NCBI RefSeq assembly: GCF_018129025.1
Contig: NZ_JAAEDI010000011.1
Location: 62,001-126,000 of the forward strand
Source of the DNA: Neoroseomonas terrae
GTDB taxonomy: Bacteria; Pseudomonadota; Alphaproteobacteria; Acetobacterales; Acetobacteraceae
Reading direction: 5' to 3'
DNA: 64,000 nt
Every line of letters starts with the position of its first letter. Positions within the stretch are counted from its first letter, which is position 1. Of the stretch, positions 1 to 64,000 are shown one piece after another. The translations under genes were made by a program, and so were the position numbers. The notes under the pieces were generated by a model, which was not told the DNA's origin, ran no database searches, and was given only the letters and a program-made list of their open reading frames with translations.

Positions 1-1
1 C

Positions 2-3000
2 CCCGGCGCCATCAGCGCGACCACCGGCGGCGATTCCGACTGGGTGCGGATCACCCCCGACATCATCGAGGGCTACGCCGCCGGCAACATCATCCTCGAA
101 GCCAGCCGCCAGATCGTCATCGGCAGTGAGGTCAACCGCACCACGGCCGGCAACCTGACGCTGACCGCAGGCCTGTCAGGCAGCAGCGGCAACATCACGC
201 AGAATGCCGGCGCGGACATCTCCGTGAACGGCGTGCTGACGATGCAGACGGCGGCGGGTTCGATCTCGCTCGGCGCCGACCTGCGCGCGACCGGCGTCGT
301 GCTTGCAGCCTCCGGCGACATTTCCCAGACCGGCGGGACCATCGCCCATCGCACGGCCAGCACTGACCTGGCGCTGACGGTGACGGCAAGCGGCGCCAAT
401 GCCGATGTCGACCTCACCCAGGCCGGCAACGGCCGGTTCGTGCTGGCGGCCAGCAGTGCCGGGGGCGATTTCGCGCTTTCCGGCAGCCGGATACGCGTTG
501 CCGGAGACCTGACCGCGGATGCCGTGTCGCTGACGACGACGGCCGGGCCGCTGACACTTGGCGCGGATGTCCGGGCGACGAGCCTCACCCTCGCCGCGGC
601 GGGCAGCATCTCGCAGACCAGCGGCACCATCGCCCACAGCACCGCCGATACCGATCTGGCGCTGACCGTCACCGCCACGGGGGCTGGTTCCGCGGTCGCC
701 CTGAACCAGGCCGGCAATGGGCGCATCGCGCTGAATGCAAGCAGCGCGCCCGGCAGCTTCGCGCTGTCGGGGGAAGCGATCAGCGTCGACGGCACGCTCT
801 CGGGCGGCGCCGTCTCGCTCGCCGCGACCACCGGCGCGCTGGTCATCGACGCGAATATCCGCGCGACCGACCTCACACTGCGCGCCGCCACCGGCATCGA
901 CCAGACCGGCGGCAACATCCAGCATCGCGCCAATGCCGCCACCGCCCTCGCCCTCACGGCGAGTGTCTCGGGCATCGGCGACATCGGGCTCGACCGCACC
1001 ACCAACGGCAACCTGCGCCTGCGCGACGGCGGCACCGCCGATGGCGACATGCGCGTCGCCAGCAGCCGCCGCCTCGAGGTCGGCAGCGGGCAGACGCTGA
1101 CGGTCGCGGGCGCCCTGGAACTGGCGGTGACGGGGGACGGCAATCCGCTCGTGCTGGCCGGGTCGCTGCGCGCCGAGAGCGTCAGCCTCACCGCCGCGGG
1201 CGACATCAGCCAGACCGGCGGCAGCATCGCGCATGTCACCGCCGGCAGCGAGCTGCCGCTGACAGTCAACGCCAGCGAGGACGGGTCGGTCGACCTGACC
1301 AGCACGACGAACGGCGCGATCGCGCTTGGCGCGAGCACCGCGGCGGGCGATTTCGCCCTGACCGGCGAAGCGATCCGCGTGACCGGCGCCCTTGCCGCCG
1401 ACGGGACGTCGCTGACCGCGACGACCGGCGCCATCGCCCTCGGCGACGACCTGCGCGCCACCAGCCTGGCCCTGACGTCGGTGACCGGCATCACCCAGGG
1501 CGGCGGCACCATCATCCACCGCGAGAACAGCAATTTTGGCCTGCCGCTGACGATCAACGTGACCGGCACCGGCGACGTCGTGCTCGACGGCGCCAACGGC
1601 AACATGCAGATCATGTCCGGCGGCACCGCCGATGGCTCGGTCAGCATCACCAGTGCGCAGCATATCGAACTGATCGACGGCCAGACCTTCTCGGTGGCCG
1701 GTGCGGCGGCGCTGACCGTCTCCGGCAATGACACCGGGAACGCGCTGCTGCTGAACGGCTCGCTCTTCGCCGACAGCGTGACACTGTCCGCGACTGGTTC
1801 CATCACCCAGGCGGCTGGTGGCGTGCTGGCGCGCCGCGCAGCGGACGGCACCGCCGACCTCGCCGCCGCCCTGCCGCTGACCGCGACGGCCACCGGCAAC
1901 GGCCACGACATTTCGCTCACCGGCGCGAACGGAGCGTTGCGGATCCTCGGTGCGACGACCGAGGACGGCGACATGATCCTGGCCGGCCGCAGCCTCACTG
2001 TCGCCGGCGCCGTGACCGCAGATCGGGCCGGCGCCGCGCGCGGCGACGTCACACTGGTCGCGACGGGCGGCGGGATGGCGATCGAAGCCGCGGTCACCGC
2101 TCGCAATGCGGCCATCGGCGCGGCCGGCGACGTGACGCAGACCGCGGCGTTCGACCTCGGCGGCACCGGCGGCGGGCGCCTTCGGCTGCGCGGGCCGGAA
2201 GGCGGCGACGCCAGCGTCGGCGGAAGTATCGCCCTCACCCAGGCGAATTCCGTCGCCGAGCTGGATGCCCGCGCTTCCGGCGCGCTCGCCTTCACCGCCG
2301 CCGGCGACCTCTCCGTCACGCAGGCGCACGGCGCGGGCGTGACGCTGACGGGTGCGGCAATCACGGTACCGACGGGGGCGGCGGGCGAAAGCGGCATCGT
2401 CGCCACCGGCTCCGGCGACGTCGCCGTCATCGCCGACAGCCTGGATGTGGCCGGCACGGTGAGCGCATCCGACGGCCGCACCATCTCCCTGCGCGTGGAC
2501 AGCCTGGACCTGACGGGTGCCACCGTCACCGCCGGCACCACCGGCACGGTCGAGATCGGACCGCGGACGGCGGGCCGTGCGGTGCAGATCGGCACATCCG
2601 GCAATCCCACCAACACGACGGAACTTGCGACCGCGGATCTGGAGGCGATCGCCGCCGGCACGCTGCGCATCGGCCGCACCACCATCGCCTCCGAGGCGAC
2701 GCAGACCATCACGGCGAACGGGCTGACGGTCGTCGATGCGGTGGCGCCCTCGGCAGCCCTGTCGCTGGTCAGCGCCAACGGCATCAACGTCAATGCCGGC
2801 ATCACCGCGCCCTCCATCCGCATGGAAACGTCGGCGGGCAACATTGCGCTCGGCGCGGTGAACGTGGAGGCCAATGGCCCGAACGCGGCGATCACCCTGC
2901 TCTCGGCCGGCAGCATCGAGCAGTCCGCCGGCGGCGCGCTGGTCTCGCCCGGCGGCACCGTCGTCGACCTGATCGCCCATGCGCAGGTAACCATCGACCT

Positions 3001-6000
3001 GATCGGCTCGGGCGATTTCCGCCTCGCCGGCGGCATCACGCCGGCCTCGGCGAGCGGCGAGCGGTCGCTCTTCGCCCCCTTAGGCATCCAGTTCGAAACG
3101 ACCGGCGCCATCACGGTCGCCGCGGCGATGGAAGTCGCCGCCTCATCCACGTACACGGCGCTGGTCGGTCGCTCGATCGCAATCGAGGCCCCGATCCTCC
3201 TACCGGGCTTGTCGGCACTCACCCTCACCGCCACCGGCGGCGGCGGGGAGAGCACGATCTCCCAGACCGCGTTGGGCCTGATCCGCACCGGGCACCTGAC
3301 GCTGTCGGCCGAGGGCGCGATCGACCTCTCCCTCGCGGCGAACCAGGTGGGCACGCTCGGCACCGTCAGCTTCACCGAGGGCTTCGGCTATCGCAGCACG
3401 ACGGGCTTCACGGTCGGTGGTGCGCTGGCGCCGTCCGATGGCGGCAACGCCAACATCACCATCATCGCCGATACCGGCGACATCCTGCTCCAGGCGCCGA
3501 TCTCCGCCGGCAGCGGCACGGTGCGGCTGAACGCGACCACGGGCGACATCCTCCAGGACGCGGCCGGGGCGGCGATCACCGCCGGGCGGCTCGAACTGAC
3601 GGCGGGCGGCGACGCACTGCTCGACCCGACCCTCGCGGCCGACCGCAACGTGGTGGGCACGCTCGGTGGCGGCACGATCGGCGGGACCCTGCGCTTCAAT
3701 GCCGCGGGCGACCTCATCCTCGACGGCAGCCTGACGCAGACCGGCCCGGGCGGCGCGGTCCGGATCGCGGCCGGCGGCACCCTGACCCAGAATGCCGGCG
3801 CGGTGCTCGGCTTCAGCGACATCACCCTGGTCGCGCCCGGCGCGATGACGCTCGGCGGCACCATCGGCGTCGACCAGGCGAATCCCGTCAGCGTCGTGCG
3901 GCTCGGTACCGATGCGGGCATCACGCAGGGGGCGACGGGGCGCATCGTCGCCCACCAGCTCGGGCTCAGGGCCACCGGCGACGTGTCGCTGATGGACGGC
4001 GACAACGACGTGCGGCAGATCGCCGCGATGACGGGCGGGGTCTTCGCGCTCGACACCAATGGCGCGCTGGCGACCACCCTCGCCCCGATCGCAGTGGAAC
4101 GGCCGGGTGGCGGCAGCGCCGATGTCTGGGGCGTGCAGGGCAGCTCGGTCACGCTGTCGGCGGCCGACCTCACGATCCATGCGGCGAATCTCGGCCCCTA
4201 TGCTGGATTCGGCATCGGGATCGGGGCCTTTGCCTCGGCCGCCGATGGCGTTCTGCGGCTTCGGGCGGACAACCTTGCGCTGAACAGCTACCTGTTCGCC
4301 GGCCCCGGCCTCACCGGCCGCATCGAGATCGCGCCGCGCACGCTGAGCCGCCAGGTCGTGCTGGGTGGCAGCGAGGCGGGTGCGCTGTCCCTGCCGGCAA
4401 CCCTCATCAACCAGCTCTATGGCGGCAGCGTCGTCATCGGGCGGTCGGAGGCCGGTGCCGGCGCGCTGACGGTGGCCGGCGCGGTCGGCATGCCGACCAC
4501 CGTCAACGACGTTCTGCTGCAAGGCGGCGGCATCACGCTCGACGGCGTCTTCGCCCTGTGGACCGCCAACGGCACGCTGACGCTGAACGCCGTCACGGGC
4601 GACATCGTCCAGAATGGCGGGGCCGTCATTGCCCCGACGCTGATCGCCCGTGCGCAGAACGGGTCGGTCCTCCTCGACGGCGCCCTCGCGCTGAACGATG
4701 TCGACCGGCTGTCCGGCTCGGCGGGCGCGGGCGAGACCTTCGCCTTCAGCGGGAGCGGGTCCTACATCGTGGCCGGCAACGGCATCGATGCGACGGGCGG
4801 CACCGTCGCGCTCCACGCGCCAAGCGGCAGCATCACCCAATCGCTCGGCGCGCCGATCGTCGCGGACCGGCTGAGTGCGAACGCCTCAGGCCTCGTCTCG
4901 CTCGACGGCGGCGGGGCGGATGCCGATGCGAGTGACCTGAACCGCGTCGCGACGCTCGGCCCCTCCTCGGGCACCTCCGTCATCTTCCGCAACGCGGAGG
5001 ACCTGACCGTCGAGGGGGTCACGGCGACCGGTCCCACCGGCAGCCTGATCGTGCTGGAGGCGCCGAACCTCACCCTGGCCGGGAACATCCTCGCCAGCAC
5101 GCTCGACGGCCGCGTCATCCTGCGCACCGCGGCGGATTTCGACGCCCCCGCGGACGGCACCTCGATCGTCCAGACCGGCGGCATCATCCAGGCGCGCGAC
5201 CTCTCGGCCTCGGCGGGCGACGAGATCGATCTCGGCAGCGCCAACCAGATCACGCGCCTCGTCGCCGGGCAGGGCGTGTCGGCGGGCAGCACGAACAGCA
5301 TCGTGCTGGGCGCCGGCGGCACGCTTAACCTGACGGACGGACTCAACGGCATCCAGGTCGCCGCGCGCGTCAATGCCGGCGCCGGCGGCGCCGTGCGCAT
5401 CATCGCGGATGGGCTGACCGTCGCGCCCGGCCTGTCCGGCACCGTGTTCTACGCGCCGGGCGGCGTGGTGCGCTTCCTCCCCTTCACTGCCGGCGCGACG
5501 ATCGGGCTCGGCGGGTCCGGCGACACCACCACCTACGCGACGTCCCTGCTGCAGCGCGTCGATACCGGGCGACTCGTGATCGGCAGCGAAACGGCCGGGA
5601 CGATCACGCTGCGGGAGGCGCTGAACCTCACCGGCGTCGGCGCGCCGCTCGCCCTCGAACTGCGCAGCGGCCGGGACATCCTCGCCGGCGGCTATACCCT
5701 CTCGCTGCGCGAGGTCAGCGCCTACGCGGCCGACAGCGTCGTCCTTGGCACCGCCGGCAGCGCCATCCAACGCATCGTCGCCGGCGAGACCGAGGCCGAC
5801 GGCATCCGGGCCGGCGGCAATGTTACGGTCGCAACCGGCGGCACGCTCGCGGTCGATGCGTCGATCCGCACGGACGGTGCCGGGATCACGCTGCAGGCCG
5901 CCGACTTCGCCATCGCATCGGGCGCCGAGGTGCAGACCGGCGCCGTGCCGGGCTCGCGCATCACGGTGCGGTCGACCAACGCGGCCGGGCTCGACCTCGG

Positions 6001-9000
6001 CGTGTCGGACTCCGAGGCCGGGCTGTCGCAGGCGGAGATTTCGCGGCTCGACGCGCGCGGCGGCACGCTGCGGCTCGAAGGCACTGCGATCGACTTCGCC
6101 GGCACCGTCGCCATCGACGCGGCGGATGCGACCCTGCTCGACCTCGCCTCCAGCGGCTTCATCACGCAGTCGGGCGGCACCCTGGCTGCCCAGTCGTTGC
6201 GGGCGGATGCGTTCTCGGTGCAGATCGACCGCGCCGGCAACAGCCTGCCGCAGATCCAGGCCACGGCGACCGGCGACATCTCGATCGCCACGGGCGGCGC
6301 GACCACCGTCCTCGGCACCAGCAGCGCCTTCGGCAATGCCGCCATCAACGCCGGCAGCATCACGCTGTCCGACGCCGCCGGCATCATCGCCGTATGGGCC
6401 GTCGGCACGGCGACGCTGACGGCCACCACCGGCGGCATCACCGGTGCAGCCGACCTCGCCGCGGTGCAGGCGACGACGCTCAACGCCACCGCCGCCACCA
6501 CGATCGATCTCACCGGCAACAACGCAGTCGGCACCCTCGCCGCGATCGCCGGCACCGGCGTCACCTTCGAGAACACCAGGGCCCTGACGGCCGGCGCCAC
6601 CGGCGCAGGCGGCACGGCGATCGCCGGCAATGTGCGGCTCGCGGCCCCGTCGCTGCGGCTGAACGACGTGCTGGCCACCGGGACGGTCGACCTGACGGCG
6701 AGCGCCGGGACGATCGACCAGGCGGCCGGCGCACGCCTCGCCGCCGGCATCCTGCGCGCGGGCGCCACCGGCTCCGTCATCCTGGACGGCGCCAACCCGG
6801 ACGGCACCGCGCGCAACCAGATCCAGGACATCGACGCGCTCTCGGCCGGAGCCGACATCACGCTGCGCAACGCCATCGCCCTCACCCTCGACCTGCCGCT
6901 CTCGGTCGGTGCGGGGCAGGTGCTGACGCTGGAAGCCCCGACGCTGACCATCGGCGACAACCTGACGGCCGGCGCCGGCGGGCGGATCGTGCTGCGCACC
7001 GGGTCGTTCATCGGCGGCGTCGCCTCGGGCGGCGACATCACCCAAACGGGCGGGACCATCACCGCGCCGACGCTTGCCGCGCTGGCGGGCGGGGCGGTCA
7101 GTCTCGACCGGACGGGCAATGCGATCGGTGCGCTCGGCGGCGGCACCAGCGCGGCGAGGGCCGATCTCGGCCTCGGCCTGCGCGCCGGCACCTCGGCCGT
7201 GCTGCGCAGCACCGGCTATGGCGGGAATGCCTCGCTCGGCGTGACCGGGGCGCTCGACATCGGCCCCGGCGGATCGCTGCTGCTGCGGGCGGACGACTTC
7301 GCCATCGCGGCGGCCATCCGCGTGCCGTCCGGCATCATCACCCTGCTGCCCTACACGACGGGCGCGGGGATCGGCTACGTTCTTGGCGGCGCCTCGGGCA
7401 GCACCAATGCCGGGCGCATCACGCTCGACAGCACGGAACTGTCCTTCTTCCCGTCCGGCACGCCGGCGGCGGAGCTGATCCTCGGCGCCCTGGGCGTGAC
7501 GGGCAGCGTCGACATCGTCGGCGACGTGTCGCTCGCGACCGCCGGCGCCACGCCGCGCGTCAATCGGCTGACATTGATCGGGGACGGCGCGCTGACGCAG
7601 GCAGCCGGCACGCGCCTAGACGTCGCCGCGCTGCGCGCGATCTTCCCCAATGGCGCGGTGTTGCTCGACCCGGGCAGCGCCGGCAACCGGATCGCGGCGC
7701 TGCATGGCGTGACGGCGGGCGGCGATGTCGCCATCCGCGGCGGCGCGGGGATGATGGCGCTGCTCGACGACGGCAGCGGCAACGCCATCACGGTGAACGG
7801 CACCGGCCGCACCGTGACGCTGCGCGCCGACGACCTCGACATCCAGGCAGCGGTGCAGGCCCCGGGCGGCGTCATCAACCTGCTGCCGGAAACGGCTGGC
7901 CACGGCGTCACCCTCGGCGGCACCGGCGCCGGCACGCTGGCGCTGGACGCGGCGGAGATTGCCCGGCTCGGCGCCGGCGGCGCGACAGGCGCGCTGCGGC
8001 TGCGCATCGGCGGCGACAGCGCCGGCACCGTCACCGCGGGCAACATCCGCATCGTCGGCGACGTGGCGTTGCGCGGGCCGGGCGGCGAGCGCGCCTCGGT
8101 GCTGGACCTGCTTGCCGGCAGCGCCGGCATCAGCGGCGGCTCGGTCAGCCAGACGGGCGGCACCGTCAACGTCGCGGCGCTGACCGGCAGCGCGCAGGGC
8201 GACTTCCGCGTCGATGGCGCGAACGTCATCGACGGCTTCGGCGAGATCACCGCTGGCCAGCAACGCAACGGCGATGCGGCGGTCGCAGCCGATGTCGCGC
8301 TGCGCAGCACCGGCAACGTCACGGCGGGCGGCATCGTCGCGACGCGCAACCTCTCGATCACGGCGGGCGGCACGCTGGCCACCGGCCTCGTTACCCTGCC
8401 GGGCGGCACGCCGGGCAGCCTGGGCGCGGCCATCACGGCGGGTGGCCAGGCCAGCCTGACCGCGGGCGGCGCGCTGACGGCGGGCGGTGTCACGGCGCAG
8501 GACATCGTGCTCGACGGCGGCTCCGTCACGCTGAGCGGCCTCATCCAAGGCGACGGCGGCGCGGCCCGCTCCGTCCGCATCGACAGCGACGGCGCGCTGA
8601 CGCAGCAGGCCGGTGCGCTGATCATCGCCGAGACACTGACGATCGGCAGCGGCAGCATCTCCCTGCCCGAGGAGAACCAGATCCTCGAGCTGACGGGCCT
8701 TGTCGCGACCGGCCCCGTCTTCGCGCTGAACACCGTGCTCGAGCTGCTGGTCAGCGGCGCGATCTCCGCCAATGGCAGCCTCTCGCTCGCCACGGATCGG
8801 GGCCTCACCGTCGCCGATACCGGCAGCATCACCGTCACCGGCGGCCCCGGCACGGCGCTGCTGACCGCCGGTGGCGCCATCGACTTCGCCGGTACGCTGA
8901 CGACCAGCGGCGCCGCGACGCTGACCGCCGGCGGCGCCCTGTCCTTCACCGGCACGGCCGATGTCGGCGGCACGCTGGTCTTCGGCGCCGGCGCCGGGAT

Positions 9001-12000
9001 GACCCTCGCCGGCACGATCGGCACCGGCGGCGAGATCGAGGCCGAGGCGGTCGGCGCCCTCGCCAGCACCGCAGCGCTGACGGCCGAGGACGGAATCGTG
9101 CTGACCGCGGGCACCACCCTGGATGTCGGCGGCACCTGGTCCGCCGGCGGAGCGGCGACCTTCGACGCTCAGGGCCTGCTCACCTACACCGCGACGGGCA
9201 CGGCCGGCGGCGCAGCGACGCTGACGACGCCAGGCGCCATCATCGCGACCGCCGGCAGTTCCATCGACGCTGCGGGCATCGTGCGGCTGGACGCCGGCAC
9301 GACCCTTTCGGCCGGGGGCACCATCGGCGGCGGCGCGCTCGTCGAGCTGATCGCCGGCACGGGCGCGATGACCTTCGCCGGCATCATCGACGCGACCGGT
9401 GACGTCATCGCCACCGCCGGCGCCGGCCTGACCACCAACGGCACGATCACGGCCGGCGGCGACGCCACCCTCACCGCCGGCGGCGCGCTTTCGGCGTCGA
9501 CCACCATCAATGTCGGCGGCGACCTGACCCTCGATGCGGGCGCCGCGCTGGTGACGACGGCCGTCCTCACGGCGGATGGCGACGTGTCGCTCACCGCCGA
9601 CGGGGCCCTCTCCGCGTCTAACCGGATCGGGGCCGGCGGCACCCTGGCGCTGGATGCCGGCACGACGATGGACGTCGCCGGCACGTGGTCGGCTGGCGGC
9701 GCGGCGACCTTCACGGCCGGCGGCCTCGTCACCTACACCGCGACCGGCACGGGTGAGGCCGGCGTCACCATCACGACGACCGGCGGCATCATCGCCTCGG
9801 CGGTCAGTTCCATCGACGGCGCCGGCACGGTACGGCTCGACGCCGGCACGACGCTCTCGGCGACCGGCATCATCAGCGGCGGACCGCTGGTCGAACTGAT
9901 CGCCGGCAGCGGCGCGATGACGCTGGCCGGCACGATCGGCGCGACCGGGGCCGTGACCGCCACGGCCGGCGCTCAGCTCACCACGACCGCGGCGATCACC
10001 GCCGGCGGGGCTGTGACATTGACAGCTGACGACGCGCTGTCCGCTTCGAACAGCATCGTCGCCACCGGCGCGCTGACGCTGGATGCCGGCGGCGCGATGA
10101 GTATCGATGGCGTCTGGTCGGCCGGCGGCGCAACCGCCTTCACCGCCGGCGGCCTCATCACTTACACGGCGACCGGCACGGGCGGCGCCGGGGTCACCAT
10201 GACCACGCCGGGCGGCATCATCGCGTCCGCCGCCAGTTCCATCGAGGCTGCCGGCACGGTGCGGCTGGACGCGGGCATGGCACTCTCGGCCACCGGCACG
10301 ATCAGCGGCGGACCGCTGGTCGAACTGATCGCCGGCAGCGACGCGACCCTTGCCGGCACCATCGACGCGAGCGGCGCCTTCACCGCTACCGCCGGCACGG
10401 GGCTGACCACCGCCGCGGCGATCACGGCGCGCGGCGACGCGACGCTGGCGACGGGCGGTTTCCTGTCCGCATCGGCCAGCATCGACGCCGGCGGCAGCCT
10501 GACCCTCGAGGCCGGTGGCACGCTTGCCACCACCGCGATCCTGACGACCGACCGTGACGCGACCCTGATCGCCGACGGCGCACTTTCGGCATCCAACCGG
10601 ATCACGGCGGCGGGCACCCTCACGCTCGACGCCGGCGCGGCGATGAACATCGACGGCACCTGGTCAGCCGGCGGCGCGGCCACCTTCACCGCCGGCGGGC
10701 TCGTCACGTACACGGCGGCCGGCTCCGGCGGGGCCGATGTCATCGTGACCACGCCGGGCGGCATGATCGCCGCCGCCGGCAGTGCCATCCACGCCGCCGG
10801 CACGGTGCGGCTCGACGCCGGCACGACACTCTCGGCCACCGGCACCATCAGCGGCGGACCACTGGTCCAGCTGATCGCCGGCAGCGGCGCGATGACGCTG
10901 GCCGGCGCCATCGATGCGGCCGGCGCCATCACCGCCGCCGCCGGCACGGGCCTCACCACCACCGCGGCGATCAGGGCGGGCAGCGACGCCACGCTCACTA
11001 CCGGCGGCGCCCTGTCGGCGTCAGCGAGCATCAGCGCCGGCGGCAACCTGGCGCTCAACGCCGGCGGCGCGCTGGCCACGACTGCGATCCTGACGGCCGG
11101 CAGCGACGCCACCCTGACCGCCGGCGGCGCATTGTCGGCGTCGAACCGGATCGCGGCTGCTGGCGCGCTGACCCTCGGCGCCGGTGCGGCGATGGACGTT
11201 GCCGGCACTTGGTCGGCCGGTGGCGCCGCGCGCTTCAACGCCGGCGGCCTTGTTACCTACACCGCCGTCGGCACCGCAGGCGGCGCCACCACCATCACGA
11301 CCCGGGGCGCCATCTCCGCCGCGGCCGGCAGCGTCATCAACGCTGGGGGTGCCATCGGCCTCGACGCCGCGGCGGACCTCGCCGCGGCCGGCACCCTCAG
11401 CGGCACGATGATCGACCTGCGCGCCGGCAGCGGCGCGATGACCCTCGCCGGCGCGATCACGGCTAACGAGGCGATCTCCGCCGCGGCAGGTGGCTCCCTC
11501 ACCACCAGCGCGCTGGTCGTCGCCGGCACCGATGCGAGCCTTGTCGCCGGCGGGCTGCTCGACGCGACCAACCGCATCGAGGCCGGCCGCGACCTGACCC
11601 TGCGTGGGGCCGCGGGGCTGCGCGCCAGCGGCACCTTCGCCGCCGGCCGGGACGCCGTGCTGGCCTCGGCCGGCGGTCCGGTCACGATCGCCGGGACGCT
11701 CAGCGCCGGTGCGGCCATTCAGCTCGCCGCCGGCGGTGGCCTGCAGAGCGCCGCTCAGGTGCGGGCCGGCTCCACATTGACCGTCACCGCGGGCGGCGAT
11801 GCGGCGCTGTCCGAGCTGCACACCGCCGGCACCGCGCTTGCCATCGACGCCGCGGGCAGCGTCACCGGCAGCGGTGCCGTGTCGGCCGGCCAGGCGGTGA
11901 CGATCAGGGCCGGCCAGGCTCTGGCGCTGCAAGGGTCTGTGCAGGCCGGCAGCGACATGACGCTTCGTGCCGGTGCGGGCATGAGCCTCGGCGCGACCGC

Positions 12001-13132
12001 AATCGCCGGCGGCACGATCGATGCGGCGGCCGGCGGCGACGTCCTGCAGACCGGCACGCTGACCGGCCAGTCGCTTCTGCTTGCGGCTGGAGGCACGCTG
12101 GCGCAGTCGGGCGTGCTGCAATCAGGCGAGGCCGTCAGCCTGACGGCCGGCGCTGCGCTGATGCTGTCCGGGCAGACCGTGGCGGCGAGCGACATCATCA
12201 TGGCCGCCGGTGGCGTCGCCACTCTGGCCGACGGCTCGATCACCGCGGGCCGCGAGGTCCGGCTGGATGCCGGTCAGGGTCTCATCATCCGCTCCTTCCA
12301 GGTCGGCACCGGCGCCATTGCGTTCCAGACGGATGGCGGCCTGCTGGTCGAAGGCAGTTTACTGACCGCCGGGGGCACCATCCGCCTCGGCGGCGGCTCA
12401 GCGGCACTGCGCAGCAACACCATCGTCGCCGACAGGCTGGGCGTGACCGCCGACGGGACGCTGACGCTAGACGGCGGCCGCTACGTCATTGGCCGGGCAG
12501 TCGCGTTCCGGGCGCCCGGCGGCATCTCGACGCCCTCCACCATCACCGTCGCGCCCCGCGACGGCGTCCTGCCGGCTGTGGTGTTCGACACGCGCGCGCC
12601 CGGCCCCATCGACCCGCTCGAGGTCGTCGAGCCGGACATCGCCGGGGTGCCGGCGAACCAGCAGGCGACCCAGGTGCGCATTCCGGGCACCGAGGCGCCG
12701 GGCGCCTTCGGCCCTGCCTCCACCGCTGCCGCCGGGCCGATGCAGATCGACATCGATGCCGGGCGCAGCGCGATCTTCCTGCTGCTCGACGGCGGCAGCG
12801 CAACGGGGGAGATCGTCTCCGCCGGGCGCCTTGCCATCCACGGCACCGGCGGCTCGGCCGAACTGACCGGCCAGCTCGTCGACCCCGCAGGCGCGCCGGT
12901 CCAGGGGCAGAATGCGGCGCGCTTCGCGGACAGCACGCGCCCCGCTAGCACCGGCGCACTCACGCGCTACCGGCTGAACGGCTGCGTCGTCTCCTCGATC
13001 AACTGCATCGTGCCGAGCCAGGTGCTGGCGATCCCGCAGGCCCCGCCGCAGCGCGTGGAGATCGGCCTGGGCGGCGGCGCCATCACCGACCCCGACGTGC
13101 AGCTCCCGAACGTCGCCGAAGAGGATTACTGA
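2..13132 (+). CDS. Giant filamentous-haemagglutinin-like repeat adhesin (5' end outside window)
   Basis: The frame is open from base 2 to a TGA at 13130-13132, so this is the C-terminal 4,376 or so residues of a still larger protein. It is almost wholly low-complexity beta-helix-type repeat rich in Gly, Ala, Thr, Ser and Asp, with recurring turns such as SQTGG and LTAGG. Such sequence is typical of the secreted TpsA/FhaB class exported by two-partner secretion. The N-terminal secretion domain and any TpsB partner lie outside the window. I saw no cysteine except a C-x6-C pair (codons at 12983 and 13004) about 40 residues from the C-terminus. That pattern recalls the disulfide-closed C-terminal anchor of Haemophilus HMW1. 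The CHAT lipoprotein gene begins 3 nt after the stop. A GTG at 44 is only an internal codon, because the frame continues upstream. Family assignment is firm; ligand and function are unknown. Confidence 0.85.
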   Translation, partial: PGAISATTGGDSDWVRITPDIIEGYAAGNIILEASRQIVIGSEVNRTTAGNLTLTAGLSGSSGNITQNAGADISVNGVLTMQTAAGSISLGADLRATGVVLAASGDISQTGGTIAHRTASTDLALTVTASGANADVDLTQAGNGRFVLAASSAGGDFALSGSRIRVAGDLTADAVSLTTTAGPLTLGADVRATSLTLAAAGSISQTSGTIAHSTADTDLALTVTATGAGSAVALNQAGNGRIALNASSAPGSFALSGEAISVDGTLSGGAVSLAATTGALVIDANIRATDLTLRAATGIDQTGGNIQHRANAATALALTASVSGIGDIGLDRTTNGNLRLRDGGTADGDMRVASSRRLEVGSGQTLTVAGALELAVTGDGNPLVLAGSLRAESVSLTAAGDISQTGGSIAHVTAGSELPLTVNASEDGSVDLTSTTNGAIALGASTAAGDFALTGEAIRVTGALAADGTSLTATTGAIALGDDLRATSLALTSVTGITQGGGTIIHRENSNFGLPLTINVTGTGDVVLDGANGNMQIMSGGTADGSVSITSAQHIELIDGQTFSVAGAAALTVSGNDTGNALLLNGSLFADSVTLSATGSITQAAGGVLARRAADGTADLAAALPLTATATGNGHDISLTGANGALRILGATTEDGDMILAGRSLTVAGAVTADRAGAARGDVTLVATGGGMAIEAAVTARNAAIGAAGDVTQTAAFDLGGTGGGRLRLRGPEGGDASVGGSIALTQANSVAELDARASGALAFTAAGDLSVTQAHGAGVTLTGAAITVPTGAAGESGIVATGSGDVAVIADSLDVAGTVSASDGRTISLRVDSLDLTGATVTAGTTGTVEIGPRTAGRAVQIGTSGNPTNTTELATADLEAIAAGTLRIGRTTIASEATQTITANGLTVVDAVAPSAALSLVSANGINVNAGITAPSIRMETSAGNIALGAVNVEANGPNAAITLLSAGSIEQSAGGALVSPGGTVVDLIAHAQVTIDLIGSGDFRLAGGITPASASGERSLFAPLGIQFETTGAITVAAAMEVAASSTYTALVGRSIAIEAPILLPGLSALTLTATGGGGESTISQTALGLIRTGHLTLSAEGAIDLSLAANQVGTLGTVSFTEGFGYRSTTGFTVGGALAPSDGGNANITIIADTGDILLQAPISAGSGTVRLNATTGDILQDAAGAAITAGRLELTAGGDALLDPTLAADRNVVGTLGGGTIGGTLRFNAAGDLILDGSLTQTGPGGAVRIAAGGTLTQNAGAVLGFSDITLVAPGAMTLGGTIGVDQANPVSVVRLGTDAGITQGATGRIVAHQLGLRATGDVSLMDGDNDVRQIAAMTGGVFALDTNGALATTLAPIAVERPGGGSADVWGVQGSSVTLSAADLTIHAANLGPYAGFGIGIGAFASAADGVLRLRADNLALNSYLFAGPGLTGRIEIAPRTLSRQVVLGGSEAGALSLPATLINQLYGGSVVIGRSEAGAGALTVAGAVGMPTTVNDVLLQGGGITLDGVFALWTANGTLTLNAVTGDIVQNGGAVIAPTLIARAQNGSVLLDGALALNDVDRLSGSAGAGETFAFSGSGSYIVAGNGIDATGGTVALHAPSGSITQSLGAPIVADRLSANASGLVSLDGGGADADASDLNRVATLGPSSGTSVIFRNAEDLTVEGVTATGPTGSLIVLEAPNLTLAGNILASTLDGRVILRTAADFDAPADGTSIVQTGGIIQARDLSASAGDEIDLGSANQITRLVAGQGVSAGSTNSIVLGAGGTLNLTDGLNGIQVAARVNAGAGGAVRIIADGLTVAPGLSGTVFYAPGGVVRFLPFTAGATIGLGGSGDTTTYATSLLQRVDTGRLVIGSETAGTITLREALNLTGVGAPLALELRSGRDILAGGYTLSLREVSAYAADSVVLGTAGSAIQRIVAGETEADGIRAGGNVTVATGGTLAVDASIRTDGAGITLQAADFAIASGAEVQTGAVPGSRITVRSTNAAGLDLGVSDSEAGLSQAEISRLDARGGTLRLEGTAIDFAGTVAIDAADATLLDLASSGFITQSGGTLAAQSLRADAFSVQIDRAGNSLPQIQATATGDISIATGGATTVLGTSSAFGNAAINAGSITLSDAAGIIAVWAVGTATLTATTGGITGAADLAAVQATTLNATAATTIDLTGNNAVGTLAAIAGTGVTFENTRALTAGATGAGGTAIAGNVRLAAPSLRLNDVLATGTVDLTASAGTIDQAAGARLAAGILRAGATGSVILDGANPDGTARNQIQDIDALSAGADITLRNAIALTLDLPLSVGAGQVLTLEAPTLTIGDNLTAGAGGRIVLRTGSFIGGVASGGDITQTGGTITAPTLAALAGGAVSLDRTGNAIGALGGGTSAARADLGLGLRAGTSAVLRSTGYGGNASLGVTGALDIGPGGSLLLRADDFAIAAAIRVPSGIITLLPYTTGAGIGYVLGGASGSTNAGRITLDSTELSFFPSGTPAAELILGALGVTGSVDIVGDVSLATAGATPRVNRLTLIGDGALTQAAGTRLDVAALRAIFPNGAVLLDPGSAGNRIAALHGVTAGGDVAIRGGAGMMALLDDGSGNAITVNGTGRTVTLRADDLDIQAAVQAPGGVINLLPETAGHGVTLGGTGAGTLALDAAEIARLGAGGATGALRLRIGGDSAGTVTAGNIRIVGDVALRGPGGERASVLDLLAGSAGISGGSVSQTGGTVNVAALTGSAQGDFRVDGANVIDGFGEITAGQQRNGDAAVAADVALRSTGNVTAGGIVATRNLSITAGGTLATGLVTLPGGTPGSLGAAITAGGQASLTAGGALTAGGVTAQDIVLDGGSVTLSGLIQGDGGAARSVRIDSDGALTQQAGALIIAETLTIGSGSISLPEENQILELTGLVATGPVFALNTVLELLVSGAISANGSLSLATDRGLTVADTGSITVTGGPGTALLTAGGAIDFAGTLTTSGAATLTAGGALSFTGTADVGGTLVFGAGAGMTLAGTIGTGGEIEAEAVGALASTAALTAEDGIVLTAGTTLDVGGTWSAGGAATFDAQGLLTYTATGTAGGAATLTTPGAIIATAGSSIDAAGIVRLDAGTTLSAGGTIGGGALVELIAGTGAMTFAGIIDATGDVIATAGAGLTTNGTITAGGDATLTAGGALSASTTINVGGDLTLDAGAALVTTAVLTADGDVSLTADGALSASNRIGAGGTLALDAGTTMDVAGTWSAGGAATFTAGGLVTYTATGTGEAGVTITTTGGIIASAVSSIDGAGTVRLDAGTTLSATGIISGGPLVELIAGSGAMTLAGTIGATGAVTATAGAQLTTTAAITAGGAVTLTADDALSASNSIVATGALTLDAGGAMSIDGVWSAGGATAFTAGGLITYTATGTGGAGVTMTTPGGIIASAASSIEAAGTVRLDAGMALSATGTISGGPLVELIAGSDATLAGTIDASGAFTATAGTGLTTAAAITARGDATLATGGFLSASASIDAGGSLTLEAGGTLATTAILTTDRDATLIADGALSASNRITAAGTLTLDAGAAMNIDGTWSAGGAATFTAGGLVTYTAAGSGGADVIVTTPGGMIAAAGSAIHAAGTVRLDAGTTLSATGTISGGPLVQLIAGSGAMTLAGAIDAAGAITAAAGTGLTTTAAIRAGSDATLTTGGALSASASISAGGNLALNAGGALATTAILTAGSDATLTAGGALSASNRIAAAGALTLGAGAAMDVAGTWSAGGAARFNAGGLVTYTAVGTAGGATTITTRGAISAAAGSVINAGGAIGLDAAADLAAAGTLSGTMIDLRAGSGAMTLAGAITANEAISAAAGGSLTTSALVVAGTDASLVAGGLLDATNRIEAGRDLTLRGAAGLRASGTFAAGRDAVLASAGGPVTIAGTLSAGAAIQLAAGGGLQSAAQVRAGSTLTVTAGGDAALSELHTAGTALAIDAAGSVTGSGAVSAGQAVTIRAGQALALQGSVQAGSDMTLRAGAGMSLGATAIAGGTIDAAAGGDVLQTGTLTGQSLLLAAGGTLAQSGVLQSGEAVSLTAGAALMLSGQTVAASDIIMAAGGVATLADGSITAGREVRLDAGQGLIIRSFQVGTGAIAFQTDGGLLVEGSLLTAGGTIRLGGGSAALRSNTIVADRLGVTADGTLTLDGGRYVIGRAVAFRAPGGISTPSTITVAPRDGVLPAVVFDTRAPGPIDPLEVVEPDIAGVPANQQATQVRIPGTEAPGAFGPASTAAAGPMQIDIDAGRSAIFLLLDGGSATGEIVSAGRLAIHGTGGSAELTGQLVDPAGAPVQGQNAARFADSTRPASTGALTRYRLNGCVVSSINCIVPSQVLAIPQAPPQRVEIGLGGGAITDPDVQLPNVAEEDY
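314..1990 (+). repeat. Intragenic repeat block, units of about 288-309 bp
   Basis: Within the adhesin gene, the segment encoding G-[DS]-I-[ST]-Q-[TA] recurs with starts near 314, 602, 893, 1199, 1487 and 1796. The spacings are 288, 291, 306, 288 and 309 bp, all multiples of three. Each 96-103 residue unit contains the turns SQTGG, IAH and LxLTV and then a LxLRATxLxL strand. Copies are diverged, so this is an old in-frame expansion of the beta-helix. Confidence 0.7.
9131..11650 (+). repeat. Intragenic tandem repeat, period about 549 bp (183 residues)
   Basis: The rare Trp-containing turn G-[TV]-W-S-A-G-G recurs at 9131, 9680, 10109, 10655 and 11204. Spacings are 549, 429, 546 and 549 bp. The short second unit lacks exactly 120 bp (40 residues, the segment resembling GGALSAS...AVLTA), and the 546 bp unit lacks one codon. 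Each unit carries the order WSAGG, LxTYTA, TxGxI, VRLDAG, GGPLVELIAGS, GAMTLAG. Copies are much more alike than those at the 5' end, which suggests recent in-frame duplication and unequal exchange. Confidence 0.8.
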
Positions 13133-13135
13133 CCG

Positions 13136-16126
13136 GTGCGGACGCTGATCGCCACCGGCGCGCTGCTCGGCCTGCTCGGCTGCACCGAGCCCTCGCCCGA
13201 TGCCTATGTCTCCCGCTCGGCCAGTGCGACGGCGGGGGAGCCGGCCGGCAACGACGCGCGCAACGAACCCTGCCAGGTGCAGCCCGGCCGCACCATGCCG
13301 GCCGACCGGCAAGTGCTGCGGGCGCGGGAGGTGTTCTGCGGCGGCTGGACCCAGCCCGCCGCCCGCGTGGTCGAACTGTCGGGCAGCACCAGCGGCGCCG
13401 ATCTCGACGCCATCGCGGCCTCGGGGCTCTGGCGGTCCTGGCTCGACCAGCGCGTGACCTGCGCGGCGCCGACGCGCACCACCATCGCCGGCGGCACCGA
13501 TGCGCGGCTGCTCGCCTGCACGCGCCGCGCCGGCGGCTGGCCGCATGTCGCCCTGGTCACGCGCGGCCCATCGGGCCCCGTGGTCGCCGACGGCGTCGCG
13601 ACCTCCCTGCCGGTCATCGAGCGCCTCGCCACCGGCCAGTCGGGCGGCGGCGGTGGGGGCGGTGGCCGCTCGGCCGCCCTCGAACTCGCTGTCGCGCGGC
13701 TGTCGGCGGATGCCTTCGGCGCCGCCGATGTCGGCCGCTACGAGCAGCTCATGACGCTCGGTCGCGACCTCAACCAGACCGAGAACTTCGCCGCCGCCGA
13801 GGATGCGTACCGCGCCGCCCTCGCCGTGCAGGAGCGCGTGCTGGGCCGCGACAACCCGAACACCGCGACGGCGATGCTGCACCTCGCCGTGAACCTGTCG
13901 AATCAGAAGCGTCTGGCGGAAGCGGCCGTCCTGCTGGACCGTGCCGCCGGCCTCGCGCCGCGCGCCGCCGACCCCGCCACCCCCGCCCGCGTCCTGCACT
14001 ATCGCGGGCTGCACGCGTTGAACGCCGGCGACCCGGCCGCGGCGGCCGGGCTGCTGCTGGAGGCTGAGGGGAGCTACGGCTCGCTGATCCCCGCCTCGGC
14101 CACGGCGCGTGAGGCGGATGCGATGAACCTCGTCTCCGACCCCGTCGTGCAGTCGGCCGTGCTCGGCCTCGCCGAGGCCAAGCGCAACCGGGCCGTGGCG
14201 ATGATCCGTAGCGGCCGCGCCTCGGAAGCCGCCGCGCTGGTCGATGAGTCCCGACAGGTTCTGCGCAACGCCGGGCTCGAGCCCAACATGATGGTCGGCC
14301 GCGCGATGCGCACGGAGGCGGGCGCCGACATCCGGCTCGGCCGGAACGAGGCGGCGGCGCAGCTGCTGGAACGCGCGGCAGGCCGCTTCGGCGTCGCCGC
14401 ACCGGGCGAGCGGCCGGAGGCGGTGACGCTGTTCCTCGCCGGCCAGCAGCGCATCCGCGCCGGCCGGCGGGCCGAAGCGCTGACGGCCTTCCGCGCCGGC
14501 GCCGCCATCCTGCGCGCCCGCCAGATCGGCCTGCCGGTGCCGCTTATCGTCGCCTATCTCGACGCACTGGACCAGGAAGCCAACGCCAATCCGGGGCTTT
14601 CGCCGGGGCTGCGCGCGGAGATGTTCGGCGCCGCGCAGCTCGCCCAGCGGTCCAGCACGGCGCGCTTCGTGCAGCAGGCCTCCGCCCGCCTCGGCGCGTC
14701 GGAGGGCAACCCCGCGGTGCAGGGCGCGGTGCGCGGCCTGCAGGACGCCGACCGCGAGCTGCGCGAGCTGTTCGCCGAGCGCGACGCGTCAGGTACGCAG
14801 AACCCCGCGCTGGACGACCGCATCGCCGCCGCCCAGCAACGGCGCGCCCAGTCGGAGAGCGAGGTCGCGGCCGCCGCACCGGGCTATCGCCAGCTCCTGC
14901 TGGCCTCGGTCGATGCCGACAGCGTGGCGCGCGCGCTTGGTCAGGGCGAGGCGTTGCTCACCATGCTGCTCGGCCCGCAGCAGGGCTTCGTCATGGTGGT
15001 GCGCGACGGCCGCGTCGATGCCCGCCGCATCCCGATGGGGGAGGATGCGGTGGCTGCCCTCGTCACCCGCGTGCGGCGGTCCTCGGAGATCGGCCCCGGC
15101 GGCGTGCCGCGTTTCGACACCGAAGCCGCGCACGAGCTGCACCGGCTGCTGGTAACGCCGGTCGCCGGCACGCTTGCCGGGGCGGGGAACCTGGTGGTGG
15201 CACCGGATGGACCGCTGCTGGCCCTGCCCTTCGGGCTGCTGCTGGCGCAGCCCGCCAGCCCAGATGCGCTCGGCGCCGGAGATTGGCTGGTGCGCCGCCA
15301 CGCCATCGTCCACGTGCCGTCCCCGCAGACGCTGGTGACGCTGCGCGCCGCCGGCACGGGCTCGACCGCGCCGCATCCGTATATCGGCTTCGGCGACTTC
15401 GTGCCGCCCTCCGCGGCGCAGTTCGCGCGATCCTTCCCGGCCGACCGCTGCGGGCGAGATGCGCGGCTCGCGACCGGCCTCGGCCGGCTGCCGGGCACGC
15501 GGGCGGAGGTGCTGACCTCGCGGGCCCTGCTCGGCGCCGCCGCGGACCGGGCAATCCTCGGGGCCGACTTCACCATTCCTGCCCTGCGGCGCCAGCCGCT
15601 GAACCAGTTCCGCGTCGTGCACCTCGCGACCCACGCGCTGCTGCCGGGCGAACTGTCCTGCCTGACCGAGCCCTCGATCGTCGCCTCGCCGCCATCCGGC
15701 GCGCCCTCGGCCGACCCCGCCTTCCTCAAGGCGAGCGAGGTGCTCGACCTCAAGATGGATGCCGACCTCGTCATCCTGTCGGCCTGCAATACCGGCGGGC
15801 CGGGCGGCGAGGGCGGCGGCGAGGCGCTGTCCGGCCTCGCCCGCGCCTTCTTCTACGCCGGTGCGCGAGGGCTGATGGTCACGCACTGGGCGGTGGACGA
15901 CGCGGCCGCCGCGCTGACAGTCGCCGACACGCTGCGCCGCCAGCAGGGGGGCGCGAGTTCGTCGGCCTCGCTGCGCGGGGCGCAGTTGCTGATCCTCGAT
16001 GAGGCCGGGCGGAACCTGCCGTCGGCCTTCGCGCACCCCTACTACTGGGCGCCCTTCGTGCTGATCGGGGACGGCCGGCGCGGCCCCGGCCCGAGCGCGG
16101 GCGCCACCGCGCCGTCGCGGCTGTGA
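13136..16126 (+). CDS. TPR-CHAT domain lipoprotein (caspase-like)
   Basis: A 996-residue protein starting with GTG 3 nt after the adhesin stop, so the two are almost certainly cotranscribed and probably translationally coupled. Residues 1-16 are a lipoprotein signal ending in the lipobox L-L-G-C, so the mature protein should be lipid-anchored. A Gly-rich stretch near residue 180 precedes TPR-like helices (about 190-480). The C-terminal third is a CHAT domain with the His/Cys dyad visible as HLATH (His833) and LSACNT (Cys884). CHAT proteins are caspase/separase-fold proteases. In other genomes the family is often found beside haemagglutinin-type secreted proteins, but its substrate is not known. 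Processing or quality control of the adhesin is my inference. Fold and catalytic residues are clear. Confidence 0.88.
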   Translation: MRTLIATGALLGLLGCTEPSPDAYVSRSASATAGEPAGNDARNEPCQVQPGRTMPADRQVLRAREVFCGGWTQPAARVVELSGSTSGADLDAIAASGLWRSWLDQRVTCAAPTRTTIAGGTDARLLACTRRAGGWPHVALVTRGPSGPVVADGVATSLPVIERLATGQSGGGGGGGGRSAALELAVARLSADAFGAADVGRYEQLMTLGRDLNQTENFAAAEDAYRAALAVQERVLGRDNPNTATAMLHLAVNLSNQKRLAEAAVLLDRAAGLAPRAADPATPARVLHYRGLHALNAGDPAAAAGLLLEAEGSYGSLIPASATAREADAMNLVSDPVVQSAVLGLAEAKRNRAVAMIRSGRASEAAALVDESRQVLRNAGLEPNMMVGRAMRTEAGADIRLGRNEAAAQLLERAAGRFGVAAPGERPEAVTLFLAGQQRIRAGRRAEALTAFRAGAAILRARQIGLPVPLIVAYLDALDQEANANPGLSPGLRAEMFGAAQLAQRSSTARFVQQASARLGASEGNPAVQGAVRGLQDADRELRELFAERDASGTQNPALDDRIAAAQQRRAQSESEVAAAAPGYRQLLLASVDADSVARALGQGEALLTMLLGPQQGFVMVVRDGRVDARRIPMGEDAVAALVTRVRRSSEIGPGGVPRFDTEAAHELHRLLVTPVAGTLAGAGNLVVAPDGPLLALPFGLLLAQPASPDALGAGDWLVRRHAIVHVPSPQTLVTLRAAGTGSTAPHPYIGFGDFVPPSAAQFARSFPADRCGRDARLATGLGRLPGTRAEVLTSRALLGAAADRAILGADFTIPALRRQPLNQFRVVHLATHALLPGELSCLTEPSIVASPPSGAPSADPAFLKASEVLDLKMDADLVILSACNTGGPGGEGGGEALSGLARAFFYAGARGLMVTHWAVDDAAAALTVADTLRRQQGGASSSASLRGAQLLILDEAGRNLPSAFAHPYYWAPFVLIGDGRRGPGPSAGATAPSRL

Positions 16127-16182
16127 TGGCACCGTCGCGAGACAATCATGGTGACCACGGTCGCAGGACGCGTGCCGGGTGT

Positions 16183-16214
16183 TGACGACAGGCGCGCCGA
16201 GAGGCTGTAGCATC
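16183..16214 (+). promoter_or_regulatory. Possible sigma70-type promoter for the kinase gene
   Basis: TTGACG at 16183-16188 is followed after 18 nt by TGTAGC (or after 20 nt by TAGCAT), about 45 nt before the kinase ATG. The 129-nt gap after the CHAT gene leaves room for an independent promoter. The -10 match is weak. Confidence 0.3.
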
Positions 16215-16255
16215 CCCGCAGTGCCGTTGCCGGAAGCCGGAGATTCCTTCAGCCC

Positions 16256-18484
16256 ATGCTGCCAGCCGAGCTGAGTCAGAAATACGAGGTGCGCGGCACA
16301 CTCGGCGCGGGTGCGATGGGCACGGTCTACGACGCGGTCGACCGGATCATCGAACGCCGCGTGGCCATCAAGGTGGTGAACCGGCCGAACGAAAGCGACC
16401 CCGAGGCCGTCGAGGCGCATGCCCGCTTCCGGCGCGAAGCCCAGGCCGCCGGCCGTCTTTCGCACCCCAACATCGTCGGCGTCTACGACTACGGCGAGAA
16501 CGCGACCCAGGCCTGGATCGTGATGGAACTGGTCGAGGGCGGCTCCCTGAAGGGCCGGCTCGACAGGCAGGAACGCTTCGCGATCCCCGAGATCGTGCGC
16601 TTCATGGGCGAAGTCTGCGCCGGCCTGCAGTATTCCCACCAGCGCGGCGTGGTGCACCGGGACATCAAGCCCGGCAACATCATGATGACCACCGAGGGCC
16701 AGGTGAAGATCGCCGATTTCGGCATCGCCCGGCTCGAGAATTCATCGATGACGCAGGTCGGCACGCTGATCGGCACGCCATCCTACATGGCGCCGGAGCA
16801 GTTCCGCGGCGAGCCGGTGGACCTGCGCGCCGACATCTGGGCCTCGGGCGTCATGCTGTACCAGCTGCTGACCGGGGAGAAGCCGTTCGAAGGTGGCTTC
16901 TCCGCCGTGATGCACAAGGCGCTGAACACCGAGCCGCCGCCGCCCTCCACCCTGTCCGTCACCGCGCCCCGCGGCTTCGACGCGGTCATCGCCCGTGCGC
17001 TGGCGAAGCGGCCGGAGGACCGGTACCGCTCCGCCGCGGAATTCGCCGAGGCGATCCGCAACGCGGTGAACGCGCCCGCCGCACCGCCGGAGGCCGCCGG
17101 CCTGCCGGGACTGCCCGGCCTGAACGACGACGCGACCATGGTCTCGACGCGCCCCCCCGTGGCGCCAAGCGGCGGGCCAGGCGCTGCCCCGGTCCCGACC
17201 GCACCGGCAGGTGGCGGCAAGGGCCCGCCGGTCGCGCTGATCGCCGGTGGCGCCGGCGCGCTGGTGGTGGCGGCCGCAGCAGGCTGGTTCTTCCTGCTAG
17301 GCCCCGGCTCGGGACCCGACCCGGCGATCGCCGAGCGCGAACGGCAGGAGCAACTCTCGCGACAGGCGGCCGAGACCGTGCGCGACACGGCAGCGCGGGA
17401 AGCGGCCGCTCGGGAAGCCGCGGCACGCGAGCAAGCAGCCCGTCAGCAGGCCGAGACCGCCGCTCAGGCGGCGGCTGCGCGCGAGGCCGCCGCGCGGGAC
17501 CAGTCGGCACGCGAACAGGCGCAGCGTGAACGCCTCGCCGCCGAGGCAGCGGCCCGCGAGGCAGCCGCACGCGAACAAGCCGCCCGGGACCAGGCCGCAC
17601 GCGAGCAGGCCGCGCGCGAACAGGCGTCCCGGGAACAAGCCGCTCGCGAGCAGGCCGGGCGAGATCAGGCAGCGCGCGACCAGGCTGCACGCGACCAGGC
17701 CGCGCGGGACCAGGCTGCACGCGACCAGGCGGCCCGCGAACAGGCCGCGCGCGAGCAGGCCGCACGGGAACAGGCGGCACGAGACCAGGCGGCCCGGGAC
17801 CAGGCCGCGCGTGAACAGCAGCTCGCGCGGCTCGACCTGCGCGCCGCCGCGCAGTCCATCGCGGTCTCCACCCCCTGCTCGCTGATCGCCTGGTCGGTCG
17901 CCGACCGCAGCATGACGCTGTCCGGCGTCGTGCGGCGCGGCGACGAGGCGGCGATCCGACAGGAACTCGCCCGCCGCGGCGTGCCCGACGACGTGGCGCG
18001 GCTCGAGCTTACCGCCTTCGACGGGAATTTCTGCGAAGCGCTGGACCTGCTGCGCCCGCTGCTGGGGCCGGCCGGCGTGCCGCCGCTCGTCTCCGTCATC
18101 GGCCAAATGCCTCTCCAGCGCGAGGAGCTGATGCGCCTCGACGTCCAGATGCCGGACTGGCCGGCGCATCTGTACGTCGCCTACTTCATGCATTCGGGCG
18201 AGGTCGCGAACCTCGTCCCGTCCGCGCTGCAGCAGCCGGGCGCGCAGGTGCGCCTGGGCGAGCCGCAGGGGAACTTCCCCGGCTGGGTGGTCGACGAGCC
18301 CTACGGCACGGACCTTGCGATCGTCATCGTGTCGGACCGGCCCTTGTTCGGTTCCTCCCGCCCCGTCGTCGAGCCTCAGGCGGCATATCTCGCCGCGCTC
18401 GCGGCCGCCCTGCGGACGGCGCGGGCAAACGGGACGCGGGTGGTGGTGCGGCCGGTGGTGGTGGAGACGGTGGCCCGGCGATAA
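16256..18484 (+). CDS. Transmembrane Ser/Thr protein kinase with long Ala/Gln/Arg helix
   Basis: A 742-residue Hanks-type kinase. Visible motifs are the Gly-rich loop GAGAMG, the VAIK lysine (Lys39), HRDIKPGN (catalytic Asp136), DFG (Asp154) and APE, so it should be active. A Pro-rich juxtamembrane segment contains N-D-D-A-T-M-V (Thr294), a plausible autophosphorylation/FHA-docking site. One membrane helix follows at about 325-347. Then comes a long charged helix of QAARD/QAARE pentapeptides (about 375-520), and a C-terminal domain (about 560-740) resembling DUF4384, presumably periplasmic. It could be the PpkA/TagE-type kinase for the T6SS encoded further right, whose phosphatase PppA and FHA protein are present without a kinase in this window. 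It could equally belong with the adhesin/CHAT pair. Kinase assignment is certain; the pathway is inferred. Confidence 0.88.
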   Translation: MLPAELSQKYEVRGTLGAGAMGTVYDAVDRIIERRVAIKVVNRPNESDPEAVEAHARFRREAQAAGRLSHPNIVGVYDYGENATQAWIVMELVEGGSLKGRLDRQERFAIPEIVRFMGEVCAGLQYSHQRGVVHRDIKPGNIMMTTEGQVKIADFGIARLENSSMTQVGTLIGTPSYMAPEQFRGEPVDLRADIWASGVMLYQLLTGEKPFEGGFSAVMHKALNTEPPPPSTLSVTAPRGFDAVIARALAKRPEDRYRSAAEFAEAIRNAVNAPAAPPEAAGLPGLPGLNDDATMVSTRPPVAPSGGPGAAPVPTAPAGGGKGPPVALIAGGAGALVVAAAAGWFFLLGPGSGPDPAIAERERQEQLSRQAAETVRDTAAREAAAREAAAREQAARQQAETAAQAAAAREAAARDQSAREQAQRERLAAEAAAREAAAREQAARDQAAREQAAREQASREQAAREQAGRDQAARDQAARDQAARDQAARDQAAREQAAREQAAREQAARDQAARDQAAREQQLARLDLRAAAQSIAVSTPCSLIAWSVADRSMTLSGVVRRGDEAAIRQELARRGVPDDVARLELTAFDGNFCEALDLLRPLLGPAGVPPLVSVIGQMPLQREELMRLDVQMPDWPAHLYVAYFMHSGEVANLVPSALQQPGAQVRLGEPQGNFPGWVVDEPYGTDLAIVIVSDRPLFGSSRPVVEPQAAYLAALAAALRTARANGTRVVVRPVVVETVARR
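17560..17820 (+). repeat. 15-bp tandem coding repeat (QAAR[DE] pentapeptides)
   Basis: Inside the kinase gene, codons for Gln-Ala-Ala-Arg-Asp/Glu repeat with a 15-bp period roughly seventeen times. The five-residue period is not the heptad of a normal coiled coil. Alternating Arg and Asp/Glu could form an extended single helix spanning the periplasm or peptidoglycan. Copy number of such a repeat is likely to vary between strains. Confidence 0.75.
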
Positions 18485-18550
18485 GGGCGAACCGCGCCGG
18501 GGCGCTGCCCGAAGCGCGTTCAGCACTCAGCCGTGCCCCGCGCCAAGCCG

Positions 18551-18615
18551 AGGTGTCCAGAGGCCCTTCGGCCTTTGGCTGGGTGAGGTTCGGAGAGGGG
18601 CCGAGCCCCTCTCCG
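18551..18615. repeat. Dispersed two-hairpin repeat, copy 1 (terminator-like)
   Basis: Hairpin B is at 18557-18578 (stem CCAGAGGCC/GGCCTTTGG with a G:T pair, loop CTTC). Hairpin A is at 18591-18615 (11-bp stem CGGAGAGGGGC, loop CGA). The pair lies between the convergent kinase and DUF1311 genes and could terminate both. The same two-hairpin unit recurs near 31.0-31.2, 36.8 and 44.3-44.5 kb. Confidence 0.7.
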
Positions 18616-18623
18616 ACACACCA

Positions 18624-19091
18624 TCACCGCCGCTGCTGCTGCCGCTGCTGAGCGGCCGGCGGCGACGGCGGCGCGAGCAGCTGCTCGATTTCCATCGTCC
18701 GGCTCAGGTCGAACTGCAGCAGGCAGGCCGCCCGGTCCGCCGCGGATTCCGTGCCGCGATCCGGGTTGCTGCCGGCGAAGTCGCACCGCATGTCACGGTA
18801 GGTCACCCATGCCGCCTGCACCGCCGCCAGCCTCTCCCGGCGTTCGGGGTTCGTCTGGGTCCCGAGCAGGCGTTCCACCGCCGTTTCCAGCCGCGGGCCG
18901 ACAACGGTGCGCTGGCTGTCCATGCAGCGGGCCACCAGTGCCATATCCTGCGCATTGCCGACGCAACTGCGGATGTTGCGCTCGACCTGCTGCGCCAGGT
19001 CGTCGGGGCGAGGCGCCGCCTGGCTGCGCTGCTGCTGCGCGAAGGCCACGCCCGGCAGCAGCAACGCCAGGGCGACTGCGGCAACGCGCAT
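18624..19091 (-). CDS. Secreted DUF1311 (LprI-like) protein
   Basis: About 155 residues with a cleavable signal peptide (MRVAAVALALLLPGVAFAQ). The mature part carries the DUF1311 pattern: paired cysteines, a helix ending in AAWVTYRDMRCDFAG, and a closing C-LLQFDLSRTMEIEQLL. The family includes periplasmic lysozyme-inhibitor-like proteins, but most members are uncharacterised. The ATG at 19091 overlaps the TGA of the upstream FAH gene as TGATG, implying translational coupling; a GTG one codon earlier is an alternative start. The C-terminus is a Gln/Arg-rich tail. It is the last gene of the sugar-acid operon, though nothing ties it to that pathway. Function is unknown. Confidence 0.75.
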   Translation of the reverse strand: MRVAAVALALLLPGVAFAQQQRSQAAPRPDDLAQQVERNIRSCVGNAQDMALVARCMDSQRTVVGPRLETAVERLLGTQTNPERRERLAAVQAAWVTYRDMRCDFAGSNPDRGTESAADRAACLLQFDLSRTMEIEQLLAPPSPPAAQQRQQQRR

Positions 19092-19939
19092 CACGACGAC
19101 GCCACGACGTTCTGCTTCTGCTCACCGAGCCCGGCGATGCCGAGCGTCATCACCTGGCCCGCCTTGAGGAAGACCGGCGCCGGCTTCTTCCCCAGGCCAA
19201 CGCCGGGCGGCGTGCCGGTGAAGATCACGTCACCCGGGTTCAGCGTGATGCACTGGCTGACATAGGCGATGAGCTGCTTCACGCCGAAGATCATGGTGCG
19301 GGTGGAGCCGTCCTGCTGGCGGACGCCGTCCACGTCACAGAACATGGCGAGGTTCTGCGGGTCGGGCACCTCGTCCTTGGTCACGAGCCACGGGCCGAGT
19401 GGGCCGAAGGTGTCGAAGCCCTTGCCCTTGTCCCATGTGCCGCCGCGCTCGGCCTGCCATTCGCGTTCCGAAACGTCGTTGCCGACGGCGTAGCCGGCGA
19501 CGTGGTCCAGCGCATTCTCCTCGGACACGTATTTCGCGCGCGTGCCGATGATGATGGCGAGCTCGACTTCCCAGTCGGTCTTCACGCTGCCGCGCGGGAT
19601 CACGACGTCGTCATTCGGGCCCTGCAACGCGTTCAGGGACTTCAGGAAGACGATCGGCTCCTTCGGGATCGGCGAGCCGGTCTCGGCGGCGTGGTCGGCG
19701 TAGTTCAGGCCGATGCAGACCAGGTTCCTCATGCCCGTCACCGGCGGGCCGAGGCGGGGATTTCCCGATACCGTCGGCAGCGTCGCGGGGTCGAGCGCGG
19801 CGAGCTTCGCGAGCCCGGCCGGCGACAGCGCCTCCCCGGCCAGATCGGCGACGACGCCCGACAGGTCGCGGATGCCGCCCTCGGCATCGAGCAGGCCCGG
19901 CTTTTCCTGACCCGGCGGTCCATAGCGCAGGAGCTTCAT
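19091..19939 (-). CDS. Fumarylacetoacetate hydrolase family protein, probable 2,4-diketo-3-deoxy-sugar-acid hydrolase
   Basis: A 282-residue protein starting at the ATG of MKLLRYG; the longer upstream frame is non-protein-like. It has the FAH core with a CIGLNYADHA motif, the metal-binding acidic residues in DWEVELAIIIG and GNDVSERE, and the closing FTGTPPGVG. FAH enzymes cleave C-C bonds of diketo acids using Mg/Mn. The genes upstream encode an IlvD/Edd dehydratase and an SDR of the 2-keto-3-deoxy-fuconate/rhamnonate dehydrogenase type. The likely reaction is therefore hydrolysis of a 2,4-diketo-3-deoxy sugar acid to pyruvate and a hydroxy acid (lactate for fuconate or rhamnonate). Other FAH roles, such as acylpyruvase or homoprotocatechuate isomerase, fit the context less well. 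Family certain, substrate inferred. Confidence 0.85.
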   Translation of the reverse strand: MKLLRYGPPGQEKPGLLDAEGGIRDLSGVVADLAGEALSPAGLAKLAALDPATLPTVSGNPRLGPPVTGMRNLVCIGLNYADHAAETGSPIPKEPIVFLKSLNALQGPNDDVVIPRGSVKTDWEVELAIIIGTRAKYVSEENALDHVAGYAVGNDVSEREWQAERGGTWDKGKGFDTFGPLGPWLVTKDEVPDPQNLAMFCDVDGVRQQDGSTRTMIFGVKQLIAYVSQCITLNPGDVIFTGTPPGVGLGKKPAPVFLKAGQVMTLGIAGLGEQKQNVVASS

Positions 19940-20024
19940 CGGCGTGTTCCTGATACTCGTTCGTTGATGGCCCAGCATGCCAGGGCGGCGGGCCTGCCGG
20001 AAGGGCGGCGGCCGCAGGGCTGCC

Positions 20025-20774
20025 CTACAGCGTCCAGCCGCCGTCGATGACGATGGCCTGGCCGGTGACGAAGGTGCTTTCCGGGGCGGCGAGATAGACG
20101 ACGAGGCCGGCGATCTCCTCGGCCGTGGCGAGCCGCCCCATCGCCTGCCGCGCGACGAAGGCGGCATGGGCCGCTTCGACCGAACCGGCCGCCGTTGCAT
20201 TGGCCGCGATACGATCATGCAGGGATGGCGTGTCGACCGTGCCGGGACACAGGCAATTGCAGCGGATGCCCTGCGCCACATACTCCGTCGCGATCGACTT
20301 GGTCAGCCCGATCACCGCCGCCTTGGTGGTGCCGTAGAGGAAGCGGTTCGGGGCGCCCTTCACCGAGGAACAGGCGGACGCCATGTTCACGATCACGCCG
20401 CCGCCGCGCTCGATCATGCCGGGCAGCACGGCGCGCGCCATCTTCCACATGGCCCGCACATTCAGCGCGAAGGCGACGTCCCAGTCATCGTCGGTGCAGG
20501 TCAGGATGGTGTTCTGGTGGACGAAGCCCGCGCAGTTGAACAGCACGTCGATCTGCCCGGCTTGCTTCGCCGCGCGCTCGACGGCCGCATCGTCCAGCAC
20601 GTCGAGCGGCTGGTGGAGGATGCCACGCACCGCCAGGTCGCCCACCTTGCGCGCGTCGCGGTCGGTCGCGATGACGGTCGCACCCTCCGCCGCCATGGCG
20701 AGGGCGGCGGCGCGCCCAATGCCCTGACCCGCCGCCGTCACCAGCGCGCGCTTGCCTGCCAGCCTGCCGGGCAT
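20025..20774 (-). CDS. Short-chain dehydrogenase, probable 2-keto-3-deoxy-L-fuconate/rhamnonate dehydrogenase
   Basis: A 249-residue classical SDR: cofactor loop TAAGQGIG, NCAG, catalytic Ser in MASACSS, and YGTTK with the Tyr/Lys pair. The closing segment VTGQAIVIDGGWTL is typical. Sequence feel and context match NAD-dependent 2-keto-3-deoxy-L-fuconate or L-rhamnonate 4-dehydrogenase, which makes the 2,4-diketo acid used by the FAH hydrolase next door. Two ATGs lie 6 nt apart. A strong GGGGGAGG directly abuts the first and is correctly spaced (6 nt) from the second, so I chose 20774 rather than 20780. It lies 71 nt downstream of the dehydratase and 85 nt upstream of the hydrolase on the same strand. 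Confidence 0.85.
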   Translation of the reverse strand: MPGRLAGKRALVTAAGQGIGRAAALAMAAEGATVIATDRDARKVGDLAVRGILHQPLDVLDDAAVERAAKQAGQIDVLFNCAGFVHQNTILTCTDDDWDVAFALNVRAMWKMARAVLPGMIERGGGVIVNMASACSSVKGAPNRFLYGTTKAAVIGLTKSIATEYVAQGIRCNCLCPGTVDTPSLHDRIAANATAAGSVEAAHAAFVARQAMGRLATAEEIAGLVVYLAAPESTFVTGQAIVIDGGWTL

Positions 20775-20845
20775 CCCCATCCTCCCCCGATTCGCCGCCG
20801 AGAGTGGGTGTCGGCGGCCGCAGGCGTCAACAAATCGCTGGCGCG

Positions 20846-22636
20846 TCAGTGGTTGTGCCGGCTCTCGCCCCGCGTCTCGAGGATGTTGAGGTACAGCGTC
20901 GCCGGCTCCAGGCAGCCGCCGGTACCGAGGCTGCCGACCGAATTGCGGTAGATCTCCTCCCACGGCGTCTTGTTCGGCAGGTCGGGCTGCTTCCAGGCGG
21001 CGCGCCGCGCGGCGAGTTCTTCCGCCGGGATCAGCACATCCACCTTGCGGGTATTGAGGTCGATGCGGATCGGATCCCCATTCTTCAGCAGCGCCAGCCC
21101 GCCACCGACCGCCGCTTCCGGCGAGACGTTCAGGATCGACGGCGACCCCGACGTCCCGGACTGCCGTCCGTCGCCCATCGTCGGCAGCGCGGTGATGCCG
21201 CGTTTGATCAACGTCGCGGGCGGCTGCATGTTCACCACCTCCGCGGCACCCGGATAGCCGACCGGGCCGCAATTGCGGATCACCAGGACCGTCTTCTCGT
21301 CGATGCCGAGGGCGGGATCCTCGATGCGGGCATGGTAGTCCTCCGGCCCCTCGAAGACGGCGACCTTGCCTTCGAAGACGTCGGGCGGGTTCGACAGGAA
21401 GCGCTCGCGGAACGCCTTGTCGATGACGCTGATCTTCATCACCGCATTGTCGAACAGGTTGCCGGAGAGAACGACGAATCCGGCGCGTTCCTTCATCGGC
21501 TTCGACAGCGGGCGGATCACCTCGGGGTCCGGCGGCGCCACATCGGCGAGATTCTCCGCGACGGTCTTGCCCGTCACCGTCATCACGTCGCCATGGATCA
21601 GCCCCGCATCAAGAAGCTGCTTCATCACCACCGGGATGCCACCGGCGCGGTAGAAAGCCTCGCCCAGGAAGCGGCCGGCCGGCTGACAATCGACCAGCAG
21701 CGGGATGTCCGCGCCGACACGCTGCCAATCCTCGACCGTATGCTCCACACCCATGTGCCGGGCGATCGCGACCATATGGATCGGGCAGTTGGAGGACGCG
21801 CCGATGGCGGAGGCGACGGCGACAGCGTTCTCGAACGCCTTCTTCGTCATGATGTCGGACGGGCGGAGATTTTCCTCGACCATCCGCACGATGCGCTTGC
21901 CGGTCTCATAGGCCATCTGCGCGCGCTGGCGGTACGGCCCCGGGATGGCGGCGCAGCCCGTGATGGACATGCCGACCGCTTCGGCCAGCGAATTCATCGA
22001 CAGCGCCGTGCCCATGGTCGAGCAATGCCCGACGCTCGTCGCACTCGCCGCCACCATCTCGATGAAGGTGTCGTTGTCGATCTCGCCGGCGGCGAGCTTC
22101 TTGCGCGCTTCCCACACGATGGTGCCGGAGCCGGCGAGGCGCCCCTGCCAGTACCCATCCAGCATCGGCCCGCCCGACAGCGCGATGGCCGGGATGTTGA
22201 CCGTCGCGGCACCCATCAGCTGCGCCGGCGTCGTCTTGTCGCAGCCTGTCGTCAGCACCACGCCGTCGATCGGGTAGCCGTGCAGCACCTCGACCAACGA
22301 GAGGTATTGCAGGTTGCGATCGAGCGCCGCGGTCGGCCGCTTCAGGGTTTCCTGGATGGGATGGATCGGGAATTCCAGCGGCACGCCGCCCGCGTCGCGA
22401 ATGCCCGCCTTGACGCGATCCGCCAGCGCGATGTGGTGGCGGTTGCAGGGGGCGATATCGGAACCGCTCTGCGCGATGCCGATGATCGGGCGGCCCGACT
22501 GCAGCTCATCCCGCGTCATGCCGAAATTGAGCTGCCGCTCGATGTAGAGAGACGTCATGCCCGGATCGGCCGGGTCGTCGAACCAGCGCTGGCTCCGCAG
22601 CTTGAACGGCCGCTTGGTCTGGTCGTGTTCCGCCAT
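20846..22636 (-). CDS. IlvD/Edd family sugar-acid dehydratase
   Basis: A 596-residue dehydratase of the dihydroxyacid/6-phosphogluconate dehydratase superfamily. The three cluster-binding cysteines are visible as APCN (Cys64), TGCDK (Cys132) and GHCSTMG (Cys205); conserved GDGRQSGTSGSPS lies near residue 480. The length and cysteine spacing match the L-arabinonate/D-xylonate-type [2Fe-2S] dehydratases rather than IlvD proper. It should convert an aldonate to the 2-keto-3-deoxy acid. With the SDR and FAH genes downstream, a non-phosphorylating L-fuconate/L-rhamnonate-type route is the best fit, although those pathways often use an enolase-family dehydratase instead, so the true sugar is uncertain. 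The start ATG follows a good GGAGGAG that is itself buried in a perfect hairpin. Confidence 0.9.
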   Translation of the reverse strand: MAEHDQTKRPFKLRSQRWFDDPADPGMTSLYIERQLNFGMTRDELQSGRPIIGIAQSGSDIAPCNRHHIALADRVKAGIRDAGGVPLEFPIHPIQETLKRPTAALDRNLQYLSLVEVLHGYPIDGVVLTTGCDKTTPAQLMGAATVNIPAIALSGGPMLDGYWQGRLAGSGTIVWEARKKLAAGEIDNDTFIEMVAASATSVGHCSTMGTALSMNSLAEAVGMSITGCAAIPGPYRQRAQMAYETGKRIVRMVEENLRPSDIMTKKAFENAVAVASAIGASSNCPIHMVAIARHMGVEHTVEDWQRVGADIPLLVDCQPAGRFLGEAFYRAGGIPVVMKQLLDAGLIHGDVMTVTGKTVAENLADVAPPDPEVIRPLSKPMKERAGFVVLSGNLFDNAVMKISVIDKAFRERFLSNPPDVFEGKVAVFEGPEDYHARIEDPALGIDEKTVLVIRNCGPVGYPGAAEVVNMQPPATLIKRGITALPTMGDGRQSGTSGSPSILNVSPEAAVGGGLALLKNGDPIRIDLNTRKVDVLIPAEELAARRAAWKQPDLPNKTPWEEIYRNSVGSLGTGGCLEPATLYLNILETRGESRHNH

Positions 22637-22637
22637 G

Positions 22638-22669
22638 ACGCTCTCCTCCGCTGCCTTGGAGGAGAGCGT
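22638..22669 (-). promoter_or_regulatory. Perfect 12-bp hairpin/dyad covering the dehydratase ribosome binding site
   Basis: In the mRNA sense the arms ACGCTCTCCTCC and GGAGGAGAGCGT are exact complements around an 8-nt loop. The stem ends one base before the ATG at 22636. The Shine-Dalgarno GGAGGAG is the 3' arm, so folding would block initiation. As DNA it is also a 32-bp dyad suitable for a repressor. It is present upstream of the first gene of the sugar-acid operon only. Confidence 0.6.
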
Positions 22670-22752
22670 GGGTCGCGGCCGCCGAAGCTGTCAATCGCGG
22701 CCCACGGGAGCCGTGGGCACGAAGCGGTGCATCGTGCCGGGTCCGCCGCCCA

Positions 22753-23097
22753 TCAGGGGAAGTTGATGTCCGTCAGCTCGCAGGTGTTGATGTTGCGCCG
22801 TTCCACCGCCCGCCCGCCGTCGACGACGATGCGGATGTCATTCTGGCACTGGCCATTCGGCAGGCGCACCACGAAGGACTGCCCCGCCGCCAGCACGTTG
22901 GTGCCGAGCAGATCCTGCCCCCAGTTGCTGTCCTGGGAGGAGGAGACATAGAGCTCCATGATCGTCTCGTTCGACCGGTTGTTCAGCCGGAACGACGGAT
23001 CCGTGGTCTGCGCATGCGCCGCACCGGCGATGCCGAAGGCGAAGGCGGTGGCAGCGGCGACGGCACCAAGGCCGAACAGGGCGCGACGAGTGGTCAT
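22753..23097 (-). CDS. Small exported protein, possible Tat substrate
   Basis: A 114-residue protein taken from MTTRRALFGLG. The T-R-R-x-L-F motif followed by a hydrophobic Ala-rich stretch and AHAQ resembles a Tat signal with an AxA cleavage site. The mature part of about 85 residues has a conserved-looking core (NRSNETIMELYVS, NWGQDLLG, GQSFVVRLP) and two cysteines (GQCQND and NTCELTD) that could form a disulfide. I know similar small Tat-pathway proteins in Rhodospirillales, without assigned function. It lies between the dehydratase and the alpha/beta hydrolase on the same strand but has its own spacing on both sides. Confidence 0.7.
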   Translation of the reverse strand: MTTRRALFGLGAVAAATAFAFGIAGAAHAQTTDPSFRLNNRSNETIMELYVSSSQDSNWGQDLLGTNVLAAGQSFVVRLPNGQCQNDIRIVVDGGRAVERRNINTCELTDINFP

Positions 23098-23177
23098 GCG
23101 GGTTGTCCCGTGGAAGGCCGCCGGATCGGCGACCGTGGCACCCTGCGCCCGCAAGCCTTACGCGGCAATGAAGGCCT

Positions 23178-24221
23178 TCACGCCGCCGCTTCCTCCAGGA
23201 AGCCCTGCACCGTCTGGAACAGTGCACCGCGGTTGCGTTCCATCAGCATGGTGTGAGTGCCCTCACCGAGCATCACCAGCCGCTTGCCCGGGCTGTTCAC
23301 CAGCAGCGGGAAGATAGCCGTCGCCATCGCGGGCGGCGTGTCCCGGTCCCATTCGCCCACCACCAGCAGCGTCGGCGCTGTCACCTTGGCCGGGTCCCAA
23401 TAGGGTCGGCCGGCCTGATTGTACTCCCGGCTGTCGAGCAGCACGCCGTTCGGCGCGCGCAGCACCTGCGGGTTGCGGCGCATGCCCTCGGGGTCGGTCG
23501 CCCAGGTGACGCCGGCCCAATGCTCGAACCAGCCGGGCGGGATCAGGCCGGCGCGCTTGTCCTCCGGCACGCCGTTCAGCCAGCGCTGACGCGCCTGCGC
23601 CTGCGTCACCTGGCGGTAGGCACCGAGCGAATCGCCGGCGCCGGCGGCAGCCGGGCTCGCGCCCTCCCGCAGCCAGGGCGGGGCGAACAGCACCAGGCGT
23701 TCCACCAGACCCGAATTGTCCGCCGCGAAGCGGCCCATCAGCGTGCTGCCCCAGGACCAGCCCATATGGATGATGCGCGGCACGGAACGGTGGCTGCGGA
23801 TGAAGGCCGCCGCCGTGCCGATGTCCGAAACCGCGACGTCCCCGCGCACGATCGGCGCGTTCGCCTCGGGCGGCTGTGACATCTCCGGCGGTCGCGTGCT
23901 GCGACCATAGCCGCGGATGTCCATGCACCACACGTCGAAGCCGCGGCCGGCGATGTAGTCCATCCAGGACAGCCCGCCGAGCGGGATGTCGAAGGCGGTA
24001 TGCGCGGGATAGGTCGCCCCGTGCACGATCAGCAGCGTCCTGCCGGGCGCATAGGTCGTCATCGTCTCCGGCCGCTTGTTGCGCAGGAAGATCTCGATGC
24101 CGGCATCGCCGGCCGGGACCATGTATTCCTCGGTGACGATCGCCGCGGTCTGCGCTTGGGCGGCGGCACTCGCCAGCAGCGGCGCGATCATCGGGGTGGC
24201 GAGCAAAGCACGTCGATGCAT
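23178..24221 (-). CDS. Exported alpha/beta hydrolase
   Basis: A 347-residue protein with a signal peptide of about 23 residues ending in AQAQ, starting at the ATG of MHRRALL (upstream frame is not protein-like). The alpha/beta-hydrolase fold shows the oxyanion region LLIVHGATYPAHTAF, the nucleophile elbow GWSWGS, an acid in GEWDRDTPP and the catalytic His in GEGTHTMLME. The fold is clear, but the substrate (ester, lactone or amide) cannot be read from sequence. It is divergent from the MATE gene with 113 nt between starts, so the two may share a control region. Localisation is probably periplasmic. Confidence 0.85.
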   Translation of the reverse strand: MHRRALLATPMIAPLLASAAAQAQTAAIVTEEYMVPAGDAGIEIFLRNKRPETMTTYAPGRTLLIVHGATYPAHTAFDIPLGGLSWMDYIAGRGFDVWCMDIRGYGRSTRPPEMSQPPEANAPIVRGDVAVSDIGTAAAFIRSHRSVPRIIHMGWSWGSTLMGRFAADNSGLVERLVLFAPPWLREGASPAAAGAGDSLGAYRQVTQAQARQRWLNGVPEDKRAGLIPPGWFEHWAGVTWATDPEGMRRNPQVLRAPNGVLLDSREYNQAGRPYWDPAKVTAPTLLVVGEWDRDTPPAMATAIFPLLVNSPGKRLVMLGEGTHTMLMERNRGALFQTVQGFLEEAAA

Positions 24222-24334
24222 GTCGGCCTCGTTGCGGTCGTTGGGCGCAGGATAGCGCGCGGGCCGCCGCCGCGCACCTGACCGTCCGGCGGCGCCGGGT
24301 CGCGCCGCCCCCATCGCCGCTGTACACCGCTGCG

Positions 24335-25717
24335 ATGGATGCCGGAACAACCACCACGGCGCGGCCGGGCCCGGCCGTGGAGGCCCGCGCGACGCTCGCG
24401 CTCGCCGGCCCTATCGTGCTCACCAACCTGTCGCAGATGGCGCTGGTGCTGACCGAATCGATGCTGCTGGGGCGGCTGGGCACCGAGGCGCTGGCGGCCG
24501 GCGTGCTGGGGTCGAGCCTGTTCTTCGCGCTGCTGGCCCCGGGCTTCGGGCTGGCACTCGCCGCCGCGCCGCTACAGGCGCAGTGCCGCGGTGCCTCGCG
24601 GCTGCCGGGCGGTGCGGGGCGTGGGTGGGTGCGCGACATGCGGAAGGGCACGCGCGCGGCGCTGTGGGCCTCGGCGCTCGCCATCCTCGCGACCTGGCCG
24701 GTGATGTGGAATGCCGCGCCCGTGCTGCGAGCCCTGGGGCAGGACCCGACGCTTGCACTGCTGGCGCAGGACTACGCCCGCGGGGCGATGTTCGCCATGC
24801 CGAGCTTCTGCGCCTTCGTCGTGCTGCGCGGCTTCCTCGCGGCGATGGAGCGGCCGGCGGCGGCGATGTGGGTCTCGCTCGCGGCCGTCGCGCTGAACCT
24901 GCCGGTCGCCTGGGCGCTGATCTTTCCCGCCGGGTTCGGCGTGCAGGGGGCGGGGCTCGCCGTCGCGATCGTGGACGCCGCGATGCTCGCCGCGCTGCTG
25001 CTGGTCATCCATCGCGACCGTGTGTTCCGCCGCTTCCGGCTGCTGGGCAGGGTCTGGCTGCCGCGGCTCGCACCGCTGAAGGAGGTGGCGCTGGTCGGGC
25101 TGCCGATCGCCGGGTCCATGCTGCTCGAGATCGGGGTATTCAGCGCCGCCGCCTTCGCCATGGGCTGGTTCGGCGCCGTGGCTGCGGCGGCACACGCCAT
25201 CGCGATCCAAACCGCCTCCGCCACCTTCATGGTGCCGTTGGGCGTCGGCCAGGCGGTGACGGCGCGCGTCGGGCTGGCTACCGGAGCCGGGGACCTGCCG
25301 GGCGCACGCCGCGCCGGCTGGGTGGGGATCGGGCTCGGCGCCGCGTTCATGGCCACGATGGCAGTGCTGCTGATCGTGGCGGCGCCGGGCATCGCCGGGC
25401 TGTTCCTGGACCCGACCCTGCCCCGCGCCGTCGAGGCGACGGCACTGGCGGCAACGCTCCTGGTCGTGGCCGGGCTGTTCCAGCTCGGCGACGGCATCCA
25501 GGTGGTCGCCGCGGGCGCCCTGCGCGGGCGGAAGGATACCAGGGTGCCCATGCTGCTCGCGGCGCTCGGCTACTGGGGGATCGGACTGCCGAGCGGGCTG
25601 GCGCTGGCCCATCTCGCCGGCTGGGGACCGGTCGGTGTGTGGCTCGGGTTGTTCATCGGCACCGGGATCGTGGCACTACTGATGCTGGGTCGGTGGCGGC
25701 GGATGGCGGCGGCGTAG
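24335..25717 (+). CDS. MATE family cation-coupled drug/metabolite exporter
   Basis: A 460-residue integral membrane protein with about 12 hydrophobic helices in two similar halves. The N-terminal ALAGPIVLTNLSQMALVLTESMLLGRLGTEALAA is the hallmark of NorM-type MATE transporters, which use Na+ or H+ to expel cationic compounds. Length is normal for the family. It is transcribed divergently from the exported hydrolase and convergently with the class II aldolase gene. The substrate is unknown. Confidence 0.92.
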   Translation: MDAGTTTTARPGPAVEARATLALAGPIVLTNLSQMALVLTESMLLGRLGTEALAAGVLGSSLFFALLAPGFGLALAAAPLQAQCRGASRLPGGAGRGWVRDMRKGTRAALWASALAILATWPVMWNAAPVLRALGQDPTLALLAQDYARGAMFAMPSFCAFVVLRGFLAAMERPAAAMWVSLAAVALNLPVAWALIFPAGFGVQGAGLAVAIVDAAMLAALLLVIHRDRVFRRFRLLGRVWLPRLAPLKEVALVGLPIAGSMLLEIGVFSAAAFAMGWFGAVAAAAHAIAIQTASATFMVPLGVGQAVTARVGLATGAGDLPGARRAGWVGIGLGAAFMATMAVLLIVAAPGIAGLFLDPTLPRAVEATALAATLLVVAGLFQLGDGIQVVAAGALRGRKDTRVPMLLAALGYWGIGLPSGLALAHLAGWGPVGVWLGLFIGTGIVALLMLGRWRRMAAA

Positions 25718-25737
25718 GCCCGGAACCGGACCTCCGC

Positions 25738-26364
25738 TCACCGGCCATACGCCGCGAACTGCGCCGCGGCCTCTGCCAGGTCGCGCTGCTTCAGCAGCAC
25801 GGGCCTCAGCCCCGCTGCCAGCAGGTCCAGGTACTGTCCCGCGAGATTCTCCACCTCCAGCGCCAATATCACCGCCGCCTCCAGCGTGGCGGCGCACGCG
25901 ACGACGCCGTGATTGGCGAGCAGCACCGCGCGCCGGCCCTTCAGCGCCGTCACGCAGTTCCGCGCGAGCGCCTTCGTACCGAAGGTCGCATGCGCCGCGC
26001 AGCGGATCGGCCCACCGGCGAGCAGCACCATGTAGTGAAAGGCCGGAATCCCCCGCCCTGCGCAGGCCAGCGCCGTCGCGCGCGGGCTGTGCGTGTGAAC
26101 CACGGCGCCGAATTCGGGCCGCGCGGCGTAGATCGCCGCATGAAGGCGCCATTCGGAGGATGGCTGCCGCTGCGCGCCGGCCGCAGGCGTGCCGTCCAGA
26201 CCAAGGTGCACCGGATCGGCCGCGGTCATCCCCGCATAGGGCAGCCCGGCCGGGGTGATAACGAAGCCGGTGCCGTCACCGATGGAGAGATTGCCCGATT
26301 TCGACGGCATCATCCCGGCCGCGTCGAGGCGCTGCGCCGCGGCGACGAGGTCGGCGGCGCTCAC
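25738..26364 (-). CDS. Class II aldolase/adducin family protein
   Basis: A 208-residue zinc aldolase-family protein. The zinc ligands are seen in VVHTHS and in ANHGVV, and the N-terminal SGNLSIGDG binds substrate phosphate/carboxylate in L-fuculose-phosphate-aldolase relatives. The start is a GTG at 26364 whose last two bases form part of the TGA of the upstream membrane-protein gene (GTGA overlap); the longer frame is spurious. It is the third gene of the UxaA operon, consistent with cleavage or decarboxylation of a product derived from the hexonate. A specific activity, for example fuculose-phosphate or 3-oxo-tetronate-phosphate type, cannot be assigned. Confidence 0.85.
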   Translation of the reverse strand: MSAADLVAAAQRLDAAGMMPSKSGNLSIGDGTGFVITPAGLPYAGMTAADPVHLGLDGTPAAGAQRQPSSEWRLHAAIYAARPEFGAVVHTHSPRATALACAGRGIPAFHYMVLLAGGPIRCAAHATFGTKALARNCVTALKGRRAVLLANHGVVACAATLEAAVILALEVENLAGQYLDLLAAGLRPVLLKQRDLAEAAAQFAAYGR

Positions 26365-26618
26365 GCTGACAGGGCACCGGCGATGGCCGCCAGCATCAGG
26401 CAGCCGATCGCATAGCACCACCGCTTCAACGTCGCGCGCATATGCGGGCGCGCCGCCTCCGGCACGCGGCTCGACACGAAGAACCAGTCCCAACCGTTGA
26501 ACAGCAGGCGCGCGCCGCCGATGCGGACGGCTTGATACGCCGCGACGAGCGCCGCCAGGGCAAAGACGCCCGACGCGGCGGCGAACAGCCAGGCGATCAC
26601 GTGCAACACCGCACTCAC
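26361..26618 (-). CDS. Small two-helix membrane protein in the uxaA operon
   Basis: An 85-residue protein with hydrophobic helices at about 5-27 and 65-84, separated by a polar loop containing FNGWDWFF. The start is a GTG at 26618 embedded in the UxaA stop (ATGTGAGTG), and its own TGA overlaps the GTG of the aldolase gene. This double overlap argues that it is real and translated together with both enzymes. I do not recognise the family. A transporter accessory subunit or membrane anchor is possible. Confidence 0.65.
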   Translation of the reverse strand: MSAVLHVIAWLFAAASGVFALAALVAAYQAVRIGGARLLFNGWDWFFVSSRVPEAARPHMRATLKRWCYAIGCLMLAAIAGALSA

Positions 26619-28150
26619 ATCGTCGCGCCCAGCACCCATGGCGCGAATTCCTGCGCCCCGAATCCCATCGCCTCGCTTTTGGTGGGTTCGCCCGACGCCG
26701 TGCGCAGCATCAATTCGAAGATGCGTTCGCCGCAAGCAGCGACGCCTTCCTCGCCGGCGACGATGGTGCCGCAGTTGATGTCCATATCCTCCGACAGCCG
26801 TTCATACATCGCCGTGTTGGTCGCCAGCTTGATCGACGGCGCCGGCTTCATCCCGAACACCGACCCGCGCCCTGTCGTGAAGCAGACGAGGTTGGCACCG
26901 CCCGCCACCTGCCCCGTCGCCCCCACCGGGTCGTAGCCCGGCGTGTCCATGAAGACGAAGCCCTTGGCGGTGACCGGCTCGGCATAGCGATACACGTCGA
27001 CCAGATTCGTCGTGCCCGCCTTCGCCATGGCGCCGAGCGACTTCTCGAGGATCGTCGTCAGCCCACCGGCCTTGTTCCCTGGGGATGGGTTGGCGTTCAT
27101 CTCGGCCCCTTCGCGCGCGGTGTACCCCTCCCACCACGTCATCACGTCGACCAGCTTCTGCCCGACCTCCCGCGACACGGCCCGGCGCGTCAGCAGGTGT
27201 TCCGCGCCGTAGGTCTCGGGCGATTCCGACAGGATCACCGTGCCGCCATGCCGCACGACCAGATCGGACGCCGCGCCGAGCGCCGGGTTCGCGGTGATGC
27301 CGGAATAGCCGTCCGACCCTCCGCATTGCAGCGCGACGCACAGTTCGGAGGCCGGCACCGGCTCTCGCCGCGCCTTGTCGGCCTCGACCAGGACCTCCTT
27401 CACGAAGTCCATCCCTTTCAGCACGGTCGCGCGCGATCCGCCGCTGTCCTGGATGTCCATGCTGCGCAGCCGCCCGGTCAGCTTCTGCTCCTCCAGCATC
27501 GGGCCGAGCTGGTTCACCTCGCAGCCCAGCCCGATCGCGATGACGTGGGAGAAGTTCGCATGTCGCGCGAAGCCCGCGAGCGTTCGCCGCAGCACGCGCA
27601 GCGGCTCGTCCATCGTCATGCCGCAGCCGGTCTTGTGCGTCAGGGCGACCACGCCATCGACCTGCGGCCAGTCGGTCAGCGGGTCGTGGCCGGTGATCGG
27701 GTTGCGCTCGAACTGCCGCGCGATCAGCTCCGCGACGTGCGCCGAGCAGTTCACGCTGGTGACGATGCCGATGTAGTTCCGCGTCGCGACGCGCCCATCG
27801 GCGCGGCGGATGCCCATGAAGGTCGCAGGGGTGTCAACATAGGCGGTCGGCTTCGCATCGACGCCCCAGGCATAGTCACGCGAGAAGTCGCCCATCTCGC
27901 AGTTGTGGGTGTGGACCCAGGCGCCGGGTTCGATGGCATCCGTCGCGAAGCCGATGATCTGGCCGTAGCGGCGGATCGGTTCGCCCTTCCCGATCGGCCG
28001 GATCGCGACCTTGTGCCCGGCGGGGATGCGCCGCCCGCCCACGGTCACGCCCGGGGCGACCTGCGTGCCCGGTTGCAGGACGGTTCGCGCGATGACCACC
28101 CCGTCATCGGCGTGCAGACGGATCACGGGCGGCAGCGTCGTGGCGTCCAT
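26615..28150 (-). CDS. UxaA-family altronate/galactarate-type dehydratase
   Basis: A 511-residue full-length UxaA protein. An N-terminal SAF domain (about 1-110) includes the HTHNCEMGDFSRDY motif. The catalytic part has TSVNCSAHVAELIA, THKTGCGM and GLGCEVNQ, with conserved cysteines for an iron centre. The family dehydrates D-altronate, D-galactarate or related aldonates to 2-keto-3-deoxy acids. An AGAGAGACA ribosome binding site precedes the ATG. It is first in a tightly coupled operon with a small membrane protein and a class II aldolase. Exact substrate is uncertain. Confidence 0.9.
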   Translation of the reverse strand: MDATTLPPVIRLHADDGVVIARTVLQPGTQVAPGVTVGGRRIPAGHKVAIRPIGKGEPIRRYGQIIGFATDAIEPGAWVHTHNCEMGDFSRDYAWGVDAKPTAYVDTPATFMGIRRADGRVATRNYIGIVTSVNCSAHVAELIARQFERNPITGHDPLTDWPQVDGVVALTHKTGCGMTMDEPLRVLRRTLAGFARHANFSHVIAIGLGCEVNQLGPMLEEQKLTGRLRSMDIQDSGGSRATVLKGMDFVKEVLVEADKARREPVPASELCVALQCGGSDGYSGITANPALGAASDLVVRHGGTVILSESPETYGAEHLLTRRAVSREVGQKLVDVMTWWEGYTAREGAEMNANPSPGNKAGGLTTILEKSLGAMAKAGTTNLVDVYRYAEPVTAKGFVFMDTPGYDPVGATGQVAGGANLVCFTTGRGSVFGMKPAPSIKLATNTAMYERLSEDMDINCGTIVAGEEGVAACGERIFELMLRTASGEPTKSEAMGFGAQEFAPWVLGATM

Positions 28151-28182
28151 TGTCTCTCTCCCTGGTCGGGCGGGAGCCTACA

Positions 28183-28208
28183 GCATGATCCGCCGCCGTG
28201 GATCATGC
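28183..28208. promoter_or_regulatory. 9-bp inverted repeat upstream of uxaA-like gene (possible operator)
   Basis: GCATGATCC and GGATCATGC are exact inverted arms separated by 8 nt, centred about 45 bp before the uxaA-like ATG. No T-run follows on either strand, which argues against an intrinsic terminator for the dioxygenase gene ending at 28236. It is a candidate operator for a regulator encoded elsewhere. Confidence 0.4.
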
Positions 28209-28235
28209 GGTTTCGGGCGTCTGGTGTGCGGCGGG

Positions 28236-29105
28236 TCAGCCCGCCACGGTCGTGCGGAACATCAGCCGCTGGTGCCGCGCAGGATCGAACAGGCTGGCCG
28301 TGTGCAGCGTGGCCAAATTGTCCCACACGACCAGATCGCCCGCCTGCCAGCGATGGCGATAGACGTAGCGGTCGCGGGTCGCGTGCTCCATCACCTCGGC
28401 AATCAGGGCGTGGCCTGTAGCCGGCGGCAGGCCCTCGACATGGCTGATCACCGACGGGCAGATGAACAGCGACGGTCGCCCGGTGACGGGGTGGCGCCGC
28501 ACCAGCGGCTGGGACACGGGCGGGAAGCGCCGCCGCGCCTCCTCCGACAGCCTCGGCCGGCCCGGCGTGTGGCGGCGGTTCCACTCGGACAGCGTGTCGA
28601 GATCGTGCACGCCGTTCAGCCAGGCGATGCGCGCCCGCAGCGCCGCGGGCAGCTCGGCATAGGCTGCGACGGCATCGAGCAGCCAGGTCTCGCCACCCTC
28701 GGGCGGGCAGATCACGCCGTAGAACAGCGAACAGAGGCTCGGCCGGTCGCGGAAGCTGCTGTCGGCGTGCCATTGCTCGACGCCGGTCGCGAAATTCGCC
28801 CGCATCCGGTCGTCCGCGTAGTTGCCGACGAGAAAGATCTCCGGATGGTCGGGATGCGTATGGGCCGAGGCCGAATGCATTTCCAGCGCGCCCAGGCGCC
28901 GGCTGAAGGCAACCAATGCCGCCGGATCGTTCGGAACGTTGCGCAGCAGCAGGAAGCGATGCTGGTGCAGCGCCGCGCGGAAGGCCCCGATCTCCGCGTC
29001 GGGGAGGTCGCCGTCGAGGCGGAAGCCGCTCAGCTCGGCGCCGAAGGTCGCACCCACCGGGCGCAGGTCGAGCATGTCGGGGTCAGGGGCGAGGCCGGCG
29101 CTCAT
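28236..29105 (-). CDS. TauD/TfdA family Fe(II)/2-oxoglutarate dioxygenase
   Basis: A 289-residue protein started at the ATG of MSAGLAPD, preceded by GGAG. The iron ligands are visible: H-x-D in EQWHADSSF and the distal His in LATLHTASLF, with the 2-oxoglutarate-binding Arg in QRLMFRTTV. TauD/TfdA enzymes hydroxylate sulfonates, aryloxyacetates, carnitine-like or other carboxylates and release CO2 and succinate. The substrate is not evident. The gene is divergent from the TPP-riboswitch gene and 85 nt upstream of uxaA on the same strand, so it may be part of that unit. Confidence 0.9.
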   Translation of the reverse strand: MSAGLAPDPDMLDLRPVGATFGAELSGFRLDGDLPDAEIGAFRAALHQHRFLLLRNVPNDPAALVAFSRRLGALEMHSASAHTHPDHPEIFLVGNYADDRMRANFATGVEQWHADSSFRDRPSLCSLFYGVICPPEGGETWLLDAVAAYAELPAALRARIAWLNGVHDLDTLSEWNRRHTPGRPRLSEEARRRFPPVSQPLVRRHPVTGRPSLFICPSVISHVEGLPPATGHALIAEVMEHATRDRYVYRHRWQAGDLVVWDNLATLHTASLFDPARHQRLMFRTTVAG

Positions 29106-29248
29106 GTACAGATCTCCAGAGGTCTGCGCAGGCCGGGACGGGCGTGATTGGGCGCGCTGCGGCGCCGCCCGCAGCATGCCGGGGGAGAGGCCGCGGCGCC
29201 AGCCATGCCCTTGCCGCCGGCGCCGAATGCGATCAATTTGATGACGGA

Positions 29249-29340
29249 CACCTTGGGGAGCCCCGTCCGGGGGCTGAGAGGCGGGCTTCACCCGCGACCC
29301 ATGGAACCTGATCCGGTTCGGACCGGCGAAGGGAACGGTG
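29249..29340 (+). ncRNA. TPP riboswitch (THI element)
   Basis: The core matches the thiamine-pyrophosphate aptamer. Stem P1 is CACC (29249-29252) with GGTG (29337-29340). GGGGAGC, then the pyrimidine-sensor CTGAGA (29274-29279), the P3 hairpin GCGGG/CCCGC (29281-29295), the conserved GGAACCTGATC (29303-29313) and the pyrophosphate-sensor loop GGCGAAGGGA (29325-29334) follow in order. It sits about 100 nt upstream of a family-5 solute-binding protein, so that gene should be repressed by intracellular TPP. Confidence 0.93.
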
Positions 29341-29408
29341 CCACCCGTTCGTCCGCGCGTTTAGCCCGTGAAGGGGGCCGTGCGCGCGGTCGCGCCGCGG
29401 GCGTCGTT

Positions 29409-29426
29409 CTCCATGCCGGCATGGAG
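29409..29426 (+). promoter_or_regulatory. Palindromic hairpin occluding the riboswitch-controlled ribosome binding site
   Basis: CTCCATGCCGGCATGGAG is an 18-nt perfect palindrome. Its 3' arm, together with the next G, contains the Shine-Dalgarno GGAGG (29423-29427), about 10 nt before the ATG at 29438. It is a natural expression platform for a translation-inhibiting TPP riboswitch, the usual mode in proteobacteria. I see no intrinsic terminator between the aptamer and the gene. Confidence 0.6.
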
Positions 29427-29437
29427 GTACGAAGGTT

Positions 29438-31015
29438 ATGCATCGCCGCGCCGTGCTTGCCGCCGCCCTGGCCACGCCCCTCGCGCGCGCCGCCGTCGCG
29501 CAGGATGCGCGCGGTCGCCTCCTGCGCTTCATGCCGCAGGCCGCCCTCGCCTCGTTGGACCCGGTGTTCAACCCGAGCACCATCATCACCACCCATGCCT
29601 ATTGCGTGTTCGACACGCTCTACGGCGCCGACCGGTCGCTCACCGCGCGGCCGCAGATGGCGGAGGGCCATGTCGTCGAGGATGGCGACCGCACCGTGCG
29701 CATCCGCCTGCGCGACGGGCTGCGCTGGCATGACGGCGAACCGGTACGCGCCGCGGATTGCGTCGCCTCCATCAATCGCTGGGGCAGCCGCGACGGCTTC
29801 GGCGGGCTGCTGCTGCGCGCGACGGAGGAACTCGCCGCCGCCGACGACCGCACCATCGCCTTCCGCCTGAAACGCCCCTTCCCCGCCCTGTTCGACGCGC
29901 TAGCGAAGCCCGGCTCCTCCCCCTGCTTCATGATGCCGGAGCGCATCGCCAGCCTGCCGGCGGACCGCCCCCTCGGCGTCGAGCACATGATCGGGTCCGG
30001 CCCCTGGCGCTTCGTCGCCGCCGACTACGTGCAGGGCGCGCGCAGCACCTACGTCCGCAACGCCGACTACCGGCCCCGCAGCGAGCCCGCCGAGGCCGCG
30101 ACCGGCGGCAAGGTCGTGCATTTCGACCGCCTGGAACTGATCTGGATCCCCGATGGCGGCACGGCCGCGGCCGCGCTGCGCACCGGGGAGATCGACTGGA
30201 TCGAGTACCCCCTGCCCGACCTGGTCCCGGTGCTGGAACGCGATCGGCACACGAAGACGCAGATCTACGACCCGAACGGCTTCCTCGGCTTCCTGCGCTT
30301 CAACCACCTGCACCCGCCCTTCAACGACGTGCGGGTGCGGCGCGCGATCCGCGACGTGATCGTGCAATCGGACTTCATGTCGGCCGTCGCGCTGGAAGGG
30401 GACTGGCAGGAATGCCACGCCATGTTCCCCTGCGGCCTGCCCGACGTGGTGGAATTCCCCCCCGCGCCCCGTGGCGACGCCGCCATGGCCCGCGCGCGGG
30501 AGGCGATCCGCGCCGCCGGCTACAACGGTGAGCCGATCGTCCACATCAACCCGTCCGACTTCAACGCGGTGACGCAGCAGGGCCGGTTGACGGTCGAGTT
30601 GATGCGCCGCCTCGGGCTGAACATCCAGCCGGTCGAATCGGACTGGGCGTCGATCCTCGGCCGCCGCAACAACCGCAACCCGCCGGCACAGGGCGGGTGG
30701 AACCTGCACAACACCAACGGGCCGGCGGCGACCATCGCGAACCCCGCCGTCTCCTTCGCCATCCGCATGAACGGCCCGGCCGCCTGGCCCGGCTGGCCGG
30801 AGGATGCGGCGGTGGAGGAACAGGTGCAGGCCTGGGTCGACGCCCCGACGGCCGAGGCGCAGTCGGTGGCGATGCGGCGGCTTCAGGAACTCGCCTGGGA
30901 CGCCGTGCCATTTGCGCCGACCGGCCTGTTCCGGCTGCGGACGGCCTTCCGGTCCGACCTGACCGGGGTGTTGCAGGGGCCGAACCCGTTCGTGTGGAAC
31001 CTCAGGCGGGGGTGA
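29438..31015 (+). CDS. Family-5 extracellular solute-binding protein under TPP riboswitch
   Basis: A 525-residue ABC-type substrate-binding protein of the dipeptide/oligopeptide (SBP_bac_5) class. A signal peptide of about 22 residues ends in AVAQ. The family pattern appears as ARPQMAEGHVVEDGDRTVRIRLRDGLRWHDGEPVRAADCVAS (split over residues 70-110), then MIGSGPW and VRRAIRDVIVQ. Members deliver peptides, opines, nickel, haem or other solutes to an ABC permease. No permease or ATPase gene lies nearby; the next gene is convergent. The riboswitch implies a role in acquiring thiamine, a thiamine precursor or a related compound, which is unusual for this family. Confidence 0.9.
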   Translation: MHRRAVLAAALATPLARAAVAQDARGRLLRFMPQAALASLDPVFNPSTIITTHAYCVFDTLYGADRSLTARPQMAEGHVVEDGDRTVRIRLRDGLRWHDGEPVRAADCVASINRWGSRDGFGGLLLRATEELAAADDRTIAFRLKRPFPALFDALAKPGSSPCFMMPERIASLPADRPLGVEHMIGSGPWRFVAADYVQGARSTYVRNADYRPRSEPAEAATGGKVVHFDRLELIWIPDGGTAAAALRTGEIDWIEYPLPDLVPVLERDRHTKTQIYDPNGFLGFLRFNHLHPPFNDVRVRRAIRDVIVQSDFMSAVALEGDWQECHAMFPCGLPDVVEFPPAPRGDAAMARAREAIRAAGYNGEPIVHINPSDFNAVTQQGRLTVELMRRLGLNIQPVESDWASILGRRNNRNPPAQGGWNLHNTNGPAATIANPAVSFAIRMNGPAAWPGWPEDAAVEEQVQAWVDAPTAEAQSVAMRRLQELAWDAVPFAPTGLFRLRTAFRSDLTGVLQGPNPFVWNLRRG

Positions 31016-31027
31016 ACTGGATGAAGG

Positions 31028-31235
31028 TCGGAGGGGCCCTGCCCCTCCGAACCACCCCGCCAGGATGCTGGGCATCCTGGACCGCAATCTATTGGTGCCG
31101 GGCTTGGCGCGCGCGCCTCGGGCGCAGGGGCGGATTACGGCGCCGAGTCTGCCAGCGGCGCCCGGTACCAGGTTGAGGTTTGCAAAGGCCTTTCGGCCTT
31201 TGCTGGGGTGGCTTGGAGGGGCAAAGCCCCTCCAA
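31028..31235. repeat. Dispersed two-hairpin repeat, copy 2 (inverted pair)
   Basis: Two units face each other. Left: hairpin A 31028-31050 (stem TCGGAGGGGC, loop CCT) and hairpin 31060-31080 (stem CCAGGATGC, loop TGG). Right: hairpin B 31182-31203 (stem GCAAAGGCC, loop TTTC) and hairpin A 31213-31235 (stem TTGGAGGGGC, loop AAA). The element fills the space between the convergent solute-binding and SMR genes, and could act as a bidirectional terminator or be a REP/MITE-like unit. Confidence 0.75.
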
Positions 31236-31237
31236 CC

Positions 31238-31582
31238 TCAGTGCGCCACCGTCTTCGAAAACAGGTTCACCACCAGCACCCCGGCGATGATCAGCCCCAG
31301 CCCGATCAGTGCCGGCGCATCCAGCGTCTGGCGGAACCACACCCAGCCGACCGCCGAGATCAGCACGATCCCGACGCCCGACCAGATCGCATAGGCAATG
31401 CCCGTCGGCATTGTCCGCAGGGTCAGCGACAGCGCGTAGAAGGCGATGCCGTAGCCGATCACCGTGATCACGCTGGGCCACAGCCGTGTGAAGCCCTCGG
31501 ACGCCTTCAACGTCGAGGTTGCGATCACCTCAGCGACGATGGCGAGGCCAAGCCACGCATAGGCACTGCCTCCGGCCGCCAC
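31238..31582 (-). CDS. SMR family multidrug transporter (EmrE type)
   Basis: A protein of about 114 residues with four hydrophobic helices. The conserved proton/drug-binding Glu is in LAIVAEVIATSTLK (helix 1), and YAIWSGVGIV in helix 3 carries the conserved Trp. SMR proteins work as dimers exchanging cationic compounds for protons. A GTG at 31582 falls just after the eipB stop and gives the typical short N-terminus. A TTG at 31594 overlapping eipB is an alternative start. It is probably coupled to eipB. Confidence 0.88.
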   Translation of the reverse strand: MAAGGSAYAWLGLAIVAEVIATSTLKASEGFTRLWPSVITVIGYGIAFYALSLTLRTMPTGIAYAIWSGVGIVLISAVGWVWFRQTLDAPALIGLGLIIAGVLVVNLFSKTVAH

Positions 31583-31587
31583 CGGGC

Positions 31588-32475
31588 TCAGCAACCGCCG
31601 GGCACGGGCTCGAGCTTCACCATCCGGCCGTCCACCGCGAATTCGCGGAAGTCCATCAGCAGCTGGTCGGCCACGCCGTTCTCCCAGTAGCGGAGGGAGA
31701 CCTCATAGGACGGCGTCGTCGCGCCGCCGCCCTGCTGCTGCGCCTCACGGTCGAAGAAGGCGATTCGCATGCGCACCGAGCCGAGCGGCGAGAGCAGCGG
31801 GAACTCGGCGTTCTCGCGCGCCGCATCCCAAGCGGACAGCACCGTCGTCGTATCCTGCGACCCGTCGTCGGAGGTGCCGTCGAACAGCGGTCCGACCACC
31901 AGGCGCTGGCCGCTCCGCGCCGCGTTCAGCGCGATGATGGTGTGCCGGTTTGGCAGCATCGTGCCGGCGGGCAGGCGTTCCTCCTTCACCTCCGGCTCGC
32001 TGTAGCGGACCACGCCGGAACCGTCTGGGTTCAGCTCGGCTTCGCCGGCGATGCGCTGCGTGACCGCGCCCTGGGTCATCTGCGTCAGGGTGAAGCGAAG
32101 GTGGCGGCCATCCTTCGATTCGACCGTGGAGTAGTCGGAGGCGGTCTCGATCTCCGTCCCTTCCCGGTCGGTCAGGGTCAGGGTGAAGCGCTGGCGCGTC
32201 GCCCAGCCATCGCAGGCATCGACCAGCTCATAGATCATGCCGCCGCGCGCGCTGGTCAGGTTCCCGTCGCGGGACGGCGCGAGCGACAGCCGGTAGGCGG
32301 CGCGATGCGCCAGCAGATGCCGCGCCTCGATCGGCTGGCCCATCGGCACAGCTGCCGCCGCGGGGGCAGCAGGCGTGGCCGGCGCGGCGGGAGCAGGCGC
32401 CGCGGTCTGCGCCCCGGCCTGCGGCATCCCGAACAGCGTGCCGAGAACGAGGGCGGTAGTGATCGTCAGCCGCAT
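31588..32475 (-). CDS. eipB: Cell-envelope integrity protein EipB family (DUF1849)
   Basis: A 295-residue periplasmic protein with a signal peptide ending AGAQ, then an Ala/Pro-rich spacer. The DUF1849 domain follows, with LLAHRAAYRLSLAPS, ARGGMIYEL and DACDGW. In Brucella EipB folds as a spiral beta-barrel in the periplasm, holds a disulfide and supports envelope integrity. Two cysteines, Cys88 and the C-terminal Cys295, are placed to form that bond. DUF1849 is essentially alphaproteobacterial, which helps place the genome. It lies 33 nt downstream of aspS. Confidence 0.85.
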   Translation of the reverse strand: MRLTITTALVLGTLFGMPQAGAQTAAPAPAAPATPAAPAAAAVPMGQPIEARHLLAHRAAYRLSLAPSRDGNLTSARGGMIYELVDACDGWATRQRFTLTLTDREGTEIETASDYSTVESKDGRHLRFTLTQMTQGAVTQRIAGEAELNPDGSGVVRYSEPEVKEERLPAGTMLPNRHTIIALNAARSGQRLVVGPLFDGTSDDGSQDTTTVLSAWDAARENAEFPLLSPLGSVRMRIAFFDREAQQQGGGATTPSYEVSLRYWENGVADQLLMDFREFAVDGRMVKLEPVPGGC

Positions 32476-32508
32476 CGCGGGCTCCTGCTCCGGGGTGGTT
32501 CGGCCAAT

Positions 32509-34311
32509 TTAGGCAGTCTTGCTGCCCGGTGCACCCTTTGCCGGCGGAAGATCAAGCTTGATGTGAAGTTCCTTCAGCCGCGCCGCCGGCACCGGGGCCG
32601 GCGCCTGCATCATCAGGTCCTCGCCCTGCTGGTTCAGCGGGAAGAGGATGACTTCGCGGATGTTCGGCTCATCCGCCAGCAGCATCACGATACGGTCGAT
32701 GCCGGGCGCCGAGCCTCCATGCGGCGGCGCGCCGTAGCGGAAGGCGTTCAGCATGCCACCGAAACGGTCCTCGACATCCTGGGCGGTGTAGCCCGCGATC
32801 TCGAAGGCGCGGATCATGATGTCCGGGCGATGGTTGCGGATGGCGCCCGAGGAGAGTTCCACGCCGTTGCAGACGATGTCGTACTGGAATGCCTTGATCT
32901 CCAGCGGGTCCATCGTGTTCAGCGCCTCCAGCCCGCCCTGCGGCATGCTGAAGGGGTTGTGGCTGAAGTCGATCTGCTTGGTGTCCTCGTTCAGCTCATA
33001 CATCGGGAAATCGACGATCCAGCAGAAGCGGAACTCGTCCTTCGCGATCAGGCCGAGCTCCTCGCCGAGGCGGGTGCGGACCTTGCCGCTGAACTTCGGC
33101 GCCTCGTCCTTCTTGCCCGCGGCGAAGAACACCGCGTCGCCGTCGTTGAGCTTGCAGGCGCGGCGGATCGCCTCGACGCGGTCGGCTTCCAGGTTCTTGG
33201 CGATCGGGCCCTTCGCGCCATCCGCGGCGAACTGGATGTAGCCGAGGCCACCCGCTCCTTCCGCACGCGCCCATTCGTTCAGCTTGTCAAAGAAGCCGCG
33301 CGGCTTGTCGGCCGCGCCCGGCGCCGGCACGGCGCGCACGATGCCGCCGGCGGCCGCGATCTTCGCGAACAGCCCGAAGCCGGACCCCGCGAAGTGTTCC
33401 GTGACGTCGGTGATCCTGATGGGGTTGCGCAGGTCCGGCTTGTCCGAGCCGTATTCCAGCATGGCCGTGTCGTAGGCGATGCGCGGGAACGGCGCGCCAT
33501 ACACCTTCCGGCTGCCCGCGAACTCCTCGAACACCCCGGCGATCACCGGCTCGATGGCGGCGAAGACGTCTTCCTGCGTGACGAAGCTCATCTCGAAGTC
33601 GAGCTGGTAGAACTCGCCCGGCGAGCGGTCGGCGCGGGACGCCTCGTCACGGAAGCAGGGCGCGATCTGGAAGTAGCGGTCGAAGCCCGCGACCATGGCG
33701 AGCTGCTTGAACTGCTGCGGCGCCTGCGGCAGCGCGTAGAACTTGCCGGGATGGTTGCGCGACGGCACGAGGAAGTCGCGCGCCCCTTCGGGCGAGGACG
33801 CCGTCAGGATCGGCGTCTGGAACTCGGTGAAGCCCTGCTCGATCATGCGGCGTCGAATGGACGCGATCACGCCGGCGCGGAGCAGGATGTTGTTCTTCTG
33901 CTTCTCCCGCCGCAGGTCGAGGAAGCGGTAGCGCAGGCGCAGATCCTCGGGGAATTCCTGGTCGCCGGCGACCTGGATCGGCAGCACCTCGGCGTTCGAC
34001 TGCACCTCGATCTCATGGACGCGGATCTCGACCTGGCCGGTCGGCAACTTGTCGTTGATGGTGCTGCCTTCCCGCAGCACTACCTCGCCCGTCACGGTGA
34101 TGACGCTCTCGGGGCGCACCGCCTCTGCCCCATCGAACACCACCGACCCCGCGGGGAAGACGCACTGCGTCAGGCCGAAGCGATCGCGCAGGTCGATGAA
34201 CAAAAGCCCGCCATGGTCACGCTTGCGATGCACCCAGCCGGACAGGCGCACGGTCTTGCCGGCATCGGAAGCGCGCAGCGCGGCGCAGGTATGGGTGCGG
34301 TAGGCGTGCAT
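32509..34311 (-). CDS. aspS: Aspartyl-tRNA synthetase
   Basis: A 600-residue class II aminoacyl-tRNA synthetase of bacterial type. An N-terminal OB-fold anticodon-binding domain (about 1-110, starting MHAYRTHTC and [15 protein letters not shown]) is followed by the catalytic core with motif 2 in [10 protein letters not shown], an inserted GAD domain, and motif 3 with [13 protein letters not shown] near the C-terminus. It charges tRNA-Asp. Many alphaproteobacterial enzymes also mischarge tRNA-Asn, but that cannot be decided here. A consensus -35 TTGACA lies on the minus strand at 34372-34377, though I see no good -10. Confidence 0.96.
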
Positions 34312-34458
34312 GATCGTCGAACCGTGCTCGGATGCGAGGGAGGGCGGCAAAGGGACCGAGCGGCCGCGCCGTGTCAAGGTTCACCCCTTGCGGCGACCGG
34401 TATCGGCCCGCCGGCCTGCTTAGTGATGAAGGCCCGGCTGCGGCCGGGCCCCTCCCCC

Positions 34459-35415
34459 TCACGCGCTCGCCGCGTCCAGCGCCGCCATATCCTCGGCGCC
34501 GAGCGTCACATCCGCGGCCTTCACCAGTTCCGCGAGCTGCTCCGGGCTGGTCGCGCTCGCGATCGGCGCCGTGATCCCCGGCCGGGCGATCTGCCAGGCC
34601 AGCGCGATCGCCGCCGGGCTGACCCCATGCTTCGCCGCCGCCGCATCCACCGCCGCGAGCACCGCCATGCCCTTGTCGGTCATGTGCTTCGCCACCGACC
34701 GCTCCCCCCGGACGCTTTTCCCGAGGTCAGCCGCCGTCCGGTACTTTCCTGTCAGGAACCCCGAGGCCAGGGAGGAGAAGGTGATGACCCCCACCTCCTC
34801 CGCCTTGCACAGCGGCAGCAGTTCGGCTTCCAGCCCGCGATCCATCAGGTTGTAGACCGGCTGGTGGCTCTCGAAGCGCGGCAGGCCCTGGGCGACGGAC
34901 AGGTCCAGCGCCGCCTTCAGCCGCGCGGCGCTGTAGTTCGATGACCCGATCGCCCGCACCTTCCCCGCCTTGATCAGCGCCTGGAAGGCGCCGAGCGTGT
35001 CGGCGAGCGGCGTCGCCTCATCGTCCCGGTGCGCCTGGTACAGATCGATCCGCTCGATCCCGAGCCGCTTCAGCGAGGCCTCGGCCGCCGTCGCGATCCA
35101 GGCCGGGGACAGGGCCTTGCCCTTGCCGGGCATCTCCATCCCGCATTTCGTCAGGATCAGCACCTTGTCCCGCACGCCGGGGCGCGCCTTAAGCCAGGCG
35201 CCGATGATCGTTTCCGATTCGCCACCGGAATGCCCGGGCGCCCAGGCGGAATAGACATCCGCCGTGTCGATCGCGACCAGGCCGCGCTCCACGCAGGCAT
35301 CCAGCAGCCGGAAGGACATGGCCTGGTCGGCCGTCCAGCCGAAGACGTTGCCGCCGAAGACGATGACCGGAACCTCGATCCCCGACCGGCCGAGCGCGCG
35401 CTGCCGCATGTCCAT
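34459..35415 (-). CDS. Aldo/keto reductase
   Basis: A 318-residue NADPH-dependent (alpha/beta)8-barrel reductase. It shows GRSGIEVPVIVFGGNVFG, the catalytic Asp/Tyr in AIDTADVYSAW, Lys in LTKCGM and His in YQAHRDD, and cofactor-binding IGSSNYS. Closest in feel to the YajO/Tas-like AKR group acting on small aldehydes or sugars. Two in-frame ATGs, 35415 and 35409, are possible; GGAAGG is better spaced from the second. It is divergent from rnd. A GC-rich hairpin at 34431-34450 lies just past its stop. Confidence 0.92.
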   Translation of the reverse strand: MDMRQRALGRSGIEVPVIVFGGNVFGWTADQAMSFRLLDACVERGLVAIDTADVYSAWAPGHSGGESETIIGAWLKARPGVRDKVLILTKCGMEMPGKGKALSPAWIATAAEASLKRLGIERIDLYQAHRDDEATPLADTLGAFQALIKAGKVRAIGSSNYSAARLKAALDLSVAQGLPRFESHQPVYNLMDRGLEAELLPLCKAEEVGVITFSSLASGFLTGKYRTAADLGKSVRGERSVAKHMTDKGMAVLAAVDAAAAKHGVSPAAIALAWQIARPGITAPIASATSPEQLAELVKAADVTLGAEDMAALDAASA

Positions 35416-35526
35416 GATCCTTCCCCGATGGCGGCGGCAGCATGCGCCCGGCCGAGCGGTGCGGCCAGTCCCCTGGAACCCGCCTCGCCTTTCCCTCGCC
35501 GGCCCCGGGGTCTAAACCCATCGCCG

Positions 35527-36726
35527 ATGACTAGACGCCCTGCCCACGCCCCCGCCACCACCGGCGAGGCGCCCCCCGCCCTGATCACCGGCACCGAGGA
35601 ACTGGCCGCCCTCTGCACCCGGCTGCGACAGGAACGTTTCGTCACGGTCGATACCGAATTCATGCGGGAACGGACCTATTGGCCTGAGCTTTGCCTCGTG
35701 CAGCTCGCCGGCGAAGGGGAAGTTGCGCTGGTCGATGCCCTTGCCCCGGGACTTGATCTTGCCCCGCTCGGCGAATTGCTGGCCGACCCGGCAGTGGTGA
35801 AGGTGTTCCATGCCGCCCGGCAGGATGTGGAGATCTTCCTGCTGAAGTTCGGCGCCGTGCCCACGCCGCTGTTCGATACGCAGGTCGCCGCCATGGTCGC
35901 CGGCTATGGCGACCAGGTCTCCTACGACGCGCTGTGCCGGTCCCTCGCGAATGCGCAGATCGACAAGGCCCACCGCTTCAGCGACTGGTCGGCGCGGCCG
36001 CTCTCGGCCGCCCAACTCGCCTATGCCGCCGCCGACGTCACCCATCTGCGCCGGATCTACACGGCGCTGGACGGCAAGCTGCAACGGGAAGGCCGCCTCG
36101 CCTGGGTGGCCGAGGAAATGGCCGCGCTCGCCGATCCGGCAACCTACCGGCAGGACCCCGAGACCGCCTGGGAACGCCTGCGCCCGCGCACCGGCAACCG
36201 CCGCTTCCTAGGCGTGCTGAAGGCGGTCGCCGCTTGGCGCGAACGCGAGGCCCAGCGCATCAACATCCCCCGCCAACGGCTGGTGAAGGACGAGACACTG
36301 CTCGAGATCGCCGCCACCACGCCGGGCACGGCCGCCGACCTCGCCCGCGCCCGCGGCATTTCGGAAGGCTTCGCCAAGGGGAAGTCCGGCACCGGGCTGC
36401 TCGCCGCCGTGCAGGCCGGTCGCGAGACCCCGGACGAGGCGCTGCCGGAGGCTCCCAAGGAGCGCGCCGGGCCGCCCGCGTCACCGGCCCTGGTGGCGCT
36501 GCTGAAGGTGCTGCTGGCGGCGAAGAGCGAGGAACACAACGTCGCCCCGAAGCTCCTCGCGAGCGGCGACGACCTCGACCGGCTGGCCGGCGGCGACGGC
36601 GCCGACGTGGCGGCGCTGCAGGGCTGGCGGCGCGAGGTGTTCGGCGATGCGGCGCTGGCGCTGAAGACGGGGCGGCTCGCCCTGGGCGTCGACGGCAGGC
36701 GGGTGAAGCTGATCCGGGCGGGGTGA
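35527..36726 (+). CDS. rnd: Ribonuclease D
   Basis: A 399-residue 3'-5' exoribonuclease of the DEDDy class. Acidic residues are visible in VDTEFMRE (ExoI), FHAARQDVE (ExoII) and YAAADVTHL (ExoIII with Tyr). HRDC-type helical segments follow from about 215 onward. It trims stable RNA precursors, mainly tRNA 3' ends. The start ATG gives MTRRPAHAP; the upstream open frame overlaps the divergent reductase and is spurious. Confidence 0.93.
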   Translation: MTRRPAHAPATTGEAPPALITGTEELAALCTRLRQERFVTVDTEFMRERTYWPELCLVQLAGEGEVALVDALAPGLDLAPLGELLADPAVVKVFHAARQDVEIFLLKFGAVPTPLFDTQVAAMVAGYGDQVSYDALCRSLANAQIDKAHRFSDWSARPLSAAQLAYAAADVTHLRRIYTALDGKLQREGRLAWVAEEMAALADPATYRQDPETAWERLRPRTGNRRFLGVLKAVAAWREREAQRINIPRQRLVKDETLLEIAATTPGTAADLARARGISEGFAKGKSGTGLLAAVQAGRETPDEALPEAPKERAGPPASPALVALLKVLLAAKSEEHNVAPKLLASGDDLDRLAGGDGADVAALQGWRREVFGDAALALKTGRLALGVDGRRVKLIRAG

Positions 36727-36761
36727 GGCCTTCCCGGGACCGGGATACGTCGGTGTTGCCG

Positions 36762-36835
36762 TTGGAGGGGCCTTGCCCCTCCAAGCCACCCCAGCAAAGG
36801 CCGAAGGGCCTTTGCAAACCTCCACCTGGTGCCGC
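36762..36835. repeat. Dispersed two-hairpin repeat, copy 3
   Basis: Hairpin A 36762-36784 (10-bp stem TTGGAGGGGC, loop CTT), then hairpin B 36794-36815 (9-bp stem GCAAAGGCC, loop GAAG), then AAACCTCCACCTGGTG, a flank that also follows the copies near 31.2 and 44.3 kb. It lies downstream of rnd, convergent with the HExxH gene. The rest of the 293-nt gap (36836-37019) shows nothing recognisable. Confidence 0.7.
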
Positions 36836-37019
36836 GCGCCGCGGGCACAGTCAGTGCCGGCACCCGCCCTTGCGCAGGAAATCCGCCGGATAGGGGCCGC
36901 AGCACGTCTGTCTTGCCCGGCACCGGGCCGCCCGTGGCGTTGCGAAGCAACCTCCATGGCGGCCGATCGCGGGGTGCTTCGCGTCAGCAGCAGCGCCCCT
37001 GCGGCCTTTGGCGCCGCCC

Positions 37020-38024
37020 CTACCGCGGCACGCCGTCCCGCAGCGCGGCCCGCAACTCATCCGCCCGTGCCTCATCCAGCCCGGCATGGGCCGGGGTGAA
37101 GAAGCGCGTATCAGGGGTGAAGATCAGATAGGCCATCGCCTCGTTCATCATCACCTCCTCCAGCGAGGGGTCGTAGCCCTCCCGCTGCAGGAAGGCGCGG
37201 AAATGGGCGCGTTCGTCCGCGGTGAAGACCTCTCGCCACACGCGCCCGACATGGTCGGCGAAGGCGGTATTGGTGAAGAAGTGCCCGTGGCCGATCTCGT
37301 GGTGCAGGATCGCGCGCCGCATCAGTGGGTCGATCCGCGCGTCGAGGCCCGGCACGGAGAGAATCGCGATCGCGTCGCCCGCCGGCACCGTGGTGCGGAT
37401 ACGGGCAAGCTGGTCGCGCAGCCAGGTCTCACCCGCCGTCAGCGCAATGCCTTGCTGCGCCGCGAGGGCGAAGAAGCGGTCGATGTCGCGGCCGCGATAA
37501 TTGTGGCCGTAGTAGTAGGTCGCCGGCGTCTCCCCGCTGCGGGCGATCGCGGCGGCGAGTTCGGCATCGTCCAGCACGCGGTCGCGCGGCGCGCCGGCCT
37601 TCTCGATCAGGGCCGCGACGCGGTTCATCGCCGCGCCCTGGGCCTCGAGGTCCGGGAAGTCGATCACGAAGACCCGGGGATTGTTGGCCAGGCTGAACAG
37701 GGTCGGGACGGCGGCACGATGCTCGCGGATCGTGTCCTCGGTCGCGGCAATGGCGGGCGGTTCGACGTACAGCGCCGCCGCCGGGACGATGGGCGGCGGG
37801 GGCGCGAGCGCGGCGGCCTCGGGCTTCGGTGGTGGATCCGCCGGGTCGGCGCCGCGCAGGAACCACAGCGCCGCCCCGGAACCCGTGACGGCCACCAGCG
37901 CACCCGCGGCGGCGATCAGCGCGACCGGCCGCCCCCTGCCTGCAGGCGCCGGCGGCCGGGATGGTGGCTGCACCGGCGCCGTTCCGGGCCGCGCGAGGCG
38001 GACCGTCGCGTCGTGGTCGGGCAC
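37020..38024 (-). CDS. Membrane-anchored HExxH putative metallopeptidase with DATV phospho-motif
   Basis: A 334-residue protein of no family I recognise. A short cytoplasmic N-terminus has D-H-D-A-T-V-R-L (Thr7). One membrane helix (about 31-53), a Pro-rich spacer and a periplasmic domain follow. That domain contains H-H-E-I-G-H (His242, Glu243, His246) and, 49 residues on, N-E-A-M-A-Y (Glu295). This is the layout of gluzincin-type zinc sites. The GTG start is chosen for its GGAG 7 nt upstream and its place 10 nt after the OmpA gene. The Thr7 motif resembles that of TssL (S-D-R-T-V), suggesting phosphorylation and FHA binding. Peptidase activity and a T6SS link are inference. Confidence 0.65.
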   Translation of the reverse strand: MPDHDATVRLARPGTAPVQPPSRPPAPAGRGRPVALIAAAGALVAVTGSGAALWFLRGADPADPPPKPEAAALAPPPPIVPAAALYVEPPAIAATEDTIREHRAAVPTLFSLANNPRVFVIDFPDLEAQGAAMNRVAALIEKAGAPRDRVLDDAELAAAIARSGETPATYYYGHNYRGRDIDRFFALAAQQGIALTAGETWLRDQLARIRTTVPAGDAIAILSVPGLDARIDPLMRRAILHHEIGHGHFFTNTAFADHVGRVWREVFTADERAHFRAFLQREGYDPSLEEVMMNEAMAYLIFTPDTRFFTPAHAGLDEARADELRAALRDGVPR

Positions 38025-38034
38025 GGCAGCTCCG

Positions 38035-38727
38035 TCAGCTGCCGATGTTGACGACCTGCACGCGCCGATTGCGCGCGTTGGAGGTCTGCGGCGGCGTCGG
38101 CACCAGGAGCTGTGATTCGCCGAGGCCAACCGCCACGAGCCGCTCTGGCGACACGCCGAACTGCGCGATCAGATACTCCCGGACCGCCGCCGCGCGGCGC
38201 TCCGACAGCCCCTGGTTCATCGCGGCATCGCCGACATTGTCGGTATGCCCCTCGATGCGGAAGCGGTAGCCGGCGAGGTCCTGCGAGGACAGCGCGCGTC
38301 CGAGCGGCGCCAGCGCACGCTCCGCGGCCGGCGTCACCGTCCAGGAGCCCGAGGCGAAGGTCACCGTGATCGACGCCGAAGGCGCCTCCGACGTGGTCTC
38401 GCGCACCGGCGCGCGGGCTGCGGCCTGGGCCGGCCGCGAGCTGCCGGTGGTGGGGGCGACAGTCGGCGCGCCCGGGCCTGCGACCGACGCTGCCGGCGGC
38501 TGGGCCGGCTGCTGGCCGTAGATCGGAGCGGGCTGCACCGGCGACGGCGTCGCCGGCGTCGAATCCACCGCGCCGGGAACGCGGATGCCGCGCGTCTGCC
38601 CACCGGCCTGCGGCCGCAGCCGCTCGATCAGGGACAATGCCGCGGGGTCGCTCTGCGCCTGGACGGCGGGGGCGGCGGTCACGAAAGCCAGCGCGGCGGC
38701 GCCGGCAAGAAGCAGCGAACGGGTCAT
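38035..38727 (-). CDS. OmpA-family peptidoglycan-binding protein
   Basis: A 230-residue protein begun at MTRSLLLAG, preceded by GGAGGG. A signal peptide ends AVQAQ, a Pro/Ala/Thr-rich linker spans about 45-120, and an OmpA C-terminal domain covers about 120-230. The peptidoglycan-binding signature appears as RIEGHTDNVGD...NQGLSERRAAAV, ending NARNRRVQVV. It should tether to the cell wall in the periplasm. It lies 64 nt after the methyltransferase gene and 10 nt before the HExxH gene, so the three look cotranscribed. An accessory role at the T6SS membrane complex (TagL-like) is possible but unproven. Confidence 0.85.
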   Translation of the reverse strand: MTRSLLLAGAAALAFVTAAPAVQAQSDPAALSLIERLRPQAGGQTRGIRVPGAVDSTPATPSPVQPAPIYGQQPAQPPAASVAGPGAPTVAPTTGSSRPAQAAARAPVRETTSEAPSASITVTFASGSWTVTPAAERALAPLGRALSSQDLAGYRFRIEGHTDNVGDAAMNQGLSERRAAAVREYLIAQFGVSPERLVAVGLGESQLLVPTPPQTSNARNRRVQVVNIGS

Positions 38728-38791
38728 ACTCGGCCCTCCTTCGATGATTTCATGGATAGCACGCCAGAAAAGACGGCGCATCCGAAGCCGT

Positions 38792-40294
38792 TCACACCAG
38801 TCCTAGGCCACGCCAGGCCGGCAGCCGTATCGCGAGCAGGCGTTCGATGGCGGCGGTCGCATTCTCCATCACTTCCGGCGGCAGGCCGGGCGCGACGACG
38901 GCGGCGGCCAGCGTCCGCGGCTCCGGCGGCACGCCTCTCTGCAACTCCACGATCACGGCGAGGTCGGACGGCGAGGCGGCGACGGCACTGCCGAGAACCG
39001 GGGCCACGATGCCCAGCGACGCGCCGCTGCTGCCGCCTTCCCTCGTGTGGTTGTCCAGCAGCGCGGCATTGGCGCGCGCCGCACGCGCGGCGATCGCGGG
39101 GTCGCGCACGGTCGGCCGCCAGAGCGGGTGGGCGGCGCTGCTCTCGACCAGCATCACCGCAATCTCCAGCAGGCTGAGATCGCCGAGCCCCGGCAGCGAC
39201 GCCAGCTCGCCGATGGTGCGCGGCCCATGCGCCAGGGCCTGGGCAAGGACCGCCTCATGCTCATCCTTCAGCGTCGCCTCGCCGGAGGCGGTGGTGACCG
39301 AGGTGTCGATCAGCTCCGGCGCCATGCCGAGGGCGACGGGGATGTCCGCCAGCGCCCGCGGCCCGGCAGGCCGGCGCCCGCGCACGAAGATGTCGGCGCG
39401 GAAGCGCCGCTGGAGGAACATGTCGAGCAGCGTCTCGCGATGGATGCCGGCCGGTGCGTTCTCGACGACCGCGCGCTGCGCGGGGGTGAGCTGCAGGGAC
39501 GGCATGCTGCGCGAGGGGTTGGCACTGCCGCCGAACTCAAGCCGCGCCGGCGCCAGCGCCTTGGCCAGATCCACGTGAAAGGCGGGCCGCCAGAAGGTGG
39601 TCAGCCATTCATGCACCAGATAGGCCGGCGACCGCCGCGCGTTGTTCAGCATGTGCCCGAGCACATGCTCGTTCGGCAGGCTGTAGGCGCCGGCTTCGCG
39701 CATGGCCTCGACCGCCTCGAACGCGGCCATCGCCCGCTCATGCGGTTCGCCGGGCATCTGGCGGGCGCCTTCCTCGATCAGGCGCTGCATCACCACCGCA
39801 TCGCTGAAGCCTGGCAGCGCATTGTAGCCCACCAGCACGACGCCGCCGGCTTTCACGCGGCTTTTCAGCAGGCGGACGATGCCGTCCCGCGCGCCATCGG
39901 GAACCCAGGTCCAGACACCCCACAGGATCACGACATCCGCTTCGGGCAGCTGCGCGGCGAAGCCCGCCTCGTCGAACTCCGTCAGGTCCATCTCGAGGAA
40001 CCGGACATTGTCGATGCCGGCGGCGGCGGCGGCCTCCCGCGCCTCCACGATATGCACGGGCTGGAGGTCGATGCCGACCACGTCCCAGCCCGGATTGGCC
40101 GCGGCGAGCATTCGTGCCGTGACGCCGCGGCCGCACCCGATGTCGAGCACGGTGAGCCGCTCACGGTCCGCCGGCTCCCAATGCGTCTCCGCCAGCGCGA
40201 GCGCGAAGTGCAGCCGCGCCGGGGAGGCCTCGGGCTGGAAGGCCGTCACGTAGCGGACATCGGCAGCGCCGTAGCGCGACTTGGCGTCGTTCAT
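38792..40294 (-). CDS. SAM-dependent methyltransferase with methyltransferase regulatory domain
   Basis: A 500-residue protein. Residues about 40-180 form a class I methyltransferase fold with the SAM-binding VLDIGCGRGV, an acidic loop GIDLQP and ALPGF after strand 4. Residues about 210-290 fit the methyltransferase regulatory domain (PF10119 type), and the C-terminal 200 residues are helical. Such proteins are scattered in proteobacteria with unknown acceptors. Located downstream of tssG across a 319-nt repeat-bearing gap, and followed by the OmpA and HExxH genes. Confidence 0.85.
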   Translation of the reverse strand: MNDAKSRYGAADVRYVTAFQPEASPARLHFALALAETHWEPADRERLTVLDIGCGRGVTARMLAAANPGWDVVGIDLQPVHIVEAREAAAAAGIDNVRFLEMDLTEFDEAGFAAQLPEADVVILWGVWTWVPDGARDGIVRLLKSRVKAGGVVLVGYNALPGFSDAVVMQRLIEEGARQMPGEPHERAMAAFEAVEAMREAGAYSLPNEHVLGHMLNNARRSPAYLVHEWLTTFWRPAFHVDLAKALAPARLEFGGSANPSRSMPSLQLTPAQRAVVENAPAGIHRETLLDMFLQRRFRADIFVRGRRPAGPRALADIPVALGMAPELIDTSVTTASGEATLKDEHEAVLAQALAHGPRTIGELASLPGLGDLSLLEIAVMLVESSAAHPLWRPTVRDPAIAARAARANAALLDNHTREGGSSGASLGIVAPVLGSAVAASPSDLAVIVELQRGVPPEPRTLAAAVVAPGLPPEVMENATAAIERLLAIRLPAWRGLGLV

Positions 40295-40315
40295 GAGTCT
40301 TTGTTTGCCTCAAAC

Positions 40316-40590
40316 GCCGGCGCCGGCATTCGCCGGCTTGGCTTACGCGCCCTGCACTGTTGCACAGGCGGCTGTTGACGGTCTCGGCGCGGTCGCGCCG
40401 TGCGCTCCCGGATCGAGGAAAAGCCTCGATCCGCGTCTTTGCGTGCCCTCAGACGTTGGGTGGCCTGCATCCGCGGGCCTTGCCTTCGCGCCATGCACTG
40501 GCGCGCCGGGGGCTGCTGGCAGTCTGGGCGCGGTCGCGCTTTGCGCTCCCGGATCGAGGAGAAGCCTCGATCCGCTGTTTCCGATGATAA
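40316..40590. repeat. 141-bp tandem duplication with GGATCGAGG hairpins (319-nt intergenic region)
   Basis: The stretch 40295-40613 has no credible gene. Two related units, offset by 141 bp, each end in a hairpin with stem GGATCGAGG/CCTCGATCC: one from 40410 (loop AAAAG) and one from 40551 (loop AGAAG). Flanking words such as GCGCGGTCGCG and TGCGCTCCC are also shared. A 108-codon frame across it merely reflects the duplication. The unit may be a mobile intergenic repeat or a double terminator after tssG. Confidence 0.7.
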
Positions 40591-40613
40591 CGGGCATTCT
40601 CGGGTAGCGGGCG

Positions 40614-41723
40614 TCACACGACCTCCCGCGGCTCGAACACGGCGTCCCTGGCGTCGCCTTTGCGCGGCTTGGAAGCCCCCATCCAGGAGGTCCAGCCGAG
40701 CCTCGAGGTCGAACCCAGCGCGCCGCTCGGCACATCCGGCGCGCGCAGCACAAGGTTCACCGCAAACGCGGTGTCCGGCCCGACGAACAGCCGCGCGAGC
40801 TGCGTCACGCGCAGCCAGGCCGGCGTGCCGGGCAATAGCGAATCGAAGTCCGCCCGGTCGAGCGGCCCGAAGCGGATGATCACCCGCGCCTGCGGGTCCC
40901 AAACCTGGGCCCCCGCGGTGGTCGATACGCCGAGCGCGCAATGCTGTGGCGCCCCGCGCCCTTTCGGCATACGCGTCCGCTCCTCCTCCGGCAGGCGGAT
41001 GAAGCCGCCGGCGAATTCCTGGACCTCGACGCGCAGCCCCGTCTCGGCCTCGAGCATCGCGCGTAGTCTCTCGGCGCTGCGGGTCCGGGCGGCGAGGTTG
41101 CCAGCGTGGAACAGCAGCGCCGCCTGCGGGATGCGGGTCCGTTCCTCAAGGTCCGGCGTGCCCATGCCGATCGCGGCGGAGAGTACCCGCGCCGTCGGTT
41201 CCGGGTTCCGCGTCGGCCGGTACTTCGCACCCGCCTTGCTGTAGAGGCCGGTCGTCCGCCCGCCGAGCATGTCGAGGAAGGCATGCAGCGCGAGCGAGCG
41301 CTTGCGTTGCTCGGCCGCCACCTGCGCGGTGTGGTGGCGCGGCAGCGCGCCGCCCGCGCCGATCAGGCCAAAGGTGCCGAGGGTGAGTTCGCCCTCCTCC
41401 GGCTTCGCCGCGATCACCGCGCCGGCCGGCATGGCGAGGCGCGCCGCGCTGCGGAGCACCAGGGCCTCCGGCTCATCGGCGGGCAGGCCGGAGGCGCGCA
41501 GCGTGACGGCGGTCGCCTGGTCGATGTCGAAGCGGGCGGGTTCGCGCTTCAGCCTTTCGATGGGCGACATCGGGGCAAGCAGCGGCGCCGGCGGGGGCTC
41601 GGGCGGCGGGCGGGCCGCTGCGGCCTCCTCGGGCTGCGCGACGGTCAGCTCGGTGATGTCAGCAATCGTCTCGGCCGCCGTCTCGGGCGCGGCGTCGGGA
41701 CTGGGCCGGGCGGTGTCGCTCAT
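40614..41723 (-). CDS. tssG: T6SS baseplate subunit TssG
   Basis: A 369-residue TssG/ImpH/VasB protein. After a Pro/Ala-rich N-terminal extension of about 50 residues come the family features PIERLKREPARFDIDQA, LGTFGLIGAGGALPRHHTAQV, AGLYSK-like TTGLYSKAG, and the closing LGWTSWMG. TssG binds TssF, TssE and TssK in the T6SS baseplate wedge. The start is the ATG of MSDTARP. It is the last gene of the tssB-to-tssG block. An unusual 190-nt spacer separates it from tssF. Confidence 0.92.
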   Translation of the reverse strand: MSDTARPSPDAAPETAAETIADITELTVAQPEEAAAARPPPEPPPAPLLAPMSPIERLKREPARFDIDQATAVTLRASGLPADEPEALVLRSAARLAMPAGAVIAAKPEEGELTLGTFGLIGAGGALPRHHTAQVAAEQRKRSLALHAFLDMLGGRTTGLYSKAGAKYRPTRNPEPTARVLSAAIGMGTPDLEERTRIPQAALLFHAGNLAARTRSAERLRAMLEAETGLRVEVQEFAGGFIRLPEEERTRMPKGRGAPQHCALGVSTTAGAQVWDPQARVIIRFGPLDRADFDSLLPGTPAWLRVTQLARLFVGPDTAFAVNLVLRAPDVPSGALGSTSRLGWTSWMGASKPRKGDARDAVFEPREVV

Positions 41724-41913
41724 GCCGACGGCCCTAACCAGCCTTTGGCCCGATGCCCCGCATGGGGCCGGGAGCGCACAGCGGGGCCACGCCCGGACCA
41801 CCCGTTGCAGCCGGAACGACGCTGCACAGCGCGCAAGCCAGGCACGCGCATGCGTGCGCCCGCGCCTGAGGCATGCCTCAACACTTGGCGGTCGAAGAAC
41901 CCCGCCGCCGGCA
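41724..41913. other. 190-nt spacer with hairpins between tssF and tssG
   Basis: No gene is visible. GCACGC/GCGTGC (41842-41857) and the perfect 14-nt palindrome TGAGGCATGCCTCA (41867-41880) could fold in the tssF-tssG transcript. The neighbouring tssE-tssF junction is only 3 nt, so this gap looks like an insertion. No T-run makes it a good terminator. Confidence 0.45.
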
Positions 41914-43740
41914 TCACAGCAGGGTCCGGGTGCCGCTGCGCGGCGCGAAGCGCGCGACGATGCCCGGCCGGCCGCGCAGCGCGATCAGCGTGCGGGAGAA
42001 GGCGTTGACCGAGACCTGCAGCGCCAGGAAGCGTTCCAGCACCTGCGCCAGCGGATAGAGCCCAGCCGCCTGCCACGCCTGCGGGTCGAAGGTGAGCGTC
42101 ACATCGAGCCCCCGCGCGAAGGCCCCCGCGCGCCCGCCGGGCAGGCGCGCCACGCCCGGCCGCGTGTCGACGGCGACGATGGCGGCAAGCGCGGCACGCG
42201 TCTCCGCCGTGTCGCGCAGGTCGTGCAGGCGCAGGATCTCGCGCAGCGCCGCGGCGCCCCCCTCCCCGCCCGTGACGGACAGGTGGTTGAGGGCGAGGTG
42301 GGAGATCAGCCGCCACGCGCCGCGGTCGTTCAGCCGCGGCCGCAGCGTCGGCGTCGGGGGCGAGATGCAGTCCACTGCCGAGACCGGCGCGCCGCCCTGC
42401 GCCACGCGCAGCCGGGGCTGCCCGCCGCCATAGGGCAGCAGCGCCGGCAGGTCGCGGTTGCAGCACAGCGCTTCGACCGTCAGCACGCCCTCGGCGGCAT
42501 GGGCCGGTTCGAACTCGGTGTCGCGCAACTCGATCCAGGTCTGGGTGCCGGTGACGGGCGGCGTCGCGCCGCGGCGGAAGGTCACGTAGTTCAGATCGGC
42601 GGTATGGGCCTCGTCCGCTTCGGTGCGGCCGAGGCGATAGAAGGGCAGCACCGTGCGGCGACGGCCATCGGCGCGGCTCTCGCGTACCGCCTCGACCGCA
42701 TAGATCTCGAGCGCACCGGGCCGGCGGGCGTCGGGTACCACCATCATCTCGGATTGCGTGCCGTCCAGCGCCACCGGCTCGCAGCGCTGCGGGAACAGAT
42801 TGATCGCGGGCGTGCAGCCCAGCGCGACATTGTCCGCGCCGACCGTGCGCTCCAGCTCCGGCATGGCGCGCGAGAGGTAGACGAAGATATCGAGCTTGTC
42901 GGATTCCTGCAGCAGGGTCCGCGCGTCAAGCCCGTCGATGTCGATGTAGAGAAACTTCTCCGGAAACGCGAACCACTCCGTCAGCATGCGGTAGCCGGCG
43001 AAGGAGCGGTTCGGCCAGGGCAGCGCCGCCTCATCCGCGCCGAAGCCGCCGGGCGACAGCGCATCGGCGTCGAGCAGCGTGGGGCGGGGATCGACCGGGC
43101 TGTCGGCGATCGCGATGCCGAGCGTCGAGGTGCAGAGCAGTTCGTGCAGCAGCGCCGCCTGCGCCCCCGTGCCGCGCAGATGCAGCCGCAGCTTGTCGAG
43201 CCCGAGCTTCGCGAAGGTGAGCTCCGGCGTCGTCGTGCGCAGCGTGATGCGGAGCACCGCCATCGCGCCCTGCACGCGGTTGTTGGCCGGCGCCGTGATC
43301 GGCAGGCCCGACAGGCGGAAGGCTTCCACCGCCAGCGGCCAGACCGTGACGTCGTGGCTGGTGGTGAAGCGCACCGGCTCGCCGCGCACCGGCTCCGTCT
43401 CGACCATCAGGCCCCGGCCGACGCGGGTCGGCCCTGTCGAATCCGGCGGCGCGGCAAGCTTCAGCGTCGTCATGGAGGGCACCGGCGCCAGCAGGTGCGG
43501 CGCCAGCATCTCGAGCAGCGTCTCGCTGAATTCCGGCAGCTCGTCGTCGAGCCGCTGCTGCACCCGTGCGCCGATGAAGGCGACGCCTTCCAGCAGGCGC
43601 TCGACATAGGGGTCGTCCGCGACCTCCCCGGTCAGGCGTAGCCGGGCAGCGACCTTCGGATAGGCATCGGCGAAATCGCCGGCCAGCTTGCGGATCGCCC
43701 GAAGTTCGCGGTTGTAGTAAGGAAGCAGCGATTCCGACAT
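41914..43740 (-). CDS. tssF: T6SS baseplate subunit TssF
   Basis: A 608-residue TssF/ImpG/VasA protein. It opens with the family hallmark LLPYYNRELRAIRKLAGDFADAYPKVAARL, then DPYVERLLEGVAFIGARVQQRLDDELPEF and HLLAPVPSM. TssF forms the trifurcation core of the T6SS baseplate wedge together with TssG. It begins 3 nt after the tssE stop, so translation is probably coupled. Length is normal. Confidence 0.95.
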   Translation of the reverse strand: MSESLLPYYNRELRAIRKLAGDFADAYPKVAARLRLTGEVADDPYVERLLEGVAFIGARVQQRLDDELPEFSETLLEMLAPHLLAPVPSMTTLKLAAPPDSTGPTRVGRGLMVETEPVRGEPVRFTTSHDVTVWPLAVEAFRLSGLPITAPANNRVQGAMAVLRITLRTTTPELTFAKLGLDKLRLHLRGTGAQAALLHELLCTSTLGIAIADSPVDPRPTLLDADALSPGGFGADEAALPWPNRSFAGYRMLTEWFAFPEKFLYIDIDGLDARTLLQESDKLDIFVYLSRAMPELERTVGADNVALGCTPAINLFPQRCEPVALDGTQSEMMVVPDARRPGALEIYAVEAVRESRADGRRRTVLPFYRLGRTEADEAHTADLNYVTFRRGATPPVTGTQTWIELRDTEFEPAHAAEGVLTVEALCCNRDLPALLPYGGGQPRLRVAQGGAPVSAVDCISPPTPTLRPRLNDRGAWRLISHLALNHLSVTGGEGGAAALREILRLHDLRDTAETRAALAAIVAVDTRPGVARLPGGRAGAFARGLDVTLTFDPQAWQAAGLYPLAQVLERFLALQVSVNAFSRTLIALRGRPGIVARFAPRSGTRTLL

Positions 43741-43743
43741 CGG

Positions 43744-44235
43744 TCAGCGTTCCTTCACCGCCACGTCGAGCGTGGTCGGGCGGACCTCCGTTTCGAAGAA
43801 GATCTGCTCCGGCACCGGGTCGGTGCGCAGCAGGGCCTCGATGCGCAGGCGCAGGACGCGGTCGATCGACTCGCCCTCATTCTTGTGGAGCTGCACCTTC
43901 ACCGCGGTGAGGCGCGGCTCGAAGCGCATGATGGTCGCCTGGATTTCGCGCGACAGCGCGGAGCGGCGCTCCTCCTCGGTGAAGGAACCGGCGGTCGGGT
44001 CGGGCACGCCATAGCCGATCGGAGAGACCGACAGTTCAGGGAAGCTGGAGGAGGGCGGCAGGCGGCGCCGGCGCGCGTTGAGCAGCGCCTCGAGGTCGCG
44101 ACGGACGGCGAACCGTAGCATCTCCACCGCGACGGATTGCGACAGCGGCGGGTCGCGCGGGCTGTCCGGGTCGGCATCGAGCAGCCGGTCGAGCAGCGGC
44201 ATGCGGATGCGGGGAGAGGAGCGGTTGTCGCTCAT
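43744..44235 (-). CDS. tssE: T6SS baseplate subunit TssE (gp25-like)
   Basis: A 163-residue gp25/GpW-family protein: RMPLLDRLLD at the N-terminus, SVAVEMLRFAVRRDLEALLNARRR, and the gp25 core IQATIMRFEPRLTAVKVQL. TssE links the sheath to the baseplate. It is the first gene after a 289-nt gap filled by an inverted pair of dispersed repeats, which separates it from tagJ. Confidence 0.93.
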   Translation of the reverse strand: MSDNRSSPRIRMPLLDRLLDADPDSPRDPPLSQSVAVEMLRFAVRRDLEALLNARRRRLPPSSSFPELSVSPIGYGVPDPTAGSFTEEERRSALSREIQATIMRFEPRLTAVKVQLHKNEGESIDRVLRLRIEALLRTDPVPEQIFFETEVRPTTLDVAVKER

Positions 44236-44253
44236 GGCGTCGACGGCCGGAAA

Positions 44254-44500
44254 ATGGAGGGGCTCTGCCCCTCCATACTACCCCGCCAAAGGCCGAAAGG
44301 CCTTTGGAAACCGTTACCTGGTGTGGGGCGCGCACGGCGCGCGGCCACGCTGGAGGGTCGCCCGGCCCTCCCGTCACGCGGCGTCCGGCGCGTGCGCACC
44401 CGCATTCCCCGGCCGAGGCACCCAGCGCCATGGTCGAGGTTTCCAAAGGCCTTTCGGCCTTTGGCGGGGTGAGGTCTGGAGAGGGGCAGAGCCCCTCTCC
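44254..44500. repeat. Dispersed two-hairpin repeat, copy 4: inverted pair inside the T6SS operon
   Basis: Left unit: hairpin A 44254-44276 (stem ATGGAGGGGC, loop TCT) and hairpin B 44286-44307 (stem CCAAAGGCC, loop GAAA). Right unit, in opposite orientation: hairpin B 44443-44464 (loop TTTC) and hairpin A 44478-44500 (stem GGAGAGGGGC, loop AGA). The 247-bp element has inverted-repeat ends and lies between tagJ and tssE, genes that are adjacent or overlapping in many T6SS clusters. It may terminate or attenuate transcription into tssE-F-G. Confidence 0.8.
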
Positions 44501-44524
44501 ATGCGCCGCGTACCGCCATCGCCA

Positions 44525-45310
44525 TCAGTCGAACGTCACCTCGGTCAGTTCGGCGAGGCTCTTCGCCTCCTCGCCGATCAGGAATTCCCGCATGCCGAGT
44601 CCGCGCACCAGCCCAGCATCGTCCTGCCATTCCGTGCCCCGGCCGAGCCGCAGCGGGTTCGGCAGGGTCTTCACCGTCCACGGATAGATGGTGGGCATGT
44701 ACACCACGCCCTCCTGCCCGTCCTTGGTCGCGATGTTGCAGCGGCGCCAGTACAGGTCGCGCGGCCGCTTCGGCTCATCGAAGGACAGGGCGGCCAGGCG
44801 TTCCACCGGCACCCACATGTAGTCGCCGTTCGAGGTGTGCACCTCGATGAAGGCGGCGAGGACGTCATCCGCGTCGCGCAGATCGTCGAAGGCGACCCCG
44901 TCGATCTTGCCGGGCGTGCGGGGGCGCTGGGCTTCGACCTCGGCGCCTGACGCCGCGGCGCCCGCATGGTCGCCGGCGCGCAGCAGCGTCACCGCCTGCG
45001 CCGCCGCCTTCTGTGCCTCGGTCGGGTCGTCGCCCTGGAACTTCGGCACGCGGCCTTCGGTGAAGACCTGGCGGCGCACCACCTCGGCCCGCAGCAGCTG
45101 GCGGAACTCCATCACGGTCGGCGACGGGGTCTCCTCGATCACGGCGTCCAGCGCGCGGTCCGCACGCTCGTACTCGCCGGCGAAGAGCAGCATCTCGGAC
45201 AGCAGCCAGCGCGCGCCCGCATCCCGCGGTGCCGCCTTCACTGCCGCCGTCGCCGCAGCGACCGCCCCTTCGATGTCGCCTGCCTTGAACGCTTCGCCTG
45301 CCGTCGTCAT
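44525..45310 (-). CDS. tagJ: T6SS accessory protein TagJ (ImpE/SciE family)
   Basis: A 261-residue ImpE-family protein. The N-terminal half is TPR-like (AFKAGDIEGAVAAATAAVKAAPRDAGARWLLSEMLLFAGEYERA, residues 7-50). The C-terminal half has the family block DLRDADDVLAAFIEVHTSNGDYMWVPVERL and PRDLYWRRC. TagJ binds the sheath and in some systems helps recruit ClpV. The start ATG overlaps the tssC2 stop (ATGA), so the two are translationally coupled. Confidence 0.92.
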   Translation of the reverse strand: MTTAGEAFKAGDIEGAVAAATAAVKAAPRDAGARWLLSEMLLFAGEYERADRALDAVIEETPSPTVMEFRQLLRAEVVRRQVFTEGRVPKFQGDDPTEAQKAAAQAVTLLRAGDHAGAAASGAEVEAQRPRTPGKIDGVAFDDLRDADDVLAAFIEVHTSNGDYMWVPVERLAALSFDEPKRPRDLYWRRCNIATKDGQEGVVYMPTIYPWTVKTLPNPLRLGRGTEWQDDAGLVRGLGMREFLIGEEAKSLAELTEVTFD

Positions 45311-46869
45311 GCCGCTTGCCTCGCCGCCTGGAGATCCGTCATGAGGCGGAAGGCCGCCCCCACCTCGTCCAACTGGTAATGCGGCTGCAACAGCACCGTG
45401 CAGCCGAAGACGCCGGGCTGCCCCGGCTTCTCGAACACCTCGACCCGCGCATCGCGCAGGGGATAGCGCGCCCCACCGTCGCCGGCGCCGCCAGCGGAGA
45501 TGTTGGTGAAGCCCTGCAGCCAGTGCTGCAGCCGATACTGGATGTCGTCCGCCGTCTTGAACGACCCGACCATGTCGCGGCCCATCAGCTTCACGCAATG
45601 GGCGAAGCGGCTGACGCAGAGCATGGCGTTGAACTGTGCCGAGAGACGCTGGTTGGCGTTCGCCACCGCCGCCGTTTCTCCCTGCATGCGGGGCGGGCGG
45701 TGGATGGAGGGCGTCGCCGCGAAGGACGCCTCGGGCAGCAGTTCAAGCCCGATGAAAGGGATGAGTCCGGCCTCGACGGCCTGCCGTTCCTGCTCGTCGG
45801 TCAGCGCGACTTCCACGGGCGGGCGCAGCGTACCGGACCGCGGGTCGCCCGAGAGATGCTCGGCCCGCATGTCCTCGATCACGCCGCCGGACGCCTCGTG
45901 ACCGATTGCCGCGCCGCGTACATCGGCGGGCCAGGAGGATTTGGCGAAGGCGCGGATCGCGGCAGCGGCGAGGCCATAGGCGGGGCTCATCCAGACCCGC
46001 GCCTCCGGTCCCGGCGCATATTCACGATACCGGAAGCGGTCGGCGCGGGTGGCGTCGTCGGGCCAGGGCGCGCGGCCCAGCGCGCGCGGCAGCACGACGG
46101 ACAGGAAGCGGCTGTCCTCGCGCCCCTGCAGCGAGCGCCAGCGCGTTCGGTCGGTCGCCCGCAGCACATCGGTCAGGTCGGCCGCCGCGCTGACCCCCGC
46201 CCAGCTATCGAAGCCGAGCAGCGCGGGGTGGGCGGCGATCGCCGCCGGGGCGAAGGCGGCGGCGGCGACGCCGGCCAGGCCATCCAGACCGTTGACGTCA
46301 TCCGTCGGGCTGCCGGGGCCGGGCGCGTGGCGCACCTCGTAATCCGCCAGCAGCATGCCGAAGGGCTCGCCGCCCGGCGTGCCGAACTCGCTTTCGTAGA
46401 CCTGCTTGAACAGGGCGGATTGGTCGAACTCGCTGGCGCGTTCGAAGTCGCGGCAGATCTCCGCCCAGCGTGCGGTGAAGACGCGGACCTTGATGCGGGC
46501 GCCGAAGGGCACGCGTTCGGTCAGCCAGGCGAGCGCCCGCCAGCTTCCCTCGAGCCGCCGCAGCCTCTCGTCGTGCAGCACGGCGTCGAGTTGCGCGCCT
46601 ATCAGCCGGTCGAGAGAGGCGATGTCGCGATCGACGGCTTCCTCCAGCCGCGCCATCGCATCGGCGCGTCCGGCCCTGGTGCCGTCATGGTCGATGATGT
46701 TGTCGAGCCGGTCCCCGAACCAGGACCGCAGGGCAGCGGCAGCCGAACCGCCGCTGACGAAGTTCGCTAATGATTCAGCCCCGCTTGCGCCGGACCTGCC
46801 CAGGAAGTTTCCGGACAGGACCAGGGCGCGCAGCGGCACGGGCGGGTCGGTATCGGGCGGCCGTGTCAC
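45307..46869 (-). CDS. Second T6SS sheath large subunit, TssC paralogue
   Basis: A 520-residue TssC/VipB-family protein distinct from its upstream neighbour. It shares LEGSWRALAWLTE, the [28 protein letters not shown] block, and the C-terminal RFAHCVKLMGRDMVGSF and YPLRDARVEVFEKPGQPGVF. A tandem pair of TssC genes is also known in the Agrobacterium T6SS (TssC40/TssC41). The start is a GTG at 46869, 34 nt after the first tssC, and the stop overlaps tagJ. It may form mixed sheaths or cap the sheath; this is inference. Confidence 0.92.
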   Translation of the reverse strand: MTRPPDTDPPVPLRALVLSGNFLGRSGASGAESLANFVSGGSAAAALRSWFGDRLDNIIDHDGTRAGRADAMARLEEAVDRDIASLDRLIGAQLDAVLHDERLRRLEGSWRALAWLTERVPFGARIKVRVFTARWAEICRDFERASEFDQSALFKQVYESEFGTPGGEPFGMLLADYEVRHAPGPGSPTDDVNGLDGLAGVAAAAFAPAAIAAHPALLGFDSWAGVSAAADLTDVLRATDRTRWRSLQGREDSRFLSVVLPRALGRAPWPDDATRADRFRYREYAPGPEARVWMSPAYGLAAAAIRAFAKSSWPADVRGAAIGHEASGGVIEDMRAEHLSGDPRSGTLRPPVEVALTDEQERQAVEAGLIPFIGLELLPEASFAATPSIHRPPRMQGETAAVANANQRLSAQFNAMLCVSRFAHCVKLMGRDMVGSFKTADDIQYRLQHWLQGFTNISAGGAGDGGARYPLRDARVEVFEKPGQPGVFGCTVLLQPHYQLDEVGAAFRLMTDLQAARQAA

Positions 46870-46903
46870 TACGCCGCATTCCCCTTCCCGCCCTGCCGTC
46901 GCG

Positions 46904-48400
46904 TCAAGCCTTCTGCGGGATGCGCGCGACCATGCGCATGGAGGTCGAGAGTTCCTCCATCTGCAGCCACGGGCGCAGGAAGGCGACGGCGTTGTAGACG
47001 CCGGGCTTGCCCGGCACTTCCTTCACCTCGACCTTCGCCTCGCGCAGCGGGTACTTGGCCTTCAGGTCCTGGCCCGCATTCTCGTTGGCGTTGACGTAGT
47101 TCTGGATCCAGCGGTTCAGCCAGATCTCGACATCGGTCGACTCCATGAAGGAGCCGATCTTGTCGCGCGCCATCACCTTCAGGAAGTGGGCGAAGCGGCT
47201 GGTTGCCATGAGGTACGGCAGACGGGCGGAGATGGCCGCGTTCGCGGTCGCTTCCGGCCGGTCGTACTTCTTCGGCTTCTGCACGGACTGCGCACCGAAG
47301 AACACGGAGTAGTCGGTGTTCTTGTAATGGCAGAGCGGCAGGAAGCCGAGGCCCGAGAGCTCCGCCTCGCGGCGGTCGGTGATGCCGATCTCGGTCGGGC
47401 ACTTGGTGTCGCTGTCGCCGTCATCCGAGGTGAAGACGTGGGTCGGCAGGTTCGACACCTTGCCGCCGCCCTCGGCGCCGCGGATGGCAACGCAGAAGCC
47501 ATGCTGGGCGAAGGCGTCGGTCAGGCGCGCGCCCATGACGTAGGCCGCGTTCATCCAGCAGTACTGCTCGTGCTCCATCGCCTTCGGCTTGCCGTTGGCG
47601 TCGTAGGGCGCCTCCTCATAGGCGAACTCCTCCACCGGGACGGTGGCGGCGCCATAGGGAAGGCGGGCGATGGTGCGCGGCATCACCAGGTTGAGGAAGC
47701 GCGCATCCTCGGTGTCGCGCAGGCCGCGCCACTTGGTGTACTCGGCCGTCTCGAAGATCTTGGCGAGGTCACGCGGCTTCGACAGCTCGCGGTAGTCGTT
47801 CATGCCGAACATCTGCGCGGAGGCCGCGGAGATGAAGGGCGCGAAGGACGCGGCCGCGATCGAGGACATCAGGCGCAGCGTCTCGACGTCGTCCGGGTGG
47901 GACGTCCACTCGTAGTCGCCGATCAGCGAGGCATAGGGCTCGCCGCCCGGGGTGCCGAACTCGTTCTCGTAGATCTTCTTGAACAGCTGCGACTGGTCGA
48001 ACTCGACCGCGCGCTGCAGGTCGCGCGACAGCTCGCGCTTGCTGATCTGCAGCAGGCGGAGCTTCAGCGAGGTTCCGGTCTCGGAGTTCTGCACCAGGTA
48101 GTGCAGGCCGCGCCAGGAGCCCTCGAGCTTGCTGAACCGCTCATTGTGCATGATCTGGTTGAGCTGCTCGCTGACCTTCTGGTCGATCGCGGCGATCGCG
48201 CGGTCGAAGGTCTGCTGCAGGTTGCGGCTGAAGGTGACGGTGCCCTTCAGCGCTTCCTCGGTCAGGGCCTTGATCAGGTCCTGGGCCCGGTCCTTCTCGG
48301 TCTGCTTGGTCGCGCCGATGACCTGGTCGAGGAGGCCAAGGCCGCCTTCTTCCGTGGTGGTCGTCGTCGCGCCGGCGGGGGACGACTGGGTCTGGCTCAT
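46904..48400 (-). CDS. tssC: T6SS contractile sheath large subunit TssC
   Basis: A 498-residue TssC/VipB/ImpD protein with the canonical blocks [48 protein letters not shown]-type [20 protein letters not shown], and a C-terminal [28 protein letters not shown]. With TssB it builds the contractile sheath around the Hcp tube. It begins 3 nt after tssB, the usual coupled arrangement. Confidence 0.96.
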
Positions 48401-48403
48401 GGA

Positions 48404-48910
48404 TCAGCCTTCCTTCTTGTCGAGGCCGAGCTCGGCGGACAGCTTGTCGAGCTTGTCCTTGTCCTGCAGCACCTGCTCCAGCAGGCCTTCCAGCTCGTCC
48501 GAGCGGTCCACCTTGGACATCAGGTCGCGCAGCTTGGCGCGGGTCTCGAGCATCGCCTTCAGCGCCGGCACCTGCTCGGCCACGCGGGTCGGCTCGAAAT
48601 CATCCAGGCTGTTGAACTTCAGGTTCACGGCCATCTGGCTGCCGTCGCCGGCCAGGGTGTTGTCGACCTTGATGTTCAGGCCCGGCTGGATTCGGGCCAT
48701 GACGTCATTGAAGTTGTCGCGGTCGATCTGGACGAACTTGCGCTCGGCGAGCGGCTTCAGCGGCTCGGACGGGTCACCGGCGAAATCGCCCATGATGCCC
48801 ATCACGAAGGGCAGCTCACGCTCGATCTGCGCGCCTTCCGTCTCCACCTCGTAAGTGATGTGGACGCGCGGCTTCCGGACCCGCGCGAGCTTGTCATGCA
48901 CGCTGCTCAT
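48404..48910 (-). CDS. tssB: T6SS contractile sheath small subunit TssB
   Basis: A 168-residue TssB/VipA/ImpC-type protein: [48 protein letters not shown] and the C-terminal helix carrying the ClpV-interaction region. Two ATGs are 6 nt apart. GGAGGA touches the first (48916) and is ideally spaced from the second (48910), so I chose the second. It heads the tssB-C-C2-tagJ unit. Confidence 0.95.
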
Positions 48911-48961
48911 CAGCATTCCTCCAATAGGGGCGAGGTCCGAGACCCATGATTGCGGTGGCGG

Positions 48962-48991
48962 AGACTACGCAGGCAGCATGATCCGGGTCAA
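48962..48991 (-). promoter_or_regulatory. Probable sigma70-type promoter for tssB
   Basis: On the minus strand TTGACC (48986-48991) and TAGTCT (48962-48967) are separated by 18 nt, about 50 nt upstream of the tssB start. It lies in the 106-nt gap after tssA, so the sheath genes could be transcribed independently of tssA. Confidence 0.4.
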
Positions 48992-49016
48992 CGCATCCGC
49001 ATCACATCCGGTATGG

Positions 49017-50144
49017 TCAGCCCCACTCATCCGGCACCCGGATACCGAGGGCGGTCAGAAGCGCCCGGCGGGCGGAGCTGTCGGGCAGCACCTCCGTGAG
49101 CAATTCCGTGAGCGGCAGGCGCGCCCGGCGCGCAGCGTCGTCCAGCGTGAAGGCCAGCGGCGAGTGCGGCTCGGTCTTGCGGAAGAACTCGGCGATCTCC
49201 TCGATCTGGCGGATCGCGTCCTCCCGCGTGCGCAGCGGCTTCGGGCCGCCACCGCCGCCGCCGCCGGCCGATGCCACCGCCACTCCGCCGCCACCGCCTT
49301 CCGCCGCGGGCTCCTCTCCGCCGGCCGTCTCCTCCGACACGGGCGCGCCGGCGATGCGGGTCTCAAGCTCGATGATCGCCTGCAACGCTTCACTCACCCT
49401 GCGCGTCGAGGGAGCAATGCTGCCGAAGCGCGCGGTCAGCGCCTCATCCATCGCCGCCCAGGCCGCGAGCGCCTTCCGCGCCTCCTGCCCCGCCGCACGC
49501 AGCGACGGCAGGGAGGCGCGCGCCTCGTTCTGCAGGATGTTGAAATCGGGCACGCCCGCGTCGATGCGCGCCTGTCGCCGCTCCGCGTCGCCGATCGCCG
49601 CCGTCTCCTCGGCGCGCTGCCAGGTGAACAGGTCGCCGTCCGAACCGTCGCCGCGCTGGAACAGCGGGTAGCGGCGGATAGAGGCCATCAGCGTGCCGTC
49701 CGCACCTTCGCCCGACAGCCCGCCGATCGGGGCGGCGCGGTCCTCCAGGTCCTCCGGGGTCTCGATGCCCGGGAAGCCGTTCTCCCAATACTGGTTGCAC
49801 AGGCCGGCGATCAGCTCGGCCGCGTCGATCAGGCCCGGCAGGCCGTCCTCGCGAATCAGCGCCTCGGCCATCCAGCTGGCGATCTCGAAGTCCTTGGACT
49901 TCGTGCGGATCGCCTGGGTGCCGAGCTTCTTCACATCCCGCCAGGCCATGGAGATGGCGGCCGGGTTGGCCTCCGGATCCCCGCCGTCGATCGCGCGCTC
50001 ACCCGCGCGGGCGTCGTTCCGCTGCGTGCGGACCTGCTGGTACAGCGACGTCGGCGAGTAGTCCGGGCGCAGATCCTCGCCGGCCCCGTCGCCATCGGCG
50101 AGCGGCGCGAGCAGCGCCTCGATGTCGAGCACACCTTCACCCAT
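49017..50144 (-). CDS. tssA: T6SS assembly/cap protein TssA
   Basis: A 375-residue TssA/ImpA protein. The ImpA N-terminal domain is clear (LAPLADGDGAGEDLRPD; WRDVKKLGTQAIRTKSKDFEIASWMAEALIREDGLPGL; WENGFPGIETPEDLEDRAAPIGGLSGEG). A Gly-rich linker near residue 295 leads to a short C-terminal region (TREDAIRQIEEIAEFFRKTEPHSPLAF) like that of the short TssA class. TssA primes sheath and tube assembly on the baseplate. It is divergent from clpV. Confidence 0.93.
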   Translation of the reverse strand: MGEGVLDIEALLAPLADGDGAGEDLRPDYSPTSLYQQVRTQRNDARAGERAIDGGDPEANPAAISMAWRDVKKLGTQAIRTKSKDFEIASWMAEALIREDGLPGLIDAAELIAGLCNQYWENGFPGIETPEDLEDRAAPIGGLSGEGADGTLMASIRRYPLFQRGDGSDGDLFTWQRAEETAAIGDAERRQARIDAGVPDFNILQNEARASLPSLRAAGQEARKALAAWAAMDEALTARFGSIAPSTRRVSEALQAIIELETRIAGAPVSEETAGGEEPAAEGGGGGVAVASAGGGGGGGPKPLRTREDAIRQIEEIAEFFRKTEPHSPLAFTLDDAARRARLPLTELLTEVLPDSSARRALLTALGIRVPDEWG

Positions 50145-50247
50145 CGGAAACCCCTGTGTGACGCCCCTTACACATAGGTACCGGGGCTCCGTGGCCGCAC
50201 GCTAGCACGCTGGACTCGTTTCGCATGCCCCCTTACCGTCCCGGTCC

Positions 50248-50273
50248 GCGGACCGCGCCTGGTCCGCTTTTTT
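50248..50273 (+). terminator. Intrinsic-terminator-like hairpin in the clpV leader
   Basis: GCGGACC (50248-50254), a 6-nt loop and GGTCCGC (50261-50267) form a perfect 7-bp GC-rich stem followed at once by six T residues. It reads as a rho-independent terminator on the plus strand only 24 nt before the clpV ATG. An alternative fold, GGTCCGCGGACC at 50243-50254, shares one arm, so the leader could switch between structures. Confidence 0.5.
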
Positions 50274-50297
50274 CTGTCCAAGTGAGGCACGTCCGGC

Positions 50298-52970
50298 ATG
50301 GTGGCGATCGACCTGAAATCCCTCGTCGGGCGCATGAACGCGCTCACGCGTCGGCAACTGGAAGCGGCGGCAGGGCTGACCCTGTCGCGCACCCACTACA
50401 ATGTCGAGATCGAGCACGTGCTGCTCAAGCTGGTCGAGACCGGCGGGTCCGACGTCGCGGCCGTGCTGCGCAAGGGTGGCGTCGATGCCGGCCGCGTGGC
50501 GAACGAGATCACCCGCGCCCTCGACAAGTTCAAGACGGGCAACGCGCGCGCCCCCTCCCTCTCCCCCGACATCGTCACCTGGCTGCGCGAGGCGTGGCTG
50601 CTGACGAGCCTCGAGAGCGGCGCGCCGAAGATCCGCTCCGGCCACCTGCTCGCCGCCCTGCTGAACGACGAGTCGCTCGGCCGCACGGTGAAGGACAGCG
50701 CGCCGTCCCTGCTGAACCTGCCGGCCGATGCGGTGCGGCGGAACCTCGGTGAGATGGCCGAGGGCAGCGAGGAATCCGCCGAGGCCGGTGCCGATGCGGC
50801 CGCGAGCCCCGATGGCGGCGCCGCGCCGTCCGGCGATGCGCCGCGATCGGGCGGCCCGCTCGACCAGTTCTGCACCGAGCTCGTGGCGCAGGCGAAGGCC
50901 GGCAAGATCGACCCGATCCTCGGCCGCGACGGGGAGATCCGCCAGATGGTGGATATCCTCACCCGCCGCCGGCAGAACAACCCGATCCTCACCGGCGAGG
51001 CCGGCGTCGGCAAGACGGCCGTCGTCGAGGGTCTCGCGCTGCGCATCGCGGCCGGCGACGTGCCGGACGCGCTGAAGGGCGTGAAGCTCTACTCGCTCGA
51101 CATGGGCCTCCTGCAGGCGGGCGCCGGCGTGAAGGGCGAGTTCGAGAACCGCCTGAAGGGCGTCATCGACGCGGTGAAGTCCTCCCCGACGCCGATCGTG
51201 ATGTTCATCGACGAAGCCCACACGCTGATCGGCGCCGGTGGCGCCGCCGGCCAGAACGACGCGGCGAACCTGCTGAAGCCGGCCCTCGCCCGCGGCGAGA
51301 TGCGCTGCATCGCCGCCACGACCTGGGCCGAATACAAGAAGTACTTCGAGAAGGACGCCGCCCTGACCCGCCGCTTCCAGGTGGTGAAGGTCGAGGAGCC
51401 GTCCGAGGCACTGGCCGCCGCCATGCTCCGCGGCCTGGTCGCGACGCTGGAGAAGCACCACGGCGTGCGCATCCTGGATGAGGCGATCACCCAGGCGGTC
51501 AAGCTGTCGGCCCGCTACATCCCGGCGCGCCAGCTACCGGACAAGGGCGTGTCGCTGATCGACACCGCCTGCGCCCGCGTCGGCATGTCCCAGGCGGCGA
51601 TCCCCGCCCCGGTCGAGGACCGCCAGCGCCGCCTGTCGCTGATCGACACCGAACTCGGCTCGATCAAGCGCGAGGAAGCGACCGGCGCCGACCACAATAC
51701 GCGGCGCGAAGCGCTCGAGCAGGAGCACGCCAAGGTCTCCGCCGAGCTCGAGGAGGTGATGAACCGCTGGGAGGAGGAGAAGGCGCTCGTCGCGAAGATG
51801 CGCGACCTCCGCCACCAGATCGAGACGGCCGCAGTGCCGATGCCGGGCGCGAACGGCGAGACCGCCGCACCCGCGGATACCGAGGCGCTGAAGAAGGAAC
51901 TCGGCGAGGCGGCCGACGCGCTGCGCAAGCTGCAGGGCGAGGAGCCGCTGGTGTTCCCGGTGGTGGACGGCCAGGCGGTCGCCGACGTCGTCGGCACCTG
52001 GACCGGCATCCCGGTCGGGCGGATGGTCTCGGACGAGATCCACACCGTCCTCAAGCTCAAGGACCATCTGATGGAGCGCGTGGTCGGCCAGGACCACGCG
52101 CTGGACGCGATCGCCCAGGCGATCCGCACCTCGCGCGCCGGCCTGACCGATCCGCGCAAGCCCATCGGCGTCTTCCTGATGGCCGGCACCTCCGGCGTCG
52201 GCAAGACGGAGACGGCGCTCGCGGTCGCCGACCTGCTCTATGGCGGCGAGCAGAACATGACGACCATCAACATGTCCGAGTTCAAGGAGGAGCATAAGGT
52301 CTCCCTCCTGATGGGCTCGCCGCCGGGCTATGTCGGCTACGGCGAAGGCGGCGTTCTGACGGAGGCGGTGCGTCGCCGCCCCTACTCCGTCGTGCTGCTG
52401 GATGAGATGGAGAAGGCGCATCCCGGCGTGCAGGACGTCTTCTTCCAGGTGTTCGACAAGGGCGCCATGAAGGACGGCGAAGGCCGCGACATCGACTTCC
52501 GCAACACCGTCATCATCATGACGTCGAACGCGGGCACGGACACCATCGACAAGCTCTGCGCCGACCCCGAGATGGCGCCGGAGCCCGAGCAGCTGCGCGA
52601 CGCGCTGATGCCGGACCTGCTGAAGTCGTTCAAGCCGGCCTTCCTCGGCCGCACCAACGTCGTCATCTACTACCCGCTCGCGCCCGAGATCCTGAAGAAG
52701 ATCGCGGGGCTCAAGCTGCGCAGCATCGGGCGTCGCCTCAAGGAGGCGTACAACGTGCCGCTGCAGGTGGACGACGACGTCATCGACGCGATCGTCGAGC
52801 GCTGCAAGGAAGTCTCCTCGGGCGCCCGCAACATCGACAACATCCTCAGCCGCACGGTGCTGCCGGAACTCTCCGCGCGCATCCTTGCGCGCCTCGCCGA
52901 CGGTCATGAAATCCTTCAGGTGAAGGTTGCGTTGAACGACGATGGCTCGTTCCGATACGAGGTCGGTTGA
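50298..52970 (+). CDS. clpV: T6SS sheath-disassembly AAA+ ATPase ClpV (TssH)
   Basis: An 890-residue Clp/Hsp100 unfoldase of the ClpV type. A Clp N-domain of about 1-150 is followed by AAA1 with Walker A GEAGVGKT (Lys239) and Walker B MFIDEAH, a coiled middle domain around 430-540, and AAA2 with Walker A GTSGVGKT (Lys636) and Walker [11 protein letters not shown]. It strips contracted TssB/TssC sheaths for reuse. It is divergent from tssA across 153 nt and heads the clpV-hcp block. Confidence 0.95.
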
Positions 52971-53041
52971 GTTAGTATTCTTCGTGTCAGGGGGCGACAT
53001 CGGGTCGCCTTCCGGGGGTAGGTGGTAAAGGGAAAACGCAG

Positions 53042-53524
53042 ATGCCGATTCTGATGCAGTACCAGGGCGTTCCTGGCGAATCGAAGATCAAGGGTTTCGA
53101 GAAGTACATTGAGCTGACCTCGTTCGAGTTCGGCCTGGGCCGTCGGATCACCTCCGGCGTGAACTCGGTCCGCGAGGGTTCGGTCGTGAACATGTCCGAG
53201 GTCGTGGTGAAGAAGTCGACCGACGGCACGACCATCAAGCTGTTCGAGCAGGCCTGCTTCGGTAAGCTGAACAACGACGTGAAGCTGTCCTTCGTGCGCA
53301 CCGGCGCCGGCGACCCGCAGGAATTCCTCGGCGTGTACCTGAAGAACACCGGCGTGTCCGGCCTGTCCTTCAAGGCGGCCGGCGGTTCGGGCGTGGACAG
53401 CCGCCCCGGTGAGACGGTGCACATGAACTTCGGCGAGATCGAAGTGAAGTACAACCCGATCGGCGACGACCTGACCGGCAGCCCGAGCTCCACGACCTGG
53501 AAGCTGACCTCGATGACGAAGTGA
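53042..53524 (+). CDS. hcp: T6SS tube protein Hcp (first copy)
   Basis: A 160-residue Hcp/TssD protein: MPILMQYQGVPGESKIKGFEKYIELTSFEFG at the N-terminus, SEVVVKKSTDGTTIKLFEQACFGK, and the strand pair ETVHMNFGEIEVKYNP near the C-terminus. Hcp hexamers stack into the inner tube and are secreted. It follows clpV by 71 nt; a small GGCGAC/GTCGCC hairpin lies in that leader (52993-53009). This copy is closest to the standard family and is probably the main tube subunit. Confidence 0.95.
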   Translation: MPILMQYQGVPGESKIKGFEKYIELTSFEFGLGRRITSGVNSVREGSVVNMSEVVVKKSTDGTTIKLFEQACFGKLNNDVKLSFVRTGAGDPQEFLGVYLKNTGVSGLSFKAAGGSGVDSRPGETVHMNFGEIEVKYNPIGDDLTGSPSSTTWKLTSMTK

Positions 53525-53593
53525 TGCCGCGCCGCTTCGGCGGCGTGACATCCCCGGCAGCGGCATCGCCCGGCGCCGGACCAGACGATTGGG

Positions 53594-53623
53594 CATGCCG
53601 TCCGGAGAGATCCGGACGGCATG
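53594..53623 (+). promoter_or_regulatory. 12-bp perfect hairpin between first and second hcp
   Basis: CATGCCGTCCGG and CCGGACGGCATG are exact complements around a 6-nt AGAGAT loop, 34 nt before the second hcp start. No T-run follows. Such a stem could protect the 3' end of the abundant hcp mRNA and lower expression of the two downstream copies. Confidence 0.55.
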
Positions 53624-53657
53624 ACCATGAAGGACCACCAGGACGGGATTAAGCGCG

Positions 53658-54161
53658 ATGAGCCAGTCCGGCAGCTCCGCCACCATCTATCTCTGCTTCG
53701 GCTCCGTCCGCGGCGAGGCCGAGGTTCCCGGGAAGGTCAACAAGGCCCCGGCGAGCGGCGGCTGGATGAAGCTGACCGGGTGTTCCTTCGCCGGCACGTC
53801 GAACTACGGCACGCGCTTCTCACAGCAGGTCGAGGGGGCTGGCGACACGACGCCGATCCAGATCACCAAGCTGACGGACGCATCATCGACCGGCCTGTTT
53901 CGCGACGCATTGGTGGGCAGCTTCAACAGCAACGCCGTCATCACCTTCCTGCGCACAGGCACGCATGAGCCGCGCGAGTACATGCGCGTCGAGCTCTTTT
54001 CCTGCGGCATCGTGGATTTCTCGATCGACAGCGGCGGCGACGACCGCAGCGTCGAGCGCTTCGGCATCCGCTACGGCGCCATGAACGTGATCAGCTGGGG
54101 CTACGACGCGCAGGGCACGCCGGCCGGCCGCGCATCGGCCAACATCAAGAGCATGGCGTGA
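53658..54161 (+). CDS. Divergent Hcp paralogue (second copy)
   Basis: A 167-residue Hcp-family protein with an N-terminal extension (MSQSGSSATIYLCFGSVRGEAE). It keeps the fold-defining pieces WMKLTGCSFAGTSNYG, ITKLTDASSTGLFRDAL, TFLRTG...REYMRVELFSCGIVDFSI and RFGIRYGAMNVISWGYD, but has little identity to the first copy. It also has cysteines the first copy lacks at matching places. Such divergent Hcps can act as effector carriers or hetero-subunits; I see no fused toxin domain. The third copy follows after 25 nt. Confidence 0.82.
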   Translation: MSQSGSSATIYLCFGSVRGEAEVPGKVNKAPASGGWMKLTGCSFAGTSNYGTRFSQQVEGAGDTTPIQITKLTDASSTGLFRDALVGSFNSNAVITFLRTGTHEPREYMRVELFSCGIVDFSIDSGGDDRSVERFGIRYGAMNVISWGYDAQGTPAGRASANIKSMA

Positions 54162-54186
54162 CACGGCTGGCGAGGGAGACGGTGAC

Positions 54187-54669
54187 ATGCCGCTACTGAT
54201 GAAGGTGCCGGGCATCACCGGCGAGAGCAAGGTACACGAGCGCGTCGGCTGGCTTGGGCTCGCCGGCTTCAACTGGGGCGGAACGCGCGTGGTGCTCCGC
54301 ACCACGGCCAACCGGCAGGGCCAGCCGCAGCGGATCTGGGCGCCGCAGCTTCGCAGCGCGACCGCCCGGCGGATCGCCGATGCGCAGACCGCGCAGCTCT
54401 GGAACATCATGGTCACCAACACCGAGCTTCCCATCGTGAAGCTCGAATGGCTGCGGACCGGCAGCGGTGTGCCGATCTGCTTCTTCTCGATCGAATTCGG
54501 CGGCGTGCGCATCGCGCGCATCGGCGAGGAATCGTCCGGCGAGCATCCGGTCGAATCCATCGAGATGCTCTACCGCACCATCACGATCGGCGTGCGGGAC
54601 GTGGGCAACACGCTGTCGGGCGCACAGGACATGGTCCACTACGCCGTGCCGCAGAACGTCGGCGCCTGA
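54187..54669 (+). CDS. Divergent Hcp paralogue (third copy)
   Basis: A 160-residue protein. It opens MPLLMKVPGITGESKVHERVGWLGLAGFNWGG, parallel to the first Hcp, then has TAQLWNIMVTNTELPIVKLEWLRTG, FFSIEFGGVRIARIGEE and a final SIEMLYRTITIGV, the Hcp strand order. Residues are otherwise much diverged, with many Arg in the loop at 45-65. It ends the clpV-hcp block and converges on pppA. No obvious immunity or effector gene follows. Confidence 0.8.
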   Translation: MPLLMKVPGITGESKVHERVGWLGLAGFNWGGTRVVLRTTANRQGQPQRIWAPQLRSATARRIADAQTAQLWNIMVTNTELPIVKLEWLRTGSGVPICFFSIEFGGVRIARIGEESSGEHPVESIEMLYRTITIGVRDVGNTLSGAQDMVHYAVPQNVGA

Positions 54670-54779
54670 CGATCGCCACCACGACGGCGCCGGCGGCGAT
54701 CCGGTTGGATCAGCTACGCCGGCGCTGACCGTTCCCGTTTCTCGGCAGTCGGCGCCGGCATCGCACCGCCGGTCCGCCG

Positions 54780-55496
54780 TCAGTTCGCCAGGCAGTCCAC
54801 GCTGATGGCGCTGACGTTGTCGCGCGCGCCACGGCTGACCGCTTCGTTGATGATCGTCTGGACGTCCGCCCCGCCGGCCAGCATGGCGCCGATCTCAGCT
54901 TCCGCCATCGTCTTGAACAGACCGTCCGTGCATAGCAGGTAGCGGTCGCCCTCGACGATCCGGCCGGAGACCTTGTCGAGTTCCAGTTCACCCTGCGCCC
55001 CGATCGCGCGGGTGATGACGTTCGCCTGCGGATGGCTCTCCGCCTCCTCCTCCCGCAGCGCCCCCTGGTCGACGAGTTCCTGCACCAGGCTGTGGTCCTT
55101 GGTGACGCGAGACAGCATGCCCTGTCGCAGCAGGTAGGCGCGCGAATCGCCGGCCCAGAGCATCGCGAAGTGTTCCCCCCGCGCCAGCATGACGACGACT
55201 GTCGAGGCCAGGATCCGCCCCGGCCCGCGCCGCGCCGCCTCGGCCTGCAGTTCCTCATGCACCTCAGTGAGCCGCAGGCGCACCTGCGCGAGCAGTTCCG
55301 CCGCCGCGAGGCCGGGCGGCACGTTCTGCATCGCCGCGACGATGGCGTTGGACGCGACATCCCCCGCACCATGCCCGCCGGCGCCGTCGGCAACGACCCA
55401 AAGGCCGATGTCCGATCGATCGATCAGCGCATCCTCGTTGCGCGGGCGCACCGCGCCGGGGTGGGTCGCGGCAAGGGAGGCAAGGCGCCAGGTCAT
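54780..55496 (-). CDS. pppA: T6SS-associated PP2C-type Ser/Thr phosphatase PppA
   Basis: A 238-residue PPM/PP2C phosphatase with all metal-binding motifs: RPRNEDA, VADGAGGHGAGDVAS, LWAGDSRAYLLR, CTDGLFK and ARDNVSAI. In T6SS clusters PppA reverses PpkA phosphorylation and switches the system off. The start ATG overlaps the tagF stop (ATGA), so the two are coupled. It is the last gene of the tagH-to-pppA operon. Confidence 0.93.
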   Translation of the reverse strand: MTWRLASLAATHPGAVRPRNEDALIDRSDIGLWVVADGAGGHGAGDVASNAIVAAMQNVPPGLAAAELLAQVRLRLTEVHEELQAEAARRGPGRILASTVVVMLARGEHFAMLWAGDSRAYLLRQGMLSRVTKDHSLVQELVDQGALREEEAESHPQANVITRAIGAQGELELDKVSGRIVEGDRYLLCTDGLFKTMAEAEIGAMLAGGADVQTIINEAVSRGARDNVSAISVDCLAN

Positions 55497-56818
55497 GCGT
55501 CGGCTTCCAGTAGGCTGGCAAAGGCGGTCGCCGGGATCAGCGCGGGCTGCGCGCGGACCGATGGCGGCAGGCGGCCGCCGCCCCCGGTCCACCATCCGCC
55601 GCCGGGCGGCGGCTCGGGGGCGGCGGCGGGTGGCAGAAGCTGCGGTGCGGCGGCCGGCAGCGGATCGAACGCCGCAGGGATCGAGGCGTAGGGCGGCGAA
55701 GCCGGCGCATGGCCTTCAGGCGCGGCGTGCGCCTCGGAACCACCCGCAGCCATCAGCACCGATAGCGGGTCGTCATGCTCGCCCACGGGCTGCGGCGCCG
55801 CGCCCGCAGGCGTCGCCTCCCCAAGCAGGAAGGCGAGCGTGCCGTCCATCGACGACGGTTCCGGCGCGACGGGCGTCGCCATGGTTGGCGGCTCCGGCGC
55901 CGTGTCGATGCTGTCGGTCGCCGATGGCGACCAGTCGGCCGGCAAGGCCCCCGCGGCCGCCGTGGGTCGGCTGAAGAAGTCGAGGACATCGTCGGCCGGC
56001 GCCGGGCTGCCCGACGCGTCAGGCCGTGCCGCCGGCGCCTCGGCGCCGAAGACATCCGCCGTCACTCCACCGGCGGGCACGGGAGCTTGGTCCGGCATGG
56101 ACGGCGGCGTCGGCACATGGCCTAGCGGCGCCGGGTCCTCACCCATGAGGCCGGACAGATCCTTCGCCCGGCGCGTCTCGTCTTCCGGCGCCGTCGCATG
56201 GACGGTCGGCGCCCGGTCCTCGCTGAAGACGCCGAGCACGTCCGGCGCCTCATCGGCAGGCTCGGCCGGCGCGAGCGTATGCGTGGGGCGGGCCGCCGGC
56301 GCCCAGTCGCTGCCGAACATACCCAGCACGTCGCCCGTCGCGTCATCCGGCGTCTCGGCGGGCATCCAGTTCAGCGCTGGCATCGCCTCAGGCGGTTCTG
56401 ACCCGGGCAGCGGGATTGCCGCCGCCAGGGCATCGGCATCCGCCTGCCCGGCGCGTCCGGCCAGCGCCGCGACCTCCAGCACCGCGAACCAACTAGGTGC
56501 CGGTACCGGCGCGCCAGACGGCAGCAGCACGGCCAGGGTGATCGGGAAGCGCCGCCCGACCATGTCTTCGCTCGGCAGCAGCACGCCCGCGACGGCATCC
56601 GGCCCGCACGCCCCGGCCGGCAGCGCGAAGCGCCACGGCGGTGCGCCATCCCACTGCGCCGCCCAGCGATCGCCCAGCCGTTCCCGTGCGGTCGCCATGC
56701 CGTCCTGCAGCCAGGCATCCCAGGGCCCGACGAAGCTGGTCGGCAGGCCACGGCGCACGAAATCGCCATGCGCCGGCACCTTGCCGAACAGACCCGTCAG
56801 GGGGAGAGCGTCGGGCAT
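55493..56818 (-). CDS. tagF: T6SS regulator TagF with long disordered tail
   Basis: A 441-residue protein. The first 135 or so residues are the TagF/SciT/ImpM domain (LTGLFGKVPAHGDFVRRGLP, FVGPWDAWLQ, VAGVLLPSEDMVGRRFPITL). The remaining 300 are Ala/Pro/Asp-rich and presumably disordered, unlike compact TagF proteins of roughly 200-250 residues. The tail carries repeated short motifs of the form D-V-L-G-x-F (DVLGMF, DVLGVF, DLSGLM, DVLDFF and looser copies). TagF represses the T6SS post-translationally, by binding Fha in characterised systems. It begins within the last 22 nt of tssM. Confidence 0.88.
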   Translation of the reverse strand: MPDALPLTGLFGKVPAHGDFVRRGLPTSFVGPWDAWLQDGMATARERLGDRWAAQWDGAPPWRFALPAGACGPDAVAGVLLPSEDMVGRRFPITLAVLLPSGAPVPAPSWFAVLEVAALAGRAGQADADALAAAIPLPGSEPPEAMPALNWMPAETPDDATGDVLGMFGSDWAPAARPTHTLAPAEPADEAPDVLGVFSEDRAPTVHATAPEDETRRAKDLSGLMGEDPAPLGHVPTPPSMPDQAPVPAGGVTADVFGAEAPAARPDASGSPAPADDVLDFFSRPTAAAGALPADWSPSATDSIDTAPEPPTMATPVAPEPSSMDGTLAFLLGEATPAGAAPQPVGEHDDPLSVLMAAGGSEAHAAPEGHAPASPPYASIPAAFDPLPAAAPQLLPPAAAPEPPPGGGWWTGGGGRLPPSVRAQPALIPATAFASLLEADA

Positions 56819-59800
56819 CTGAACTCCGTCAGCTCGCGCAGCCCGAAGGGATGCTGCGTGCTGCCTGCGCGCAGCTCGAAGTCGATCACCCGGTCGCCCT
56901 GCGTGACGCGAAGCCGCAGGCGCTCCGGCGACGGCCCGCGCGTCAGGGTGGAACCCCGCCGCATCACCAGCCGCAGCGCCGACCACGCGCCATCATAGGC
57001 CAGCGGGCCGGCGATCGACGGTGGATCGAAGGTCAGCGTGACGTTGCCGCGCGCCGGCCAGGACATCGGGATAGGCCGGAAGGATGCGTTGCGCGTGATC
57101 TCCGTCTTTGCGCCCTCGAACTCCAGCGTCGCCATCATCATGCCGGGGTCCATGCTCTGCGGCACCAGCTCGAAGCGCAGGCCGATGGAGGCGACGCCGG
57201 GGAAGAAGGCCTCGCGGATCGCGCGTGCGCGCTGGAACTGCATCAGGTCGGCCGCGGAGATCGGCGGCGGCAGGCCATCAGTCGCCACCGGCCGCCAGGG
57301 AAGGCTGGTGGTATCCGCGTATTGCCGGACATTCTGCGTGAAGAACTGGTCGAACACGCCGCCCGGTCCGAACAGCCGGACGAAATCGTCCACCGGCAGG
57401 TCCTGCCCGTTGATGTTGAACGGGAAGCGCTGCTCGAGCCCGCGGCAGAACGGCGCGATCTGCTGCGCGCCCGCCGCTGCGAGCGCCGCCTTCGCTCCAC
57501 CGCCGCGCGCGGCGGCGGAGGCCGTCACCATCCCCATCAGCCAGCGCTGCAGCGGCTGGGGCTGGCGCACCGCTTCCGCTTGCAGCCGCTGGCCCGGATC
57601 GAGGCCCACGGATGGCGGTGGCAGCGTTCCCGGCGGCGTCGTCGCCAGCCGCTGCACCTGCACGAACAGGTCGTTGACGATCTTCAGCACGTCATCCAGC
57701 GGCTGGCCGGCGGCGGTGCGGATCGCCTCGAAGCGCGGCTCCACCACCTCGGCGACGGGCTCTGCACCGGTCGGCTCCGGCGGCTGGGCAGGCTGGCCCG
57801 CCGCCGGCGCCTGACGCGGCTGCGCGCCGGGGCGCGTCCAGCCCTGCGGCGGCGTGCCGACATTCACCTGCCGTGCGATGGCGCGCAGTAGGTCCTTGAT
57901 GGGTGAGTTGGGCGCGCCAAGGATGTTCAGCGCCTCCGCCTGCTGGGCAAGGGCCGGCGGCAGCGGCACGAGGTTCAGGTCCTCGAGCATCGCCTGCCAC
58001 TGCTTCACATACTCCTCGGCATAGAGCCTCAGCACCGCCTGCTCGAGCTGAACCGGATCGTCCGTGCCGAGATCGGCGCCCTCGGGCCCGAGCACCCAGT
58101 ATTCGGCAACACCCTGCCGCACCGCGTCGCCGAGCACCGGCAGCAACCCGCGATACAGCCCGTCGACGGTGTAGAGGCCCGCGATGCCCTCGGTCAGCGG
58201 CTGGCCGGAGGCGCGCACGAAGTACCGCTGCCCCGCCTGGCCCAGCGCATCGGCCGGCCGCCAGGGCTGGATGTTCTGCGCGGCGGTCGCCGCGACGTTC
58301 TGCAGGCGGGAGAAGACGCGCTGCGCCAGCGGCAGGCGGGAGAAGACGCGCCGCGCCTGATCCACCAGGGCGCCATCCACCGGATAGCGCTGGAAGTTGC
58401 GCGCCAGCGTCGCATCCAGATGCGCCATCAGCGCATCGCGGATCGGCTGGTTCACCGCGCCGGGAAACGCGCGCAGCCAGTCGCGCGCGAACCAGTTCTT
58501 CACCGTCTCGATGTCGAGCGGACCTTCCTGGCCCAGCATCAGATAGGCGCGGGTGACGTCGTATAGTTCGTCCGGCCGTTGGAAGGCGCCGCGCATCACC
58601 AGTTCCATCCGCGCCAGCAGCCGCGGCAGGAAGGACCGGTCGAGCGCGCGGCGATAGGCGGCGTTCGCACCAGCTTCCAGCTTGTCGCCCTGGTCGAGCC
58701 CGAAGGCCGGGCCATCGCCGCTGGCGGCGGGCGGCAGGTCGCGGGCCGCGTCCAGATACGGCAGGACACGGCGGAACTCGGCATCCGTGACGACGTCGAA
58801 GGGAACGCCCTGGGCTGCCTGCTCGGCCTTGCCGATCTGCCCGGCCAGGCGCTGCGCCCGCGCCTGCTCGGCGCTCCAGGCGCTGTAGCCGTAGAAGCCG
58901 CCCCCCGCGACCACCAGCGCCGCGAGCGACCAGGCGGTGGCGGCAACAATGCGCCGACGCTTGTCCGCCTTGCGGTCGTTGGAAGCGAGCCGCGCCTCGT
59001 TGAACACGACGTCCTTGAGCAGCTTCGTGATGAAGTAGGCGCGGCCCTTCTGCTGCATGACCGCGGCCGGACGGCGCGGGTCGAAGCCGAAGGAGCGCGA
59101 CATCGCGCCGGCCAACCGGTCCAGCGGGCTGCCTTCCTGCGTGCCGGAGGTGAAGTACACACCCCGCAGCATCGGCGCGGGATCGAGCCGCGTGCCGCCG
59201 AAGGCAGCCGCCACGAAGGCGCCGAGCGGCGCCTCCAGCGAGGCGAACTGCGACGGGAAGCCCTCCAGCGCCGCGCGCTGCTGCGGCCCGCGCTCATTCT
59301 GCAGCCGCTCCAGCGTGCGGTCCTGCAGGCGGTTCATCAGGAGTTGGAACTCCTCGGCGAACTTCGCCGCATGACCGGCCTCGCCGCCGCCCTCGACGGG
59401 GAAGGTGAAGCCCCACACCTGCTCGCGGGCCGTCTTGTCCAGGTCGTCGAAGAACTCCATGAAGCCGGCCAGCAGGTCGGTCTTGCTAATCATGAAGTAG
59501 ACCGGCAGGCGCTGGCCGAGCTTGTCCTCCAGTTCCTTGATGCGGCGGCGCACGGTGCGGGCGTGCTGCTCGCGCTCGGCCGGGCCGAGGCGGGAGATCA
59601 TGTCCACGCCGAAGGTGACGAGCACGCCGTTCAACGGCAGGCGCGGCCGATTCTTCTTCAGCAGGTCGAGGAAGCGTTCCCAGCCGGCCTTGTCGGCCGC
59701 GGCGTCGGAATCCTGCGTCGTGTAGCGGCCAGCCGTGTCGATCAGCACGGCGGTGTCGGTCAGCCACCATTCGCAGAAGCGCGTGCCGCCGACGCCCTGC

Positions 59801-60270
59801 AGCTTGCCGCCATCGGACAGCGGGAAGTCGAGCCCGGAATTCGCCAGCGCCGTCGTCTTGCCCGAACCTGGCGGGCCGATGATGACATACCAGGGCTGGT
59901 CGTAGAGGAAGCCGCCCTTCTTGCCGGAGGCGGATTTCAGGCGGTCGAGCGCGGCGGTCAGCCGATCGCGCATCTCGCCCTCTTCCTCGGCGGCGCGGTC
60001 GGCGGAGGGATCGGGTGCAGCGATGCCGGCGACGAGCAGCAGGTCGCGGCGCGACTTCCGGCGCTCGACGACCCAGATGATGACCAGCGTCAGCAGGAAC
60101 AGGACCGCACAGACGATCATGCGGTTGATGTCGCTTTCGAGCGGCCGGAAGCCGCCGATGTCGATCATCGGGCCGAACAGGTAGATGATCGGCAGCAGCA
60201 GCATGACCGCGACCATCGCCGCGATCGCGCGCCCCTTCAGGAACGGCTGAAAGACTGTCAGGAGTTCCAT
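56797..60270 (-). CDS. tssM: T6SS inner-membrane protein TssM (IcmF)
   Basis: A 1157-residue TssM/IcmF protein. Two membrane helices lie near residues 13-34 and 50-68. A cytoplasmic NTPase-like domain has Walker A GPPGSGKTT (Lys138) and DTAGRYTTQD. A third helix is near 445-465 (VAATAWSLAALVVAGGGFYGYSAW), and the large periplasmic part ends with the conserved C-terminal domain (SWPARGNVTLTFDPP region). It forms the trans-envelope core with TssL. No TssJ lipoprotein gene is nearby. It starts 2 nt after tssL. Confidence 0.96.
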   Translation of the reverse strand: MELLTVFQPFLKGRAIAAMVAVMLLLPIIYLFGPMIDIGGFRPLESDINRMIVCAVLFLLTLVIIWVVERRKSRRDLLLVAGIAAPDPSADRAAEEEGEMRDRLTAALDRLKSASGKKGGFLYDQPWYVIIGPPGSGKTTALANSGLDFPLSDGGKLQGVGGTRFCEWWLTDTAVLIDTAGRYTTQDSDAAADKAGWERFLDLLKKNRPRLPLNGVLVTFGVDMISRLGPAEREQHARTVRRRIKELEDKLGQRLPVYFMISKTDLLAGFMEFFDDLDKTAREQVWGFTFPVEGGGEAGHAAKFAEEFQLLMNRLQDRTLERLQNERGPQQRAALEGFPSQFASLEAPLGAFVAAAFGGTRLDPAPMLRGVYFTSGTQEGSPLDRLAGAMSRSFGFDPRRPAAVMQQKGRAYFITKLLKDVVFNEARLASNDRKADKRRRIVAATAWSLAALVVAGGGFYGYSAWSAEQARAQRLAGQIGKAEQAAQGVPFDVVTDAEFRRVLPYLDAARDLPPAASGDGPAFGLDQGDKLEAGANAAYRRALDRSFLPRLLARMELVMRGAFQRPDELYDVTRAYLMLGQEGPLDIETVKNWFARDWLRAFPGAVNQPIRDALMAHLDATLARNFQRYPVDGALVDQARRVFSRLPLAQRVFSRLQNVAATAAQNIQPWRPADALGQAGQRYFVRASGQPLTEGIAGLYTVDGLYRGLLPVLGDAVRQGVAEYWVLGPEGADLGTDDPVQLEQAVLRLYAEEYVKQWQAMLEDLNLVPLPPALAQQAEALNILGAPNSPIKDLLRAIARQVNVGTPPQGWTRPGAQPRQAPAAGQPAQPPEPTGAEPVAEVVEPRFEAIRTAAGQPLDDVLKIVNDLFVQVQRLATTPPGTLPPPSVGLDPGQRLQAEAVRQPQPLQRWLMGMVTASAAARGGGAKAALAAAGAQQIAPFCRGLEQRFPFNINGQDLPVDDFVRLFGPGGVFDQFFTQNVRQYADTTSLPWRPVATDGLPPPISAADLMQFQRARAIREAFFPGVASIGLRFELVPQSMDPGMMMATLEFEGAKTEITRNASFRPIPMSWPARGNVTLTFDPPSIAGPLAYDGAWSALRLVMRRGSTLTRGPSPERLRLRVTQGDRVIDFELRAGSTQHPFGLRELTEFRCPTLSP

Positions 60271-60272
60271 GG

Positions 60273-61730
60273 TCAGTTCGTACCCCTGAGCAGGACGACC
60301 TCGATGCGCCGGTTTTCCTCCCGGCCGTCGGCTGTCCTGTTGTCGGCAATCGGTTCGGCGTCGGCGCGCCCTTCAACGGTGAAGCGGCCGGTATCGCCGG
60401 TCGCCGCGGAGATGATGGCCGAGGCCGCCTCCGCGCGCGCTTGCGAGAGATGGAAGTTCGACGGGAAGCGCACCGTGCGGATCGGTTGGTTGTCGGAATG
60501 GCCGATCACCATCACGCGCCCCGACTCGGTGCGCAGTCCCTCCCCGATTCGCTGGAGCATCGGCACGAACTGCGGATCAACGGTCGCCGAGCCCGAGGCG
60601 AACATGCCGCGCCCCTTGATGCGAACGGTCACCGAGCGCCCGTCGCCGAACACCGTCAGCAGTCCGCGGTCGATCTCGGGCTTGAGGAAGGAGCGCAGCG
60701 TCGCGAGGAAATCAGGCGGCGGCGGCGGCACGTTGCGCGGCGGCGGCGGCGGCGGCGCGGGCGGCACCGGCGGCGCGGTGCGCTCGATATCCGGCACCCG
60801 GCCCGGCGGCAGCGCGGCCATGCGCTCATACAGCCCGTCCGAACCCTCGTTCATCGCATTGGCCAGCCACGCATAGCCCATGCCGAGCGCGAAGACCGCG
60901 ACGCAGGCGGCAACCCAGGCCGGGATGCCGCGGCGCGGCCCGCGATGCGGCGCATCCGCGCCCCGCCAATGCGGTGAGAGTTCGCGTTCCCAGGGCGGCC
61001 GCACCTGCGTCAGCAGCTGGTAGAGCCCGGTGCGGATATGGTCGAGTTCCGAAGCGCCGCGCGGCGACAGCCGGTAGCGCCCCTGGAAGCCGAGCGAGAG
61101 GCAGAGATAGGCGACCTCGAGCGCATCGCGCCAGCGCCCCGGGTCCTTCTGCATGCCGGCTAGCACGTCGAAAAAGCGGTCGCCCGACTTCACTTCCTGA
61201 TGGAAGGTCGCGACGAGCGACTGCACCGACCAGATGCTGCCCTGCCCCCAGTTGTAGGACAGCACCACGTCGTCGAGGCTGGCGCAGAGGATGTAGTGCG
61301 CCGCGCGCACCTGCTCGGCAGGCACGTTGGCGGCAGCGGCGTCGATCTCAAACTGGCGGAAGGCGCGCAGGGCGCGTTCGCGCAGCTCCTCGCCCTGCGG
61401 CGGCGCCGTCATGCCGGCATTGGCGAGGCGACCCATCAGGTCCAGCAGCGGCTGTGCCGCGGCGGCGAGCGGGCCGACACCGACCTTCGGCACCGCCTCG
61501 GCTTCACCGGCCAGTCGTGGCGCCGCTTCGGCACGGGAACCGGCAGGGCCGGACGCCCCTGGCAGCCCGCCCATGCCGCCGACCGGACCGGACGGTGCAT
61601 AGCCGCCGGGCGGTGCGCCGAAGCCCTGTTGCGGCGGCGGCGCTGCCGGGCGCGGCGGCGGCGCACCGCCCGGTCCGCGCACCACCGTGCGGTCGCTGTC
61701 ATTCGGCTCGGCGAAGGGATTGTCGCTCAT
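60273..61730 (-). CDS. tssL: T6SS membrane protein TssL (DotU) with OmpA-like domain
   Basis: A 485-residue extended TssL. The N-terminus has N-P-F-A-E-P and S-D-R-T-V-V-R (Thr15), then a Pro/Gly-rich linker. The DotU domain (about 85-270) has YILCASLDDVVLSYNWGQGSIW and CLSLGFQGRYRL. One membrane helix (about 293-313) leads to a periplasmic OmpA-type peptidoglycan-binding domain (IGHSDNQPIRTVRFPSNFHLSQARAEA region). In Agrobacterium the kinase PpkA phosphorylates a Thr at nearly the same position of TssL, which then binds Fha. The same control is inferred here. Confidence 0.95.
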   Translation of the reverse strand: MSDNPFAEPNDSDRTVVRGPGGAPPPRPAAPPPQQGFGAPPGGYAPSGPVGGMGGLPGASGPAGSRAEAAPRLAGEAEAVPKVGVGPLAAAAQPLLDLMGRLANAGMTAPPQGEELRERALRAFRQFEIDAAAANVPAEQVRAAHYILCASLDDVVLSYNWGQGSIWSVQSLVATFHQEVKSGDRFFDVLAGMQKDPGRWRDALEVAYLCLSLGFQGRYRLSPRGASELDHIRTGLYQLLTQVRPPWERELSPHWRGADAPHRGPRRGIPAWVAACVAVFALGMGYAWLANAMNEGSDGLYERMAALPPGRVPDIERTAPPVPPAPPPPPPRNVPPPPPDFLATLRSFLKPEIDRGLLTVFGDGRSVTVRIKGRGMFASGSATVDPQFVPMLQRIGEGLRTESGRVMVIGHSDNQPIRTVRFPSNFHLSQARAEAASAIISAATGDTGRFTVEGRADAEPIADNRTADGREENRRIEVVLLRGTN

Positions 61731-61767
61731 CGCGCGTCCTTCGGATCAGTACGGGACGACCGGGGCC

Positions 61768-63105
61768 TCAGCCCCGGATCGCCCAGAGTTCCATCTTGAG
61801 GTTCGGGAAATCGCCGGAGACGTGGATCGCGAAGGCCCCGGAATTCTGCATCTGCGCCCAGTGCGGGCTGCCGCGATCCAGCTCGAAGTAGACCGCGGCC
61901 GAGTGGAACGGGATCTGCCGCGGCGCGACCGGCAGCGGCCGCACCTGGATGCCTGGCAGGGCGACGTTCACCAGCTCGCGGATGTGCTCGACGGCGCCGA
62001 TCTTCACCTGGTTCGGGAAGATGCGGCGCATCTGCTCGGACGGCATGTCCGCCTGCACGGTCAGCACGAACTGGCTGGCGCGCAGCAGGTTGCGGTCGAC
62101 GATCGGGCCGACGCGCACGCCGAACTGGCGTTCCTGCAGCGGGATCGAGACGGCGTTGGTCTCGAGCACCATCGACAGCGAGCGACGGAGGTCGGCGACG
62201 ACCGGCGCGAAGGAACGCTGCAGATCCTCATGCCGATAGGCCGGATAGGTCGCGGCCATGCGCTTCGGGTCGGTGAAGGTGGCGAGTTCGCCGGCCAGCT
62301 GCACCAGCGCCGCATAGAGCGATTCCGGATGCACATTGCCCGCATCGGCCCAATGCGCGAGCAGCGGCTGCCAGCGGTTCACCGCCTGGAGGAGCAGGAA
62401 GTCCGCGACCTCGGCCACGCCGCGCGCGCCGGGCTGCGACAGCCGCGCGCCAAGCGCCTCGGCCCGCTGGCCGAGCATGCCGACCAATTCGCCGACGAGA
62501 TTCGCCAACGGCGGTGTCGCCGAGACGCGCAGGCAGGGCGGGATGAAACGGTCGTCCACGACGACGCGCCGGTCGGCCTGCACCTCGACCACGCGGGTCA
62601 GACCGATCGTCGAGAAGCCGGCGCGTTCCTCCGTTTCCAGCATGAAGCGCAGGCGGGGGCGGCCGACCTGAAGCTCACCCGGCACGGTCGCGTCGGAATG
62701 CGTGTCGAAGGCCTCGAAGCTGCGCATGCCGTATCGGGCATTCGCCATGTCCGGCCCTTCGGAGAAGGCGATCTCCGGGCTGCCCGGCTGGCGCACCGGC
62801 AGCGCCAGGTACACGACGCAGTTGCGCGTGCCCTCAGGCAGGTCGAGCGGCGTCGGCTGGTCGGCATGGCCGGGCACGGAGAAGGCGGTGCCGTCCTCCA
62901 TGATGCCGGTGGCGGACGCAATCGCGAACTTCCCCGCCGCCAGCAGGTCACGGTCGAGCGATAGTTCGGTGATGCCCCAGGGGTGCGGCCGCAGAGGCGC
63001 GGCGCGCGCCTGGAGCATCCACTCGAAATGGCGGTCCTGCTGCTGGAAATGCTGCGCCCGGAGGAACATCCCCTCCTGCCAGACTACCTTGTCGTGCCAC
63101 AGCAT
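61768..63105 (-). CDS. tssK: T6SS baseplate-membrane connector TssK
   Basis: A 445-residue TssK/ImpJ/VasE protein: the hallmark KVVWQEGMFLRAQHFQQQDRH at the N-terminus, PWGITELSLD, and LRASQFVLTVQADMPSEQMRRIFPNQVKIG towards the C-terminus. TssK trimers attach the baseplate to TssL/TssM. It is 37 nt upstream of tssL and 28 nt downstream of tagH on the same strand. Length is typical. Confidence 0.96.
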   Translation of the reverse strand: MLWHDKVVWQEGMFLRAQHFQQQDRHFEWMLQARAAPLRPHPWGITELSLDRDLLAAGKFAIASATGIMEDGTAFSVPGHADQPTPLDLPEGTRNCVVYLALPVRQPGSPEIAFSEGPDMANARYGMRSFEAFDTHSDATVPGELQVGRPRLRFMLETEERAGFSTIGLTRVVEVQADRRVVVDDRFIPPCLRVSATPPLANLVGELVGMLGQRAEALGARLSQPGARGVAEVADFLLLQAVNRWQPLLAHWADAGNVHPESLYAALVQLAGELATFTDPKRMAATYPAYRHEDLQRSFAPVVADLRRSLSMVLETNAVSIPLQERQFGVRVGPIVDRNLLRASQFVLTVQADMPSEQMRRIFPNQVKIGAVEHIRELVNVALPGIQVRPLPVAPRQIPFHSAAVYFELDRGSPHWAQMQNSGAFAIHVSGDFPNLKMELWAIRG

Positions 63106-63133
63106 CCGAAGCCCTGCCCCCTTGTCCTTCGGC

Positions 63134-64000
63134 CTAGCCGTCGCGCCGCGATGCCTGCTCGTAGGCGCGCGCGAATTCCTTGCCGAAGGCGCTGTCGAAA
63201 TCGTCGTCGAACTGTTCAGTCACCTGTTGGTGAAGACGCTTGTAGGCGTCCCACAGGCGTTTGTCCTTGCTCGCGAACAGTCCGCCGCCGCCGCCATCCG
63301 CACCTTCGATCCCCTCGGGCGCCAGTCGTGCCAGCAGGGCGCGCGCGGCCGCTTGGGTGGCGGCGAGCGTCGCCACCTGGTGGGCCGTCAGGTCCTCGAC
63401 CGTCTCGCGCACCGCCCGCGGGCCGCCCTGCGGTCCGGCGGTCAGCAGGGCGGTCAGCGCCTGTTCGTCCGAAGCGGCGAACTTCACCGGGTTGTTGCCG
63501 GCCGAACGCAGCATGGTCTGTTCGATCCGGAACTCACGCTTCACGTCGGCGCGCGCGATCAGCAACTGGCGGAGACCGCCGATCGCCGCATGGAAGGCGG
63601 CGCCGAGGGCGCGCAGCGTGGCTTCCGGGTCGCCCTGGGCGCCGTGGCCCGGCGGCAGCCCAGCCCCGGCGAGGAAGGCAGCGAGGCCGGCATCAGCGCC
63701 CCCGCCCGCCCCGGCGGGGCGCGGCGGCGGAGGGGCCTCCTGAACCGGCCTCGGCGGTGCGGCGCGCGGCGGCTCCACAAACGGGTCCGGCTGCGTGGCC
63801 GGCGGCGGCGCTTGCGGTGCCGCGGCCTGTCGGCCGGCACCCGGGGGCGCGAATCCGGTGGCCGGCGGCGCCGCGAAGGGATCAGGGCCCGCAGGCGGCG
63901 CGGCGAAGGGGTCGGATCCCGCGGGACGCTGCGTCGGCGGCGGTGCGGCGAAGGGGTCCGCCCCACCAGGGTGCTGCCCCGGCGCCGCAAACGGATCAGG
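63134..64000 (-). CDS. tagH: T6SS FHA-domain protein TagH (Fha), C-terminal part, cut by right edge
   Basis: The frame is open to base 64000, so the N-terminal FHA domain lies outside. The visible 288 residues begin with a Pro/Ala linker bearing five copies of a D-P-F-[AV]-x-P motif, then the conserved TagH C-terminal domain (LRALGAAFHAAIGGLRQLLIARADVKREFRIEQTM, NPVKFAASDEQAL, and the final KRLHQQVTEQFDDDFDSAFGKEFARAYEQ). TagH is the phospho-threonine reader that activates T6SS assembly. An internal GTG at 63778 is not the start. Confidence 0.88.
   Translation of the reverse strand, partial: PDPFAAPGQHPGGADPFAAPPPTQRPAGSDPFAAPPAGPDPFAAPPATGFAPPGAGRQAAAPQAPPPATQPDPFVEPPRAAPPRPVQEAPPPPRPAGAGGGADAGLAAFLAGAGLPPGHGAQGDPEATLRALGAAFHAAIGGLRQLLIARADVKREFRIEQTMLRSAGNNPVKFAASDEQALTALLTAGPQGGPRAVRETVEDLTAHQVATLAATQAAARALLARLAPEGIEGADGGGGGLFASKDKRLWDAYKRLHQQVTEQFDDDFDSAFGKEFARAYEQASRRDG

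Follow-up and report, generated by a model that had tools for sequence, protein, structure and literature searches.

The stretch of DNA analysed here (the window, 64,000 nucleotides of Neoroseomonas terrae) carries a TPP riboswitch linked to the gene of a solute-binding protein (SBP). Both the riboswitch and the gene are well established, and so is the linkage between them. The features of the locus, all on the forward strand, are the following:

29244..29352, + strand: TPP riboswitch aptamer, full length (cmscan, RF00059)
29325..29337 (ends approximate), + strand: 3' strand of the aptamer, comprising P1 and the end of the TPP site; predicted partner of the anti-Shine-Dalgarno strand (RNAduplex)
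29405..29417, + strand: stretch with the putative anti-Shine-Dalgarno strand, complementary to the Shine-Dalgarno sequence and to the 3' strand of the aptamer (leader folding)
29409..29426, + strand: perfect 18-nt palindrome CTCCATGCCGGCATGGAG (sequence reading)
29423..29427, + strand: Shine-Dalgarno sequence GGAGG (sequence and leader folding)
29438..31015, + strand: family-5 (cluster C) solute-binding protein, 525 aa (PF00496)

This riboswitch is the sole Rfam match of the whole 64-kb window at the gathering thresholds (cmscan). The match to RF00059 scores 70.3 bits (gathering score 54.3, E-value 8.3e-12), covers the model positions 1 to 105 of 105 and contains the core stretches CUGAGA and GNAGGGA. 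A gap of 85 bases separates the end of the aptamer from the ATG at 29438. The window aptamer was aligned with 10 other SBP-linked aptamers and nine thiC- or ABC-linked aptamers. In this alignment, the P5 arm reads GGTT in the 11 SBP-linked sequences, as in the Rfam consensus, and GGGT in the nine thiC- or ABC-linked ones.

The right arm of the palindrome contains most of the GGAGG, and the fold of the full leader predicts a 7-bp hairpin with a CCGG loop over most of the Shine-Dalgarno (SD) sequence, with a pair probability of ~0.9. When the window leader is folded without the aptamer, the mean pairing probability of GGAGG is 0.97, against a mean of 0.52 in dinucleotide shuffles of the leader part preceding GGAGG, where one shuffle of 40 reaches the window value. 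The preliminary description of this locus had reported a near-consensus aptamer and an 18-nt palindrome hiding the GGAGG, and both are recovered here; the start of the aptamer, placed there at 29249, is modelled five bases earlier, at 29244. The predicted anti-SD strand may also pair with the 3' strand of the aptamer, the duplex of 29325-29337 with 29405-29417 having an energy of -14.5 kcal/mol (RNAduplex). In the full window leader, the pair probabilities of this alternative duplex are only about 0.07-0.09 and the SD hairpin dominates (-101.5 kcal/mol with the SD forced open versus -107.0 kcal/mol). The alternative pairing in the window is hardly better than in shuffles (z of -0.8).

A search of a contig database detected 79 loci, composed of 75 loci with orthologues of the SBP (67-91% identity; two are fragments and two come from one metagenome bin) and four loci with paralogues (42-45% identity). 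A covariance model was built from 20 TPP aptamers of the family Acetobacteraceae, 11 of them SBP-linked, and was run on all 79 loci. The loci L131, L161 and L169 were set aside because their upstream DNA was too short, which leaves 72 assessable orthologues. A riboswitch on the coding strand was found upstream of 62 of these 72 (seven of the 62 detected aptamers belonged to the training set of the model itself) and upstream of none of the four paralogues. The search for the same pairing elsewhere, as formerly proposed, thus indicates that it is not unique to the window genome. The records are nearly all labelled as Roseomonas-like organisms, Acetobacteraceae, unclassified Rhodospirillales or Alphaproteobacteria, and the odd labels Asaia and Microbispora correspond to metagenome bins. 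When 120 family genomes were sampled, with at most 12 candidates scored per genome, orthologues at 57-77% identity are present in 13 other genomes, among the matches listed, one of these genomes having a partial orthologue (68% over residues 1-357); below them comes a gap and then relatives at 50% identity or less, again among the matches listed. Among these same matches, a TPP riboswitch is directly upstream in 11 of the 14 orthologue-bearing genomes, the window genome included.

The ten orthologues without riboswitch come from Roseicella (2), Belnapia (5), Paeniroseomonas, Paracraurococcus ruber and Siccirubricoccus sp. G192. Three of these loci (L067, L068 and L074), rechecked at E-values up to 1, gave no TPP match and three matches to other families below the cut-offs, and the minus-strand matches of L118 and L095 (E-values of 0.47 and 0.89) were judged to be chance. 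A tree was obtained from the window orthologue, the orthologues of 59 loci out of 75 (60 orthologues in all) and the four paralogues, after 16 loci that were near-duplicates, fragments or frameshifted had been excluded by hand. Nine switchless orthologues are on this tree, at three places, within a clade that also contains switch-bearing ones; from these scattered placements, the riboswitch looks ancestral and later lost, which is the simpler reading. The Siccirubricoccus sp. G192 orthologue (L167:6001-7523) seems frameshifted, because the length of its match is not a multiple of three, and it is perhaps a decaying copy. A further TPP riboswitch is localized near a contig end at L198:2117-2223 (G090:C405:36116-36222), where it overlaps the 5' part of a TauD-family ORF of the opposite strand, as in the window; it is perhaps the same locus in another strain or as another copy, truncated in the assembly.

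The leaders of the relatives were folded from starts picked by script from the SD and the ATG. Over 62 distinct leaders, the mean pairing probability of the SD is 0.83 versus 0.69 in shuffles, and it is above the shuffled mean of the same leader in 51 of the 62. In several relatives, the SD pairing is not above that of shuffles (40 of 40 shuffles are as high for L155 and 39 of 40 for L158), and the outcome is mixed for the leaders around L100-L114. The alternative pairing between the anti-SD strand and the aptamer has a mean z of -0.8 over these 62 distinct, related leaders, with z below -1.5 in 20 of them, and the strand that pairs with the SD overlaps the alternative duplex in 36 of 57 leaders, so that this predicted alternative pairing receives modest support. 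From these folds we infer a translational repression of the SBP gene by TPP. The riboswitch could also be the relic of a lost thiamine gene, standing now by chance before an unrelated gene, which would agree with the fact that no other thiamine gene was recognised by Pfam near the riboswitch among the window ORFs. This possibility is very remote: the linkage is kept across most orthologues in partly differing neighbourhoods, the leaders are short and the pairing of their SD exceeds on average that of shuffles.

The protein encoded by the ORF 29438-31015 matches SBP_bac_5 (PF00496) with 183.8 bits (cut-off 32.4). This is the only Pfam family detected at an E-value of 0.001, PF09084 (ThiY/NMT1) giving no match, and no NCBIfam cut-off is reached; ten NCBIfam families match at an E-value of 0.001, and ThiB is not among them. 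The N-terminus displays RR followed by a hydrophobic stretch, a feature seen by eye in 32 of 34 N-termini, the remaining two beginning inside the protein. As in the cluster C proteins DppA, OppA, GsiB, NikA and the opine-binding proteins, the fold covers nearly the whole mature chain. The closest solved structure is 8vdx from Bordetella bronchiseptica (39% identity); its entry title mentions no ligand, and a literature search by this entry code found nothing related. According to the entry titles, the fold relatives with solved structures have as ligands peptides, nickel complexes, opines, sugar phosphates and sialic acid. In the available part of a paper on Ketogulonicigenium, family-5 SBPs are assigned to oligopeptide transport and no link with a riboswitch is drawn (PMC3284542).

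From the alignment of the 60 orthologues, we observe 76 positions that are at least 97% fixed and whose residues the four paralogues do not share. His424 is conserved in all 60 orthologues and is profile-aligned to the Asp of the GWAAD stretch of the dipeptide-binding protein 4qfk, a correspondence that comes from an alignment between distant proteins. We take this Asp to anchor the amino group of the peptide in the dipeptide-binding protein. With a His in place of the amino-group-anchoring Asp, the SBP would stand apart from the DppA/OppA subgroup. The window genome encodes at least 11 further family-5 relatives. These relatives, the varied ligands of the fold and the retention of the gene without the switch in ten orthologues would suit an importer of peptides or of another nutrient, whose ligand is not a B1 vitamer and whose control by TPP has a wider metabolic reason. 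The 76 nearly fixed positions, which the four paralogues do not share, speak against such a role, as does the distribution of the riboswitch in the genus (see below), and we consider it improbable.

Upstream of the leader lies a divergent gene of a TauD-type dioxygenase, and the next family-matched ORF downstream of the SBP is EipB-like and on the opposite strand. No ABC permease was detected by Pfam in 15 other ORFs of the window (one encodes a MatE exporter, and several are probably spurious), and no ATPase gene stands beside the SBP among the window ORFs scanned in the same way. A tblastn search with two DppB-type queries, taken from the paralogue loci L170 and L173, found no such permease anywhere in the 64-kb window (E-value of 1e-5). 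A complete ABC importer operon was therefore not found at the SBP locus, and the peptide-type binding protein with no adjoining permease that had first been described stands as such. The same queries match in the four paralogue loci, two of them being the query sources, and give no match in 74 of the 75 orthologue loci, which span at most 6 kb per side and are in some cases much shorter. The sole match, in L146, is localized in the first 386 bases (far edge) on the opposite strand, with 33-35% identity. Thirteen stretches of 13-20 kb around orthologues contain no DppB-type permease either. The lack of such a permease in 74 of 75 loci weighs against the proposed role in transport.

No constant operon partner of the SBP emerges from the 13 orthologue stretches and the window, where a neighbour is shared by at most eight of the 14 loci. 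The TauD-like neighbour was rejected as a part of the unit, since neighbour clustering finds it in common to just three of the 14 loci. At L170:1819-9409, four family-5 SBP genes are in a row before one DppB-type permease gene, three other family-5 SBP genes thus separating the paralogue from the permease, and L171 to L173 contain ORFs that resemble this row in size and order. The gene row of L170 suggests that several SBPs may share one permease. In the window genome, two genes of family-5 SBPs, together with a DppB-DppC pair, are found about 3 to 8 kb from thiSG (L193:13038-18272). The surroundings of thiSG carry DppB or DppC relatives in five of the nine genomes examined. One of these five is G016, which has no SBP orthologue and where the single relative, a DppC, is at the stretch edge; G044, in which ThiC was not found, has no DppB or DppC relative near thiSG. 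A shared permease near thiSG was not accepted as the partner of the SBP.

ThiC makes the pyrimidine half of thiamine. The window genome (5.77 Mb in 67 contigs, 98.3% complete) has a single detected TPP riboswitch, the one upstream of the SBP. The search for ThiC covered 35 genomes of the genus: four gave a match and 31, among them the window genome, gave none. ThiC was not found either in 24 of the 28 genus genomes with at least 90% completeness and at most 5% contamination, nor in the one-contig assembly G126, while the same search detected ThiC in 13 of 14 control genomes. A TPP riboswitch is present in 34 of the 35 genus genomes and a single-copy SBP orthologue likewise in 34; in 33 of these 34, the distance from the riboswitch to the orthologue downstream is 79-120 bases, the exception being G130, where the two are on different contigs. 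Neither was found in G139 (85% complete). Of the 31 genomes in which ThiC was not detected, 30 carry a single TPP riboswitch, which is on the SBP gene in 29 of them. The four ThiC-bearing genomes have two riboswitches each, one upstream of the SBP and the other about 456 bases before the ThiC match. G044, which belongs to another genus, resembles the majority: ThiC was not found and its only riboswitch is on its SBP orthologue.

The window organism thus has the appearance of a pyrimidine auxotroph, with the SBP gene as the only visible member of its TPP regulon. A role in the uptake of B1 vitamers is the likeliest one, given the absence of detected ThiC across most of the genus and the single visible TPP target. 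An importer of an unrelated nutrient would not be expected as the only switch-bearing gene seen in 29 of 31 such genomes. The earlier idea of another thiamine-related ligand or salvage route gains weight for the same reasons (31 of the 35 genus genomes gave no ThiC match, and the SBP is the single target in 29 of these 31). In the family sample, among the matches listed, 12 of the 14 genomes with an orthologue have ThiC, and the gene thus does not serve auxotrophs alone. In this sample, the three genomes with an orthologue without riboswitch (G112, G024 and G088) all have ThiC.

Concerning the other pathway steps, all 10 genomes examined have matches to the ThiE family and to ThiG, including the ThiC-less G000 (the window genome) and G044; the ThiE of G000 scores 171 for an NCBIfam cut-off of 145.1. 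With ThiE and ThiG found and ThiC not, the synthesis of the thiazole and the joining step seem possible and the synthesis of the pyrimidine does not, which points to the pyrimidine half as the ligand. The SBP could instead bind intact thiamine or thiamine phosphate, as an analogue of ThiB on a family-5 scaffold. TPP riboswitches control operons of thiamine synthesis and transport (PMC11477304), and intact thiamine could sustain cells without thiC; its users would however not need ThiE and ThiG, and both are present in G000 and G044. We regard intact thiamine as an unlikely ligand, somewhat less so than an unrelated nutrient.

PF03070 matches were obtained in 10 of 10 genomes. G000 has two PF03070 proteins, but not two copies of TenA, since the stronger match is PqqC in a pqq cluster; the other is TenA-like with a score of 119.2 for an NCBIfam cut-off of 130, and it was kept as weak support. 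One of the PF03070 proteins of G044 passes the cut-off (132.5). In the window genome, the TenA-like gene adjoins mnmA, ferredoxin-like and class-V aminotransferase genes (L191:7757-11269), and the tenA of G044 adjoins mnmA (L204:8389-10163). The window genome also contains nine NMT1-type matches, one of them beside an ABC ATPase gene, and any of these nine proteins could import hydroxymethylpyrimidine (HMP) instead. We assume that a CCCFC-like motif marks the Thi5-type HMP-P synthase. A scan for this motif covered two larger G000 stretches and the loci of all but one of the nine NMT1 matches. It gave a single match, CCCF in L094, which is not on the same strand as the NMT1 match but on the other one, and on this basis a Thi5-type enzyme was not retained as the pyrimidine source. 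ThiY-like relatives of the NMT1-type binding protein of G107 (E-value of 1e-30) occur in none of the 14 orthologue-bearing genomes versus 24 of the 106 others, among the matches listed, a difference that is not significant (Fisher p of 0.07) and is confounded by kinship. A mutual exclusion of the SBP and ThiXYZ was thus not retained as strong evidence.

Taken together, the SBP is probably a TPP-repressed periplasmic protein that binds a B1 vitamer, most likely the pyrimidine, and whose permease would be encoded elsewhere. In the scheme that we infer for the switching direction, export, import, ligand and permease, the 3' strand of the aptamer would pair at low TPP with the anti-SD strand, leaving GGAGG free, so that the SBP would be made and exported. 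At high TPP, the ligand-bound aptamer would close and release the anti-SD strand, and the hairpin would hide GGAGG. In the cells of this genus, mostly without thiC, the SBP would collect HMP, or the aminopyrimidine of degraded thiamine; the captured pyrimidine would pass through the permease encoded elsewhere to a kinase step, and ThiE would join it to the thiazole made with ThiG. Going further, the SBP may represent a new class of B1-precursor binding proteins, capturing the thiamine pyrimidine (HMP or aminopyrimidine), without dedicated permease and making up the whole TPP regulon wherever thiC is missing in the genus, a proposal that we put forward more tentatively, at slightly under even chances. 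If a pyrimidine is bound, family-5 SBPs become B1 uptake proteins, and some members of the family now called components of peptide transport need to be re-examined. The 31 ThiC-less genomes of 35 and their visible TPP regulon of one gene designate a single protein for ligand testing.

In the literature searched, subscription literature lying outside this search, we found no description of a family-5 SBP gene preceded by a TPP riboswitch, and an earlier mention is possible. The comparative genomics of thiamin is said to have been treated by Rodionov and colleagues in 2002. Like other TPP riboswitches (THI element, RF00059), the one of the window has a full aptamer and a leader hairpin over the SD, but it stands before a lone family-5 SBP and not before thiC or an ABC operon. 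The preliminary description had given ThiB and NMT1/ThiY-type proteins as the known thiamine uptake systems, a list that is too short, since YkoF, ThiV and CytX are also described (PMC5627462 and PMC11452348). ThiXYZ, with ThiY, is described as an NMT1-type importer of HMP or base-degraded thiamine (PMC5627462). It shares with the SBP the link to a TPP riboswitch and a periplasmic binding protein, and such operons occur in the family Acetobacteraceae; the window SBP however belongs to PF00496 and not to PF09084, and no permease gene was found beside it. According to PMC11452348, B1 auxotrophy among marine microbes most commonly takes the form of HMP auxotrophy, and ThiV of SAR11 is a sodium:solute symporter of HMP auxotrophs with a TPP riboswitch upstream. 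The two cases have in common the Alphaproteobacteria, the dependence on exogenous HMP (presumed for the window organism) and a riboswitch before the putative uptake gene, whereas ThiV is a symporter and the window protein an ABC-type binding protein. In Clostridioides difficile, a TPP riboswitch also precedes ABC transport genes, which have no significant homology to described thiamine transporters according to PMC11477304, but these form a whole ABC operon and not a lone SBP.

Finally, 31 riboswitch loci of the family genomes, the window included, were sorted by their downstream gene. One downstream cluster follows 18 of them, and its members from G104, G112, G024 and G021 coincide with ThiC matches. 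Six loci precede an ATPase-permease pair, and the operon of G107 in this group also encodes an NMT1-type binding protein. The SBP studied here follows two loci, an oxidoreductase resembling ThiO by eye follows one, and ThiG follows another. The three remaining loci precede one cluster of genes (L002:1598-3103, L009:1600-3105 and L026), and a TonB receptor plug domain was found in both of the two members that were tested, which suggests that these riboswitch-linked genes may serve in the uptake of B1 across the outer membrane.
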